From Globodera rostochiensis (taxonomy: Eukaryota; Nematoda; Chromadorea; Rhabditida; Heteroderidae): 64,000 nucleotides of DNA. Position 1 is the first letter of the stretch; each line of letters starts with the position of its first letter. Shown piece by piece: positions 1 through 64,000 of the stretch. Under the pieces are notes generated by a model that was given only the letters and a program-made list of their open reading frames with translations, had not been told where the DNA came from and did not search any database. The DNA is taken from assembly GCA_018350325.1 (NCBI GenBank), contig JAEVLN010000018.1:1368185-1432184 (forward strand), read 5' to 3'. A program made the translations under genes and the position numbers.

Positions 1-115
1 TTGAAGCTCCTGCTTGTGTGCTTTACCGCGGTGGCTGAGCATTCCGTGTCTGTCTGTTCTTGAAAGTGTCTCTGCCGCATAGATCGCAGGTCTTATCCAT
101 TTGGCTATGATTCAT
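1..115 (-). pseudogene. C2H2-like zinc-finger exon fragment with 4-nt slip
   Basis: Read on the minus strand from an ATG at 115, the sequence opens with MNHSQMDKTCDLCGRDTFKN and then hits a stop. A second frame continues as RHGMLSHRGKAHKQEL up to the window edge. The two halves together would give C-x2-C-x13-H-x4-H spacing, which is what a C2H2 finger needs. The frame is broken exactly at a tandem agac-agac, so gain of one 4-nt unit explains the shift. Alternatively a donor (cg|gtaaag) ends the exon before the break. No other domain is visible, and the gene continues outside the window. Function beyond nucleic-acid or protein binding typical of zinc fingers cannot be inferred. Confidence 0.35.
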
Positions 116-869
116 TTTATAATGTTGTACAAATTTCAAATTAACATTTTTTTAGTGGAACTCTTTAAATCCTCCCAAAATGGGATCCAGCTTGAATACG
201 TGCCATGAATTGAGTCAATTTTTCATAAGGCATCGTTATTTTTACTCTATTATGATTGATACAATTGAGATTTATTGCTATAAATTATATCCTTCACATA
301 TAATTGTTGATTTATTTTCATTAATTTTGTTTTCGTCTTATGATTGATTTGTTTCGTCCCTATCATTATCAATACTTTCCTTATCTCTTTTTATTATTTT
401 TTTAAAATTTGTATTTAAAAGGTTGTTTTTAAGCCTCAGAACATATAAGCATACAATGTAAAAACATTAAAATTGTTTTATTTTTAGAATATATCCAAGT
501 GGTAATATAATTTATTGTTATTTTTATTAACAATCACTTTAATTTTATAAATTTCACATCTTTGGTTTTATAGTTAAACAAATGCCAATTTATTATATTT
601 AATATTAAAGTTAAGTTAAATACTTTATAATTTACTTTAAAGCTAAAAGTTTCAACCAATTTTGTAATGGATTTGTTTTCTGTAGTTGTTTTGTCCGCAT
701 AATTTTTTAGAACTATATAAATATTTTTTAATTTTTAAGCATTGAAATGAATATCATAAATTTTTAATTTACGATTTATCATTGTATTAGGTAATTAATT
801 ATTATCATTTTATAGTTTATTAATTTATGTTTCAATTTATTTAAGTTATTTAAATTGATTGATGTTCCT
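116..869. other. AT-rich intergenic or intronic DNA, no gene seen
   Basis: Roughly 750 bp of about 20% G+C sequence with stops in all frames and no island of coding composition. I see no RNA gene or repeat boundary in it. Confidence 0.5.
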
Positions 870-1130
870 GGGATCGGCGGCGAGAAATTTTTTAATTAGA
901 ATATCCGGCGGTGCCGAAAAGCGCCGCCGTAAAATATTTAGAAAAAAGTCCAAAAATTCTCAAAACAATATACTGGTTTTTTGCTATTGAAAAATTTACA
1001 CTTCATATAGTATTCTTTTTAATTGATTTTCATAAAAAATTTTTTGCAAAATGGGATTTAGGTATGCCTTCGGAAATGATGCTTTTTTTGTAAAGTTTTC
1101 AAAAAAATTTATACTAAATTGAATATATTC
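870..1130 (+). repeat. left terminal inverted repeat of copy A
   Basis: Matches the reverse complement of 3610-3871 with scattered substitutions. It includes the palindromic ggcggtgccgaaaagcgccg core at about 909-930 that belongs to the window-wide palindrome family. Confidence 0.65.
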
Positions 1131-1768
1131 ATCGCTTCATTGAAATAAAATTTCCATTTTCCGGGGTAAGAGACATTCTTAAAGACAGAAAAACAACAAA
1201 ATTAGGATTGTTTGCAAAATAAAAAAACCTGTGGGCAGAGAAAGAGACAAATGATGAGGGAGGGGATGAGAGCAGCGAATAGGGAAAAGAGAAAGAAAAA
1301 TAAAGCTGAGGGCAGAGAAAGAGAGAAAAGATTAATATTAACTATTGAAATATGCATAAATTGTTTACAAAAGATACCAAATTTCAAGAACAAATCCCCA
1401 AAATTATGATTAGCAGAAACCTATGCCGTGATAAAATACAAAAATTCGATCAGAATTGGTGAATAGGCGAATGTTAAATATTGAACAGCCAGCCTTTATT
1501 TAATTTATTTTGCTAATAATAAAGCACTTTTTTCATTCTTATCTGTTGACTTGATTTTTTTAATAGTTTCACAGATTTTCTAATTTTTTTTTAATTAATT
1601 TTTTTATTAGTTCGCTTTTCCATTTTTTTGGTAGTTTGTTTTAGCGTTTGTCTTTTTTTTTTTTTAATTATATAGAATCTAAAAAGTTATCAAATTATTA
1701 ATCTAACTATTTTAATCTAAATTAGAATTGTTTATTTTAAAATTTTACAATCTTTTTGTTGAAATATA

Positions 1769-1897
1769 GGCGCTGCACGTCGAAGTTGTTCGTCCTGCAG
1801 AATGGACACAGCCTTAACTTTTTAGCATAAACTGTCTTGCACAAGCTTCACAGAACATATGTCCGCAGGGTTTCAACGCGTACATAAAGGGTAAAAT
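1769..1897 (-). pseudogene. RING-finger exon inside repeat, copy 1
   Basis: After an acceptor (aatttag|) the minus strand reads ILPFMYALKPCGHMFCEACA, the central C-x-H-x2-C-x2-C part of a RING (E3 ubiquitin ligase type) finger. A second frame then gives CPFCRTNNFDVQRLYFN, the last C-P-x-C pair. The two parts are out of frame across a short A-rich stretch containing a stop (taa), and the first C-x2-C pair is missing, presumably on another exon. The same break is present in all three copies in the window, so the sequence was already broken when it spread. RING identity is clear from spacing; a working ligase is not expected. Confidence 0.65.
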
Positions 1898-2259
1898 CTA
1901 AATTAAATCGTTTATTTTTCATAACTAATAGATTATTGGTTTTTATAAATGCTTATAAATTAAAATATATTTGACTTCAAAATTTTTTGATTTTATTAAG
2001 AGCATGAATTAAGTTTTATTTGTTAGAATTTTATATATTTTGTTAATAAAAATATTTTGCATAATAATCAAAAAAGAATAAATTCCATTTTTATATTTTG
2101 TATATTGATTAAAATAATAATTAATATAAGGTTAAAACACATTTTTTGCGAATCTTATATCATAATAGTTAAATCACAGGCATTTAATGGGCCTCAGAGC
2201 TGACCAGTCAAGGACACATTTGTGTCGGAATTTCGTTGGGACACTATAGTTTAAATAAT

Positions 2260-3540
2260 ATTAATTTTAATGGGGCGCTTTAAATCAGCCATTAATTTTA
2301 AAAAGGCCGGAGTTTGTGTTTGAGCGATAACTCAATGACTTTATTTTAATTATTTTAATGAAAAAGTATGTACTTTTATTACTTTTTTTATTGACTAAAT
2401 ACAATAATATTAATTTTGAGACTAAAATTTTTTTATTAATTATTTGAATGTTAAAAACTCTGTGGTTTTGCACAATCACGTTATATGTTTGATGCAAATG
2501 AGAATCATCGCCGGATCGTTCATTAATCTATTAAAAATTCAGAACTTGAGGGATATTTAAAATAAATTTTAAATTTTATAAATTTCACATTTTTATCGTT
2601 TGTTTATTTACTAATATTAATCTCTGTGAGATTAGTATGTGCCTTGAGCAGTCGGTCCGTTTGTCTGTGTAATCCTTTCTTTAATGTGTTTATAAATAAA
2701 TTCCATTTTTATATTTTGCATAATAATTAAAAAGACCACAATTGATTTAAATAATTATTTAATATTAGGTTCAAAACTTTCTGTTAATTTTATATCATAA
2801 TAGTTAAATCACAGGCATTGAAATAAAACAATTTGCTTTAAGGTTCAAATTTGACATTTTGATATAAGACTTTTACATTAAATAGATTGAATTATCTGTT
2901 AAATCAATGATTGCTTTCTAAGAATAGCACCTTTGAAGAATTTTTAAAATTTATCTAATCATAAAATGGATTTTAAAATTACTTGAATGCTTTGCAGTAA
3001 ATAAGTTTATGGGATTTTTGTTTTTTTACACTTTATATACATACTGTTTATAACAAGTTTGCAATTGAAGATTTTTTGTTTTGAATTTATTTTTTAACTG
3101 AACATTTTAAGATTTTTACTTCATCGATAACTAGCCTTTCAGTGTTATATGCTACTTTAATAATATTATAGTTAAATAATAATCTTATCTTTTTTTGGAC
3201 GACCTTTATGGTATCTGCGTTAACGGAAATTTGCTATACCGATTCATATTATTACTAATAACGCAAACATTTATTTTTGCTTAATATTTTGCTTTTATTT
3301 TTGTTAAATAAAAGAAAATTTATTAAATGTTTTATTCTCTGGTATATAGCACAATAAAATGCAATCTCTTGGCTAGAGACCTGAACTCTTTAACAATTTT
3401 AACATAAGTTTTATAATCCAATAAAGAATTTTAAATATTAAGGGGAGGGGGGGGGGGGGGGATTTGTGCACATATTAACGGATAAATTAGATTTTAGTGT
3501 AATTATTTTTTGAAATTATCCATGTTTGTACTTCGTAAGC
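2260..3540. other. AT-rich interior of copy A, no gene
   Basis: Apart from a poly-G tract near 3440 this holds no island of coding composition. The open frame at 2285-2497 (minus) is a low-complexity AT-rich frame repeated exactly in copy B, and I do not call it a gene. Confidence 0.5.
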
Positions 3541-3609
3541 GAAAAAGCCGAAATCGAATGTGATTTTACCCTTGTAGATAATTTAATCGACTATTTCTTT
3601 TTACCAATC

Positions 3610-3871
3610 CGAATATATGCAATTTAGTATACTTTTTTTTTGAAAATTTTACAATAAAGTGTCATTTCAGAAGGCATACCTAAATCCCATTTTGCAAAAA
3701 TTTTCTTATGAAATCAATTAAAAAGAATACTATTTGAAGTGTAATTTTTCAATAGCAAAAACCAGTATATTATTTTTTGAGAATTTTTGGACTTTTTTCT
3801 AAATAATTTTACGACGGCGCCTTTCTGCACCGCCGGATATTCCAATTAAAAAATTTCTCGCCGCCGATCCC
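3610..3871 (-). repeat. right terminal inverted repeat of copy A
   Basis: Inverted partner of 870-1130. Outward of it, 3872-4030 (poly-C, then a stretch encoding MKLIYLIAIFHIF on the minus strand) is also shared with 50810-50890, so that open frame is transposon sequence and not a secreted protein. Confidence 0.65.
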
Positions 3872-4079
3872 ACTTCCCCCCCCCCTCACATTTTGCCACC
3901 ACATCTCCTTTATACAATTTTTTATTATATGAAGAAAATTTTTGTGATTCAACAATATAAAAAACGAGCATCCTTGATCTAAATGGAAGATATGAAAAAT
4001 AGCAATTAGGTAAATCAACTTCATATTTAAATTTTAAAAATATTTAACTAAAAGTCATTCAATAAAACACTACGGTTTA

Positions 4080-4420
4080 AGTAAAACAAATCATAAAGTA
4101 AACAATAATCATATTAAACGGTCAATTTTTGAAACAAACTGATGAACAGAACATAAATGAGCAGCAAAAAAAATTGATAAAAAATCTACTGCTTAAATTA
4201 CCAGTTTTTAATCGATGCATTTCCAAATGAAAAATTTAAAGGTTCAATAAAAATTACAAAAATTATTTGGATAAAAAATCTAAAAACAATAGCATTGTTC
4301 AAAAAAGACAAGCGCAAGAATGAAAAAGGATTTGGAAAAGAATTGGAAAAATAAATGATCATATTATTAGTCGAATCTAAAAATCTCCGTATCAAAGCAT
4401 TATTTAAAGAGACGCTCACT
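4080..4420. repeat. segment inverted relative to 47158-47500
   Basis: About 340 bp matches the reverse complement of 47158-47500, for example around ccagtttttaatcgatgcat and agacaagcgcaagaatg, with scattered substitutions and small indels. The minus ORF here (4198-4419) is interrupted in the other copy, so it is not supported as a gene. Confidence 0.6.
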
Positions 4421-4429
4421 TAAGTTTTG

Positions 4430-6070
4430 TGGCATTAGGTCATATGTATGTAGATATATATATGTAGATTTCCTTCAAGTTTTATTAATATTGGCAGAAT
4501 TTTGGTATTTTTTGTGTTTGCCCCCCCTTTTTGCCAAAATAGCAAAGGTAAATCCTCAAATTATGCAAAAAATATTGGCCCTTCTAAAAAAATCAAAGTA
4601 AAACTTTATACTAAGTTACCACTAAGCATCTCAATTAAAAAAATAACAAAGAAATTATGTAAAAATGATAAAAAACCAGTTATTTACTAAACTAAAAATT
4701 GCTAGCCATGCCAAAGCTTGCGGCTTTTATTAAATATTTAAGCATTAGTAGATAAACCGAACCCTTAAATGATTTGTTTGAGTCGATCTCAAAGGCAAAG
4801 AGTGAAGTAAGCGCCCATTTCTATTGCTTGAGGGCGATGAATGTTTTAATGTTTAAATATAAAGAAATGTATGTGATAAAATAATAGCCGTTTTAAGGAA
4901 AAGTAAAAAATTGATAGATGTCATAAAAAATGCGCAATTGGTTCGGATCCCGTGAATTATCCGTACCAAGCTACAATTTTTCCTTAAATTCTTGTAACCG
5001 CAAATATGAAATATACATCCTTTTTTCAAAATCGAAAAGGCATCAACGTAATCTTACCTGGAAAAAAATCAATAACTATTTAACATTAATAAATGTCGAA
5101 AAAAGGATAGAAAAATAAGTCATTAAACACTCGCTACAGCAGTAAAAGATTTAAATAAAAATTAGTCTAACAATCGGAGCAAACAGTTAGAATGAGTGAA
5201 GCCATAAACTTGTGTTAATATCACTATAAATCCAAAAAATCACAAAAAATGAAAATGAAAACAAAGTTAAAAAATAAATCAAACAATTATATTATGATCT
5301 AGCAGTTAATCAGAAGGGCTATTCCCTTACATTAATATAAATATAATAAAAGTAGTTTTTTATATTTTTACGTATGAGTGCTGCGGATGTTTGTAAGTGC
5401 GACCCGCCATTGTGGGCGCATTGAAATCATATCTCAAAAAGTGACGTTAGTGATCATTTGCCTCACTTAGCTGCCAATTACCGAAAATAAAAGAAAACTT
5501 TTATACTATTTCCAGAATCATTAAAAAAATTTTAATTGCTTTCTAATTAATTAACCAAATCCAAGCAATAGTTGAAAGTTTTATTTAACTTCTAAATTGT
5601 TAGCATTGTTAAAAATCAAGTCAAAACGCATTTCAACGCACAATAAATGGTATACATATAAATGATTAGACTTTGCTTCTTATTTGCGAATAAATATTCT
5701 AAAAAATTTAAATTTAAAATAAAATAATAAAATTAATTATATAAATCAAATCCAATTAGAGAAGCTTCAAGAAGAACTTTTTATTATAAAATTTAATTTA
5801 AAACGCACTTTTACCGTCCTATTTTCATCAAAACAACGTTACTGTTTAGCAGACATATGGAAACACCAAAATGAGAAGTAGGAAAAATCAAAATTGCCAT
5901 TTCGGCGCGTGAAATAGAATACTGAAGAAAAAATGGTGAGTGCAGGTTTAACTCTTCGGAGAACCAAATTAAAAAACGGAAAATTTAACTGTCTTATTGT
6001 AATTAAACGCAACAAAAGGGAAGTGTTGGGGTACTGTAAATGAGAAAATATGCTGTTGTGGAATTACAGC
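4430..6070. other. AT-rich DNA with one weak exon-like island
   Basis: Mostly featureless AT-rich sequence. Around 5354-5412 a G+C-richer patch can be read on the plus strand as a start exon (MSAADV then gtaagt) or on the minus strand as MAGRTYKHPQHSY then gtaaaa. Neither can be preferred. The region 5480-5530 resembles the reverse complement of 59610-59660. Confidence 0.3.
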
Positions 6071-6932
6071 GAAAGTGCCGAAAAGCGCCGCCGTAAAATA
6101 TTTAGAAAAAAGTCCAAAAATTCTCAAAACAATATACTGGTTTTTTGCTATTGAAAAATTTACACTTCATATAGTATTCTTTTTAATTGATTTTCATAAA
6201 AAATTTTTTGCAAAATGGGATTTAGGTATGCCTTCGGAAATGATGCTTTTTTTGTAAAGTTTTCAAAAAAATTTATACTAAATTGAATATATTCATCGCT
6301 TCATTGAAATAAAATTTCCATTTTCCGGGGTAAGAGACATTCTTAAAGACAGAAAAACAACAAAATTAGGATTGTTTGCAAAATAAAAAAACCTGTGGGC
6401 AGAGAAAGAGACAAATGATGAGGGAGGGGATGAGAGCAGCGAATAGGGAAAAGAGAAAGAAAAATAAAGCTGAGGGCAGAGAAAGAGAGAAAAGATTAAT
6501 ATTAACTATTGAAATATGCATAAATTGTTTACAAAAGATACCAAATTTCAAGAACAAATCCCCAAAATTATGATTAGCAGAAACCTATGCCGTGATAAAA
6601 TACAAAAATTCGATCAGAATTGGTGAATAGGCGAATGTTAAATATTGAACAGCCAGCCTTTATTTAATTTATTTTGCTAATAATAAAGCACTTTTTTCAT
6701 TCTTATCTGTTGACTTGATTTTTTTAATAGTTTCACAGATTTTCTAATTTTTTTTTAATTAATTTTTTTATTAGTTCGCTTTTCCATTTTTTTGGTAGTT
6801 TGTTTTAGCGTTTGTCTTTTTTTTTTTTTAATTATATAGAATCTAAAAAGTTATCAAATTATTAATCTAACTATTTTAATCTAAATTAGAATTGTTTATT
6901 TTAAAATTTTACAATCTTTTTGTTGAAATATA

Positions 6933-7061
6933 GGCGCTGCACGTCGAAGTTGTTCGTCCTGCAGAATGGACACAGCCTTAACTTTTTAGCATAAACTGTC
7001 TTGCACAAGCTTCACAGAACATATGTCCGCAGGGTTTCAACGCGTACATAAAGGGTAAAAT
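6933..7061 (-). pseudogene. RING-finger exon inside repeat, copy 2
   Basis: Identical to the RING exon at 1769-1897, with the same internal stop and frame break. It is part of the duplicated block, so it carries no independent evidence of function. Confidence 0.6.
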
Positions 7062-7409
7062 CTAAATTAAATCGTTTATTTTTCATAACTAATAGATTAT
7101 TGGTTTTTATAAATGCTTATAAATTAAAATATATTTGACTTCAAAATTTTTTGATTTTATTAAGAGCATGAATTAAGTTTTATTTGTTAGAATTTTATAT
7201 ATTTTGTTAATAAAAATATTTTGCATAATAATCAAAAAAGAATAAATTCCATTTTTATATTTTGTATATTGATTAAAATAATAATTAATATAAGGTTAAA
7301 ACACATTTTTTGCGAATCTTATATCATAATAGTTAAATCACAGGCATTTAATGGGCCTCAGAGCTGACCAGTCAAGGACACATTTGTGTCGGAATTTCGT
7401 TGGGACACT

Positions 7410-7413
7410 ATAG
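7410..7413 (+). repeat. 4-bp target-site duplication, left (atag)
   Basis: Copy A has an uninterrupted cactatagtttaaat at this place. Here atag lies on both sides of the insertion (7410-7413 and 13811-13814). Confidence 0.85.
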
Positions 7414-7873
7414 TGTCGGAACTCCCGTCCGATGATCAAATAATTTGATCATTTGGGGAATTGATCGGGGAAGGAAAAGTGATTGGGAGGGTTCCACCAA
7501 TGCACACCCCCCCCCCTCACAGCGGTTTGTACGCACCCCCTCCCCCTCATTTGTCACCCAAATTGCGGTTGTCATTAACAACCACACCCACTGGTCCCCC
7601 CAAAGTACGCCCAATTCGCCCAATTCCCCCGATCAATCACATTTCAATGTTGCGCACGAGCAACATTTGGCCCCAAAACCTGTCCCCCCGTCATCACCCG
7701 ACCGTTAGGGCCACTTCTGAGGGCTATTTAAGCGATAGCTCTCCCCCAATTATTGTTCTTTTGGCGACACATTTCCCTGTGAATAAACTCCTGTTCATTC
7801 CAGTGTCCAACATCCCAATCGAACCCCTGCCCCGAATTCACACCAAAACTCCTTCTGTGGCCCTGTCCCCACA
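7414..7873 (+). repeat. 5' LTR
   Basis: Starts tgtcggaactcccgtccgat and ends ctgtccccaca. It shows no differences by eye from 13351-13810, including a C10 tract, which indicates recent insertion. It contains a short palindrome (gatcaaataatttgatc), a tatttaa-like box near 7722 and a possible polyadenylation signal (gaataaac) near 7782. Confidence 0.9.
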
Positions 7874-7878
7874 GAAAG

Positions 7879-7896
7879 TGGCGACCCTGAGCAAAG
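7879..7896 (+). other. putative primer-binding site
   Basis: Five bases after the LTR the sequence reads tggcgaccctgagc. A TGG start just inside the 5' LTR is the expected complement of a tRNA 3' CCA end. The priming tRNA cannot be named without comparing with host tRNAs. Confidence 0.5.
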
Positions 7897-8104
7897 GACC
7901 TTGACGAACCGTGCAGCCGTGCCCGCCCGTGCGCGCCCGATCAGTGCCAACACCGTGCCCAAGTCGTGTCCAAATCGTGACCAACCGCGTCCGAATCGTG
8001 ACCGCGCCTGACAACAGCATCAATCAAGGCCGTGAACCGGACGCCGACCATCAACTCGGCATTCTGGTGGAATTTCTGTAAAAGAAAAGCGGGAAAAAAC
8101 CTGT

Positions 8105-8340
8105 GGTGATTGTCCTACGTGGCAATCACACCAGACCGAAATTCAAGAACCGTGCGTGATTGTCCTACGTGGCATTCACGCTCGGGGCGAGCAACCAAGG
8201 GGCTTACGTTGTTGTGCTAAGTGCCAATAACGTAAGCGGGCAACGGGCAAAAAGTGAAAACGGGGTAGGAGCGGTCGAACAGAGTTCTACGTGGCTCTGT
8301 TCTTCCAAATGTGCTGTTCGTTCTACATGACGGACAGTAC
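8105..8340 (+). promoter_or_regulatory. array of five stem-loops with conserved loop
   Basis: Five hairpins follow one another in the untranslated leader. Their stems differ in sequence but all pair: 8106-8112/8123-8129, 8154-8162/8173-8181, 8202-8214/8225-8237, 8277-8284/8295-8302 and 8311-8320/8331-8340. Their loops are tcctacgtgg (twice), tgctaagtgc, ttctacgtgg and ttctacatga. Loop positions 3-5 are always CTA and 8-9 always TG. Positions 2 and 10 change together (C-G, G-C, T-G, T-A), so they probably pair. Conserved loops on covarying stems indicate a selected RNA structure. Position downstream of the primer site suggests packaging, dimerisation or translation control. Confidence 0.8.
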
Positions 8341-8343
8341 ATC

Positions 8344-8379
8344 ACAACAATCCGGAACGTCCGGAGCGATCAGTTGTTG
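8344..8379 (+). promoter_or_regulatory. additional hairpin after the array
   Basis: caacaa...ttgttg enclose tccgga-acg-tccgga, giving a longer imperfect stem at the junction between leader and tandem repeats. Its loop does not match the five-hairpin consensus. Confidence 0.4.
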
Positions 8380-8700
8380 AACAACAAGTTCAAGCAGCAG
8401 CAGGTTCAAGCAGCAGAAATCGGTGAACAACAGGTTCAAGCAGCAGGTCGGTGAACAACAAGTTCAAGCAGCAAACAGGTTCAAGCAGCAGGTCGGTGAA
8501 CAACAAGTTCAAGCAGCAAACAGGTTCAAGCAGCAGAAAGTTGGTGAACAACAGGTTCAAGCAGCAGAAATCGGTGAACAACAGGTTCAAGCAGCAGGTC
8601 GGTGAACAACAAGTTCAAGCAGCCAACAGGTTCAAGCAGCAGAAAGTTGGTGAACAACAGGTTCAAGCAGCAGAAAGCCGGTGAACAACAAGTCCAAGCA
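8380..8700 (+). repeat. tandem repeat block 1 (ggttcaagcagcag units)
   Basis: About a dozen short units built from ggttcaagcagcag and ggtgaacaac, each a multiple of three or near it. Read in frame they give glutamine-rich peptides, but several frames are open, so translation is unproven. Confidence 0.8.
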
Positions 8701-10143
8701 CCAACAGCACATCAGGTGCACAAACTGCACGACGCCGAACAAGCCTTGGACAACGAGTCCAAGCACCAGCAGCACATCAGGTGCACAAACGGCACGACGC
8801 CGAACAAGCCTTGGACAACGAGTCCAAGCACCAAGCAGCACATCAGGTGCACAAACGGCACGACGCCGAACAAGCCTTGGACAACGAGTCCAAGCACCAA
8901 GCAGCACATCAGGTGCACAAACGGCACGACGCCGAACAAGCCTTGGACAACGAGTCCAAGCACCAAGCAGCACATCAGGTGCACAAACGGCACGACGCCG
9001 AACAAGCCTTGGACAACGAGTCCAAGCACCAAGCAGCACATCAGGTGCACAAACGGCACGACGCCGAACAAACCTTGGACAACGAGTCCAAGCAGCACAT
9101 CAAGTGCTCAAAGCTGCACCGACACCAACAAACCTTGGACAACGAGTCCAAGGAGCACAGCAAGTGCTCAAAGCTGCACCGACACCAACAAACCTTGGAC
9201 AACGAGTCCAAGCAGCACAGCAAGTGCTCAAAGCTGCACCAACACCCATCCAGCCTTGGACAACGAGTCCAAGCAGCACAGCAAGTGCTCAAAGCTGCAC
9301 CGACACCAACAAACCTTGGACAACGAGTCCAAGCAGCACATCAAGTGCTCAAAGCTGCACCGACACCAACAAACCTTGGACAACGAGTCCAAGGAGCACA
9401 GCAAGTGCTCAAAGCTGCACCGACACCAACAAACCTTGGATAACGAGTCCAAGCAGCACAGCAAGTGCTCAAAGCTGCACCAACACCCATCCAGCCTTGG
9501 ACCACGAGTCCAAGCAGCACAGCAAGTGCTCAAAGCTGCACCAACACCCATCCAGCCTTGGACAACGAGTCCAAGCAGCACATCAAGTGCTCAAAGCTGC
9601 ACCGTCACCAATCCAGTCTTGGACAACGAGTCCAAGCAGCACATAAGTGCTCACGATACCAAACAAGCCTGGGCAACGAGTCCAAGCAGCACATCAAGTG
9701 CAAGCTGCACCGACACCAATCCAGCCGTGGACAACGAGTCCAAGCAGCACATCGAGTGCTCAAAGCTGAACCAACGGCCAAACAAGTCTTGGGCGACAAG
9801 TCCGAGCAGCACATCGAGTGCTCAAAGCTGCAGCAACCGCCAAACAAACAACGAGTCCGAGCAACACATCAAGTGCTCAGAGCGGCACAGACCTCAAAGA
9901 AACCCTGGACAACGAGTCCAAGCAGCGCATCGAGGGTTCAAAGCGGCAGCAACAACCAAACAAGTCTTGGACAACAATTCCAAGCCAAGCTGTACATCAA
10001 GTGCTCAAAGGCTACATCGACGCCAAACAAACCTTGGACAACGAGTCCAAGCAGCATTTCAAGTGCTCAAAGCAAGCAAACAGCAACCAACCAAGCCCAA
10101 CCCTGTGCGTCAAACGTGCTCGAGCAAATCCGAACCCAATTAA
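8602..10143 (+). CDS. repeat-encoded open frame, possibly not translated
   Basis: The frame is 513 codons long and starts at a GTG, not an ATG. It encodes Gln/Lys/His/Ser-rich repeats such as QHIKCSKLHRHQQTLDNESK. Two other plus frames are open over most of the same DNA (8681-9646, 9818-10498), as expected when repeats are multiples of three. It precedes the more convincing Gag-like ATG at 10854. I regard it as a low-confidence coding call; it may simply be leader repeat. Confidence 0.25.
   Translation: MNNKFKQPTGSSSRKLVNNRFKQQKAGEQQVQAPTAHQVHKLHDAEQALDNESKHQQHIRCTNGTTPNKPWTTSPSTKQHIRCTNGTTPNKPWTTSPSTKQHIRCTNGTTPNKPWTTSPSTKQHIRCTNGTTPNKPWTTSPSTKQHIRCTNGTTPNKPWTTSPSSTSSAQSCTDTNKPWTTSPRSTASAQSCTDTNKPWTTSPSSTASAQSCTNTHPALDNESKQHSKCSKLHRHQQTLDNESKQHIKCSKLHRHQQTLDNESKEHSKCSKLHRHQQTLDNESKQHSKCSKLHQHPSSLGPRVQAAQQVLKAAPTPIQPWTTSPSSTSSAQSCTVTNPVLDNESKQHISAHDTKQAWATSPSSTSSASCTDTNPAVDNESKQHIECSKLNQRPNKSWATSPSSTSSAQSCSNRQTNNESEQHIKCSERHRPQRNPGQRVQAAHRGFKAAATTKQVLDNNSKPSCTSSAQRLHRRQTNLGQRVQAAFQVLKASKQQPTKPNPVRQTCSSKSEPN
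8700..10060 (+). repeat. tandem repeat block 2 (66-bp then 60-bp units)
   Basis: About five 66-bp units (containing cggcacgacgccgaacaagc) are followed by about nine clear 60-bp units (containing agtgctcaaagctgcaccga) and then degraded ones. All share ccttggacaacgagtccaag. Because both unit lengths are multiples of three, all plus frames and several minus frames stay open. Two 60-bp types (gacaccaacaaacc and aacacccatccagcc) alternate in a higher-order pattern with a 240-bp period, visible from the rare aaggagcacagc variant at about 9150 and 9390. Confidence 0.85.
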
Positions 10144-10370
10144 CGTGGAACCAAGCACAAAGGTTTCAGACAACAAGAAACGCCGACAACTGAGAGAGAA
10201 AGCACTTCTCAGACAGCATCAACGCAAAAAGCTATTCTCAAGCATAGCGCGGCTGCGCGCCACAGCTACGAATCCAGCAGCATCCTGGTCAAAGAAGGCT
10301 GAACTCATCGACCTAACGTTGGACAGCAACGACAGCGATACCGAGGACAAACAGACACAATCCTCTCAGC
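10143..10370 (+). CDS. unique coding-like stretch between repeat blocks
   Basis: Within the open frame 9818-10498 the part after the repeats reads as a basic then acidic segment (for example RRQLREKALLRQHQRKKLF and ELIDLTLDSNDSDTEDKQ). The second resembles a SUMO-interacting-type hydrophobic-acidic patch (IDLTLDSNDSD). This is composition evidence only; no domain is recognised. Confidence 0.3.
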
Positions 10371-10800
10371 AAACTCTTGAACACCAAGTTCAAGGCGTCC
10401 AACTAGCATCAAACTCACGAACGCCGAGTTCAAGCAGTACAACAGACAGCAAACTCTTGAGCGCCGAGCGAGGAGTCCAACCAGCAGCAAACTCTTGAAC
10501 GCCGAGTTCGAGGAGTCCAACCAGCAGCAAACTCTTGAACACCAAGTTCAAGGCGTCCAACTAGCATCAAACTCACGAACGCCGAGTTCAAGCAGTACAA
10601 CAGACAGCAAACTCTTGAGCGCCGAGCGAGGAGTCCAACCAGCAGCAAACTCTTGAACGCCGAGTTCGAGGAGTCCAACCAGCAGCAAACTCTTGAACAC
10701 CAAGTTCAAGGAGTCCAACCAGCGCAAACTCTTGAACACCAAGTTCAAGGAGTCAAACCAGCTGCAAACTCTTGAACACCAAGTTCAAGCAGTTCACTAA
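10370..10800 (+). repeat. tandem repeat block 3 (caaactcttgaac units)
   Basis: About 45-bp units (caaactcttgaacaccaagttcaaggagtccaaccagc type) are arranged in two near-identical ~168-bp higher-order copies (about 10372-10540 and 10540-10700) plus shorter ones. It ends just before the Gag-like ORF. Confidence 0.75.
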
Positions 10801-10853
10801 GCATCACAAAGCCTTGATCAACGAGTTCAACAAGTACAAGCAGCACAACGACC

Positions 10854-11294
10854 ATGTCGGCACCCATTCAGCAAAAATTGGGAGCCGCACTGAAGATCCT
10901 CTCAAACGTCAGCAGCGCAGTCAAGCTCAACCTGCAGCCGGACAAGAACCTGTCCAACCTTGAGAACGCCTTACTTCTGGAGTCGCAACTGGAAAAGGTC
11001 CAGAAAGAAGGGAGAACGCTAGAAATTTTTCTGGAGGATATCCGCGAGTCTTCATCAGCCTGGACCGACCTTCTCCGGAAATTCACCGCAACAGAAAGAG
11101 ATGCCGGAGAAGCGGACTTCGCAGCATTTGACAAAAAGGAAAAGATTAACGACAAGGTCGAGGCCGCCGACACCAAACTCCGTGACCTCCGAGATTTGGC
11201 TGGGAAACTGACCGTCCAAGCCAAACTCTACCGCAGCCGAGCGAACAGCAGACCGCGAAAGAACTGCTCGAACAACACGGCAAAATACCCATGA
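10854..11294 (+). CDS. Gag-like N-terminal coiled-coil protein
   Basis: An ATG opens 146 codons beginning MSAPIQQKLGAALKILSNVS, almost entirely predicted helix with heptad-like leucines (NALLLESQLEKVQ, KLRDLRDLAGKL) and many charged residues. This style matches the start of Gag in BEL/Pao LTR elements of nematodes, by general resemblance and not alignment. The last ~20 residues (after VQAKLY) become Arg/Ser-rich. The -1 frame at the same place reads LPQPSEQQTAKELLEQHGKI and joins the next ORF smoothly, so the natural product probably shifts frame near 11230 by a mutation or by programmed -1 frameshifting. The stop overlaps the next ATG (atga). Confidence 0.6.
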   Translation: MSAPIQQKLGAALKILSNVSSAVKLNLQPDKNLSNLENALLLESQLEKVQKEGRTLEIFLEDIRESSSAWTDLLRKFTATERDAGEADFAAFDKKEKINDKVEAADTKLRDLRDLAGKLTVQAKLYRSRANSRPRKNCSNNTAKYP

Positions 11295-12436
11295 AAGATT
11301 GGGCGGCCAAGGAACAACAGATCACGGCAGAACTGCTCGAACAAGAGGAGAAACGACACAAGAAATCCAGAGACAAGCAGCAAAAACGATCGAAGCAACA
11401 AGCCTCTGAACAGCTGATGCTTCAGCGACTCTTCGGAGACTCCCCGGAACAAGCCCCAGAACAAACGACCACCACTGAAGCGGAAGACAAAGAAAGCCGC
11501 TTCCAACACAACGAAAAGCGGATCAAGTGGTACAATCATCGGCAAGCAGCCGTCGATGAACTCCGGAGAAAGATGAAGCTTAAAAAGAAACAGCAGGCGC
11601 CAGCAGCAATCGAAGAGGACATCAACGAACCTCGCAAAGAGGACGAGCAACACCTTCAAAAGCTCATCAAAGATGGAAGCAAGGAAGCCCAACGAGCCTT
11701 GGAGGCATCAAAGCAGCTAACACTTCGGCAACAATCGCAACAACGGATGCACCACAAACCCCAACGCCGCGCATCAGACCTTCCAAAGAACGGCGAAAAG
11801 CTGATCGACTTTGGTAAACGTCTGTACGGAGACCATCTCGAATCTGCCTGGAAGCGACAACGAGCATTCAAAGAAATGCAAGAAATCCTGGAATCCAACG
11901 AATTCAAGCTCTACCAAGTCAACGGACAACAAGCGACCATTAAATGTTTCCTAGCTAATCAACATGGGCTCGGAGGCATATTTGTCATCAACCGCTTTGA
12001 ATCGTTCAATCATCCAGACGAATTCGAATTTCGAACGGCACTTTCCGCATCGAAAGAAGCAACAGAGAGGCCGGAAGCACCGGAAATTATGATCGTCTCC
12101 CCGCCAAAACAAAGCGCGCCTCGACCGACAACGAGTTTAGCAGGCCGCGCGCCACCACGACCAGCGTCACCTGACATTGTGGTCATCTCGCCCCCACCGG
12201 AACAAAACCTGCCGCGACCGACAACGCGTTTTGCGGGGCATACGCCACCACCGTTTCAAGAATGGCTCGAGAAAAGGTGTCAAGAACAAAGACAGCATGT
12301 CCAAGACAAACCACTACGCATTGAAGCGTACCACCTTGCCGCCCACAAAGAAGAAACATTCGCCCCATTCGACATATTCCGGGAATGCGGCCCTGACCAC
12401 ACGTCTTGTGCCAAATCAGCAATCTACAGTGCATAG
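11291..12436 (+). CDS. novel element protein, central part
   Basis: This is 381 codons in the -1 frame relative to the Gag-like ORF. It starts at ATG in an atga overlap but is probably reached by frame change upstream (open from about 11230). The first 130 residues are a charged Gln/Glu/Lys coiled coil (ITAELLEQEEKRHKKSRDKQ). The middle has a folded-looking stretch (KLIDFGKRLYGDHLESAWKR ... IFVINRFESFNHPDEFEFRT). Two parallel Pro-rich repeats follow (EIMIVSPP / DIVVISPPP, each with RPTT), then PPFQEWLEKR. There are no zinc knuckles and no catalytic motifs of protease or polymerase. I do not recognise the family. Confidence 0.55.
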   Translation: MKDWAAKEQQITAELLEQEEKRHKKSRDKQQKRSKQQASEQLMLQRLFGDSPEQAPEQTTTTEAEDKESRFQHNEKRIKWYNHRQAAVDELRRKMKLKKKQQAPAAIEEDINEPRKEDEQHLQKLIKDGSKEAQRALEASKQLTLRQQSQQRMHHKPQRRASDLPKNGEKLIDFGKRLYGDHLESAWKRQRAFKEMQEILESNEFKLYQVNGQQATIKCFLANQHGLGGIFVINRFESFNHPDEFEFRTALSASKEATERPEAPEIMIVSPPKQSAPRPTTSLAGRAPPRPASPDIVVISPPPEQNLPRPTTRFAGHTPPPFQEWLEKRCQEQRQHVQDKPLRIEAYHLAAHKEETFAPFDIFRECGPDHTSCAKSAIYSA

Positions 12437-13385
12437 ATACCAGCCTAATCCGTACGAAACATGGCAACTTCACGAGGATTATGCCCTCCTCGACGGACCA
12501 ATGCAACGAGAAGCGGCCGAACATTTTTGGACGCACCAAGTAATCAACCAAAAGCGCCCTTTGTTCAAACCGGCAACACTCTTCACCACCATCGACCACT
12601 GGCGTAAATCTTGTGACCAATTCGCGGAATTGTTCCAGCCTCCATCAATGGCACCCATCAAATTCAAGCCAATCATCAATACCCAAACATCCAGCCCATT
12701 CCAAGTTTGGCTTGACGAGATCAACAACCACGCCAGTGACAAAGCTTCGCAAATAAAGGCCAAGATCCACTTTCCTAAAAGTCGGTATCTTAACAACTCA
12801 GAAACTATCGTCATCGGCGAATCCATTGCCGAAGCCTTTTCGCACAGCATGCGAAATGCCTTCTGGTTCTCGCACGCTGTGAAAAACCCACTCCGAGTAT
12901 TCTTCGGCCCCCGGGTCCGACGACTGGTTTTCGCCTACGACGCCGACGTCGAAAACATCGTCCAATACTTGGCGCCAATCATCCATCCGTTATCCAAAAC
13001 GGACATTGGAATGACCATCATACTGGGCAAAGAGGACAACTTGGATTGGCTGCAAAACAAGCGGAACATTCTCAGCTTGGCTCAAAGCTTCAAAATCGGC
13101 TTCTTCGTGTTCAACGGAAAGCCCGGCGAACTCTTGGCCATCTCAGAACGAATACAAGGCCAACAAGTGGAGGACATGGACCTGGATCCTACACCTTCAA
13201 CTTCTGCTCTATCGAACTCATCCCGACCGAACCCAACGCCCAAAAAACGTTCGTCTGGACAAATGACTCACCGCGGAGGACCGACAGACGAGCCCGATCA
13301 AAAGAAAGGACGGAGGGGCCACCCACTTCGGACGCGCCTGCCGTCGGGAATGTCGGAACTCCCGTCCGATGATCAAATAATTTGA
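12177..13385 (+). CDS. novel element protein, C-terminal part
   Basis: The frame is open from 12177, but its convincing part starts about 12435 (YQPNPYETWQLHEDYALLDG), right where the previous frame ends, so a second frame change or damage joins the two. It contains SPFQVWLDEINNH, echoing PPFQEWLEKR of the previous frame, and then a mixed alpha/beta segment of about 150 residues (ETIVIGESIAEAFSHSMRNA ... VRRLVFAYDADVENIVQYLA ... IGMTIILGKEDNLDWLQNKR). The end is low-complexity and basic. The last ~11 codons lie in the 3' LTR. The alpha/beta part looks like a cellular protein domain captured by the element, but I cannot name it. Confidence 0.55.
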   Translation: MWSSRPHRNKTCRDRQRVLRGIRHHRFKNGSRKGVKNKDSMSKTNHYALKRTTLPPTKKKHSPHSTYSGNAALTTRLVPNQQSTVHRYQPNPYETWQLHEDYALLDGPMQREAAEHFWTHQVINQKRPLFKPATLFTTIDHWRKSCDQFAELFQPPSMAPIKFKPIINTQTSSPFQVWLDEINNHASDKASQIKAKIHFPKSRYLNNSETIVIGESIAEAFSHSMRNAFWFSHAVKNPLRVFFGPRVRRLVFAYDADVENIVQYLAPIIHPLSKTDIGMTIILGKEDNLDWLQNKRNILSLAQSFKIGFFVFNGKPGELLAISERIQGQQVEDMDLDPTPSTSALSNSSRPNPTPKKRSSGQMTHRGGPTDEPDQKKGRRGHPLRTRLPSGMSELPSDDQII

Positions 13386-13810
13386 TCATTTGGGGAATTG
13401 ATCGGGGAAGGAAAAGTGATTGGGAGGGTTCCACCAATGCACACCCCCCCCCCTCACAGCGGTTTGTACGCACCCCCTCCCCCTCATTTGTCACCCAAAT
13501 TGCGGTTGTCATTAACAACCACACCCACTGGTCCCCCCAAAGTACGCCCAATTCGCCCAATTCCCCCGATCAATCACATTTCAATGTTGCGCACGAGCAA
13601 CATTTGGCCCCAAAACCTGTCCCCCCGTCATCACCCGACCGTTAGGGCCACTTCTGAGGGCTATTTAAGCGATAGCTCTCCCCCAATTATTGTTCTTTTG
13701 GCGACACATTTCCCTGTGAATAAACTCCTGTTCATTCCAGTGTCCAACATCCCAATCGAACCCCTGCCCCGAATTCACACCAAAACTCCTTCTGTGGCCC
13801 TGTCCCCACA
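13351..13810 (+). repeat. 3' LTR
   Basis: Direct repeat of 7414-7873. A purine-rich tract (gaaaggacggagggg, about 13303-13318) lies about 35 bp upstream as a candidate polypurine tract, though it is not directly adjacent. It is followed by the right target duplication atag (13811-13814). Confidence 0.9.
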
Positions 13811-15112
13811 ATAGTTTAAATAATATTAATTTTAATGGGGCGCTTTAAATCAGCCATTAATTTTAAAAAGGCCGGAGTTTGTGTTTGAGCGATAACTCAA
13901 TGACTTTATTTTAATTATTTTAATGAAAAAGTATGTACTTTTATTACTTTTTTTATTGACTAAATACAATAATATTAATTTTGAGACTAAAATTTTTTTA
14001 TTAATTATTTGAATGTTAAAAACTCTGTGGTTTTGCACAATCACGTTATATGTTTGATGCAAATGAGAATCATCGCCGGATCGTTCATTAATCTATTAAA
14101 AATTCAGAACTTGAGGGATATTTAAAATAAATTTTAAATTTTATAAATTTCACATTTTTATCGTTTGTTTATTTACTAATATTAATCTCTGTGAGATTAG
14201 TATGTGCCTTGAGCAGTCGGTCCGTTTGTCTGTGTAATCCTTTCTTTAATGTGTTTATAAATAAATTCCATTTTTATATTTTGCATAATAATTAAAAAGA
14301 CCACAATTGATTTAAATAATTATTTAATATTAGGTTCAAAACTTTCTGTTAATTTTATATCATAATAGTTAAATCACAGGCATTGAAATAAAACAATTTG
14401 CTTTAAGGTTCAAATTTGACATTTTGATATAAGACTTTTACATTAAATAGATTGAATTATCTGTTAAATCAATGATTGCTTTCTAAGAATAGCACCTTTG
14501 AAGAATTTTTAAAATTTATCTAATCATAAAATGGATTTTAAAATTACTTGAATGCTTTGCAGTAAATAAGTTTATGGGATTTTTGTTTTTTTACACTTTA
14601 TATACATACTGTTTATAACAAGTTTGCAATTGAAGATTTTTTGTTTTGAATTTATTTTTTAACTGAACATTTTAAGATTTTTACTTCATCGATAACTAGC
14701 CTTTCAGTGTTATATGCTACTTTAATAATATTATAGTTAAATAATAATCTTATCTTTTTTTGGACGACCTTTATGGTATCTGCGTTAACGGAAATTTGCT
14801 ATACCGATTCATATTATTACTAATAACGCAAACATTTATTTTTGCTTAATATTTTGCTTTTATTTTTGTTAAATAAAAGAAAATTTATTAAATGTTTTAT
14901 TCTCTGGTATATAGCACAATAAAATGCAATCTCTTGGCTAGAGACCTGAACTCTTTAACAATTTTAACATAAGTTTTATAATCCAATAAAGAATTTTAAA
15001 TATTAAGGGGAGGGGGGGGGGGGGGGGATTTGTGCACATATTAACGGATAAATTAGATTTTAGTGTAATTATTTTTTGAAATTATCCATGTTTGTACTTC
15101 GTAAGCGAAAAA
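13811..15112. mobile_element. TIR element, copy B, right part
   Basis: Continues the duplicated block after the LTR insertion and matches 2250-3546 except for the length of the G tract near 15010. It stops at gtaagcgaaaaa, before the right inverted repeat of copy A, so copy B lacks that arm and could not move by itself. Confidence 0.8.
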
Positions 15113-15538
15113 AATTCGCCAGTTTTGTAGTCGCTCAGCATTTTTATTGTTATTAAATAACTGTTATTTAATTCTACAAAAAGTATCAACCCTTGGTGGG
15201 CTGAAATTTGCAATTAGATATCGTATTCACGGGTTAAAACTTTGATGCTTTTTAATACTATTTACACTGCAATTATTTTTAAATAATTATATTATTTTTA
15301 AGCAATTTTTGAAATATAAAAACATTCTTACCATGATAGCTGATTTTTGATTGTATCCTTTTTGATTAGAATTTTCTGTCTCCTTACTCTTTCTATTCAT
15401 TATTCAACTATTCTTTTTACAATAACAAAGATATATCAGATGCCAATAAAAATTACATGAATCCAGAAAAACGATAACCGTCAGGAATACAACGAAATTC
15501 CGTTCCCATTTGGTTTATATAGAAAAAATAATTATTAC

Positions 15539-15642
15539 CAAGATATTGTTAAAAAGGGTCTACTACATAAATTTAATTGCTCATATTCGCGACATGTTGT
15601 CAAGCACACATCAATGTCCATTTCGGGATGGACGCCAATGCT
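15539..15642 (-). CDS. internal exon candidate, Cys-containing
   Basis: Good borders on the minus strand (atttcgactctcag| and tcttg|gtaata) enclose 104 nt reading SIGVHPEMDIDVCLTTCREY followed by EQLNLCSRPFLTIS. Codons look coding-like and three cysteines are spaced as in small disulphide domains. The plus strand is also open here for about 60 codons (to a stop at 15645, e.g. NEIPFPFGLYRKNNYYQDIV) but without good splice borders, so the minus reading is preferred. No family recognised. Confidence 0.45.
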
Positions 15643-16156
15643 CTGAGAGTCGAAATTAATTTTTTTTTTTAATTTTAAATTAACTGTTTTATCTGTGACA
15701 AATCGGCGTTAAGTTGTTAATGTTGTTTCTCTTAGCAAACGGTTTTCAAATTAAATAAATATTTAGTTTCTCTTTTTAGTCTTGATAATCTTTGTGGTTT
15801 ATATGTGGATTATATTTTATTAAAAAGTAATTTATAATTTAAATTGTTTAATTTTTGATAAATTTTGAATTTAAACATATATTAATCAAATTTATGAATT
15901 GAAGACCGTCAAATCAAAAAGGTGATTTTATTTAAGTAAAAAGCAATCATTTTTTATTATCTAAATATTCTACTGTGTGTCATATTTGTAAGTTAGAAAT
16001 GTTATTAAAACATAACAGGTGTAGATTAGAGATTTTTAATCAATCACGATTTTGATTTTTATTTTAAATAATGTTAAGTTGACTTTGAAAAGAGCTTCAC
16101 AATTTTGTTAATAATATTAAAATTTGTATTTGGTTAGCTTTAGTTCCTTTAACCAG

Positions 16157-16214
16157 CTTTGTCTGGAAGACTCAACATGATCACTTGATTGTCACCTTGG
16201 CCGATGAGAGAGAT
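16157..16214 (+). CDS. penultimate exon of a protein gene
   Basis: Bounded by tcctttaaccag| and gat|gtgagt, this 58-nt island reads FVWKTQHDHLIVTLADERD, beginning with one carried-over base and ending in phase 0. The next exon (17120) also begins in phase 0, and the join gives ...TLADERD-KIAKRFGVVA-stop, a natural-looking C-terminus. The intron between is about 0.9 kb and very AT-rich, and long introns seem usual here. Upstream exons could not be placed. The protein is not recognised. Confidence 0.6.
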
Positions 16215-17119
16215 GTGAGTAATTAATAATTTATATTTTATTAATGTTTATTAGAGATTTTAATCCCACCACGATTTTTATTTTTTAAACAATAATATTA
16301 TTCATATATTGACTCGGATCTATTAAATTTACTAATGCACTTAATGTTTTATTACTTTATTTTTATAAGAAATAACTTTTTAATTGTTGTTGACTTACTC
16401 CAGGCTTTACTCAGTTAACTTAAATTGTAACATAGTTAGTATTTATCAATGTTTCTATTAAATCGATTAAACTATCCTTTTTATTCGTTTAAATTGAACT
16501 CAATGTTAGAATTTTATTTTATGATCAATCTAGATGAAATTAAATATTTCAAGCAATTATTCATTTTTAATATTTGTATTAATATCGATGGTCTTCGAAA
16601 ACTAGATTAAATATATTACTTTAATATTTATAAATAATGAAAATTAATCATTGTGGATTTTTTAACTCTTTGTTAACCGCCTCTGCAAGGGGGGAATTCG
16701 GCTGATTTTATTATAGCTTATTCGAAAAACCCTTAATTTACAATTCTTTTAAAATTATTATTTAGTTGCATTAAATTAAAACTTATTTATGATTAGGCTG
16801 TATCCCATTTTGTACGTTTTTATTATTGATTTAAACTTTAAATAATTTAATATAATCACTACTTGTCATTAAACCGTAGCTTAATAATTATTTTTCTTTA
16901 ACTTAATCATTTGATAGTGCTATTTTATCTAAATTTAACTTATTTTAAAAAAGTTACATCACATCGTTGTCAAATGTTAGATTTTAGTAACTTGCAAATA
17001 ATATTATATTTTTAAATTTAGTGTTTTTTTATCAATTATTGTTTAGATTTAATCGCATAACTCGTGTAGTAGATCTTTATTTTGATTTTTGTACTTTTAT
17101 TTTCCTTACTATTTTTCAG

Positions 17120-17152
17120 AAAATTGCCAAACGCTTTGGAGTTGTTGCTTAA
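17120..17152 (+). CDS. last exon of the same gene
   Basis: After a strong acceptor (ttactatttttcag|) 11 codons read KIAKRFGVVA and stop (taa). Phase agrees with the donor at 16214. About 300 bp downstream is AT-rich, with a short palindromic cttatcaa/ttgata motif near 17245 that recurs at 22545. Confidence 0.6.
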   Translation, partial: KIAKRFGVVA

Positions 17153-17299
17153 CTAATTTGAAGGGCTCACTAATGGCTTTGATGAAAAGATTTCTCTGCA
17201 TTAAATTTTGACAATATATTTTTATCAGTTGTTTTTATTAACGTTTATCAATTTGTTGATAGGGGTTCACATGAATTCATTTAAAATTTAAGAAAGACT

Positions 17300-18060
17300 T
17301 GTGTAAGCGATCAATTGTAAAATATCAAAGCTTTTGTTTATTTTATTAAATAACAAATTTTAATCAAAAAAGTTAATATTATAGGTTTTTTTTTCTTATA
17401 TAAAAATAAATTCAATTTTAAATTAAGTATATTTTCGTAAATGATAAATTTTTAAGTAATTTTTTATAAATACTTTAAATTATTTATGTAATATTTTGCT
17501 TTTAATTTAAATATAATATTTTGCATTTACTAATAAGTTTTTTTGATGTCGATCTTGCCAGATTTTGATTTATTATTTGTATTTTTAATTCTTTCCTTTG
17601 ATTCTATATTTAGTTGTATCAACAAACGAAAATTCACATTAAATTATGGTAAATAATTTGCTGTGTGTGCAGCATTCCCCCCTCCGCCCCCGACCTAAAA
17701 AATCGATTTAATTGCGCGTCATTTTTGATGTGCTGAGATAGCAATTCTTTTTGAATCGGTTCTTTTTATTTGAGTACATACTTTTATTATAAATTGATAT
17801 TAGATTCCTAGTTTAATGTTATAAGTTTTATTGTTAAGTCAAACAAAGATTATTTTTATTTTATTAATGAGCAATTATTAAATAAACAAAATGGTAACTA
17901 TTAAATTACACGATAAACTGTTTGGCCAGACCATCCGGAAAAAAGAATTCTACTGCCCAGCATAGAAATTCTGGCTAAAATAATTAAGCTGAATTGTAGA
18001 GTAGTGCACGGTCTGTTTAAACAGGGGGTCCCGCTTTTCAGTTAGGCCTGTTTTGCCACC
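17300..18060. other. AT-rich DNA with eroded repeat sequence
   Basis: No gene is supported. 17920-18060 is somewhat G+C-richer (gttaggcctgttttgccacc) and looks like transposon debris leading into the repeat at 18060. A C-rich patch at 17672-17690 is uninformative. Confidence 0.4.
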
Positions 18061-18572
18061 CCCGGTTTTGGTTTTGAAAAATAAAGCTGCGGGCAGAGAA
18101 AGAGAGAAACGAAATCAAGGTGAGGGCAGAGAAAGAGAGAAAAGATTAATATTAACTATTGAAATATGCATAAATTGTTTACAAAAGATACCAAATTTCA
18201 AGAACAAATCCCCAAAATTATGATTAGCAGAAACCAATGCCGTGATAAAATACAAAAATTCGATCAGAATTGGTGAATAGGCGAATGTTAAATATTGAAC
18301 AGCCAGCCTTTATATAATTTATTTTTGCTAATAATAAAGCACTTTTTTCATTCTTATCTGTTGACTTGATTTTTTTAATAGTTTCACAGATTTTCGAATT
18401 TTCATTTTAATTAATTTTTTATTAGTTCGCTTTTCCATTTTTTTGGTAGTTTGTTTTAGCGTTTGTCTTTTTTTTTTTTAATTATATAGAATCTAAAAAG
18501 TTATCAAATTATTAATCTAACTATTTTAATCTAAATTAGAATTGTTTATTTTAAAATTTTACAATCTTTTGT
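18060..18572. repeat. partial copy of the RING-bearing repeat (RING deleted)
   Basis: Matches about 1290-1760 (gggcagagaaagag, then ttgaacagccagcctttat and onward). It jumps at tacaatcttttg to caaattagttcaacggatgg, which in the related block lies at 48299. Compared with 47500-48300 it lacks about 0.45 kb including the RING exon. Confidence 0.65.
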
Positions 18573-19300
18573 CAAATTAGTTCAACGGATGGTAGAAAGT
18601 GCATTTCATCTTCATCTCGATTAAAATAAAAATACATTTATAAATTAATATTGTTATCTCAATTAGATAAGTTATCAATGTTATATTCATTAATTTTTAT
18701 TTATTTATTACACGAAGTTCAATATTCGCCTATTTGTTTATGTTAAATCTCAACATAAATAATTAAATGTTCCCTTATGTTTTGATTATAAATTTGATAA
18801 TTATGATCTTGAATATGTCGCTTTAGCTTTTTTTTTTTTTGCTGTTCTTTGTTTAAATGAGTGCGCGACATAACAGTAAACGATTTAATCGTATTTTTAA
18901 TGCTGTGTGCAAAGTAATGCGCCGCAACACAGATGTTGAATGGTTCAAAGTTGACGCTAAAACAAAATCTATGTAAATTTATTTGTTTTATTAAAAATAT
19001 GAATGGAGGCCATGGTATTAAATTTGGTTGATCTACTACGAATTACTGAATGATTGTGTTAAATATTTTGGTAATTTTACCAAGACAATTTTTAAAGTTT
19101 TAAATTCTTTGTGCATTTTACAATTCATAAACTACTCATTAATCAATGTTAAAGTCGCAATTTTTGACAAGAGCTCTTCCAATTTTGTTGTTAGTATTTT
19201 GCTTTTGTTAATGAATCTATTTTTAACATATCGTGAATCACTAATTATTGAATTGATTTGATTGGTGGCCATGTTCTAAGATAAATAATCGTGTTATTTA
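18572..19300. repeat. paralogous block with 48299-49030
   Basis: About 730 bp at high identity, including the short ORF above and a longer AT-rich frame (19028-19261) that is broken in the other copy. Confidence 0.7.
18857..18976 (+). CDS. short ORF, duplicated at 48577
   Basis: ATG to stop, 39 residues, starting MSARHNSKRFNRIFNAVCKV and ending VEWFKVDAKTKSM. It is basic and helix-like, with no signal peptide. The paralogous block at 48577-48696 keeps the frame with only two substitutions, both changing amino acids, and no indel, while the flanks have several indels. That is suggestive but weak evidence of coding. It could be a first exon or a small protein. Confidence 0.4.
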   Translation: MSARHNSKRFNRIFNAVCKVMRRNTDVEWFKVDAKTKSM

Positions 19301-19575
19301 TTGTATATGTAAATATCACAATTTTTTGCGTTAATTAATTTATTTATTTTCGAACATTTTATTTGTTATTTAATTAAATACTGTTTATGAGCACTCATTC
19401 CTCCGTTTGACTAGATTGGTTCTTTTAATATGTTTATAAACAAATTGAAATTTTAATATTTTTTGATTAAAAAAAGCCGTATCATCATTTTACTTTTAGA
19501 CCCTCAAACATGTTTGAAATTTAAATGATGGATATCTTTATTATTTTACAACTAAATTATCAGTTTCACGAACTT

Positions 19576-20965
19576 TTATAGTTATGAATATTTGCTTTAA
19601 ATCGCATAATTTATGTCAGGGATGCAATTTTTAGGCTTGAAAAATCTCAAAATAGGCGGTTAATAAGTTAGAAAAGGTGCCAAATAGGCTCTAAAAACTG
19701 GGTGTTATAAGCAATAATAGGTGCGAAAAAACGGTATTTAAAATAACAATAATAACCTAATAAATTGTTTTTTAAATAAAAAATTATCAATCGTGTATTT
19801 TAGAGTTCGATCTTAAAAAAGGGCGATTTTATGGGATGCATTTGTGGGCAATAAAAACAATTTTGCCCCTTTTGGTCAAAATTTTAGAAATTTTTTTTCC
19901 AAAAAATTGTCTAAAATATGTTCTTTGATGCACTATATCGAATCGTTGATAAAAAATCAAAAAATTATAAAATTCAAAGCGGTTTTTGAATCGGTTGGAA
20001 AAATTTTTCTCGGCGGCGCCTATGATACGGTCTTCGAAAGTTTGCGGGTTTTGAATTTTTTAGGATTTACTTCTGGGGTAGGGGAGTCTGCAGTGCCGAT
20101 AGGCGCCGCCAAAAAATTCTAATTTTTACTCAATTTGCTAAGAGATTTGCATCATAATTTTTAACAATGGTAGTATTTTTTGAAGCTTTTAAGAATGGGA
20201 GGGGTCAGCGGTGCCGATAGGCGCCGCCGGGAAAATTTTTGAAGATTTTAACAAGGTTAATTGCTCAAAAATTAAGTAAAATTGTCAAGAGTTACAAAAT
20301 TTATGAATAAAACTCGATGGAACGAAATTTGGTTCAAAATTTATAATGAATAGTCAATTCTCATACGGAGCATCACAAATATTTTTTTATAATGAATCTT
20401 CAGTTTAGCTGAACATACTAAACATTTAAAATTTTTTTTTAATATTATTTTAATTTAATTTTAGTTTAAAATATAAATCAAAAAATTTGTTAATTTTAAT
20501 ATCTTCAACGGGCTTGCCGATCAACGCTTCCATAAACGCGTCAATTGTTGAATCCTCTACAAATTCGACGGAGAACTCTAGAAATATGTTTGTTTGTTAA
20601 ATTGGTTTATTTCGATATAAAATTAGTAAATTTTTCAGAATACTCATAGGCTCTGTGTATATGAGGAGGTATACTTTCCGACTTCATATGAATTGTACAT
20701 AATAATTAGTTTGCTAAATTTAGGTGAAATTTATATCAATTAGCTATCTAGATAATTTTTAGAATAAAATTTTTTATTTTAATAGCTTTTTAAAATTGGA
20801 ATTTTTAAAGTTATCATTATTTATATATTTTTTTGTTTAATTTTAATTGTTTAAAATAATCCCTTTAATTGTTTTAAAATTTATTGATTAATTTTTATTC
20901 ATTAAGTATTACATTTTTTCATTTTGAGTTTATTTACCCAATAATTTGGCATTTTAATAATTGCA
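19576..20965. mobile_element. insertion relative to the paralogous block
   Basis: Sequence left of 19575 (aactaaattatcagtt) and right of 20966 (accatttgtttaattg) is contiguous in the paralog near 49405. The intervening ~1.4 kb is therefore present only here. It begins near a hAT-like tip (cagggatgcaattttt at 19619) and holds three copies of the palindrome family (about 20008, 20090, 20205) and an exon candidate (20450-20577). Exact ends and class are unclear. Confidence 0.45.
20450..20577 (-). CDS. terminal exon candidate, minus strand
   Basis: After acceptor atatttctag| the minus strand reads FSVEFVEDSTIDAFMEALIG then KPVEDI, becomes AT-rich and stops at 20450. The acidic/hydrophobic pattern is helix-like. 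It lies in DNA absent from the paralogous block. No family recognised. The plus strand is also open across it but lacks a good donor. Confidence 0.4.
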
Positions 20966-21163
20966 TTAAGGCTAAGTAACCATTTGTTTAATTGAAATTT
21001 TGTTTGCTAATTTTAGCTTAACTTACTTTAAATGATTTTTATAAAGAATTACATATTATAAGCTATTCATATTAATCTGATTATTTTAGTTTAAGTGGTT
21101 GAAAATCGCGACAGTGCTATGTTATTTAATTTTAATAATTTTATTTAATTGTTTTTGTTTTAG

Positions 21164-21295
21164 AGGAAGATCTTATTCATTCGCATATATAATAAAATTA
21201 TGTTATGTTTTCATTTATTAAATAAAACAATTTTGAATACATTGCGCGCAGCACATAAATCCATGCCTCTAAGCGGTCCCGTTTCTTTCATTTGA
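21164..21295 (+). CDS. terminal exon candidate, plus strand
   Basis: A strong acceptor (gttt ttgttttag|) is followed by 43 codons, RKILFIRIYNKIMLCFHLLN then KTILNTLRAAHKSMPLSGPV, and a tga. The last third is G+C-rich as expected for exons in this genome. Unrecognised product. Confidence 0.4.
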   Translation, partial: RKILFIRIYNKIMLCFHLLNKTILNTLRAAHKSMPLSGPVSFI

Positions 21296-22156
21296 TGTGC
21301 TGTTCTATGAATCTCGCGTCATCCAGAGTATTAGTTAAATGATCCGGTGCGCTGTATTATTTTTATTTATTTATTTATACATTTTGTAATCGCATTTATT
21401 TAACGATCTTTTTATATTTAACTTTTTATTAAAATCGTTATAAAATTTATAGTAGTTTTTTGGCATTATTTTTAAGTCAATTACAGTTACAGTTGTTGGT
21501 ATAAAAGTTTATAACTAGACTGTTCGTTTATTCAAGTTTTAGAAGTATAAAATAAATCAGCAAAACATCAAAACAAATGTTTTGTTTTATGTTGGTAGCT
21601 TTTAAGGTAATTTGAGTTTTTAATGGAGTTGCAATAACATTAAAACTAAAATTATTTGATTATTTACAAAAAAAGTCGCGAAGCAAAATTTGTTTTTATT
21701 ATATTTTACTTTTTAAATGCTAATTTTTTTAAGCATATGAATGGATAATTAAGAGACTTTGGAATTAACGTTGCGGCAAAACGGAATTTTTTTCTGCAAA
21801 AACTACAAGCGCAGAAGTCGCAAATAATTTCATGTTATAAATTGGTTTAAATATAAATCTCGACAATTGTAAACAAGAAATAGATAACTATTTGTAGAAC
21901 ATAAATCAGTAGAGCTTGTTCCTCAATCTGACAAGTTCTCTGCTTAAAATATGATTTGTTTTTACTTTTCTGAATCGTATATAAAATAACAGAAAATTTA
22001 AATTAGACTTTTTTGGAGATTGTTAAAAGTGAATGTTTGTTCCAATTTATATTTTATAAAGGCGTGTGATAATTGTTTTACAATTTAGTTTTACAAAAAT
22101 ATTTCAAATTTATTTTGTTTGCTAATTTCAAAATCAGCATTTTGTCTTTGTTCCAG

Positions 22157-22212
22157 TAGAGCTGGCACCGAGCATGTACTTGCCCTCTTTATTTAATATG
22201 GCTTTGTGTTAA
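22157..22212 (+). CDS. short terminal exon candidate
   Basis: Acceptor tgtctttgttccag| precedes ELAPSMYLPSLFNMALC and a stop. It is only 18 codons, so support is the acceptor and composition alone. Confidence 0.3.
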
Positions 22213-22771
22213 ATTGATTTTCCATTAGCATTTCTTTCATATTTATTTTGAATTTAATTTCTTGACTTATAATCATTTATAATTTGAGATTTAACATGCA
22301 TATTCATTATCTTTCTTTATCATCATTTTCTTTCTTATCTCGTTAGTTTTATTTCTATTTGAAAATTTTTGCGCTGCATCGCGGTAAAATTAGTTTTATA
22401 AACAAAAATATTAATTTCTTAAAAATTCACGATTACATGTTCGACGCTTAACTGGACGATTTGTTAGTGCCTTTTATTAATTGCTGTTGATGAAGATATT
22501 TTCAAATTAAATTTCAACAATCTTTTTATCAGCGTTTTATTAACGCTTATCAAATTGTTGATAGGGTTTGAAGAATTTGTTAATTTAGATATTTTGTTGA
22601 ATAAATGTTTAAGTTTAAATCATTCCACCAAAATCGGTGTTAATTGTTAAAAGTTTTATCTCTTAGCAATTGGTTTTCAAGTAAAATAAATATTTAGTTT
22701 GCAGGTCTTTTGTTGTCTAGCCACATCTCGTTTTCCTCTTTGCTTAGGATTGGTGACAAATAAATTATAAA

Positions 22772-22823
22772 ACTCGCGTGGAGCTGCTTGCTGGAGGAAC
22801 TTTGCCACCAAAAGATTTACGGT
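22772..22823 (-). pseudogene. histone H3 N-terminal fragment
   Basis: On the minus strand cgtaaatcttttggtggcaa reads RKSFGGKVP, matching the RKSTGGKAP of histone H3 residues 8-16. The next bases (gcaagcagctcc-acg) match the nucleotides for RKQLAT once a small shift is allowed. No start codon or globular histone fold follows on either side. The likeness at nucleotide level is what persuades me. It would be a small processed or exon relic. Confidence 0.4.
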
Positions 22824-23062
22824 TGATAGTATTTATAAATTGATTTAATATTTGTTTTGGGAATTATTTGGACTTATAATCATTTTTACGTATTACTACT
22901 TCTGTGTGTAAACTTTTCTATTTTAAATAAATAGATTAAATTTTTGTTTTTAAATTTATGACATGGATTCAATGACTTAATAATATTGCAGCATCTTCAT
23001 TCACTTTTGAACTATAATATTTCTAATAACATTTAAATTTTTTTTTGTGATTTTCGTTGGCC

Positions 23063-23565
23063 ACAAGTCTTTAGGGCACCGAGTCATTTGCGCACTAATT
23101 CCGAATTTTTTTTAAAATAATATACCTATTACGAAATAGGGTAATACTGTGGTTTGTATCCTCCCTAAAAAATAATTTTTGTTTCAAAGTCAATAAAAAA
23201 GTATTTCAGGGTATTCAGGTGGTGTAGACTTACGTTTTGACCAAATGAGACCCTGAACCCGAAAGTTCTAAACTTTCCAATTTGTTCGAATTCGGGCTCG
23301 GGTTTGCATTTGGTCTAAACGGAAGTCAGATTCAGACTCTACACCACCTGAATACCCCTAGAAATTCTTTTTATTGACTTTGAAACAAAAAATTATTTTT
23401 TCAAAACAGGGAGCCCACAAACCACAGTATTACCCTATTTCGTAATGTATTATTTTTAAAAAATCCGGAATTAGTGCCCAAATGACTCAGTGCCCTAAAG
23501 ACTCGGTGCCCAAATGACTCGTGCTCAAATGACTTGTGCCCAAATGACATGGCTCCTACAATTTA
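23063..23565. mobile_element. foldback element with tandem subterminal repeats
   Basis: The arms at about 23063-23245 and 23320-23515 are inverted copies (for example gaaatagggtaatactgtgg against ccacagtattaccctatttc). The centre around 23250-23310 is a smaller palindrome of its own. The outer right side has five 15-17-bp units of gtgcccaaatgactcg type; the left side keeps two. There is no coding capacity. It is probably a foldback or miniature inverted-repeat transposon. Confidence 0.7.
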
Positions 23566-23756
23566 AGCACACTGCTTGCATGCCCTGGTTTAGGATTTAA
23601 TTCTTATGTTCTTTGATTTCAGTGGTAACTTTAACATGTAGCATTTTTCTCTTGATTGATTCGATGTTTTAATATGTTGTGTTATTACTATAAACAATAG
23701 TCTTTATGCGTCAATGTATGTGTCTTTTATAGTTGTTTTCATTCAAATAGCATTTT

Positions 23757-23921
23757 ACTAAAAAGAGAGAGTCAGACGACGAGAGTAATTTAAGTATCAA
23801 CGCACCCCATCTAAAAATTGTTTTAGTCACTTTTTTGAACATTTTATTTTTTGAAGAAATAGTGTACTAAAAAGAGAGAGTCAGACGACGAGAGTAATTT
23901 AAGCCGCACCCCATCTAATAA
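23757..23921 (+). repeat. direct repeat pair, ~55 bp
   Basis: actaaaaagagagagtcaga...gagtaatttaag...gcaccccatctaa occurs at 23757-23815 and again at 23866-23921, separated by about 50 bp. One frame is acidic (KKRESDDESNL). Origin unknown. Confidence 0.7.
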
Positions 23922-24576
23922 GTACTTTAATAAATTTAAGTTCCATTTGTTTTGTATTTTTCTGGAATCATTTTCTAATTAATGAATTCAATAAACTGGT
24001 TAAGATATTTGTTGCTTGCAATCTCAAATTAATTTTTTTTTTAACAGCGAGCGTGTATACACATACATCCCATTCATTCTTTTTTTTTAAGTATGTAATG
24101 TTTTTTTGTTTTATAAAATCATTTTGATCAATTTAAATTATACTTTAAGAAAAAGAACTTTGTACGGCATAATGTTTAAAAAATATATATAATTTTTGTT
24201 ATACATATAAATTCATGAAAAGTTTGCAAATTAAATTATCGATAGCATAAAAGTTTTCCATTACCAATTTAATTCAACAAATTTATGAAGCTTTTATATT
24301 TAATTGCCATAACTCATGCTCTCCGAACGCATCCTAAATGTCCCGCAACTTGGGAGTTCAATATTTGCATATCCATTGCCTATTTTCTAAATCGTTTATT
24401 TGTAAAATTGATAACGAGAGGTTTGATTACCAGTAGTGCATTTTTTATTTATTTTGGACAAAAGGCGTATTCGAAAATGTTATAATATTATGCATAGGAT
24501 CGGAAAATAATTGGCCATTTAAGGCAAACAAAATTAAAATGTTTAAATAAAAATTTTAAAAGATAATTTTGTACAG

Positions 24577-24658
24577 CTGTATCTGGTTTATGTAAGAGAT
24601 AAACTCAACAGTTGCCCTTCAATCAGTCTGGTAAACGGCAACGGCATTTTCACCATTT
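24577..24658 (+). CDS. internal exon candidate
   Basis: Between ttttgtacag| and caccattt|gtaagc lie 82 nt reading LYLVYVRDKLNSCPSISLVN then GNGIFTI. Both splice borders are good and the island is G+C-richer than its surroundings. Unrecognised. Confidence 0.4.
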
Positions 24659-25165
24659 GTAAGCAAGTTGCACAGGGTTTTTTAAAATTACTTTTTTTAT
24701 AAATTTGAAAATGTTGTTTCTTTTTCTAAAATATTTTTTTCAAAATATTTATAAATTTTTGTTTTTTTATAATAATTGTAAAATAAGAATTGTTTGCTCT
24801 TTTTGATTTACATTGTATATAATAATTTACATTTACATTTAGTTAAAATTGTCGATAAACGATTTCCGTATACCTTTCTTTTCTATATATTTTACGTTGA
24901 ATATAAAATAATTAAACTTTAGCTTATTTTAACACTGACTATAATTTAATAAGGATTTATAATTTTTCGTGTTTTCCGGAAATTGACCAAGTTATGTCGT
25001 TGCTTCTAACTCCAGCGTTTGGTCTTGGCGAATTGTCATCAATCTGCTCAACAAATTTTGCAGACAAAATTATTTATTTATTTTTCAAATTTTTTTTCAG
25101 TTTCTTGGTGTAAACGTTTTGATTTTTAGATTTATTAAGAAACTTCAAATTTTGTCCTAAAAAAG

Positions 25166-25231
25166 GCCGAAGATGCAATTAATTGGCAGTTGCCATGCAA
25201 AACAATCGAGGAACTTCCATCCATCCTGTTT
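25166..25231 (+). CDS. internal exon candidate
   Basis: 22 codons between aaaag| and ttt|gtgaca read AEDAINWQLPCKTIEELPSI then LF. Coding-like composition, but the acceptor has a poor pyrimidine tract. Its phase does not fit directly to the exon at 25529, so it may belong to another transcript. Confidence 0.3.
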
Positions 25232-25528
25232 GTGACATTTATCTTTATGATTGAAAACCAGTATTGAACGAAGCAAAACAATTTTTTATTGATTTTCAAG
25301 AAGTTTGTTCTTTATACATTTTTGTATTGAAAATTTTTTGTTAGATAATACACCGGTCTTAAAACGGTGCAATTCAACCGTACTTTGCATTTTTATTGAT
25401 CGCAGTTAAATGCCGACATTTAATTATTTGTGATGCCATATGGTGAAATGCCTAAAAAATAAGCAGAAAATTTAATTAGTTAAGTTGGCAACAAAATATC
25501 TGTCACTAATAAGAATTTTTGTTTTCAG

Positions 25529-25596
25529 CCATGGAGGAGTGCCGTAACACCGCTTTCCACGAAGCCGGCCATGTCGTAGCTTCGATCCTCATGTCG
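25529..25596 (+). CDS. exon with HEAGH zinc-protease motif
   Basis: A strong acceptor (tttttgttttcag|) and a fair donor (tcg|gtacga) bound 68 nt that read MEECRNTAFHEAGHVVASIL then MS. TAFHEAGHVV is the HExxH zinc site in the form typical of FtsH/YME1-like (peptidase family M41) ATP-dependent proteases, which act in mitochondria or plastids. No Walker A/B exons or the downstream Asp ligand were found nearby, so identity rests on this one motif. The following two exon candidates are phase-compatible but do not look like M41 sequence. Confidence 0.45.
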
Positions 25597-26151
25597 GTAC
25601 GATCCCTCGGATACCATAGTTTATTCGCACTTTTTATGGATAGGGAGCAAAATTTTCTTAATTTAATTGTAGAAAAAAATTATTTGGTCCTCTGCTAAAA
25701 ATTAGCCAGAGACAAAAAATGCATTAATATGTAATATTTTATTATTAATTTATTTTTTAAATGAATATTTTTCACATTCACTGTCATCTTATTATGTTAA
25801 GTGATTTCTTCGATCAATTTCATTATTCAAACTTATAGTTACGTTTTTTGCGCTCAACCGTTTCTTCATCGAATATATAATTTTTAATACCGCCACATTT
25901 TATCAATTTAATTTTTATTGTCAGAAAATATCAAAACATTTCTTAATCATATAATTTTTATAAAATATAAAGTCACTTCGTTAGTCATTATTGTTTTTTA
26001 ATATCAAGCCTATTCTTCGTCGATATAATTTTTTTGAAGTATAGAACCGGGTCTTTATAAAAAAATATCAGTCGCTTCATGTAGATATTTAAAAAAATCA
26101 GATTTATGAACAATTTCTTCATTAAAATAACTTTTTGTTTTAAATATCAAG

Positions 26152-26202
26152 CCGCTTGTCGTATCATTTGGCGAATTAGAATTCTTGTCAAACACCACTA
26201 TT
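26152..26202 (+). CDS. exon candidate following the HEAGH exon
   Basis: 17 codons (PLVVSFGELEFLSNTTI) end at a perfect gtaagt donor and are in phase with the donor at 25596. The acceptor (atatcaag|) is weaker. The other frame (ACRIIWRIRILVKHHY) is also open. Confidence 0.35.
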
Positions 26203-26392
26203 GTAAGTCTCTTTGTAAAACAGCAAAATTATTATTTTGTTTAAATTTTATTTTCTTCTTGTTTTTATTTTTTGAATATCTCCAAGTGATAATATTAGTT
26301 CATCATTTGTTTTAATTTTAATAAAATAATCTTAATTTATTTGATAATAAAATAATTTTACAATTTTTTCTCTTATATCTTCTATTATAAAG

Positions 26393-26457
26393 CTTAATGT
26401 TCTGCTGAGGATCCGATTGGTAATCTTTTTGGTTTCGGTTGGAGGTCCGTGGTTGAC
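26393..26457 (+). CDS. exon candidate, hydrophobic
   Basis: Pyrimidine-rich acceptor (tcttctattataaag|) and donor ttgac|gtaaaa bound LNVLLRIRLVIFLVSVGGPW. Phase 0 start fits the exon ending at 26202. It looks like one membrane segment. Low confidence because a minus frame (26332-26523) is open as well. Confidence 0.3.
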
Positions 26458-26639
26458 GTAAAATCCACAGTTGATCGTTTCAACAAGTCTGTCAATACCG
26501 GTTTTTTTTTTTGCAAATTTCAACCATTTTTCTAAAGAAAATTAGAATTTTTATTCCCCAAAACCCTCGATCCAATTTAATATTATTGTTTTTAATAAAT
26601 TTTTGAAATTCAATAATGATTCGAATTAATGAAGGGCAA

Positions 26640-26830
26640 AAAAAAATTTTTTAAAAAAATATATATTTAAAAAAATTTTTTAAAAAAAAATATATATTTT
26701 TGTTCCACTTTCGAAGGGTCTCTTTCGTTTCGATTTCGATAATTTCGAGGTTTTTCTTTCGGTTTTCTTACGAAAATCGAAATAAAAAAATTTCGATTTC
26801 GAAAAATTTCTCTTTCGACTCACCCCTGTT
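26640..26830. repeat. dispersed repeat shared with 42500-42652
   Basis: The run around ttttgttccactttcgaagg, then tttcgttt/aatttcgagg, ending cacccctg, matches 42550-42650. The preceding caagtctgtcaataccgg at 26484 likewise matches 42507. Probably one end of a TTCGA-rich non-autonomous transposon. The ORF 26700-26996 is not supported. Confidence 0.5.
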
Positions 26831-26839
26831 GTCGATGGC

Positions 26840-28480
26840 CCCTATTAAACTTAATTTTTATATTTTAATTCAGAAAATTTATTCGTGTATATGTTGTATA
26901 ATTAAAGTTTATATTGGTCGTCAATTGCTGTTTCTTTGCCAGGATGTCTTCCACATCATACTTGTTTGTGCGGGAATTCAATTTAAAACAATTTAATTCA
27001 CATTTAAGAGCTGATGTCGTTCCGCATCCCCAATCTGAGCTCATTTAGCAATTTGTGGTATTTATTTTAATTTCATATTATTTTTGTTTTATTATCATTA
27101 TTATTGTTTATTATTTATTTTATTATTATTGTTTATTTTCGTCATTTCAATAATCCTTTTCTTCGTCACCAAACGACCGGACTTAAATAAAATTTTAAAA
27201 TGCTTATAAAGAATTTTTACCCGTCGCAACTTAAGACATAATTCACTTTTGGAAAATGTATTTAATCCGGAAAAAGGACCTTAATAAAAATAACAAGTAA
27301 TGCCAAGTTGCTTATTTTAATTGCTGAGTCTGCATATTTCTTCATAAGGGTATTTTTTACTCAACTCACCACCAACTCAGATTCAGTTTATCTTTTAAAT
27401 TATTACAAAAGTTTTGTTTTTTTAATTTGATTTCAAAAGAGTTTAATCGTTTGATTTCCAATATTCGATTTGCTTGTTAATATGAATTCTCTGACTCTTT
27501 ATTTTGAACATAAAATAATTTAAATTAAAAAGTAATTTATAGATAATTGAAAAATATTTAGAAGCCTAAAGAATTAAACCGCAAAAATAATTAATTTGGG
27601 TGTTGGTGTTTCAACTCGGAAAATTATTTGTAAAATATTTTTAAGTGCAATTATTCTTAGAATTTAGTTAGAACTATACTGCTCCACAAATATTTGCTAA
27701 ATAAAACTTTTTTTTATGATATCTTTTATAATAAATAGCAACTAAAAATTATACCTTTTCAACAGCGGTTTATTGCTTAGGATAGACATTTGTAATTAAA
27801 ATGTAAAACATTAAAATATATTTTATTTTTTATGTCATTTGCAGTTATTTGCTCACACTTTTCAATTCTTAACAATTATCTATAAATTATTACTTTTATG
27901 AATTATATTAAATATAATTATTATAAATTTATTTATAGTCATCATATTTTTTTAATTAGTATAGATCCCACCAAATAAACATAATTTCCCTGGCATTTGT
28001 GCAAGAGACTAGAAGATGAAGTGAAGAATTCCCTTTTCTCTGTTCAATTTTTTTAAGGGACTTTTTGTAAGTAATTTTTTCTTAAAAAATAAAAGGATAT
28101 AAACTAACATATAAACTGATATAGTAAATTGCATTGGCATCATATTATTGCGGTTTTGATGTATAATTCAAAAATACATAACCATTTGTCGTTCGTCTTT
28201 TTCCGCAGCAAAAATTGCAGATTATAAGAAATTTATATTTACGCTAATATTCGGTTAAAAAATTATTTGTTTTCAGTGCAAATGTAAAAAACATCATCTC
28301 AAATTTTATTTAATTAAAATTCAGTATTTAATAAGAATAACAAGTTTATTTTGATACACCTTTGCTTTTCTTTGTTGATCTACTTATTATATTAATATTA
28401 ACGTTATCTTGAACTTATGAATCTATGAGTTGATATTTTTTTAATTATCTTTTTTTTCTAATGTAGTTTTAATTATTTTT
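26840..28480. other. AT-rich DNA, no supported gene
   Basis: No exon with two good borders. A possible small one reads IPFSLFNFFKGLF before gtaagt at 28069 but its acceptor is poor. Confidence 0.4.
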
Positions 28481-28541
28481 TTCTAATTTGCATGATACAT
28501 ATAGAACTAAATTATTTTATAATTCAACTGCATTTTTTCAA

Positions 28542-28650
28542 AGATGAGCGGCGGGAAAATTGCAGTTATAAGCCACCAGAAGCCAATTCTTCTAACCGGA
28601 ACCAGTCGATGTGTGGCGGTACTAGCTGCGCGCTTGTACACCCATTGAAT
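28542..28650 (+). CDS. exon-like G+C island, frame uncertain
   Basis: After ttttttcaaag| one frame gives MSGGKIAVISHQKPILLTGT then SRCVAVLAARLYTH and a stop. Another gives DERRENCSYKPPEANSSNRN then CGGTSCALVHPLNIL. The island contrasts strongly with its AT-rich flanks, so it is probably exonic, but I cannot choose the frame. Confidence 0.35.
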
Positions 28651-29009
28651 ATTTTGGTATACAAAGAACATATGTTTAAAAAGGAAAAAAATGTCTGGAA
28701 AAATTTGTCAAAATATACCCATAATATTTAAAAATTTAAATAAATACTTGCACAAAGCTACGATTATTAAAATATTTTGCTGATTTCTGTGCGCATATTT
28801 AATATTATTTTTTGAATGTTTTTATTAAAAGTGTTTATTTTATGTGCTTGCTTCAGAAAAGTTATTTTTTTCATTATAAAACATCAATTATATGAAATCT
28901 TTAGCTTTAAAAATATATTTTAAAAATTACTAAAAATATTTTATTTTGTGTGTCTGCTTCAAAATGGCTATAATGCCTTAATAATTGGCACGATTTGAAG
29001 AAAGCCTTT

Positions 29010-29480
29010 TTAACAGAATTTTTGATATAGTGTACAAAATTGAGATTGGTAACGATTTTTACGCCCAATTCAGAGATGATGACATTGTTTGAGAGGTAAG
29101 CGGAAAGATGTTAATGCGATATGAATTTTCAGGATTGTTTTCCTCCAAAAGTAAATATAGAAATTGAGAGGGGCCAGTCTTGCGCATATTTTTGTAAAGA
29201 ATCTATAGGGCACATTGGAATGAAGTGAAGTTTTATTTTGGTAGTGGGAGGGGAGAAAGATTGGAAGATTTTAAGACCATCTGCAATTAATTTTATGCCA
29301 ACATCATAGTGAAAATAGTTGGAGAGTATATGATGATCAGCAATGGGCTAAGAATCAATCCTTGGGAGACCCCAGATGCTATATTGCATGGGTTTGATTT
29401 GAATTCTCCAGATTTAACAATGAATTGTTTATTTGATCGTTACTAAATTTAAGTTTGCCTTTGATGCTTAACAACAGGAA
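29010..29480 (-). pseudogene. LINE reverse-transcriptase relic
   Basis: The minus strand has NIASGVSQGLILSPLLIIIY (29350-29390), matching the SGVPQGSILGPLLF signature of non-LTR reverse transcriptases. Next comes GIKLIADGLKIFQS (29250-29292) in place of the FADD catalytic box, then a KYAQDWPLSIS thumb-like piece and ISELGVKIVTNLNFVHYI, typical of the DLGV motif downstream. Frames shift and stops intervene, and the second catalytic Asp reads as Gly. Jockey/CR1-like class is likely. It is dead. Confidence 0.75.
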
Positions 29481-29837
29481 TAGGGTCCCACTCTTGCGAC
29501 ACTGTTCATTGTTTAAATTTATTATATAAATTATTTTAGTATTTCTATATTAATGTACCTTTTATACATACACTTCAATTGTTTCATTTTAAGTCTAAAA
29601 TTGATGATGTTGTTTAGTAATCTTTCCTTGGGTTTTCATATATATAAATTTCTTAATTTTTCCCGTTTACGGAATTTTTCGATTTGTTTATATTCGAATA
29701 ATTTTCAAGTTGTTTATGGAATTTAGTACGACTGTACGACTGCTTAATCTTTTAAATAAATTATCTTGTTTGCATGTGTTAAAAAATTTAATTTTAATTT
29801 CCTCTTAGTTAATATTTATTTTATATGTTGCTGTTAG

Positions 29838-29871
29838 TTTTTTTCGACCCTGAACAACTCTGTCACGGGCA
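29838..29871 (+). CDS. short exon candidate
   Basis: ttgctgttag| then FFDPEQLCHGQ and |gtgaaa. Only 11 codons; the minus strand is open too (KKVSPARDRVVQGRKKL). Confidence 0.25.
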
Positions 29872-29879
29872 GGTGAAAC

Positions 29880-31030
29880 CTTCTTGGCGTTACCTTGTAT
29901 TAGTTATATTATTAAATATTATAAATTAATATTATTTCAAATTATTTCAAATTAAAACAAATATCAAAAGACAATATTTTCAAAATTACCTGTACATATA
30001 GTCATTTGAAATTTCATCATTAACTAAGGTCGTGTGAGATTTATTTGGTGCGTTACATTATTTGAGAATAGTTTTAAACATAAATCAGTTGATGTTTCCT
30101 TTTGTACATATTTTTTGATGCTTTATTTTTTGTCATGTTTGTGTTTAGATGATGAGATGTTAATTTCTTAAGAAATATTGTTGCTCTCCTCGAATCTGTT
30201 TCTTTCCGCATCTCGGGATCAATGATCTGATCTACACAAAAAAATGGATTACGACCCAACCATAAGGAAACGGTGTTTCATTTTAAAATCATAACGGTTG
30301 TTTTGATTAACATTCCCTTTTGATTTATTTTTATTTTTTGTGATTACTTTATCATAAATTTTATTTTCATTTTCAATTCTTACATTAATAAATTAAGGTT
30401 ATAAATTTATTTCTATTAAAATAAAATTTTACTATATGAATGGGATTTAATCGAAAGAAAACTAAACATATTTATTATTATTGAGACAAATATCATACAT
30501 ACTTTGAATAATACCTAAATTATAATTTATATACATTTTTTTAATGACAAGATGACATTTACAGTTTGAGCCGAAATTCAAATAATTTTTGTTTTAATCT
30601 TTGAAGTAATTTATGTAATAATTTTAAATGATTTATTTTTTGAATAACAAATGTCAAACACAATTTTTTGTTTAATTGTTAAATGATGTATTTGGTCTAA
30701 AATGTGTTCGCTCTACGAGAGCATCGCGAATAAAATCGATGATTTATATTTTGTATATCTGCATTAATTGTTTTAATTATTATTGTTTTTAGATACTTTA
30801 ATTCATTTTTAAATAACTTTAAAAAATTCTACGGGATGGTTACTGTTTATTTATATTTAATGATCTTTGAACTATGAATGCCATGGCATCAAAAGAATCT
30901 CGACGATTTTGGATCGACCACTCTTCGAAGATTTCAAATGCCTTCAAAAACTTTAAAATTTTATTGATTTTAAGACTTAATAATTTTATTTAATAATTTG
31001 ATTTAGAAAAGCCAAAAAAAAAATTTTTTT
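29880..31030. other. AT-rich DNA, ambiguous islands only
   Basis: Small islands at about 30180-30270 and 30875-30945 are open on both strands (for example minus DQIIDPEMRKETDSRRA) but lack paired splice sites. Nothing firm. Confidence 0.4.
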
Positions 31031-31033
31031 GAA

Positions 31034-31237
31034 TTGAAGGTTTACCCCTTCTGTACATGTCGTCACGTTGACGACTGTCTCGTCAACCAGCTGCTGAACT
31101 TGATCCAATTGGTCGTGATCGCCGGTTCACAAAGGAATAATTCGGGCACAATATATTGGCGGTTTCTGCAAAAGGGGAAAATTCTCTATTTGAATTTTTT
31201 GTTTCAAATTTATTCATCATTTTTTAAAAGTTTTTAG
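31034..31237 (+). CDS. ORF partly repeated at 37049-37260
   Basis: Reads VYPFCTCRHVDDCLVNQLLN then LIQLVVIAGSQ in a G+C-rich head. The tail, from about 31128, is paralogous to 37090-37260 (aatatattggcggtttct in both). In the paralog another frame is open (NNSPLNNILAVSLKGKNS), so the reading frame is unresolved. Confidence 0.3.
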   Translation: MKVYPFCTCRHVDDCLVNQLLNLIQLVVIAGSQRNNSGTIYWRFLQKGKILYLNFLFQIYSSFFKSF

Positions 31238-31691
31238 ATTTTGAGTATTTTTTTACTTGTTACTCGATGTGTGTTGGTATACGGTAAAATCATTTTACAG
31301 AATTTTATTTTTGATCGAAAAAACTTGACACAATTTTTCATTTAAACATTATTTTTTATTTGTCATCGGTTTGGCTAATTTCCAACGTCATCATTACTTT
31401 TTTTGAAGATTGTTGGTATTAAATTATAAAATTTGTTTTAAGAATGGTATTTGTAAAATAATTCACATTCCGCCACTTCCTATACAAAGTGTCGTTTATA
31501 TAACAATAGTTTTTTTATTTGTTACATAAAATAGCTTTTTTTAATTTATTTATTTTTATTAGCATTTATTGATACATCAGATTTATAACATCATACTTTT
31601 GTATAATATTAATTTATAATTAATTAGTAGTTTCTATTTATTTTACTTTAGCTTCTGAATTAAATGTAAGCATTCAAAATTTTTAAATTAA

Positions 31692-31844
31692 ATTTTAAAT
31701 GGAGTCATTTTTGTCTACTTCCATGACACATATCCGGAAGTTGTGCTTAAGGCTGTTACCATGTCCGAGTTAATCGGGTTTTGTTTTGTTTTAGCACTTT
31801 TTAATGTGTTAATTCAAAAGATGTTTTTTATATATTTTTTTTAA
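31692..31844 (+). CDS. open exon-like frame without ATG
   Basis: 48 codons between stops: GVIFVYFHDTYPEVVLKAVT then MSELIGFCFVLALFNVLIQK. The first half has coding composition; the second is hydrophobic and AT-rich and may be intron read-through. A shorter ATG frame (MESFLSTSMTHIRKL) overlaps. Confidence 0.35.
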   Translation: MLNGVIFVYFHDTYPEVVLKAVTMSELIGFCFVLALFNVLIQKMFFIYFF

Positions 31845-32126
31845 TGCCTAACCTACATTGTGTAACGCGCAAATTCTACTGTCTTTTGTTCACACAGTAA
31901 AATATTGATTTTGAAATTTGCTGTTTTGTAATTAGATTTTCACTTGAATGGCCGTAGCTCTGTAGCTGTAACTTTCAGAGAATATATGTTTACTTTCTAT
32001 TTTTTTATATTTATCATTTTGTTTTCGCTAACCTTCTCAATTCACCAATCAAAAGTTTTAATTATTAAATTATTGCAATGTTATCAGTTATAATTCTCAT
32101 AAAAAATTTAATAATTTGCTATACAG

Positions 32127-32213
32127 ATTTCTGCCAGTTGCTATAAATATACCCACGGCGGTTCCTTTTCCTCGCCAAAATTTATAAATTCATTTTTTTT
32201 TAGTCTTTTATAA
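32127..32213 (+). CDS. terminal exon candidate
   Basis: Acceptor atttgctatacag| then ISASCYKYTHGGSFSSPKFI and a stop 29 codons on. Only this frame is open in the G+C-rich part. Confidence 0.35.
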   Translation: MSASCYKYTHGGSFSSPKFINSFFFSLL

Positions 32214-32398
32214 AAATATATATATAAAATTGTAACATTTTAATATTCTTTTTTTTTTGTTTTTTTAATAATTGTTATTGTAATTTACTGTATATGAATT
32301 TAGCTCTATTGTTGTGTCGTTAGGACGCTGATGAAGTTACATAAATTGTTTATATTTTCTGTTTTAATATATTCTAATAATTTATTTTATGCCCATTG

Positions 32399-32470
32399 TT
32401 GAAATATCTTTTTCATGTTCATTCCTCCAAATAATTCGAACAAAACTGTAGTCGTCGTACATCTTCGTGA
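32399..32470 (+). CDS. short exon-like frame
   Basis: FMFIPPNNSNKTVVVVHLRD and a stop. It contains an N-x-T site and a valine strand. No splice border identified. Confidence 0.25.
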
Positions 32471-32769
32471 CTGATGATATTTGGTAACTTGTTTATGAAA
32501 CTTTTGTGTTTTAGTTTTATAATTTTATACTTTAGTCGATACATCATCGTGTAAATTAAATTGATTATTATCTTATTATTTTCTTATGGTCATCCTAGAA
32601 CAATTTTTAAGAAAATTGTTTATAAAGATTTCCATTAAAAACAGTAAGAAACCGCTTTTTAAAATAATTCTAAAACAACTTTTTTCTTAACTTAAAAGTT
32701 TATTTCTCAAATGGAGGGCATCCAAAAATACCAGAAAATGTTTCTAATATTTCTAAAATTTCTAGGAAA

Positions 32770-33135
32770 TTGATATATAAACTATCATATAATACAAGTC
32801 AAAAACAAATCAGAAAATTTGATGGAAGAACGCCCATGAGTCCATATTTTACTTACAAATTACATGCGATGGCCGCTAACATTGATTTTGAAATTAAATT
32901 TTATTTTTTTCTTTATCAATTATTTTTATTACGTCTTTTAGTAGAAATGATATAATAGAATTTTTAATATTCAATTTGTATTGTGTTGAACGCTTATGCA
33001 AATTACTTTAAACTAAACAATCTTTTTGATGAATTAGACTATTGTTTGGTCAAATATTCTGATAATGTAGAAGTCAGCGGACTTGAGTTTCAGGCTGAGA
33101 AGATCATGGGCTATTGGAAAAACGGACATCATTAA
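32770..33135 (+). CDS. two open segments left of the long-TIR element
   Basis: 32770-32955 reads KQIRKFDGRTPMSPYFTYKL then HAMAANIDFEI. 32968-33135 reads NYFKLNNLFDELDYCLVKYS then DNVEVSGLEFQAEKIMGYWK and stops. Both look more coding-like than chance and may be exons of one plus-strand gene into which the element at 33240 inserted. Splice borders are not clear. Unrecognised. Confidence 0.35.
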
Positions 33136-33387
33136 AATGCAATGTACAGTACCCTTTCTTTGAGAATTTAGGTACCGTATATGCTCTTTTAATTGCACCA
33201 GCGACATTATTTTTCAACCTACTCAGAAAGGGCGACATTCTTGGTGGGTGGATAGAGCACCCCTGGGTTCTTAAATAAACTGTTGTCATTTTTTGCCAAA
33301 AACCCTCCGGGGAAGAGATATGAGGCTTTAAACTTTAAATATTTGCAATAAATTCATCTTTTAATGTAAGCCGCTTGTCTGCTTTCG

Positions 33388-33450
33388 TGGCACAGTGACT
33401 GTGCTCTGAATTCTTTTTTTGCCCTTCCCAGGTTCGAATCCCCGCGGTGC
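33388..33450 (+). other. tRNA-like module in left arm
   Basis: A box at 33388-33398, B box at 33431-33441 and a 3' ccccgcggtgc end. The T stem pairs poorly and the acceptor stem is not convincing, so I do not call a functional tRNA. It may be a SINE head or an internal pol III promoter. The inverted copy is at about 34068-34132. Confidence 0.55.
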
Positions 33451-33548
33451 AAATATTTTTTTCAATGTTTTTTGTGCTTTTCGATGTATTATAACTTAAA
33501 CCAAATTCCTCTGTAATTATACAAATTTTTTTTATTATATTAAAATTT

Positions 33549-33836
33549 TTATTGATTTTCACACATATGATAATCTTCAAAAAAATGTTTGAAGCACAAA
33601 AACAATTCGCAATATGCGCATCGGAGTAAAATGTAATTTTCACAATTCATTATTTGGCAATTGTCGTTATCTTTGGGCAGTTCAAAGCAATATTTGACTG
33701 GGTGTTCAAATTTTGGCAATGATTCGTTCCCAAAATAGCCCGCTTTTTGCCATGCAAAATTAATCCAAGCATTAAATCTATCCGCTTGCAAGTGATTATG
33801 AATTAATGATTGCAATTTGACAATGTTGTCCCTATC
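33549..33836 (-). CDS. Cys/His-rich protein fragment of the element
   Basis: The frame is open from about 33840 (RDNIVKLQSLIHNHLQADRF then NAWINFAWQKAGYF) with no ATG. It ends with a metal-site-like cluster: NCQIMNCENY, RCAYCELFLCFKHFFEDYHM and a final Cys, giving C..C..C-x2-C plus H-F-F-x2-Y-H-x-C. The order of a helical LQSLIH...AW segment then a zinc cluster resembles C-termini of mobile-element or virus-related proteins found widely in invertebrates, but I cannot name the family. It appears truncated at its N-terminus. Confidence 0.5.
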   Translation of the reverse strand, partial: DRDNIVKLQSLIHNHLQADRFNAWINFAWQKAGYFGNESLPKFEHPVKYCFELPKDNDNCQIMNCENYILLRCAYCELFLCFKHFFEDYHMCENQ

Positions 33837-34575
33837 ATGAAGATTGCATTATATCATAGACAAGGACAAACTGTGTAATTTTTCGGGTAAATTCCTTCCA
33901 CATTCTAAATTCAGGGAAAAGTCCAGTTTAACTTATTAAATTTCACCGAAAAATATAGACAATTTGGATTTAAAAGAGCAAAGAATAGAAATCGATGAGC
34001 AACGCAGTGTCGAAGATGCGCTAATTTATTCATCGAAAAGCACAAAAAACATTGAAAAAAAAATTTGCACCGCGGGGATTCGAACCTGGGAAGGGCAAAA
34101 AAAGAATTCAGAGCACAGTCACTGTGCCACGAAAGCAGACAAGCGGCTTACATTAAAAGATGAATTTATTGCAAATATTTAAAGTTTAAAGCCTCATATC
34201 TCTTCCCCGGAGGGTATTTGGCAAAAAATGACAACAGTTTATTTAAGAACCCAGGGGTGCTCTATCCACCCACCAAGTTTTGTTCGGATCCGCCACGGAC
34301 ACCCGAAGACCTTCCTTTGTTAGTACTTTGATCACAAAGTGCTATTTAAAAGATTCGAGATCTGACATAAATTCCCTGGCTTGACGGCGCTTTGCAACAA
34401 TCATTTATTATGAAATTTCATTATAAGTGACAAATAGTAAAATTTTTTATTATTATTGCTTAAATATTTTCATTAAATCAAATATTGTTTTCATTTTCTC
34501 AAATTTACATTTTACATTTTTAAGTTATCGTAATTTTAAACTCGAAAATGTGAACAATTAAAAGTGATCACTTAG

Positions 34576-34642
34576 ATTTGTCGATCACACAAATCGGGAT
34601 TTGGGACAATTGGACCGAGATAATGAAGGTCACGGAAAATAA
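34576..34642 (+). CDS. terminal exon candidate, three open frames
   Basis: After gtgatcacttag| one frame reads FVDHTNRDLGQLDRDNEGHG and stops. A second frame without that acceptor reads LSITQIGIWDNWTEIMKVTE. An internal donor (gaag|gtcacg) is also possible. Probably exonic; frame unsettled. Confidence 0.35.
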
Positions 34643-34816
34643 AAGGCATATGCTCACTAATACTTTCGGTTTACATGCTTATTCGTATTCATTAAAGTGC
34701 CAGTAATAACTTATGATGATGCTGTACACTTTTAACATTTAGGTTTATTTAGATTTTTGCCGGCATTTTCCTTGTCGCTCCTTTTCTCTTTGCAATCCTT
34801 TGTTTACACCTTGTAG

Positions 34817-34861
34817 GACTAAATGATCTTCGTACGGATGTCCAATGCCAGTGCTTATTTT
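34817..34861 (+). CDS. short internal exon candidate
   Basis: ccttgtag| and tatttt|gtaaga bound LNDLRTDVQCQCLF. Both borders are reasonable. Confidence 0.35.
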
Positions 34862-35269
34862 GTAAGATTAAAAATTTTGAATATGCATATCATGGTTGAG
34901 AGTTTAGTGAATAACATTTGTTTTTATTTAATAACTAAATCATAATATTAATTGTTACACATTCGTTTTTTTAATTAAATTGGCTATTCGACATAAAAAC
35001 TGCTAAAATTTTTCGGTATTATCATTAACGCTGTGCATAACGAAACGAGTTCTTTCCGCCGAACTTCATTATGAAATTGTAATAAATAATAATTAGATTG
35101 CTATATATAGAGAAATATTATTTTAGTTGTTTTATGTTCCAATGTTGAATTTTCATTTATTAATCATAACGAACGCTCATGTTGTAGTTTAAAAAACTTG
35201 ACATCATTGCAATAAACTTTAATGTAATGTTTATTTTGTCGGTAACCAGGATTTAATTTTGGGTTAACA

Positions 35270-35340
35270 TTTTTTTGCGATCTAAGTTTTCTCTACAAAA
35301 TCAATGGAGCGTGGATCATAAATGACCGAACCATTCCGAC
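35270..35340 (-). CDS. exon-like island
   Basis: After gaaaacag| the minus strand reads LFSRNGSVIYDPRSIDFVEK and stops. A plus frame (LYKINGAWIINDRTIPTE) is also open. Strand uncertain. Confidence 0.3.
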
Positions 35341-35676
35341 TGAATAGCTGTTTTCTGATATTCCGTTTTTATGGTGGTTTTTAAAGATAGCGAGTGGTGC
35401 GAGAAAACTACAATTTTTTATAATTTGAGCGTTTTTTCTTATACTTGTTTCTTCTTTATTCAACTGTTTTTGCTTCAGCCTCCAATTTGAACTAAGGTTA
35501 GTTTTGGTGATTGCTCTAACTCGCGGTATCGCAAATTCTACTAACCATTGTACTCTTAAAGTAAATTATTTTATGCAAAATTTAATTAAAAATGGTTTCT
35601 TTTTTGCTCACAATTTTTTATTAAAAATTTATTATTATTATTTTGTTGGGAATTCTACTTTAGTGCGGGGTGGGTG

Positions 35677-35700
35677 TTGGCGGTGCCGATAGGCGGCGCC
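35677..35700. repeat. palindrome-family copy
   Basis: ggcggtgccgataggcggcg in otherwise AT-rich DNA, followed by the usual gaaaattttggaattttc flank. Confidence 0.6.
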
Positions 35701-36320
35701 GAAGAAAATTTTGGAATTTTCGACTTTACTTTGCTATTTTTTGAAGATTAACAATATTTGTAAGAATTGGTCAAAGAATTACGCCAAACCTTCACAATTC
35801 AACTAGTAAAGCGAAAAACTTTCCTGAAACACGAAAATAAAGGAAAAATAAGTACGGAGGCCTTAAAAGGACAAATATTCCAAATAAGGACGGACATTGG
35901 CACCTCTGTCATAATTTATAAATTTTGGATGCAAAGATCGAAAGGGCAGAAAAATTTTATGTATGAGAAATTAAACTATTTTTCTAAAAGATTAACCAGG
36001 ACTTAAAAAAATTTCCTTTTTTTATTGCATTATGACATTATTTTTAAATTAGAAATCCAATCGCAAGTTTTGCTAGTGGAGAGACACCCAGTTGTATGGA
36101 CCTTTAAATTTAAAAATATAAATTTGCTTTTTGTCATTTATTTGTCTAGATTTTACGATAAAATTAATTTTAATTTTTAATTATCTGTGCTTTCAACGAC
36201 CTTCAATTTCAGCGATTTGTTTTGTTTCATCAATAAACACTTTATATATATATATATTCCTTTTGACTTCCGAGATTTTTTGGTTTTTAATTTGAGTATG
36301 ACGCTAAATTTGTTTCATTA

Positions 36321-36593
36321 ATGATAAGTGATCCATTGATTGTTTTATTTTATGGTATGGCGGGTGAGGTTGCCATTTCAGTACCAAGCAGTTTCTGTAA
36401 CATTAAAATGATTCGTTTTATTTTTCGTAAATTAAATTTGTGTATTATGCACGGATGTTGCGGGCAAACGAATCGCGGCGGTCGGCTTTTGCAACCACGG
36501 TGTGTGATTTCGTTTCGGTTTTTAATGTTTGAACTAATTTTTTTTCGATTATTTCACATACTGGCTGGCCCTTCAGTTTTGCCTATCAGGTGA
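36321..36593 (+). CDS. open frame containing two exon-like islands
   Basis: Two G+C-richer islands share one frame: DPLIVLFYGMAGEVAISVPS (36327-36390) and CIMHGCCGQTNRGGRLLQPR (36440-36500). Each contains a possible donor (gcg|gtgagg, ccacg|gtgtgt). The 90-codon frame may be two exons plus unspliced intron. No family recognised. Confidence 0.35.
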   Translation: MISDPLIVLFYGMAGEVAISVPSSFCNIKMIRFIFRKLNLCIMHGCCGQTNRGGRLLQPRCVISFRFLMFELIFFRLFHILAGPSVLPIR

Positions 36594-36639
36594 TCGCCTG
36601 GTGCGCTTTTAATTTGTTCATTGGCGGAACAAGCTTAAT

Positions 36640-37520
36640 AATTGCGCGCATTTAGTCTATAATTTAGATTTTGTGAAATATTAATATTAACTCATTTTAT
36701 AAATTAATTATTATAAGTATGATTTTTAATGTCACATGTAATTCAATTAAAATATTTTTTCACAAATTTATAGCAGCTTTATTAACAGATTGCCTTGAAT
36801 TGTTAACATAATGTCATTTATTAAACACTTTTATTTTCTTTAATTTTTTTTTTTGTTTTTGAATATCTATCCTTTATTTTTTATGGTTATTTCAAAATAA
36901 ATTTTAATAGATAATTTTTAATAATTAGAAACGAGCAATTACTTAAGGTGTTATATTTAGTTTTTTTTGGCTTTTATACTCGTTTTTATTTAATGTTTTG
37001 TGCTTTAATTAATATTATTGTTTATACTTATTTTTGGGCGTCTTAGGGAAGTTGCCCATTCACTGCAATTTTCCTCGGTGCAAACAAGATGGAAACGCAA
37101 GGGAATAATTCGCCGCTTAACAATATATTGGCGGTTTCTCTAAAGGGAAAAAATTCTCCGAGAAATTTTGTTCAAATATTTGAAGTTATTTGTTTTGAAT
37201 TTTATTCGTGTTTTAAAATTTTGAGTATTTATTACTCATAAAATTTATTTCTTTTAGTTTTAACATTTTAAATTAGTTTATTTAAAAATATGTTGAACTT
37301 GTTTGTTTGTTAGTTGATTGAATTTTTGCTGCTTCCGAATAATATTTAGCTTTGCAAATATTTAATTATTTTGGATTTATATTTCAATTTAGTTGTTTGA
37401 ATTAAAAAAGAGACTTCTAATATAAATTTCTCATTTTATAAATTAATTATTATTTGTATAGTTTTTAATGTTACATGTAATGCAATTCAAATATTTTTGT
37501 CACAAAATTTATAGCAGCTT
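36640..37520. repeat. local duplication
   Basis: 36690-36785 (atgattt...tttatagcagctttatta) recurs at 37435-37525 with small changes. Between them 37049-37260 is paralogous to 31100-31260. Confidence 0.6.
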
Positions 37521-37526
37521 TATTAG

Positions 37527-37609
37527 GCCAAACTGACACCGGATGCGGCTTCCCCGCGCCGGTTACCCCTAGGTGGGTCTTTTCGGAGCTGTCCAGTTGG
37601 AAAAAGTGA
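37527..37609 (+). CDS. terminal exon candidate
   Basis: Following agctttattag|, the frame reads QTDTGCGFPAPVTPRWVFSE then LSSWKK and tga, in the most G+C-rich patch of the neighbourhood. One other frame is open only to a donor (cctag|gtgggt) giving AKLTPDAASPRRLPL. Confidence 0.4.
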
Positions 37610-37955
37610 AAAGTCACTTTTCAAACGTGTGTTTATATTTTGGCAGTTCGTGTTTCATTTTAAAATTTCTTAAAGTTTAATTGCTTCTTGGTTTAATTCA
37701 ATTTTTTCCGAAAAATTTTTCTTCAAAGATCTGAAGTTTGCATTTATTTGATTTTTTTTTCTTGTTAAACAAGATAACATTTGTTTTGAAAATAAATATT
37801 ATTGTTTTTGATCATATTTTTAGCTGAAAATGTTATCAATTTTTTGCTTTTAACGTATTTCCTCAAATTGAATATATTTGTTGACAATTATTTTATATGT
37901 TACCAACTTATTTTTATAATCCATCCAAATTTTTCTAACCCAATTCAATTTCGTC

Positions 37956-38045
37956 ATGCTCGGAGAATTCTATCTCTTCAGCGACCAAGTCATCATTATG
38001 GTTAATGTTTTCTTGCTGTATGTTGGTCAATGCGCGCGTGCCTAA
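37956..38045 (+). CDS. short ORF with membrane segment
   Basis: MLGEFYLFSDQVIIMVNVFL then LYVGQCARA and stop. It has coding-like composition with one hydrophobic helix. It could be a small protein or an exon. Confidence 0.35.
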   Translation: MLGEFYLFSDQVIIMVNVFLLYVGQCARA

Positions 38046-38676
38046 ATTTTTCGTTTACCTCTCTGGCCTGATCCTTAGCTAACATATCATTTTTTGTACA
38101 TTCCACCGTAATCAAATCTCCGTAGGGACTCGATATTTATTCAATTAATTGTTAAATTTAAATTTTTTTCATCAATATTCCAATAGTCATGATATTGCTT
38201 GGTTGGTAATAATGTGGAATACTTTTTATTTTCACCTTTTTTGTATTTTTAAATTCGTTAAGGTTGTAAAATGAAGCGACATGACGTAGAACAAAGTTTC
38301 TAGATCATCTTTGCGGCTTTTAAATTTATATTTTATATATATTTTTTTACTTTTGGATCTTTACTCGAAGTTGCATTTAAAAAAAAGCCGAAATAGATAC
38401 AAAAAAATTTTTTTATTTCAGTTAAACATTCTTATTTTTATATTCCTGTTGAACAGCTTTCTACTTTCATTATATAATTTTAGCCAACCTCCTAATTATT
38501 TCACTAATTTTAAGAAACCATTTTTATTTGATTTAGATATTTTGTTTAAAGTCTTTTAAATCGCCATGAATTTAAAGTAAGTATTTTTTTCATTATTTTT
38601 CTTATCATTTATTAACACGATTCATATCAATAATCTAGTCTAATTTATTGACAAGAATGGTTAGGTGATTAAACAG

Positions 38677-38729
38677 TTTTTTCTTTGACGAAGTGATTAT
38701 GAGTGATACGTTTCTGCTGAAACATGACG
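38677..38729 (+). CDS. internal exon candidate
   Basis: gattaaacag| and catgacg|gtatgg bound FFFDEVIMSDTFLLKHD. Unrecognised. Confidence 0.35.
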
Positions 38730-38811
38730 GTATGGATCTTTCAATTTATTAATCCAATTGTTTTCTTAACTTGTTAAAACTTTAATATTTTGATTTTTTT
38801 GCATTATTTGA

Positions 38812-38882
38812 CTATTAAAATCGGTCTCGCTCAATTCAATGACCGGCATTCGTGGGTTTCCCTTAGTGAAAAACTTTTGTAA
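38812..38882 (+). CDS. terminal exon-like frame
   Basis: KIGLAQFNDRHSWVSLSEKL and a stop. The composition is convincing but the acceptor is not visible. Confidence 0.3.
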
Positions 38883-39189
38883 TATTTTTAAGTGAATACG
38901 GGCCTGTAGCATAATTTTTAATTTGATAATTGGGCCATGATCTCTGTAAGTAAAAAATAGAAATCAAGATAGTTCACACAAAAATTCAGACAAAAAAAAC
39001 TTAAATCGCTGCGTATCAACGATTTTGCTAATATTTTATGTGATCAGAATTAACTATAATATATTTTTCAATTGGCAATGTGCCGGACCCAAGACCAATT
39101 TCAGCACCGCTGGCAGCATCTTAATATAAAACGGGTATTTTTATGAAAAAATCTTCAACGGCGCGGACCCTGTACTATAATGATCACAG

Positions 39190-39244
39190 TTGTCCAGATT
39201 TTTATTGGACTCTTCTAGTCCAAATACATGCTGTCGTGCCATGT
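39190..39244 (+). CDS. internal exon candidate
   Basis: ataatgatcacag| and ccatgt|gtaatg bound CPDFYWTLLVQIHAVVPC. It is preceded at 39080-39170 by a G+C-rich, repeat-like patch (gtgccggacccaagaccaat, cggcgcggaccctg). Confidence 0.35.
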
Positions 39245-39259
39245 GTAATGGTAAATATT

Positions 39260-40325
39260 TATTCAACTTTATTTTAAAATAATTTTAACATTAAGCAAAT
39301 TTAATTTTTTTTGTTTGCTTTTATTACAAATCATTTAAAACTTTACTGAATTGAAAATTCTATTTTATTTTTTTTTTTGCATTTTTACTTGTATAAATTT
39401 AGTTGTAGCATGTGATACTTTGTTATATAGTGTTTTTAAATTTTTGATTTGCTTTTATTGATTTTGGACGCTATTGAGTCAAGTAGTGTTTTATAATTGT
39501 TAATTGAAAACCATGGTTAATTTGAAAAAACGATATTCGGAATTATTTTTTCAGTTTCAATAAGTTACGTTAAGAATAGTTAATATAAAAATAATTTTAA
39601 GTAACATATAACTTTTAATATTTATACTTTCTAATAAATTACCTCGTATTATAATTAATGCGATTACTTCCATTTTATAAGTAAAATTCCTTACTTTTTA
39701 ATTTGTCAATGATAAAATATTTAAGTATTTGTCTATATATTTAAATAGTTAACTGTTTAAATGGATTATTAATGTATTGGTCTAAAATAGTATAAAATGT
39801 TTGGTTTTTGATGATTAATTTATGTAGTTGGCTGTAATATTAAACAAAAATTATACTGTTGTGTGTATTATTTTATTTATGTATTTGTCTATTAGAAGAT
39901 TAATTAATGAATTTTGTGATTATTATTAATTTATTATCAGCAGAAAATGCTCAGATTACTCATAAAATTCTGTACTATATCTGTACTCATTTATTAGAAC
40001 ATTTAATGCATTATTATAGGCATAAAATGCTGCAGGATTGCCCATAAATGTATCATTCGTTTCAAAATATATATTTGTCTATTTTAGGTTTGCTTTATTT
40101 AAATAATAGTGACTTCGTCTCTGGCTTTCAGTAATATTTTTTGCTCTTACTACCTTGTAGATTTTTAATTTTTTTTTTAATACACTTTTTGTAGATCATT
40201 TTTTCTTGAAACTTGAGCTTTATATATAGTTTCAAAAGATCTTTTGGCTTTTGTTATGATTTAAATAATATAATTCATGAGTAAAATTATTTATAAATAT
40301 TTTAATATATTATATAGATTTCGTT
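39260..40325. other. AT-rich DNA, no gene seen
   Basis: Over 1 kb at very low G+C with no island, RNA gene or repeat boundary that I can support. Confidence 0.5.
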
Positions 40326-40328
40326 ATC

Positions 40329-40446
40329 ATGAGCCAGCGTGTTAAAAAGTGTTTCGCACGCCCCAAATGTGAGCCAGTAGAGCTCTTTCCCAAGCTTTGC
40401 GAGACGCCGCAGGTGCAAGGAATCCAGTTGGCACATGGGGTAAGAC
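40329..40446. CDS. exon island open on both strands
   Basis: Plus: ATG at 40329, MSQRVKKCFARPKCEPVELF then PKLCETPQVQGIQLAHG, ending exactly at a gtaaga donor (37 codons). Minus: strong acceptor (cttttactttggcccag|) then VLPHVPTGFLAPAASRKAWE, RALLAHIWGVRNTF and stop (35 codons). Both are excellent by border and composition, so strand cannot be decided by eye. About 30 bp (agtagagctcttt) recur at 41372. Confidence 0.45.
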
Positions 40447-41351
40447 CTGGGCCAAAGTAAAAGGAGTTTTTGTTTCACTTACAAAATTTTTCAAAAATGT
40501 GTTTTTTCTTAATTTCTCGTATGTGTCGGCGTTAAACTTTATCAAGAATTTGAAATCACGGAGATATCCATTGTTTTAGAAATCGCCCAAAAGCTTTCTC
40601 TTCATTGTTAATGATTGATTTTCATCTGTCATTAAGCATAAATACAATTTCGATTCCCATGATGATTTTGTCTGTCTCATCACTGATATACATTTTAAAA
40701 TCTTTGTTGAATATCAACCTGTTAAATAACTTTTGCCAATCACTTCTGTACTTATTTCCCAGTGATTTTTTTCCAAATTTGAAGGAATTAATGTAATTAA
40801 TTAAACCAGGTCGGGTTCAGGCCAATTTACATTTAAATTAATTTAACATTTATTTGTAATAGTTTTTGGGTTGTGCTTAGCATTTATTTTTATCATTTAT
40901 TTATTATTTAAAACTTATCTTGAAACAAATGAAAAAGATTAGAAATTAGAATTTTTTAATTATTTTTTTGCAATTCATTGATAAACCGCACAACACGGCA
41001 CCGAAAATAATAAAACCGTTTGCCTCTATGAGTATTTTGTGAAATTTATTAGTTGATTTCAAGAAATTTTTAATGTTTTTTATATTATGCCAAAATATTA
41101 AGTTATTTCAAGTGCATCAAATGGATCGCCGCTTTTTGTTTTTAATGGTAAAGTATCAATTAAGGTATTAGAAAGAAAATATTCAAAACACTAAAATAGA
41201 AGAAAACAATCACATTTAATAATTTAAATAATAAAACAATCAATTATTACCTTATCAATGATATTTTTAATTTGTAATTTTTAATTGGCTTTGTATTTAC
41301 TAACAAATAAAGCAGTTAGCAATGCTTGAGGTTGTACATTGGCTTTTTCAC

Positions 41352-41441
41352 CCGATGAGCACAAGACGAGCAGTAGAGCTCTTTATCTAACTTGCGCTTG
41401 CACGGAATTAATTCCGCCTCGTCAACGAAGATCATGACCAT
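41352..41441 (-). CDS. first-exon candidate, minus strand
   Basis: ATG then MVMIFVDEAELIPCKRKLDK, ELYCSSCAHR, and donor |gtgaaa: 30 codons. VMIFVDEAE looks like a Walker B strand (hhhhDE) of an AAA or helicase ATPase, and CSSC could bind metal. No Walker A is visible nearby. The plus strand reads MLEVVHWLFHPMSTRRAVEL then FI-stop across the same DNA. Confidence 0.35.
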
Positions 41442-41764
41442 GAAATGTTTTTAAGTTATTGTTTCAGTAAGGTTTACTTACAATTGTATAATATAATAGG
41501 TTTTAATAATAACGGCTTATATCGTTTATTTTCAGAATAAATTTTCATTATTTGTTTATATTAACATAGAAAATGGATTTATTTACAACTACAACTAGGC
41601 AATAAACAGAAAATAAGTTGCTATTGCCTTTTTATTTTTTTAGATAAGTTATAATAATGATATCTGATTTTTTGTTATTTTTAAATCGCTAAATGTCGAT
41701 TTTAATTTTGTGTTATCAATAAACAAAACCTTGTCACTATTCTTCGATTCAATAATCTAGTATA

Positions 41765-41772
41765 GTTTTTAC
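41765..41772 (+). repeat. 8-bp target duplication (gtttttac), left
   Basis: gtttttac repeats at 42934-42941, flanking the element 41773-42933. Confidence 0.85.
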
Positions 41773-42933
41773 TAGAGCTGTTCGAGATTCTCGGTCTCGG
41801 TTCTCGAGTCGAGAAATTTCTCGGTTTTTTTGGGTCTCGGTCTCGGTTCTCTGTCTCGGGTTTTAATTCTCGGAAAACGAGACTTTTTTGCACTGGTAAA
41901 GATGGCATTTTTGATGAGAAATCATTAAAGAAAAATGCTTAATTTAATATCTTTGCACATAATCGTCACCCAGTGCCCGTGTGGCTCAGTGGTTAAGTTC
42001 TGCCTCTAACTTATTTATCGGAGTTTCTATTCCCCTAGTAAAATCTATTTTATTCTTTTTAATTTAATAATTATTCTATTTTATTGATTCTTATTGTTAG
42101 TCACAAAATAAAAACATCACTCAGAAAACCTTATAAAATGGTGTTTTTTTTAATTGTAAGTACATTTTCCTAATTAAATTCACTAAACTTTAATTTTTCC
42201 CCCGGCGGTGCCTGTCGGCACTGCCGGACCCATTATCACTCTTAAAAAGCTTCAAAAAGGTACCGTATTTTAAAATTTTTGTTGCAATTCTCTTAACAAA
42301 TTGAGTAAAAAATTTAAATCTTCGCGAAATTTTTGTTATTGTGCGATTTTACTAAAAAGGTGGGGGGGGGGAGGGGGGGGGGGGTCGGCGGTGCCGATAG
42401 GCGCCGCCGAGAAATTTTTTTAAAATTGATTTGTTTTTTGTTAGGGAAATTGATCCAAAAATTCATTTTTTCCTTGAAAGGAACTGAAAATCTTCAAAAA
42501 TTTCAACAAGTCTTCTGTCAATGCCGGGTTTTTAAAAAAAAAAAAAATATATTTTTGTTCCACTTTCGAAGGTCTCTTTCGTTTCGATAATTTCGAGGAT
42601 CTTTCGGTGTTCTTAAAAATCGAAATAAAAAAATTTCGTTTTCGACCACCCCTGATCGGCACCGCCGACCCCCCCCCCCCCTAAAAGTGAAGTAGAATTT
42701 TCAAAAAATTGTATTTTTGAAAATTCCTTAACAAAATAGCAGTAAAAACGGAAAATACACCCTTAAAAATCGAAATTGAGAATTTGTGGAACTTAAAATC
42801 AAAATTTTTTAGTGAATTTCGAAAAAAAATTTGAAATTTCTCGATTTTTTTGGGTCTCGTTCTCGGTCTCGGTTCTCGGGGTCATTTCTCAGTCTCGGTT
42901 CTCGATTCTCGTTTCAAGTCTCGAACAGCTCTA
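41773..42933. mobile_element. hAT-like non-autonomous element 1 (1161 bp)
   Basis: Terminal inverted repeats tagagctgttcgaga and a perfect 8-bp target duplication are diagnostic of the hAT superfamily. There is no transposase frame. Internal contents: TCTCGG-rich simple repeats at both ends, a degenerate tRNA-like module (A box 41982-41992), three palindrome-family copies (about 42203, 42386, 42655), G tracts, and a TTCGA-rich piece (42500-42652) shared with 26640-26830 that may be a nested insertion. Confidence 0.85.
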
Positions 42934-43450
42934 GTTTTTACACTGCTTTAAATTAAAATCTTTATTCAATTGTATGCCATAAATTTTTTTGAATTATTTT
43001 AGATTTCTATTTATTTTGTAAGAAGATTTTTCGCTAAAAAAATTTGATTTTACATATATGTTAGGTTTAATTTTATTTGACATTTAGTTTTAAAAAAAAT
43101 TATTAACTCAACCTTTTGATGACTTTTTTTATTTGTAATATTCATTTTTTTAAATTTGCTAGCTTTGTTATAAATGTACCTAACTTTGTCAAATTATAAT
43201 TTGCTAGCTTTGGTATAAATGTAACTTTGTCAATTCATAATTAGAAAACTCAATACTAAATAAAAATTTATTAAACTTTTTTTAATCTATTAGCTTTAAA
43301 TCAATTCTTCTAAATCAGTTATTTTGAAATTATAATTTATTTATATTAAAACTATTTTTAGTTGTTAACAGTGCAAAATAAAACGTTCATATGTAATTTG
43401 TATAAAAAAATATTGGTTAAACCAATTATTTCAATAACATAAAGCACATT

Positions 43451-43537
43451 ATGGCCATTGACGACAAAATTTTGAGCTCAGTTAAAAATTCTATTATTTC
43501 TGGTTTGGAGGAAAGGTTGGCAGAAAAAGTTGATTGA
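43451..43537 (+). CDS. short ORF, possible first exon
   Basis: ATG, then AIDDKILSSVKNSIISGLEE, RLAEKVD and tga. It is an amphipathic helix in style. The same frame resumes after the single tga and stays open through 43729, so a read-through, a small intron or a point mutation could link it to the next exon. Confidence 0.35.
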   Translation: MAIDDKILSSVKNSIISGLEERLAEKVD

Positions 43538-43668
43538 AGACATTTTTTGCATTTTTTTCATCTTAAATTGTCACGATTTATATTTAACTTTCAATTTCCC
43601 GTATTATTAATTTTTTGTCACCATCGTGAAATCTTCTGGCGAACTGGCGGCTTCCGCGTCTATTGCAG

Positions 43669-43725
43669 ATCCTTTGATGATTTCCCCGTGCACAAAGTCA
43701 TTCGAGCTCTGGGTTTAACCTTTAG
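43669..43725 (+). CDS. internal exon candidate with strong borders
   Basis: Acceptor gcgtctattgcag| and perfect donor ttag|gtaagg enclose SFDDFPVHKVIRALGLTF. The frame is open upstream too (REIFWRTGGFRVYCR from 43627), so the exon may start earlier. Unrecognised protein. Confidence 0.45.
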
Positions 43726-43729
43726 GTAA

Positions 43730-44660
43730 GGACCTACATTTTTATAAATTGTTAACGTATTATTTAAATTTATAAGGTATGTTCAAGATAAATAAAATTT
43801 TGATTTATTTGAGAATGGACAAAATGATTTGCCATTTTTCGCCTGCATTTACACAACTTGCAATTTTTAGGTTTAATTCTGATACTAGCTTTCTCACTCA
43901 ACGTTTAGTCAGTTCGTTGATTAAAAAATATTCTTTTTTTATGTCTTTGATTATTAATGTTCTTAAAATCTTTATCCACTTTAATTTGTTTTTTGATATT
44001 TTTTTTCTTAATGAAAACAAATGGTTTTTACTCTTTTCCAATAGTATATTTGTGCATTAATGATTTCAATCGTTAGTTATCCATTTTTTTCTTTTTCTGA
44101 GAAATTAAATTTTTATTATGGTTATTATTATTTAATTTTTTATACCCTTGCAAAGCTGAAGAAAGTTAGCCAGTAAAAATAAATAAATTAATGATAGGTT
44201 GAAATATTTTATTAGAGCAATTTCGAATATTTAAATTTAAACTTTTAATTAATGTTCGGTGGAAATTATCGCATACTTTGCTGATTAGATTAAAGTCATA
44301 GCGCAAAACTTTAAATTCCATTAAAATGAATTGTTTAATTATATTATTATATTAGATTTTATTTCATTTGTTAGGTTATAATTATCATAGAGTGAGTGAG
44401 TCGAAATTTCGTAAATTAAATGTAAAGTGATATTTCTATGCATGCCATTATAGATTTAGATGGTGGAGGTTTTTTTGGAAGTCCTTAAATTATTTCGAAT
44501 GAATTAAAATTTAGATATACTTTTTATTAGTTTTGTTGATTTTTTATTTTATTTTAAGCGCTGAATTTATGAAAAAAGTCACTCAAAAGCATAATTTTCG
44601 ATGTAGTAGTTACAAAGAAAATATAAATAAACTAAATTATTATTGTATTTTTATAACCCA
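43730..44660. other. AT-rich DNA, no supported gene
   Basis: The AT-rich ORF 43779-44060 has chance composition. No exon with borders seen. Confidence 0.4.
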
Positions 44661-44665
44661 TATAG

Positions 44666-44770
44666 GTAGGTATGCCTCGGTCGCTGCGGAAAATACTGGT
44701 TAAACGGTGGTGTTGTGCCACAAACATGTGCGTCATGCCATATCTCCCAAATGAGTGGTGTTTGCTATAA
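44666..44770 (+). CDS. terminal exon candidate, Cys-rich alternative frame
   Basis: After cccatatag| one frame reads VGMPRSLRKILVKRWCCATN then MCVMPYLPNEWCLL and stops. A second reads CLGRCGKYWLNGGVVPQTCA then SCHISQMSGVC, with six Cys in 34 residues as in small secreted modules. The frame is undecided. Confidence 0.4.
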   Translation, partial: VGMPRSLRKILVKRWCCATNMCVMPYLPNEWCLL

Positions 44771-44980
44771 TACAAGCCATAATTATTGTTTTTTTATTAT
44801 ATTATTTGTAGAAAAATTTCTTATCATTTCTTATAAAATGGGCAGTTGGGTCTCCCAATTGAAGGCTTTTCCATAATGTTAATTTGAAAGGCTATACATT
44901 AATTTCGACATTTTTTATGGCCTTTGTCATGTTTAGCCTTTTTATTTATTTTTAATTTAATCAAACGTTATTGTTTTGTA

Positions 44981-45346
44981 TAGTGTTCGGCAAATGGGGT
45001 TTTTCGGTATTCGGTATCGGTATTTCGGTATAATACCGATACCGAAAAAAAACCGAAATCTCACAATTTTTTCGGTATCGGTATTTCGGTAAAATACCGA
45101 TAAAAAATACCGCGGTAATACCGAAAAATACCGCGGTAATACCGAAAAATACCGAAAATACCGCGGTATTCCAGTCAGAGATATCTTGGTCGGTATTCGG
45201 TATCGGTATTTCGGTATAATACCGATACCGAAAAAAACCGAAATCCCAAAATTTCTTCGGTCGGTATACCGAATCGGTAATACCGAAAAAAATACCGCGG
45301 TAATACCGAAAAATACCGCGGTAATACCGTACCGTGCCGAACACTA
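44981..45346. mobile_element. hAT-like non-autonomous element 2 (366 bp)
   Basis: Perfect 12-bp inverted repeats (tagtgttcggca) and an 8-bp target duplication (gttttgta at 44973-44980 and 45347-45354). The interior is almost entirely repeats of taccgaaaaataccgcgg and ggtatcggtatttcggtat, which form many alternative hairpins. The minus ORFs here are repeat artefacts. Confidence 0.9.
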
Positions 45347-45354
45347 GTTTTGTA

Positions 45355-46915
45355 TAATTTAAGCAAAGGGTTGATTATATAAATAAATAATAACCAAGTA
45401 AGCCGCTCGAACTTTAAAACCCGATTACTATACAAATTGTTACATAATGGTATTTTTATGTAAATTTTTCCATGCCAACTTTTCCAGTTTTTTAATCATG
45501 CTTTTCTTTTATCCATAAGTTATAAATTACTTTTCATATATTTGTTTGTATTTACCCAGCTAGGATTTTTCAATGGAAGTAATCGTCCTCATCGCACTAG
45601 TCAAAGAATGTATTTTAAGATAGATTTTTAAAATATCAGCAGACTTAAGATATTTTTTTATTTAGCTGTGTTTTTTATTTATAAGCACGTACTCGCGAAG
45701 TGACCTCCACTTGTTTAATTATTTTTGTTGGTCCGTTGTGAGGCCACCATGCACAGAATCAATGCTAAAACAAAAATGCATTGAATAGATCAAATTAGCA
45801 TCTTTATTTTTAAAATAGTAATTATGTATTAATTAATTTTATTGTTATGTTTATAGTGGCATCAATGGAATGTTTTATTTTTTATAGGTAATCTATGCTT
45901 TTTGTTAGTATTTGATATTTTATTTATTTTACATATAAGTGTTAAATTATCCAGTCGCGTGAATTGAGAATTCTTTGTGAAAAAATTATTTGTTTGAATA
46001 TTTTTTATAATGTTTAACTTTAAAGCTTGTTGTGTTTTCATTAATGCCAAATTTTTATTTTCTTTTAGTGTGCTTGATATTTCAATATAATTATTTCGTT
46101 TGGTATCTCTTTTTTATTTTTAAAAAAAATGTTTGGTTTCTGGTTTTTCGTAATTCCGGCTTAGTGTCGAGAAAGCTTTTTTGCATCACGCTAAATAACT
46201 AATTAGTAAATAATTATAGAATTAAATAAACTATTTTTATTTAAAAAGATTTGTGATGATTTCGACGTATTAATCTCTTTTATACATAATTAGGTAAAAA
46301 TTAGATCGTGGAAACGGGGGGGTCGTTCATTTTTTTTAATGTCGAAATTTGTTGAGGCAATAATTTTATTTTTCCGCATTTTTTAATGGGATTTTACTTT
46401 GTCCCGTTTTTTAAGTTACTTATTTTCTTTATATGTTTTTATCGCATTTTAAGGATGATTTTACTTTTAACACACTTTCAAACTTTTTTTATTTATTTTT
46501 TTATTCGATTGTTAATACAAAACCATCAACAAAATGCCAAATGTCTTCTGCTTTTATGTATTTTTTTTCAAAACAGCTTCTTCCGACTGGTTTTTACACA
46601 TCGTGTTTCATTCAACCCCCGGCAGTGTGGCTCAGAAACAGCTTTATTTTGTATTAATTAATTAAAAAACTTTTAAAAATATATATCTAATATTATGTAA
46701 ATTTATTTTCATTGTTATTTATTTATTTAATTGTTTTTTTGAACGAATTTCGTTATTCTGTTTTTATTTAGTGTAAAATCTCAACAAAAGAAATATAAAA
46801 TTAAAAAATAATTTTTCCTTTTTATTATTGAAATTTAGATTTATATTGTTAATCTTGAATATGATGCTTTCGCTTTCAGAAATTTGTAATTTTTTTTTGT
46901 AGTTTGCTTAAAACA
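45355..46915. other. AT-rich DNA, no supported gene
   Basis: No convincing island. The ORFs 45862-46050, 46386-46661 and 46433-46657 have AT-rich chance composition. Confidence 0.4.
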
Positions 46916-46925
46916 AGTGCGCCTC

Positions 46926-46970
46926 ATGGCACTATTTGAGTCGTTAATCGAAGCGGTGTCGAGTGTAAAA
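46926..46970 (+). CDS. first-exon candidate
   Basis: ATG reading MALFESLIEAVSSVK ends at a gtatgt donor. The upstream context (aaaacaagtgcgcctc) resembles that before the short ORFs at 18857 and 48577. Confidence 0.35.
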
Positions 46971-47157
46971 GTATGTAACTAAACTTCAATTTTGGATTAT
47001 TTTTTATTAATTTTTTATGAAAAATAAATTTCTTATTATATTTATAAAAGAATTATTTTTCTCATCATTGAGTAAATATTTAAATATATAGGTAAATGGA
47101 ATACCGAATGCCAAAAAGTATTGAATAATTTTTATTATATTTTCAATTGCAAACATT

Positions 47158-47500
47158 CTGTGAGCGTCCCTTTAAATAATGTTTTGATACGGAGATTTTT
47201 GGATTTCGACTAATTGATCATTTTTTCCAATGCTTTTCCAAATCCTTTGTCATTCTTGCGCTTGTCTTTTTTGAAAAAATGCTATTGTTTTTTAGATTTT
47301 TGATCCAAATAATTTTTGTAATTTTTATTGAACTTTTAAATTTTTCATTTGGAAAATGCATCGATTAAAAACTGGTAATTTAAGAAGTAGATTTTTTATC
47401 AATTATTTTTTGCTGCTCATTATCTTCTGTTGATATCAGTTTGTTTCAAAAATTGACTGGTTAATTCATATGATTATTGTTTACTTTATGATTTTTGGCA
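47158..47500. repeat. inverted paralog of 4080-4420
   Basis: Runs directly into the RING-bearing repeat at 47500, as 4080 adjoins the TIR element copy A, so the two were probably duplicated together. Confidence 0.6.
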
Positions 47501-48298
47501 GAAACCAATGCCCTGATAAAATCCAAAAATTCCATCAGAATTGGTGAATAGGCGAATATTAAATATTGACCAGCCAGCCTTTATTTAATTTATTTTTGCT
47601 AATAATAAAGCACTTTTTTCATTCTTATCTGTTGACTTGATTTTTTTAATAGTTTGACAGATTTTCTAATTTCCTTTTTAATTAATTTTTTTATTAGTTC
47701 GCTTTTCCATTTTTTTTTGATAGTTTGTTAATTAGCGTTTGTCTTTTATTTTTTTTAATTATATAGAATCTAAAAAGTTATCAAATTATTAATCTAACTA
47801 TTTTAATCTAAATTAGAATTGTTTTGAAATTTTACAATCTTTTTGTTGAAATAAAGGCGCTGCACCTCGAAGTTGTTCGTCCTGCAGAATGGACACAGCC
47901 CTAACTGTTTTGCTTAAACTGTCTTGCACAAGCTTCACAGAACATATGTCCGCAGGGTTTCAACGCGTACATAAAGGGTAAAATCTAAATTACATCGTTT
48001 ATTTTATAACTAATAGATTCTTGGTTTTTATAAATGCTTATAAATTGGAAAATATTTGACTTTTTTTGATTTTTATACAGAGCATGAATTAACGTCTTAT
48101 TTGTTAGAATTTTATATATTTTGTCAATAAATGTATGAGAGTATGATTTCACTCTTACAGTGTCCATTTTCTTAATAAATGTATCTGCATCGCTTCATTA
48201 TTTTATTGTCTATTTATTTAGTTGTTTCCAAATTAAATTATTTATAGAATTTTCGCCGTATTTAGAAATAAGTTAGTTATTAATAAATTAATTATTTG
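47500..48298. repeat. third copy of RING-bearing repeat
   Basis: Matches about 1410-2040 with roughly 5-10% divergence by eye, then differs before joining the block at 48299. The RING exon lies at about 47851-47984. Confidence 0.65.
47851..47984 (-). pseudogene. RING-finger exon inside repeat, copy 3
   Basis: Same CGHMFCEACARQF and CPFCRTNNF pieces out of frame. The connecting stretch differs in bases from copies 1-2 (with tag where they have taa) but has exactly the same length, so the break is ancestral to the family. Confidence 0.6.
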
Positions 48299-49475
48299 GT
48301 CAAATTAGTTCAACGGATGGTAGAAAGTGCACTTCATCTTCATTTCGATTAAAATAAAAATACATTTATAAATTAATTGTTATCTCAATTAGATAAGTTA
48401 TCAATTTATTTTAACTTTTTTAAAATTTATTATACGAAGTTCAATAATCGCCTATTTTGTTTATGTTAAATCTCAACGTAAATAATTAAATGTTTCCTTT
48501 TTATGTTTGATTATAAATTTGATAATTATGATCTTGAATATGTCGCTTTAGCTTTTTTTTGCTGTTCTTTGTTTAAATGAGTGCGCGACATAACAGTAAA
48601 CGATTTAATCGTTTTTTTAATGCTGTGTGCAAAGTAATGCACCGCAACACAGATGTTGAATGGTTCAAAGTTGACGCTAAAACAAAATCTATGTAAATTT
48701 ATTTGTTTTATTAAAAATATTAATGGAGGCCATGGTATTAAATTTGGTTTGATCTACTACGAATTACTGAATGATTGTGTTAAATATTTTGGTAATTTTA
48801 CCATGACAATTTTTAAATTTTTAATTCTTTGTGCATTTTACAATTCATAAACTACTCATTAATCAATGTTAAAGTCGCAATTTTTGACAAGAGCTCTTCC
48901 AATTTTGTTGATAGTATTTTGCTTTTGGTAATGAATTTATTTTTAACATATCGTGAATCACTAATTATTGAATTGATTTGATTGGTGGCCATGTTTTAAG
49001 ATAAATAATCTTGTTATTTATTGTATATGTAAATAAAGTTATTGGTGAATTGGTTGGGTCGTAGGTTTACGTAAACAAAACACATGCGTGTCCCACAAGA
49101 ACTTATAAAACAAAGACATTCGGTCGGTCGCCAACGCCTTTTTTTTGCTGCTTTTTATCACAATTTTTTGCGTTAATTAATTTATTTATTTTCTCACATT
49201 TTATTTGTTATTTAATTAAATCCTGTTTATGAGCACTCATTCCTCCGTTTGACTAGATTTCTTCTTTTAATATGTTTATAAACAAAATGAAATTTAATAA
49301 TTTTGATTTAAAAAAGCCATTCGCAATCATCATTTTACTTTTACACCCTCAAACATGTTTGAAATTTAAAGTAGATATCTTTATTATTTTACAACTAAAT
49401 TATCAGTTAGGAACCATTTGTTTGATTGAAATTTTGTTTGCTAATTTTAGCTTAACTTACTTTAAATGATTTTAT
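48299..49475. repeat. paralog of 18572-19575 plus 20966-21040
   Basis: High similarity, with an extra ~110 bp here (about 49035-49150, containing the frame MRVPQELIKQRHSVGRQRLF) and lacking the 1.4-kb insertion at 19576. The gcttttttttgctgctttttat tail near 49140 recurs at 61200. Confidence 0.65.
48577..48696 (+). CDS. short ORF, paralog of 18857
   Basis: 39 residues. It differs from the first copy at two positions (Ile to Phe, Arg to His), with no indels and no synonymous change. See the entry at 18857. Confidence 0.4.
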   Translation: MSARHNSKRFNRFFNAVCKVMHRNTDVEWFKVDAKTKSM

Positions 49476-49979
49476 ATATTTGATTATTTTTAGCAAATAA
49501 ACATAACCATAAGTCGTGACAGTTATTTAGAAATGAATTAGATTTGTTAGCAGATTTCCTTTTGTAGCAGCTCTTGGGCTGTTATGTAATAAAATAAAAT
49601 ATTTATTTAAATTTCATTATTAAATTTCCATCGATTTATCTCTTGGCATTGTTTGATTTTAATGGGATTTTAATTGAAATACTTTTAAAAATCTTACTTG
49701 TTTGGCATTTTATATTAGTATTAATTTCATAGTTGTTTGAATAATAACAAGAGACGCCACTAAAGAACATATTTAAACAAAAATAGAAATAAGTTTAAAT
49801 TTCAAAACCATGAGGAAATTGTTTATTCATTTTATGCTCTTTATAGCAACACGCTTTTGAAAAGCAGTAAGGGCATTTCTCGGGATTGAGTGAAATTGTG
49901 ACGTGATTACTTAATTAAACACTAAGCATATGTTCGGCAATTTTACTTGGGCAAAAAGCTTTTTATTTATTTATTTTTA

Positions 49980-50110
49980 TATTAAGCCTTAATAATTTTT
50001 TTTATAAATTAAGTTCATTGTTTAATGTCGGATTAAAATTCGATCTTTGATTTGTAAAAAAATATTAATCTATCTTTTGTTATACAAAATCAAATATTTT
50101 ATTAGGATGG
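49980..50110. repeat. paralog of 62340-62530
   Basis: ttgttatacaaaatcaaa...ttttgaaaacattaattttttattgtttatta in both, with an extra ~30 bp at 62390 in the other copy. Confidence 0.6.
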
Positions 50111-50159
50111 TTTTGAAAACATTAATTTTTTATTGTTTATTAATCCAGCTGAAGCGTGT

Positions 50160-50742
50160 CCAATGTTCTTTGACAATTTAACATGTTTTTTTGTAGAATA
50201 GGGGATCATAAGAGAAGCCCAAAAATAGCATTCATTTTGAAAAATTTTAGAAATAAAGCTTAGTTCATATATATCCATATTTTGGCTTTTTTGAGAATAA
50301 ATCCATATTTGGTCATTTTTCCATAATAAATCCATATTTTGCAAAAAAATTAAAAAATTTGGACTTTTTCCGAAAACTTCTTAAGAAATATGCATATTAA
50401 AAACAAATAATATACCCCTAAAAATCAAAAAAATTTTCGAACAAAAATGCACAACTAAAAAGTGACTTTTCTTTGACCAAAAATCCACCCCGAAAGATTG
50501 ACATTTTCCCTGAAAAATTTTTTATTTATATTTTTCAAAAACAAATGAAAAATAGTACATTTTCTATTCTGAGAGAAAAATTAATAAAAATTATGCATTT
50601 TGAAGGGTTTTACGCCTAAATTGACTGGTGTCAGTTATCGCACATTTTTTAGTCCATATTTTGGCACTTTTTGGGGTTTTTCGTCTATTTTTGGGGTTTT
50701 AATCCATATTTCGTTTTTAGTCCATATAAATCCCATCTCTAC
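50160..50742. mobile_element. candidate miniature element with ATCCATATTT repeats
   Basis: Multiple aaatccatatttt units in the left and tagtccatat units in the right suggest a non-autonomous transposon. A related run is at 56500-56580. Ends and target duplication are not clear. Confidence 0.4.
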
Positions 50743-50809
50743 CTATCATCAATCCATCGGTCCACATTCCGTATAATTTTTAAAAATTTAAAAAATTTTT
50801 TTATTTACT

Positions 50810-51145
50810 ATTTTCATATCTTCCATTGAGATCAAGAATGTTCGTTGTTTATACTGTTGAATCTCAAAAAACTTCATAGTGAGGGGGGGGGGATCGCTGG
50901 CAAGAAATTTTTTAATTGCTTTTGTTGAGATTCGTAACTATAATTTCAAAATATTCGTTAATTAATTTTTTCGCTAACCTTTTTAATTAAAGTTTTTTTA
51001 TAAGTTGGAATATCCGACGGTGCCGAAAGGCGCCGCTGTAAAATTATTTAGAAAAAAGTCCAAAAATTCTTAAAAACAATATACTGGTTTTTTGCTATTG
51101 AAAAATTTACACTTCAAAAAGTATTTTTTTAATTGATTTTCATTA
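50810..51145. repeat. solo end of the TIR element family
   Basis: Reverse complement of 3665-3990: tcttccattgagatcaagaa, G tract, gatcgctggcaagaaat, gacggtgccgaaaggcgccg, then aaaaagtccaaaaattctt. It is interrupted by about 100 bp at 50920-51005 and defines the outer part of the terminal repeat. Confidence 0.6.
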
Positions 51146-51289
51146 GTTGTAATTTTAGATCGCTTAACAGAAAAAAGGGTTAAAACGATTCGATTTCGGC
51201 TCATGTGCCTTTTTTCATTATGGAATGGACGCCAACTATTCGATGTTAAGATGAATAAAAATGAATGAATGGGCGGAGAAAGGTCAGTG

Positions 51290-51620
51290 CACAGGCCCTG
51301 CACCAATCGAAGTAGGAGAGCAGAGAAATAGGGTGAAGAGAACGAAAAAAAACCTGTGGGTAGAGAAAGAGACAAATGATGAGTGGAGGGGGAAGAGAAA
51401 GCAAAAAAGATGAGAGCAGAGAATAGGGAAAAGTGAAAGAAAAATATAGCCTTGGTCAGAGAAAGAGACAAATGATGAGTGGAGGGTGAAGAGAAAGCAA
51501 AAAAGATGAGAGCAGAGAATAGGGAAAAGTGAAAGAAAAATATAGCTTTGGTCAGAGAAAGAGAGAAACGAAAGCAAAATGGTGAGGGCAGAGCAAGAGA
51601 GAAAAGATGAGAACAGCAAA
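51290..51620 (+). repeat. purine-rich ~114-bp tandem repeat
   Basis: Units containing gagacaaatgatgagtggag and agcaaaaaagatgagagcag repeat at about 51362, 51476 and partly 51590. Single related units occur at 1215-1330 and 18070. The 204-codon minus ORF (51070-51684) is just the complement (Ser/Phe/Leu repeats). Confidence 0.75.
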
Positions 51621-52436
51621 AGAAGGGGAAGGGAGAACGGGGATGCCAACTCACTCGAGAAAATATGGCAACCGGCTCTGGCATTTCATGTCATCGAGGG
51701 GTCAAAAACATGGCATTTTTATTGCAAGTTTTCCTTTAGGAACCGATTTTCGTGTAACTTTTCATTCTCTTCATTATAGTTTTCTTGATATCGTTTAAAT
51801 AGATCCTCTGAAAGAGTTCGATTTTTCAACTTTTTTTTTAGTCGAGGGAGCGGGCGGGTCGGCTGTTTTGCCCATTTGCCATTTTTTGATATAAATTGCC
51901 CCGAATTTATCCATTTCGAAATTTTTAAACTTGCATTTTTATGTTTTACCTCCGTCCCCATTTATTACTTTCAGACATTATTGTTTTAGCCTTCTAATCA
52001 GATGCGTTTTTGCATGAAGTTCGATCGATCAAAAATTCTCAGCGAAACTGCTAATGTTATGTGGGAAAACCTTTTATACATAAATTTTGATATTCAAGAT
52101 TATCATAGATGAGATGATATATAAAATAAGCCATATTGTTGATCATCAGGTTATATGACCATGGATTTGATATTAAAAATTATTGGACGGACAGTTGTGA
52201 CTCGGCTTTCTTGGTTACCAAATGTTTGGGAAAAGTTCTGCAGTATTGGCACTAAAAATACACTCGCAATAAATTACATTTTTAATAAATAAAATTATTT
52301 TTTTCAAAATTTGCGGATTTCTGGTCTTTGAGATACTTGTGGACTTTTTGTAGTTTTTGATGACAACAAAAAAACATTTTTTAAAACAAATATCGCTATA
52401 ATCTTCAAAAAAAACTTAAAAAAATGACTTTTTTTA

Positions 52437-52740
52437 AAATTTTGGTTGCCAATGTCTTAACCAAGACTCCCAAATCTGAGGTTCTATTCTCATTTTGTGG
52501 TTTTTTGGAAGGACAATGCGGGGTTTTTGTGTGTTTTCAAAAGTTCGGGAGTTTTTTTTAATGCAAAACATCACATTCCTTCCAATTCTGGTTGGAAATC
52601 TCTTAACAGACGGAGTCAACATTTCAAAATTTTCTCGGTGGCGCCTTATCGGCACCGACGAGACCCCCCTCCCCCACCTTTTCCCTAAATTTTTGAAAAA
52701 TCGCGCGAAAAAAAGATAAAAAATCAGCAAAATTCATAAT
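52437..52740. repeat. palindrome-family copy with conserved flank
   Basis: Contains ttctcggtggcgccttatcg...caccgacg at 52630-52660, preceded by the usual aaatctcttaacagacggag and followed by a C-rich run. The ORFs on both strands are artefacts of this repeat. Confidence 0.6.
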
Positions 52741-53128
52741 TTTGCTAAAATTTTGATGAAATTTCTTAGCAACTATTCTTAAAAATGAAATTATTTAAAA
52801 TAAATTTTGAATGTAACTATTGTTGACCAACCAAGTTAAAGCATATCAGACCAATCGACATGTAAATTCTCATTTGTCAGCGAAATTGACGCATTTTAAT
52901 TTTAATATATTATTCTCATATATACTCTCAAAGAAACGTTGCTTTAAAGAATTTAGCAAAAATTCTGATTGAATATTTTTATAAAGGTGAATGCATTAGA
53001 TCGGAATTGAATTATTTTGGGTATCAAGAATTCCAAATCTTACAGGTTGTAGTTCTGTGTTTTCTCGTTTAAAATCCTGATTGCAAAAATTTGGTAGATA
53101 AGAATCTTATCGTTAAATCGAGAATGCT

Positions 53129-53403
53129 TTGCTTTTGGTACAACAAAGTTTTGTTAACTTTTTTCATTCCGCTTATACCGAAGTGTTTTCAGACGCAATA
53201 CTTTCAGATAAAAATTCTTATCTTATTTTATTGTTTCAATTGAATTTAGTGGGCACTAATCAAATAAATTGTTGCGGCAATGAACAATTTGAAATTAGCT
53301 CAAATGATGTTTGGGCAAATTTATACCAAAAAGGAGCATTGGATGTGAGCGAAATGTCTGAAGAATTGATTTGTGAATTGAGTCATAACGATGTGATAAT
53401 TGA
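53129..53403 (+). CDS. unrecognised open frame cut by a hAT tip
   Basis: About 90 codons: FHSAYTEVFSDAILSDKNSY then LILLFQLNLVGTNQINCCGN, DVWANLYQKGALDVSEMSEE and LICELSHNDV. Acidic, with coding-like amino-acid mix despite AT-rich codons. It ends where a hAT tip (tagtgttcggca) begins at 53404, so the reading frame was probably truncated by insertion. No family recognised. Confidence 0.4.
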
Positions 53404-53470
53404 TAGTGTTCGGCACGGTACGGTATTACCGCGGTTTTTTTCGGTGACTCGGTAAACCGAAAAACAGCCA
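53404..53470 (+). mobile_element. fragment of hAT-like element 2 family
   Basis: Begins tagtgttcggcacggtacgg and continues with ggtattaccgcggtt as in 44981-45346, but no matching right end follows, so it is truncated. Confidence 0.65.
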
Positions 53471-53628
53471 AAAGTTGATTGGACATCGGCATACGCCACA
53501 TTAAAACTTTAAAAGCAATAACAAAGGGAAGGGGCAAAAAGAAATGGAAATTGGGCGGAGGGGGGGGGGGGGGACAAAAAAACAGAAGAAGAGAAAGTAA
53601 CTGATCGATGGTCACTCTCTGTGTGCAT

Positions 53629-53732
53629 CAGGGATGGGAATCGCGCCGAAAAAAAAGCGAACGGCGATCTGCCCAAAAAAGGCGATAATTGCGATCAAGA
53701 TCGCGCGATCGCGATCACGATTCCCATCCCTG
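53629..53732. mobile_element. 104-bp miniature inverted-repeat element
   Basis: Inverted tips cagggatgggaatcg enclose gcgatc/gcgcgatcgcgatc-rich DNA. The flanking octamers (gtgtgcat, ttgaacat) agree at 5 of 8 places, so the target duplication is eroded or absent. hAT-like by its tips. Confidence 0.65.
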
Positions 53733-53975
53733 TTGAACATCCCCGCGGGGAAAACGGAACGCCTGCCCAAAGGTGCCCGGAGTCCGTCCCATTGTGTCGT
53801 GGCACTTCTTCCCGGTGGCCTGTCACCGATAAACTATGACACCCCGTCCGCTGCGGGAGTCATCGCCCGGGTGGCGTACGGTATAATGAAAGCTCACTTT
53901 GCAAAAATCCAAAACAACTTAACGCCATTTGCTTTATTGAGCAGCAAACAATGCCAAACAATAAATGGACAATAA
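53733..53975 (+). CDS. G+C-rich ORF of unknown, possibly foreign, origin
   Basis: The frame is open from 53634 through the miniature element, but the meaningful part starts about 53733: NIPAGKTERLPKGARSPSHC then VVALLPGGLSPINYDTPSAA and GVIARVAYGIMKAHF, then an AT-rich tail. 53740-53880 is about 60% G+C, the richest stretch outside the LTR element, which suggests a recent arrival or an exon of a highly expressed gene. I cannot identify the protein. Confidence 0.4.
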   Translation: MNIPAGKTERLPKGARSPSHCVVALLPGGLSPINYDTPSAAGVIARVAYGIMKAHFAKIQNNLTPFALLSSKQCQTINGQ

Positions 53976-54760
53976 TTTGAATTGCATTGAATTTGTCTAC
54001 GGAAGAGGTTAGTTCTCTGGTCAATTCAAAGAATTTTATATCATTTCTTTCTTTTGGATTACGCCAATAGCCCGAAAATTTGTTATTTTCCCCGCCCTTA
54101 CTTTTTTTCTTTCTTTTTTCTGTATTTATTGTTCAGTAAATTGAGCACAAATCAAATGTTGCAAATTTGCGACGAATAAAATTCTATGAAAATAAGAGAT
54201 GAGAATTAAAATTCCTAAATGAACTGTGTTATAGGACTGACAAAATTCTATCTAGCTTTGGAGTTACATAAAAGTTTTACCTTTAAATGCTAAATTTTTA
54301 GTTTCTATTGTCAATCAGTGCATCATAACATATGTATTTTCGCACAATTTTTAGAATAAAAATATTTTTTTCAAAGACTTTGTGGGCAACCCCCCTAGGT
54401 TTTTAAAAATGTGAACCGGTTCAAAACCCTGGATATTCATTATTCAAAAAATGTTGCTACAGCGCTTTGCAATTTGTCTTGCCTAAAAGTTGCATTTTTT
54501 GTTATTATTTTTAAATCCTGTGCTAAAACATTGGGGGTTGATTAATTAATTTTTTTATTTCTTAGCCGACTCCGTTAAATGGCTCTGATTTATAATTAAA
54601 ATTTCACTTATTATCCAAGTTGTATACATCTTTGAGTTTTTAATTTAATTAACTAACTTTTAATATCGTAAATTTGTTTTTATTTAGTTATTAAAATTTT
54701 TATAGACCATTGTTTAATCACTTTTTATTTATCTAAAATTCAAATTTTCTTAGTTATTAA

Positions 54761-55665
54761 CAGGGCTGTGTCGAAATTTCGATTTTCGATTTTCGAATTT
54801 CGATTTTCGACGTTTTTTTCCTTTCGATTTTCGATTTCGACAAAAATGGGCTGTTTTTCGAAAATAATTTCGAAAGTCGGAGGTCCCGGTTTTTAAATTT
54901 TTGGCAAGGATGGGCAGTGGTCTTGCCAACTTTATGACAAAATTTCAATCTTTTTTACATGCGTCCAAGAGGTAAATTTATAGCTCAGTGGTTTGTCTTT
55001 ACGATTTTGTCTTTTGGGTTCGAACCCGCTACAGTGCGATCGCTTTTTTAACCTTTCTTCGGCCTTCACATTCTATCCCCCATTAACGGAACATTTTTAA
55101 TGATTTTCAATTATTTAAATTAAAATACTTACAAAAAAAGACCGCCGTACATCCTCCACTCTTATGTAAAAATGTTTTCCCCGAAATTACGAAGAAAAAT
55201 ACTCAATTTTGCGAAAATTTTGGTGAAATTGCTTAACAAAACCCCCAAATTTCTCTCAGCGGCGCCTATCGGCACCGACGGGCCGCCACTGAAAGCATAA
55301 AGTCGACCAATTCATTGTGGTTTTTGGATCATTTTTCTTAACAAATTGAGTCAAAAATTCAAAATTTTCTCGGCGGCGCCTATCGGCATCGCCGACACCC
55401 CACCCTCATAAAAGCTTAAAATGGGCATATGAAGGCCTCTGAAACAAAAAATGCATCCTTCAAAATTTTAAAAATGAACAAGTGAATATTTCAAAAAATA
55501 TTTATTAAATAAATTATTTTAAAAAATATTTTTCTAATCACATAAAAAAAAATTTTCGATTTTCGAATTTCGATTTTCGACGTTTTTTTCCTTTCGATTT
55601 CCGATTTCGAACTTTTCAGTTTCGATTTTCGATTTCGACTTTTTTTTACTTTCGACACAGCCCTG
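54761..55665. mobile_element. hAT-like non-autonomous element 3 (905 bp)
   Basis: Inverted tips cagggctgtgtcgaaa and a perfect 8-bp target duplication (gttattaa at 54753-54760 and 55666-55673). Both ends are rich in TTCGATTTTCGA. The interior has a tRNA-like module (A box tagctcagtgg 54981-54991, B box gggttcgaaccc 55016-55027) and two palindrome-family copies (about 55257 and 55372). No transposase. Confidence 0.9.
54975..55040 (+). other. tRNA-like module inside hAT element 3
   Basis: Good A and B boxes about 35 bp apart, but the anticodon and acceptor stems do not pair, so this is a tRNA-derived or pol III promoter-like piece, not a tRNA gene. Confidence 0.5.
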
Positions 55666-55673
55666 GTTATTAA

Positions 55674-56000
55674 GTCAATTGTACTTATTTGATTTTGTAA
55701 TGTTTATCCAAGCAAACGTCAGTTTTATTTGACTTTTTTAAATTTTGTTTCATTATAATTTTTTATAATACAAAATTTTTTATAATTTAATTATTTTTTA
55801 ATGTCTTTGTTTTGCTAAATGCTTTTAGCGTTATTTAGCTTTTTTTACAAAACTCATTTTTGTATATTATAATTTCTTATTTTTTTTTTTACTTGTTAAT
55901 TGTTGAATTCTTAAATTTACTTGTTAATTGTTGAATTCTTAAAATGATCTTATGAATTTTTTTTTTATAATGAGAATTTTTACAAAGTTCTAAAATATGG
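55674..56000. other. AT-rich DNA, no gene
   Basis: Contains a short tandem duplication (ttacttgttaattgttgaat at about 55890 and 55918). Confidence 0.5.
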
Positions 56001-56590
56001 CAAAACTATGGCAAGTGTAAAAATATGGCAAATAATTATGGCATCTGCCATAGGGCAATTTGGTACCCCAGATGAATGGGTGTGGTTGTGCGGAGAAAGG
56101 TCAGTGCCAATCAAAGGATGTGGAAAGTTTTGGTTGCAAATCTCTAACAAATACAATTCAAAATCAAAATTTTTCCGGCGGCGCCTATCAGGCACCGCCG
56201 ACCTCATCCCCTGAAGCAGAATTCTCAAAAAAATTGAGTTTTTTTGAAATATGCGCATATTTGGCCATTTTTGGCGCATATCGGTCCGGGCCGTACTAAT
56301 ATGTTCTGGCGAATAAACCCAAAAATAGCCTTTTCGCGATGGCTGGCTAAAGGTGAGATGGCCAAAATGGAGACAAAATTCGTCACTTTTCACAGTTTTT
56401 CTCTCACATTTGTAAATGAAATATTTTTCACAAGTTTTTAAAAACAAAAATTTTTATGGAAATATTGATTTTTTGGGATGATACTGAAATTTTATAATGC
56501 TAAAGATTTATTATGGAAAAATGCGAAGTAAGGATTTATTCTCAAAATTTCAAAATATGGGTTTATTTGATAAAAAATCGCTCTAATTCA
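56000..56590. repeat. transposon debris with palindrome-family copy
   Basis: tgtgcggagaaaggtcagtg (56085) resembles 51275-51290. 56170-56202 is a palindrome copy (ttccggcggcgcctatcagg). 56500-56580 resembles the ATCCATATTT element at 50 kb. The minus ORF 55980-56447 spans this mixture and is not a gene. Confidence 0.45.
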
Positions 56591-56724
56591 AAATTTCTTC
56601 ACAACAAGGGGTTATTTGAATTTTACTTTATTTGTTTTCTGATGCATTTTAAAAATTTTATTGACACAAAAAAATTTGCATGGGTATGATTATTTTTTAA
56701 AAATTAAAAAACAAAAGTGTCTGA

Positions 56725-56835
56725 CTAAAGCGGCGCTCGGGTGTTCGGACTTTTCGACCGTAGCGGACGGGAGCGGCTCGTTAAAGTCTGGTCGCTTGTC
56801 TGGGCTAGTTGAGTCTGGACGGTTGAGGGATCATA
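56725..56835 (+). other. isolated G+C-rich island, unidentified
   Basis: Reads TKAALGCSDFSTVADGSGSL then KSGRLSGLVESGRLRDHN in an otherwise AT-rich ORF, with gtctggtcgcttgtctgg and related short direct repeats. It may be a transposon tip and not an exon. Confidence 0.3.
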
Positions 56836-57131
56836 ATTTAAACAAAAAAATATTGCTTGAAATAATTACCTAATCCCAACACTAATGTTTAAGCTAATAG
56901 AAATTGGAAGGGTGAAATATTCAAAGCGGGTCAACTGCGTTTCACCCTAAAATTTATTTTCGCTGTATAGAATAGCCTTTAAGCCTAGGCTAACTTAGGT
57001 TTAGGCCTGACTCAATTAAAAAAAATTTCCTTTTGATAATGTAGATTTTTAAAATTTACTTTTATTTTGGCTTAATTTTAATACTAATTTTGTTTTATCT
57101 ATTACAATTAATTTATTTAGATATACATTAA

Positions 57132-57269
57132 AAAGAAAAAAAGGAAATTTTCTTTAAGATCACAAATAATGTGCACTTTATATCGAATGATTTAATTATT
57201 GATATGAAAGAATTCATCCAATGCGAGCTGCGCGACCATTTGCTTCGTGGAATGGGTGTATTTATATGA
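57132..57269 (+). CDS. exon-like frame, start duplicated at 57403
   Basis: KEIFFKITNNVHFISNDLII then DMKEFIQCELRDHLLRGMG; a possible donor (atgg|gtgtat) precedes the stop. The first ~50 bp are repeated at 57403-57453, where the frame continues differently, so an exon-border duplication is likely. Confidence 0.4.
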   Translation, partial: KEKKEIFFKITNNVHFISNDLIIDMKEFIQCELRDHLLRGMGVFI

Positions 57270-57549
57270 ACGGCAATTTTATGCATCATAATTTTTGTGT
57301 TTTAAATGGTTTTGAATATCATTTATTTATTTACTTTAAAGATTTATTTATGCGGCTTTTCCAGAGCTCAAATTTAATAAAGATATTTTAAATACTTTTA
57401 TGTTTAAAAGAAAAAAAAGGAAATTTTCTTTAAGATCACAAATAATGTGCACATTGTAGCATTATTGATGATAGTAATATATTTTTATATTTTTATTTAT
57501 TTAATGTTAGCAGTCTAAATTTTAGATTTCATTTACTTATAAAAGTGAT

Positions 57550-57595
57550 TTCCACACGGTGTCTACGAAATAGCCGAAACACCCGGTTTTTTTAG
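57550..57595 (-). CDS. short exon-like island
   Basis: Minus strand reads TGCFGYFVDTVWKSLL and stops. Only 16 codons and no border is certain. Confidence 0.25.
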
Positions 57596-57609
57596 TAAGT
57601 ATATCACTA

Positions 57610-58140
57610 CGATGCAATTAATGCTCTAATTACACAAGAATATTTTTACATTAGAAAATAAACATTTAAATTTTTTTATTTAGATGTTTAAAATTATAAT
57701 TTTTTTATGGAAAATATCATTTACTTATTATTAATTTTCAAAAACTGACTGACTAATCATTATACAATTAAATATTTAATATTATAACCTTTTTCTTTGT
57801 TGTATTCTTAAAATTTAAATGTTGTTTTTTTAATTTAATAATAATGATAAGCACACATTTCTCCGTTTGGGTGTTTTGAGTTTTAATGTGTTTGTAAACT
57901 TTAATAAAGGTTTGAAATGAACTTTCTTTAATTACTATATTTGTAAAAATTTATGATTGATAATTATATATTTGGCTTTTCTCTGTCTGTTTTCTTGAGT
58001 TTTTAATTGCAATAAAAATGAAATCTATTTTTTGTTTTTACATTATTTTTGACAAATGTTAGCAAAAGAATTAAATTAGAATCAATGATGTTCAATGTTT
58101 GAAAACATTAGTTTTTATGTTAGTTCATATAAAATAATGC
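57610..58140. other. AT-rich DNA, no gene seen
   Basis: No island. A small G+C-richer patch after it (58150-58210) is open on the plus strand (ARSFSLSTTFLCAIVYV) without borders. Confidence 0.4.
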
Positions 58141-58353
58141 TAAATAATTAATGATTCCGCAAGGAGCTTCTCTCTCTCCACAACATTCCTGTGTGCTATC
58201 GTTTATGTATAGGGTTTAAATATTATGAAATGTTTTGCCTATTAAAAATGGCCTAAAATCCCGAATTGAATTTATCTTATTTTTTGTTATATTAAATCTT
58301 TTCGGTCTGTCATTTTGTACTTTCTTTAGGCTTATTAAAATTTGTTATAACTT

Positions 58354-58776
58354 TTAACACGATTCAGCGGAGCACATCCAGTTTATGTAGCACTTCAGCA
58401 TGTAGATCAATATTAACATGATCTTTACGCTGATAGTAAGCTGATAGTTTCGCCAACCTTTTTCACGGACCAGTATAAGTTTACAAAACAGATAATCTTT
58501 AATTTCATTCTTGTTTGAATTTAAAAACTGGTTTGTATTTCTGTATGAATTTTTATTTTTATTAATAGATAGTTTATTGATTTTAGATAGTAGTTTTTTC
58601 GCTAACTTAATGCATTTCGTTAAATAAAATTTCAATATTAAAGTGTCTATTTGCTTTTTAATTTGTGTTGTTGCCGACTTGCTAGTTGTGGGCAAACTCT
58701 GCGCATCGCATTGATGGACGGGGATGAACCTGCTCAACTCTTTGTATGACTCCTTTTTTATTTGGTTAGCTGACGA
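58354..58776 (-). CDS. long terminal exon candidate
   Basis: A clear acceptor (catatttcacatttcag|) is followed by 140 codons: SSANQIKKESYKELSRFIPV, HQCDAQSLPTTSKSATTQIK, a Lys/Asn-rich low-complexity middle, then REKGWRNYQLTISVKIMLIL and a Cys-containing end. The ends are coding-like; the AT-rich middle (58510-58640) may be an unrecognised intron. An overlapping frame near the end (VNIDLHAEVLHKLDVLR) supports that the true last exon may be short and spliced. Unrecognised. Confidence 0.45.
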   Translation of the reverse strand, partial: SSANQIKKESYKELSRFIPVHQCDAQSLPTTSKSATTQIKKQIDTLILKFYLTKCIKLAKKLLSKINKLSINKNKNSYRNTNQFLNSNKNEIKDYLFCKLILVREKGWRNYQLTISVKIMLILIYMLKCYINWMCSAESC

Positions 58777-58789
58777 CTGAAATGTGAAA

Positions 58790-60060
58790 TATGCATAGTT
58801 ATTTGGATTTTTTGTAATTAATAAGTTTAAATCTATATAATATAAAAATTTTTTAAGCGCATTATTAAGTTTTGCAAAAAATAATTATTTATAATTTTCG
58901 TTCTGTAATATTAACGATTGCGAGTTTATTTAAACAATTGAATGTAATTAGGAATAAATAGATTTGGGTTTAAAAAAATGTATAAAAAGTTTTCTAAGCT
59001 TTCTAAATTTTTGGAATTTTAATCTGGCTTCTATGTGTAATTTCGGAATGTTATAATTTCTTGATTATATTTTGTTTTAATTATTAAAAAGCTTGTTAAG
59101 CTTTTTTAATCTCGCGCGTATTTTGTTTTTATTTGGATGATTTTAAACGTTATAAATGTTTTTTAAATTTTGCATAAATATTGTGTCGTTGTAAATTCTG
59201 TTTTTTTTTGCCGAATTTCATTTTATTAGTCTGTTATTGTCCCAGCTTTGTTTTGTTATATCTGAATTGGTTGGTTAATATAAATAACAAAATTTTAAAT
59301 TATTATTTTTGCTTATCACAAATTATAAAACAGATAATAAAAATCATATTCGTGCAAACATGTTTCATTTTCTTATTTTTGGTAGAAAATTCTTTGAATT
59401 TAAGTTCAGAATAGTGAAACAGAATTTTTAAAATAACATATTCTATTTATTTATAATGATATTTTTTCTTTTATTTTAAATTTTATTGAATGACTTTTCT
59501 AGAATAATTAAACTAATAATTTCTTGTTCATAATTCACCAACTAGAAGACTGAACCATTTAAATTGCCCAAAATAAGTTTAACAAATTTTTAACATTGTT
59601 TCCCAATTAATTATCATTCTGGAAATAGTATAAAAGTTTTATTTTATTTTCGGTAATTGTTTGCTTATCAACGATAGTTTGACTTAAAATTTTAGGCATT
59701 AAATATTATATATATAAATAAATATATTTATTATAATTTTAAACATTTTTAAATAGTATTTTTTGTAAGAATTCTAATTATTAACTCAATTTTTAAACTA
59801 AAGAAGTTATAAATGATTGTTTAAAAAAAATTAAATAAAGAATAGTTGAATAATAATTTTAAATGTTCTATTTTGCTTGTATGTGGAGTAATTTGCTTTG
59901 CAGCTAACAAAGTAAGTGAAGTAAATGATCAATAACGTTGCTTTTGACATATGATTTGAATGTTTATTGGTGCTTATTTTTCTTATTATTTTTTATAATT
60001 TATTTTCATTTATTTCATTTATTTTATTAACTTTATTAAATGGATTTAAATGTATTCACA
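58790..60060. other. AT-rich DNA, no supported gene
   Basis: A possible 8-nt microexon sits at 59903-59910 (tttgctttgcag|ctaacaaa|gtaagt). The ORF 59181-59414 has chance composition. 59610-59660 is an inverted match to 5480-5530. Confidence 0.4.
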
Positions 60061-60070
60061 TGTAATTCAA

Positions 60071-60160
60071 TCATGAGCGCCACGATAATGGGCTAATCCA
60101 CCGTTCCGAGTCTTGTAATGACGAGTACGCCCATCACGGACCCAGTCCACACGTATTGAG
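60071..60160 (-). CDS. terminal exon candidate, basic/aromatic
   Basis: Acceptor atttgggttttag| then SIRVDWVRDGRTRHYKTRNG, GLAHYRGAHD and stop, in a sharply bounded G+C-rich island. The pattern looks conserved (DWVRDGRTRHYKTRNGG) but I cannot name it. The plus frame (HERHDNGLIHRSESCNDEYA) is open but has no splice border. Confidence 0.5.
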
Positions 60161-60199
60161 CTAAAACCCAAATAAGGGGATGAACAACGTCTCACTAGT

Positions 60200-61650
60200 A
60201 TTCTATTTATATTTTAAACTTTTTTATTTCCGGTTGCCTGGATAAATCGGAAAAAATTGAGGAAGGCAGAAAAATGGACGATGCAATGCATAAGTAATGT
60301 GTAAACGGGAAAATATTTTGGCTGAATTGAATTTGATGATGTTTAATTATACTTGTGTTAGTCCGTTAATCAATTGATCAAAGATATATAAATATTTTAT
60401 CATAATGAATATTTGCTTTACGAATTTTTGAAATTATTTTGCGTTTGATTTATTTATATGTGCTTATCAACTTTTTTTTTATTAAATGTAATTTTTTTTT
60501 TGTTAATCATAAGTATTTCATTTTTTTCATGTTTTAACATCAAAATTTTTATTGATAATTGTGAGTTTGAATTAACCTTTTAGTTGTTAAATGGTTACGG
60601 GAGACTCCCACATTATTTAACGCATATTTCCTTCGGGTGACTTTTTTCTAGCATATTTTACAATATTAAGAGAATATTATATATTTTGATTTTGTTGAAA
60701 TGCCTCTTTGCTGTGGCACAAATTTTAATATATCAAAATGATAGCGTAATCTTTTTAATTTATAAATAATTGTATTTATTTTGTAGTTATAATAATATTA
60801 TTGAAATTGAATTCGACAATTTGCATTGACCATAACATGTAAACTTTTAATTGCCAATGATCGAATTGTTTTTATGAAAATTAAATTTTCCGGTAGTTGT
60901 CATTTTCTATCTTCATAATTGTTTTACTTTTATAAGTTTTTGTTATTATTTATTTATATCTGATAAAGTATTATATCATATTGTTGGAATAATTTATTCG
61001 TTTTTAATGTTTAATTCGGAAATTCTTACATGGCCAATTTGGGCTTCTCAATTCAATCAGATTTAAAGTTACTTTGTTTTTTCCAACTCTAAAATTCCTT
61101 GGTATTTTTTTATGCAAAATATCTTGTATCTTCTTTCCGACTTTGATTTTCAAAACCGTTCGATCGCCAGCACCTTTTTATGCAACCATCTTTTATAAGC
61201 TTTTTTTGCTGCTTTTTATCATAACTTTCTTGCGTTAATTTAGGATCATAAGTATTTTAATTTCCTATTAACAATTTACATTATTGATCTGTATTTTTTA
61301 TGCTCATAATATTACTTTTTATGATTGATTATTACTATTTTTTCTTAATAAGAAATTTTTAAATAACAAAAATTTTAAACAAAATATTACATATAAAGAT
61401 TGATTATTTATTTATGAATAACTCCTGATTCTCATTGACAAAACAAAAATTTTCAATTCCAATTGTGTTTTTGTCTTGGCTCGCACTTGTAAACTGGTTT
61501 GCACTCATGTCCATATCTCGTTCATTTTTATTTGGTTATCTTATCATTCGATTCTATTTTACCATTTTACCATTTTTTTGTTGTCATTAACAATATATCG
61601 TTGTTTAGATGTATTTTAAATAAAAAATATTTACATTAATTTTGCTTTGC
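60200..61650. other. AT-rich DNA, no supported gene
   Basis: Only a repeat tail (gctttttttgctgctttttatca, 61199) shared with 49140. No exon with borders. Confidence 0.45.
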
Positions 61651-61667
61651 TTGCTTTTTTTTCGTAG

Positions 61668-61792
61668 CATTTGTGCCGAAATGGTTACTTTTTTGTTATA
61701 TGTCGGAGCATCTTGTCGTGAACGGGCAAATTTGTACATGGTTGTGTGGGTCAGTTGATGAGGAAATTATATACAATATAAACTACCATTGA
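61668..61792 (+). CDS. terminal exon candidate
   Basis: Excellent pyrimidine-rich acceptor (gcttttttttcgtag|) then FVPKWLLFCYMSEHLVVNGQ, ICTWLCGSVDEEIIYNINYH and tga. Only this frame is open. Unrecognised. Confidence 0.5.
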
Positions 61793-62339
61793 TTCTCAAA
61801 AAAATTTAACTTTTTATCAATTTTTTCCAAAACGAATAAATTTTCGAAATTTATTTATGTTGTAATTAAATAAAAAGTTGATTTGTTTAATAAATAAATA
61901 TAATGTTGTCAATTTACAACTTAGGTATATCATTGTGTTGTTATTATTTGTTAGAAAATTCAAATAGTTGTTATGACAAGAAACTGAAAATGTGATCCGT
62001 TTGTGTAAGGGGTATTAACTTCATTTATTCTTTTGAACAAATTTTATTTGCCAAACAATAAATATTTTGCGTTTGTAAAGCATTATTTGTATTTTATTTT
62101 ATAGTATTAGTTTGTTTATTTTATCTTTAATTTTATTGAATGACTTTTCTAGAAGAAATGGATTATTCGTGGTTATACATTGCATAAAATCTTTTAAAAT
62201 ATTGTTTTGTTTTATTAGTCCTTAATTTTTGAGTACAAGTTAAATTTGTTGTCCCAAGCGTCTGTTTGGCATTTTATTTGGTAGAAAGTTAAGGCCCCAG
62301 ATGTTTATAAAAGATTTTTAATTTATATTTTTTAAAATA

Positions 62340-62530
62340 TTTAGGCCTTAATAATTTTATTATAAATTAAGTTCCTTGTAAAGTGTCGGATAGTCTAATC
62401 TAGGCGTACGTTAATACTTCCTAAATTCAATCTGTGATTAGTAAAAAAATATTAATGTATCTTTTGTTATACAAAATCAAAAATATTTTATTTGAATTGT
62501 TTTGAAAACATTAATTTTTTATTGTTTATT
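62340..62530. repeat. paralog of 49980-50110
   Basis: See the entry at 49980. It ends just before the G+C-rich island at 62564. Confidence 0.6.
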
Positions 62531-62563
62531 AACGACAACAAAATTAAATTATAATTTTTTACA

Positions 62564-62957
62564 ATGTCTTTGGCATCTGACGCGCTTCTCCGTTCAATAA
62601 TTCAAGTCTGCATTTTTTGTTAAATTTGGTGCCGCATCGGCGGAGTATGGTTGTGCCATTGCGGGGAAAGTGAAAATTGCTATTCTGGGGTGCCGTTGAG
62701 CACTTTGTGCCACGGGCGCATTGGGGGGGAATAGGACAGGACCGGCACCATCATGTTCGACAATCTGCCCTCTACATATACGTATTCTGGTGATGCACAC
62801 AAAAAAATTATGCGTGAACAAAGGCCAACCATTCGGCACCCAAATGCAATGTTGTAAAAAATCTTTGTGGCGATTTAAATCGGTACGGATTAAAAATTTC
62901 TTAATGAGCTCATCTATCCAAGAAACCCAAATTCATGGCTCTAACTATAATATGTAG
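62564..62957 (+). CDS. G+C-rich gene island, frames interleaved
   Basis: Four coding-like plus-strand readings follow each other. MSLASDALLRSIIQVCIFC runs 62564-62623. KFGAASAEYGCAIAGKVKIA runs 62622-62699. MFDNLPSTYTYSGDAHKKIM then REQRPTIRHPNAML and stop runs 62753-62857. SLWRFKSVRIKNFLMSSSIQ (62860-62955) ends at a gtagga donor. The third looks most like a conserved protein. A minus frame (62594-62839) is also open. Splicing must remove short pieces, or a gene copy here has been damaged. I do not recognise the family. Confidence 0.4.
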
Positions 62958-63242
62958 GAAGGATGTTTAGTTTTTTTGTACGTTGCTTATTGAGATCCTT
63001 GGTTTCAACTCTACTTCAAATGTTTTATGAAGAAAGTTGTGAAATCGCATCATTAAGATCGGGTTTGTAAAGAGATTACATGTTTGTGAGCAATAAGCCA
63101 ACAAGTAATTAGTTAACATTGACAAAAGTCGGTTTTACATTTTTATTCAAGCCCTAAGGCTGCCATTCATTCAAACAGGAATTGGTTATCGATATAAACT
63201 TGTTGTGCACTAATTCTTTTATGTAAAATTAAGAAATTGCAG

Positions 63243-63377
63243 GCAATTGTTGTGCGGATCTGCACATTCTGTTATGCAATTGATGGCCAACAGCTCCTCC
63301 AATTGTCAGATGAGTATTGTTTCGGGGCCCCTCCATTGCATCGACACGATTATTTTGAATATTTATTTTGCGAATGA
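63243..63377 (+). CDS. terminal exon candidate
   Basis: Acceptor aagaaattgcag| followed in phase 0 by AIVVRICTFCYAIDGQQLLQ, LSDEYCFGAPPLHRHDYFEY, LFCE and tga. Two other frames across the island are also open (plus QLMANSSSNCQMSIVSGPLH; minus DAMEGPRNNTHLTIGGAVGH), so the choice rests on the acceptor. Confidence 0.4.
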   Translation, partial: AIVVRICTFCYAIDGQQLLQLSDEYCFGAPPLHRHDYFEYLFCE

Positions 63378-63661
63378 TTGTAAAATCCTTGATCAGCTGT
63401 TGGCGGAATGTACCGCTGGCCCACAACAGTAACCAGCTGGAGAGCACTACAGTACCTGTTGGTGATGTGACTGTTTAAATTCAAATTTATGTTCCAAGAA
63501 TTAATATCGGAAAATTTAGATTGCTTCAATTCCTATCACCTGTGTCCATAATGAGTGGATAGTAGATGTATAAAAGGGACTTTGTTTTTGGATCCTCGAT
63601 GTTAGTACTAACGGAAATCTGTGAAGTTTATATGTTTATTCTGTGTTTTAATCGGTTATAT

Positions 63662-63898
63662 TTAATTTATTTTGTTTACCAAATACATGCTTACGACGAG
63701 CGCGTGACCAAAAAAAGTTGCTAATGCATAAAATAACAATTTCTTTTTAATATCGTCCAAATTGTTGCCGGTTATGCTAATTTTTTTCACATGTAATTTG
63801 TAAGCAACGAATGTGTAAATGTTTAATAAAACGCATAAAACTAAAAAAACTATAGAGAAAACGGCAGAAATATAAACCAAATAATTGCCGTACTGATC
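63662..63898 (-). CDS. last exon of a nematode serpentine chemoreceptor (7TM GPCR)
   Basis: After acceptor attttcattttag| the minus strand reads 78 codons to a stop. DQYGNYLVYISAVFSIVFLV begins a transmembrane helix, followed by a loop KLHVKKISITGNNLDDIKKK and a second helix with LLFYALATFFGHALVVSMYL. A hydrophobic helix, a charged loop ending in KKLLFYAL-type sequence and a final helix is the usual TM6-TM7 end of nematode SR-type receptors (srv/srx/srg/srt-like). These sit in sensory cilia membranes and bind odorants. The exact SR family cannot be fixed from this piece. The rest of the gene lies beyond the right edge. Confidence 0.6.
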   Translation of the reverse strand, partial: DQYGNYLVYISAVFSIVFLVLCVLLNIYTFVAYKLHVKKISITGNNLDDIKKKLLFYALATFFGHALVVSMYLVNKIN

Positions 63899-64000
63899 CT
63901 AAAATGAAAATTTTAAGGGAAAACAATCGGTTTCAGCAAAATTTGTCAATTCTAAATATGAATGTTAAAAGCTCAATTAAAATATAGGAAATTGTTAAAC

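Follow-up and report, generated by a model that had tools for sequence, protein, structure and literature searches.

The window, by which we mean the whole 64-kb stretch of DNA analyzed here (G000:C10:1368185-1432184, from a 92.6-Mb nematode genome), contains an LTR element spanning positions 7414-13810. Table 1 lists its features. The TG...CA ends of its 460-bp LTRs, the ATAG duplication and TGGCGACC located 5 nt past the LTR identify it as an LTR retrotransposon. A duplicate of the surrounding repeat, at 2143-2260, represents the empty, pre-insertion site, with a single ATAG. From the identical LTRs, the ATAG flanks and this empty site, we infer a recent insertion. The primer site also starts with TGGCGACC in the related loci L041, L042, L043, L045 and L051, and with TGGTGACC instead in L050. 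TGGCGACC resembles tRNA-Arg, a tentative assignment.

Table 1 Features of the LTR element and its leader in the window
Feature	Position	Strand	Basis or detail
Target-site duplication ATAG	7410-7413 (left), 13811-13814 (right)	.	Both flanks compared
5' LTR, 460 bp, TG...CA ends	7414-7873	+	TATTTAAG at 7725, AATAAA at 7782
Primer-binding site TGGCGACCCTGAGC...	7879-7896	+	5 nt 3' of LTR; read in letters
Hairpin 1, loop CUACGUG	8106-8129	+	Descriptor match and fold; loop C at 8115
Hairpin 2, loop CUACGUG	8156-8179	+	One mismatch, near-duplicate of hairpin 1; loop C at 8165
Hairpin 3, loop CUAAGUG	8202-8237	+	13-pair stem, bulged U with G-C pair; loop C at 8217
Hairpin 4, loop CUACGUG	8277-8302	+	Loop C at 8287
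Hairpin 5, loop CUACAUG	8309-8342	+	12-pair stem with wobble pairs; loop C at 8323
Short hairpin TCCGGA-ACG-TCCGGA	8351-8365	+	Immediately 3' of array; folded in relative L043
Tandem repeats forming pentaloop hairpins (CUUGGAC-AACGA-GUCCAAG and kin)	8401-10793	+	Repeat reading and folding
gag 5' end	10854-11247	+	ATG at 10854; similarity to DUF1759-bearing relatives ends at 11247
Open frames, family not assigned, replacing remainder of gag-pol	11248-13382	+	Open-frame reading
3' LTR	13351-13810	+	460/460 bases identical to 5' LTR

Three open frames from the 11248-13382 part gave 0 family matches in Pfam, and the coding region of the window copy has no match to DUF1759 or to the Pao peptidase. 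The long overlapping frames that replace most of gag-pol, at 11186-13382, have related pieces in L012, L019 and L021. In another nematode, a BEL/Pao element is on record as having captured a foreign gene (excerpt of PMC5177903). The lineage was placed in BEL/Pao because array-bearing relatives carry DUF1759, DUF1758 (in L020) and Peptidase_A17 (in the elements of C12, C14 and C16, after DUF1759 in the same open frame), as do metazoan BEL/Pao elements, likewise with LTRs, in excerpts of PMC3118150 and PMC554778. A CX2CX4HX4C zinc knuckle follows DUF1759 in 7/7 loci inspected, in another frame in L051. Judged by its sequence, the window element is a derived, non-autonomous copy of BEL/Pao descent.

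Five hairpins with a shared tip

The original prediction placed five consecutive hairpins in the leader of this element, between primer-binding site and coding region, and this location was confirmed. All five fold on the + strand, with roughly 7 to 13 base pairs per stem. As claimed, CTA and TG are invariant in the loops, positions 2 and 10 covary (C-G, C-G, G-C, T-G and T-A in hairpins 1 to 5), and the wobble pairs 8211/8228, 8318/8333 and 8313/8338 are all present. The stems had also been called unrelated, which does not hold for hairpins 1 and 2: these match at 23/24 core bases, hairpin 2 having a T-T mismatch, so that only four stems are independent. Of the predicted 10-nt loop, the shared tip stands, but a 7-nt tip, CUAMRUG, plus one extra 5' base is the better drawing.

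Two drawings of the tip were considered. In drawing A, a base is bulged and N-N' and C-G pairs close a pentaloop. In drawing B, the usual minimum-energy fold, a Y-G pair closes the hexaloop CUAMRU. The G/C form of hairpin 3 is compatible with the bulged drawing only, and the C/A form of hairpin 5 (L020) and the first L050 loop with the hexaloop drawing only. The neck pair of hairpin 3 is G-C in the window and U-A in several other copies, and the loop of hairpin 5 reads CUACGUG in L009-L011, L015-L018 and L020. We take the conserved unit to be a tip sequence on a flexible neck.

A strict descriptor, requiring CTA[AC][AG]TG between paired bases and 6 of 7 stem pairs, matched five times in the 64-kb window, always in the array, and never on the - strand. 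It gave 18 matches in total, at most 2 each, in 100 dinucleotide shuffles of the window, and a mean of 0.0005 (maximum 1) in 2,000 shuffles of 8090-8350. The looser descriptor CTANNTG added one window match, at 31186. Rarity of the loop heptamer by itself was rejected as a signal, its count in the window being 21 versus 21.2 expected. The 256 nt of 8095-8350 folded with z = -5.9, and 0/200 shuffles were equally stable. A hairpin cluster of this kind would not be expected from chance alone. Rfam gave 0 matches at gathering score over the whole window.

Conservation of the array among copies

A BLAST search of the genome with the leader found 16 places. We read 14 stretches, i.e., 13 loci and the window, two of the four C2 copies lying outside this sample. 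The set of five is complete in 12/14 stretches, each stem having no fewer than 5 of 7 pairs, and these stretches include both DUF1759-bearing and gag-less copies; L019 has four hairpins and L021 one. Arrays in the leaders of autonomous partner elements, which the original prediction anticipated, were found: DUF1759 was matched at 6/16 leader places (C74, C16, C14, C10:1335231, C12 and C56) and not at 10/16, the former count being a lower bound. Neither absence of the pattern from other elements nor loss of pairing, the two outcomes named against the prediction, was observed, apart from erosion of hairpin 2 to 5 of 7 pairs in L017, L018 and L020. L018, a C2 copy, keeps LTR and five hairpins; its LTR pair is 98.7% identical, and its sole open frame, of 150 aa, overlies the LTR. 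Leader copies also occur head to tail, four at C2 2852224-2867282 with a period of 4933 and three at C22 222110-234648 with a period of about 6142; these series are perhaps tandem LTR-internal units.

In an alignment of seven leaders, invariant columns amounted to 32/35 in loops, 83/98 in stems, 67/97 in spacers and 11/15 in necks, with mean pairwise differences of 0.030, 0.066, 0.099 and 0.133, respectively. Conservation within the array is highest in the loop heptamers and lowest at the three neck positions of each hairpin (U, N, N').

Maintenance of pairing was analyzed in orthologous hairpins by placing the observed substitutions randomly among paired sites of like base. Between L050 and L062 (4 hairpins), 41/49 pairs were kept versus 34.9 expected using the fold of one partner (P 0.0012) and 43/54 versus 35.9 using that of the other (P 0.0030). 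Between L041 and L045 (7 hairpins), 80/87 were kept versus 77.0 expected (P 0.031), and with the other fold 83/88 versus 77.5, a result reached in 0 of 5,000 randomizations. Both comparisons hold with one previously omitted hairpin per pair included. Within the window family, four comparisons that are not independent of one another gave, for the two folds, P values of 0.002 and 0.042 (window/L020), 0.008 and 0.054 (window/L012), 0.002 and 0.16 (L010/L020), and 0.033 and 0.18 (window/L010). Many pair columns break between close copies, often distal ones. Pairing is thus well supported where leaders have diverged and modestly so among close copies. In a hand-picked set from the window family, comprising 18 distinct hairpins taken singly and mixing paralogous stems, 95.1% of cells pair, and covariation was 0.891 versus 0.231 after shuffling and at most 0.225 after sliding.

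Strand preference was also addressed. In a fixed ladder over 50 distinct hairpins, the 400 cells comprised 263 Watson-Crick, 45 G-U, 20 A-C and 72 other combinations. The sense fold was more stable than the antisense fold in 48/58 hairpins. Both counts exclude L011, L013, L014, L016, L018, L019 and L021 and five L045/L050 hairpins. The G-U excess and the sense-strand stability point to RNA, rather than DNA, as the favored strand. Conserved loops, a fixed hairpin set, pairing under change and RNA-strand bias together support the selected RNA structure initially proposed.

Tandem repeats of about 2.4 kb lie between array and gag. Their main units, CUUGGAC-AACGA-GUCCAAG and CUUGAAC-ACCAA-GUUCAAG, differ by a compensated G-C/A-U pair. 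Perfect pentaloop hairpins of at least 7 pairs number 24 in the repeats, versus 0.7 in shuffles (maximum 3); the coding stretch has 2, and the antisense reading of the repeats 21. Of the 24, 23 have a C-G closing pair. C-G-closed pentaloops, counted over 3 kb in copies without a gag start, are most numerous in the C22 copies (25-26) and the window (23), followed by 16 in L009, 9 in L015, 6 in L020, one each in L010, L011 and L016, none in L017, and one, of other sequence, in L019. They range from 1 to 16 in DUF1759-bearing copies, and gag-less copies of the C2 and C45 types have 0 and 1. As they are tandem copies of one another, these hairpins are not independent evidence.

Sister families with other loops

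The DUF1759 domains of L041, L042, L045, L050 and L051 are 82-87% identical to that of L043, and the leader BLAST did not recover their leaders. When read in letters, these leaders showed arrays at the equivalent place with different, family-specific loops, CUUUGAG in one group and CUUCGUG/CUCCGUG in another. GUCCUUUGAGGC-type tips occur in the leaders of L041, L042 and L045, where one such hairpin also lies within the LTR. The tips are CUUCGUG, CUUUGUG and CUCCGUG in L050 and CUUCGUG and CUCCGUG in L051; L062 has a more diverged leader of the L050 type. With sister patterns written after the sequences had been seen, all occurrences folded at a hairpin tip, in L041 (6/6), L042 (6/6), L045 (9/9), L050 (8/8, the last five weak or differently folded) and L051 (7/7), as they did in L043 and the window (5/5 each). 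Some array members fall outside the patterns, i.e., a CUCUGAG tip in L041 and others in L050. In position searches, the arrays of L051, L045 and L050 were matched by 11, 8 and 5 rows, respectively; these numbers count the source itself, and some places account for two rows.

A covariance-model search, a check originally suggested and run here on 39 sources, gave a split outcome: the arrays of the window and of L043 were recovered, and no array of a sister family rose above noise. With the single-hairpin model R1, 14 matches were obtained up to E 10, of which ten were the window and L043 arrays and the others L059 (E 0.013), L044 and L046 (0.55) and hairpin 1 of L050 (E 8.7). The common architecture of the sister arrays thus rests on reading and folding. 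A genome-wide search with the array pattern produced 47 places, of which 12 are known elements, with 471 matches in the reversed control. Another 33 places, on C18, C20 and C67, show tandem-repeat-like spacing, and two are single matches, at C20:111369 and C56:2368024. The elements of C12, C14 and C16, with AGG in hairpin 3, escaped the pattern. We rejected it as a source of new families on account of this spacing, the control matches and the known elements missed. Tandem-repeat-like matches are seen about 51 bp apart at C20 548334-548847 and roughly 40-65 bp apart at C67 3722738-3723887.

Distant BEL families were scanned de novo for a single loop shared by several different stems, and the score reached at most 3 in 34 loci, equal to the antisense strands; for 22 of the 34 it covered 1.5 kb upstream of DUF1759, and it is insensitive, the known sister arrays scoring 1 (L041), 2 (L042, L050 and L051) and 4 (L045). 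L028-L030 fold poorly. In L037, a distant BEL family, CUGCCNGNG tips on different stems occur at 328-440 of the element strand, 3/4 of them at hairpin ends, and may form another array. No relatives were found in the viral contigs searched.

The LTRs of several loci contain or adjoin an exact 22-nt SL1 spliced-leader sequence (L028, L029, L030, L041, L042, L045, L050, L051 and L062), with AATAAA within about 25 nt of it in 8/9; the window family has no SL1 in its LTR. The genome holds 122 exact SL1 copies, which supports its nematode origin; among them, in the matches listed, are some pairs 4-5 kb apart and head-to-tail series on C12 and C23. The 22-nt sequence carries the name SL1 in excerpts of PMC7181701 and PMC3315495, the former also recording SL1 beside PAO elements in Brugia malayi.

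A candidate packaging region and its rivals

The hairpin rows in these leaders look like possible address labels for packing RNA into virus-like particles. The place of the array, a shared tip on changing stems, a zinc-knuckle Gag in relatives, the fixed number of hairpins and their retention in gag-less copies lead us to propose it as a candidate cis-acting region for RNA packaging in a BEL/Pao lineage of LTR retrotransposons, a reading to which we give an even chance. A structured leader between primer site and gag, a feature of packaging signals, is present, the five hairpins are constant in number and order, and their stems tend to stay paired despite substitution. Several observations weigh against it. 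Any cis role, such as export or reverse transcription, would explain equally well why gag-less copies keep the array, pairing support between close copies is modest and the within-family comparisons are not independent, necks are the least conserved part and hairpin 2 erodes in three copies, and the window-family model found no sister array above noise.

A nematode RNA-binding protein might instead read the loops for export, stability or translational control, or the leader might shape scanning. This is unlikely in our estimate, but it draws on the paucity of AUG from primer site to gag (0-2 observed versus 4.3-19.4 expected), which is equally compatible with a packaging and with a translational role. 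Relative to 300 shuffles per leader, L041, L045, L050, L051, L043 and L015 have 0 AUG versus 4.3-8.5 expected, L042 has 1 versus 5.1 and the window 2 versus 19.4; L009 and L010 were outside this count. In the AUG-poor leader of the window, at 7874-10853, both AUGs lie within hairpin 5, and the sole L042 AUG overlaps the primer site, as does one in L041 just ahead of the counted stretch. As the gag start is nearly the first AUG, the leader RNA is probably scanned by ribosomes. Since gag-less copies keep the array, however, it does not serve solely the translation of gag in cis, and one shared reader would not predict loops that differ among sister families of one host.

Pairing of two genomic RNAs through loops that kiss via an ACGU palindrome appears very unlikely. 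ACGU is found in 3/5 window loops and in 3 or 4 of 5 in other full copies, but the loops of hairpin 3 (AAGU, AGGU) and of the sister families (UUUGA, UUCGU, UCCGU) are not self-complementary. This disfavors loop-loop dimerization and rules out kissing-loop dimers as a general explanation. It is also very unlikely that in reverse transcription the primer tRNA is held, or imitated, by the hairpins. The resemblance of the TGGCGACC primer site to tRNA-Arg would agree with such a role; ACG, UCG and CCG are common in the loops, many of which read C-U-N-C-G, presumably like tRNA-Arg anticodon loops, but UNCG is simply a stable loop, and AAG, ACA, AGG and UUUGA do not fit; anticodon-arm mimicry is weak with several loops incompatible. 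There is, lastly, a small likelihood that the array has no function and consists of inverted repeats that expand by duplication and are structured by appearance alone. The duplication of hairpins 1 and 2 and the variation of the downstream repeat hairpins from 0 to 26 would agree with this; the fixed number and order of the five hairpins, loops more conserved than spacers, pairing maintained under substitution and a G-U bias toward the RNA strand argue against it.

If the array is a packaging region, the Gag zinc knuckle supplied by autonomous copies would read the loop, and several Gag molecules could bind cooperatively on neighboring hairpins. Bound Gag would mark the genomic RNA for particle capture, and gag-less copies, that of the window included, would be carried along since they display the same loops. 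Binding of Gag could also switch the leader RNA from translation to packaging. The downstream pentaloop hairpins may act as additional, weaker sites or may simply reflect expansion of the repeats. More tentatively, and with low confidence, we suggest a loop code in which each BEL/Pao subfamily of the clade has its own array loop matched by its own Gag. Packaging would then be private to the subfamily, gag-less copies would live by keeping the code, and expanded pentaloops could be extra bait of the parasite.

Shared leader-hairpin loops are already known from retroviral packaging regions, and shared tip motifs from ssRNA-virus signals. In the Psi leaders of retroviruses, GACG tetraloop hairpins with a shared loop are implicated in packaging (excerpt of PMC516450). 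The window array likewise consists of leader hairpins with one shared loop, but it differs in the loop, an extra 5' base, more hairpins, a BEL/Pao element and Gag binding that is putative, and sister families within one host have different loops. MS2 and other ssRNA viruses have multiple dispersed packaging signals with an apical loop motif and a 5' bulge (excerpt of PMC6281560). The array resembles them in its varied stems, one tip motif and unpaired 5'-side base; unlike them, it is clustered in 240 nt of untranslated leader. In LTR retrotransposons, packaging signals are difficult to detect since it is mainly structure that is kept, as an excerpt of PMC4558846 states for TRIM elements. A word search for "hairpin" and "packaging" in the main texts of PMC3118150 and PMC554778, as far as available, returned neither. 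For BEL/Pao, no description of a leader hairpin array was found among the matches listed, from a partial coverage of the literature that does not prove absence.

One genome shows changes in number, loop and stem, in DUF1759-bearing copies, gag-less copies and loop-switched sister families. In effect, nature has mutagenized a possible Gag-RNA code in these arrays, and the recognition and mobilization of non-autonomous elements become open to direct testing.
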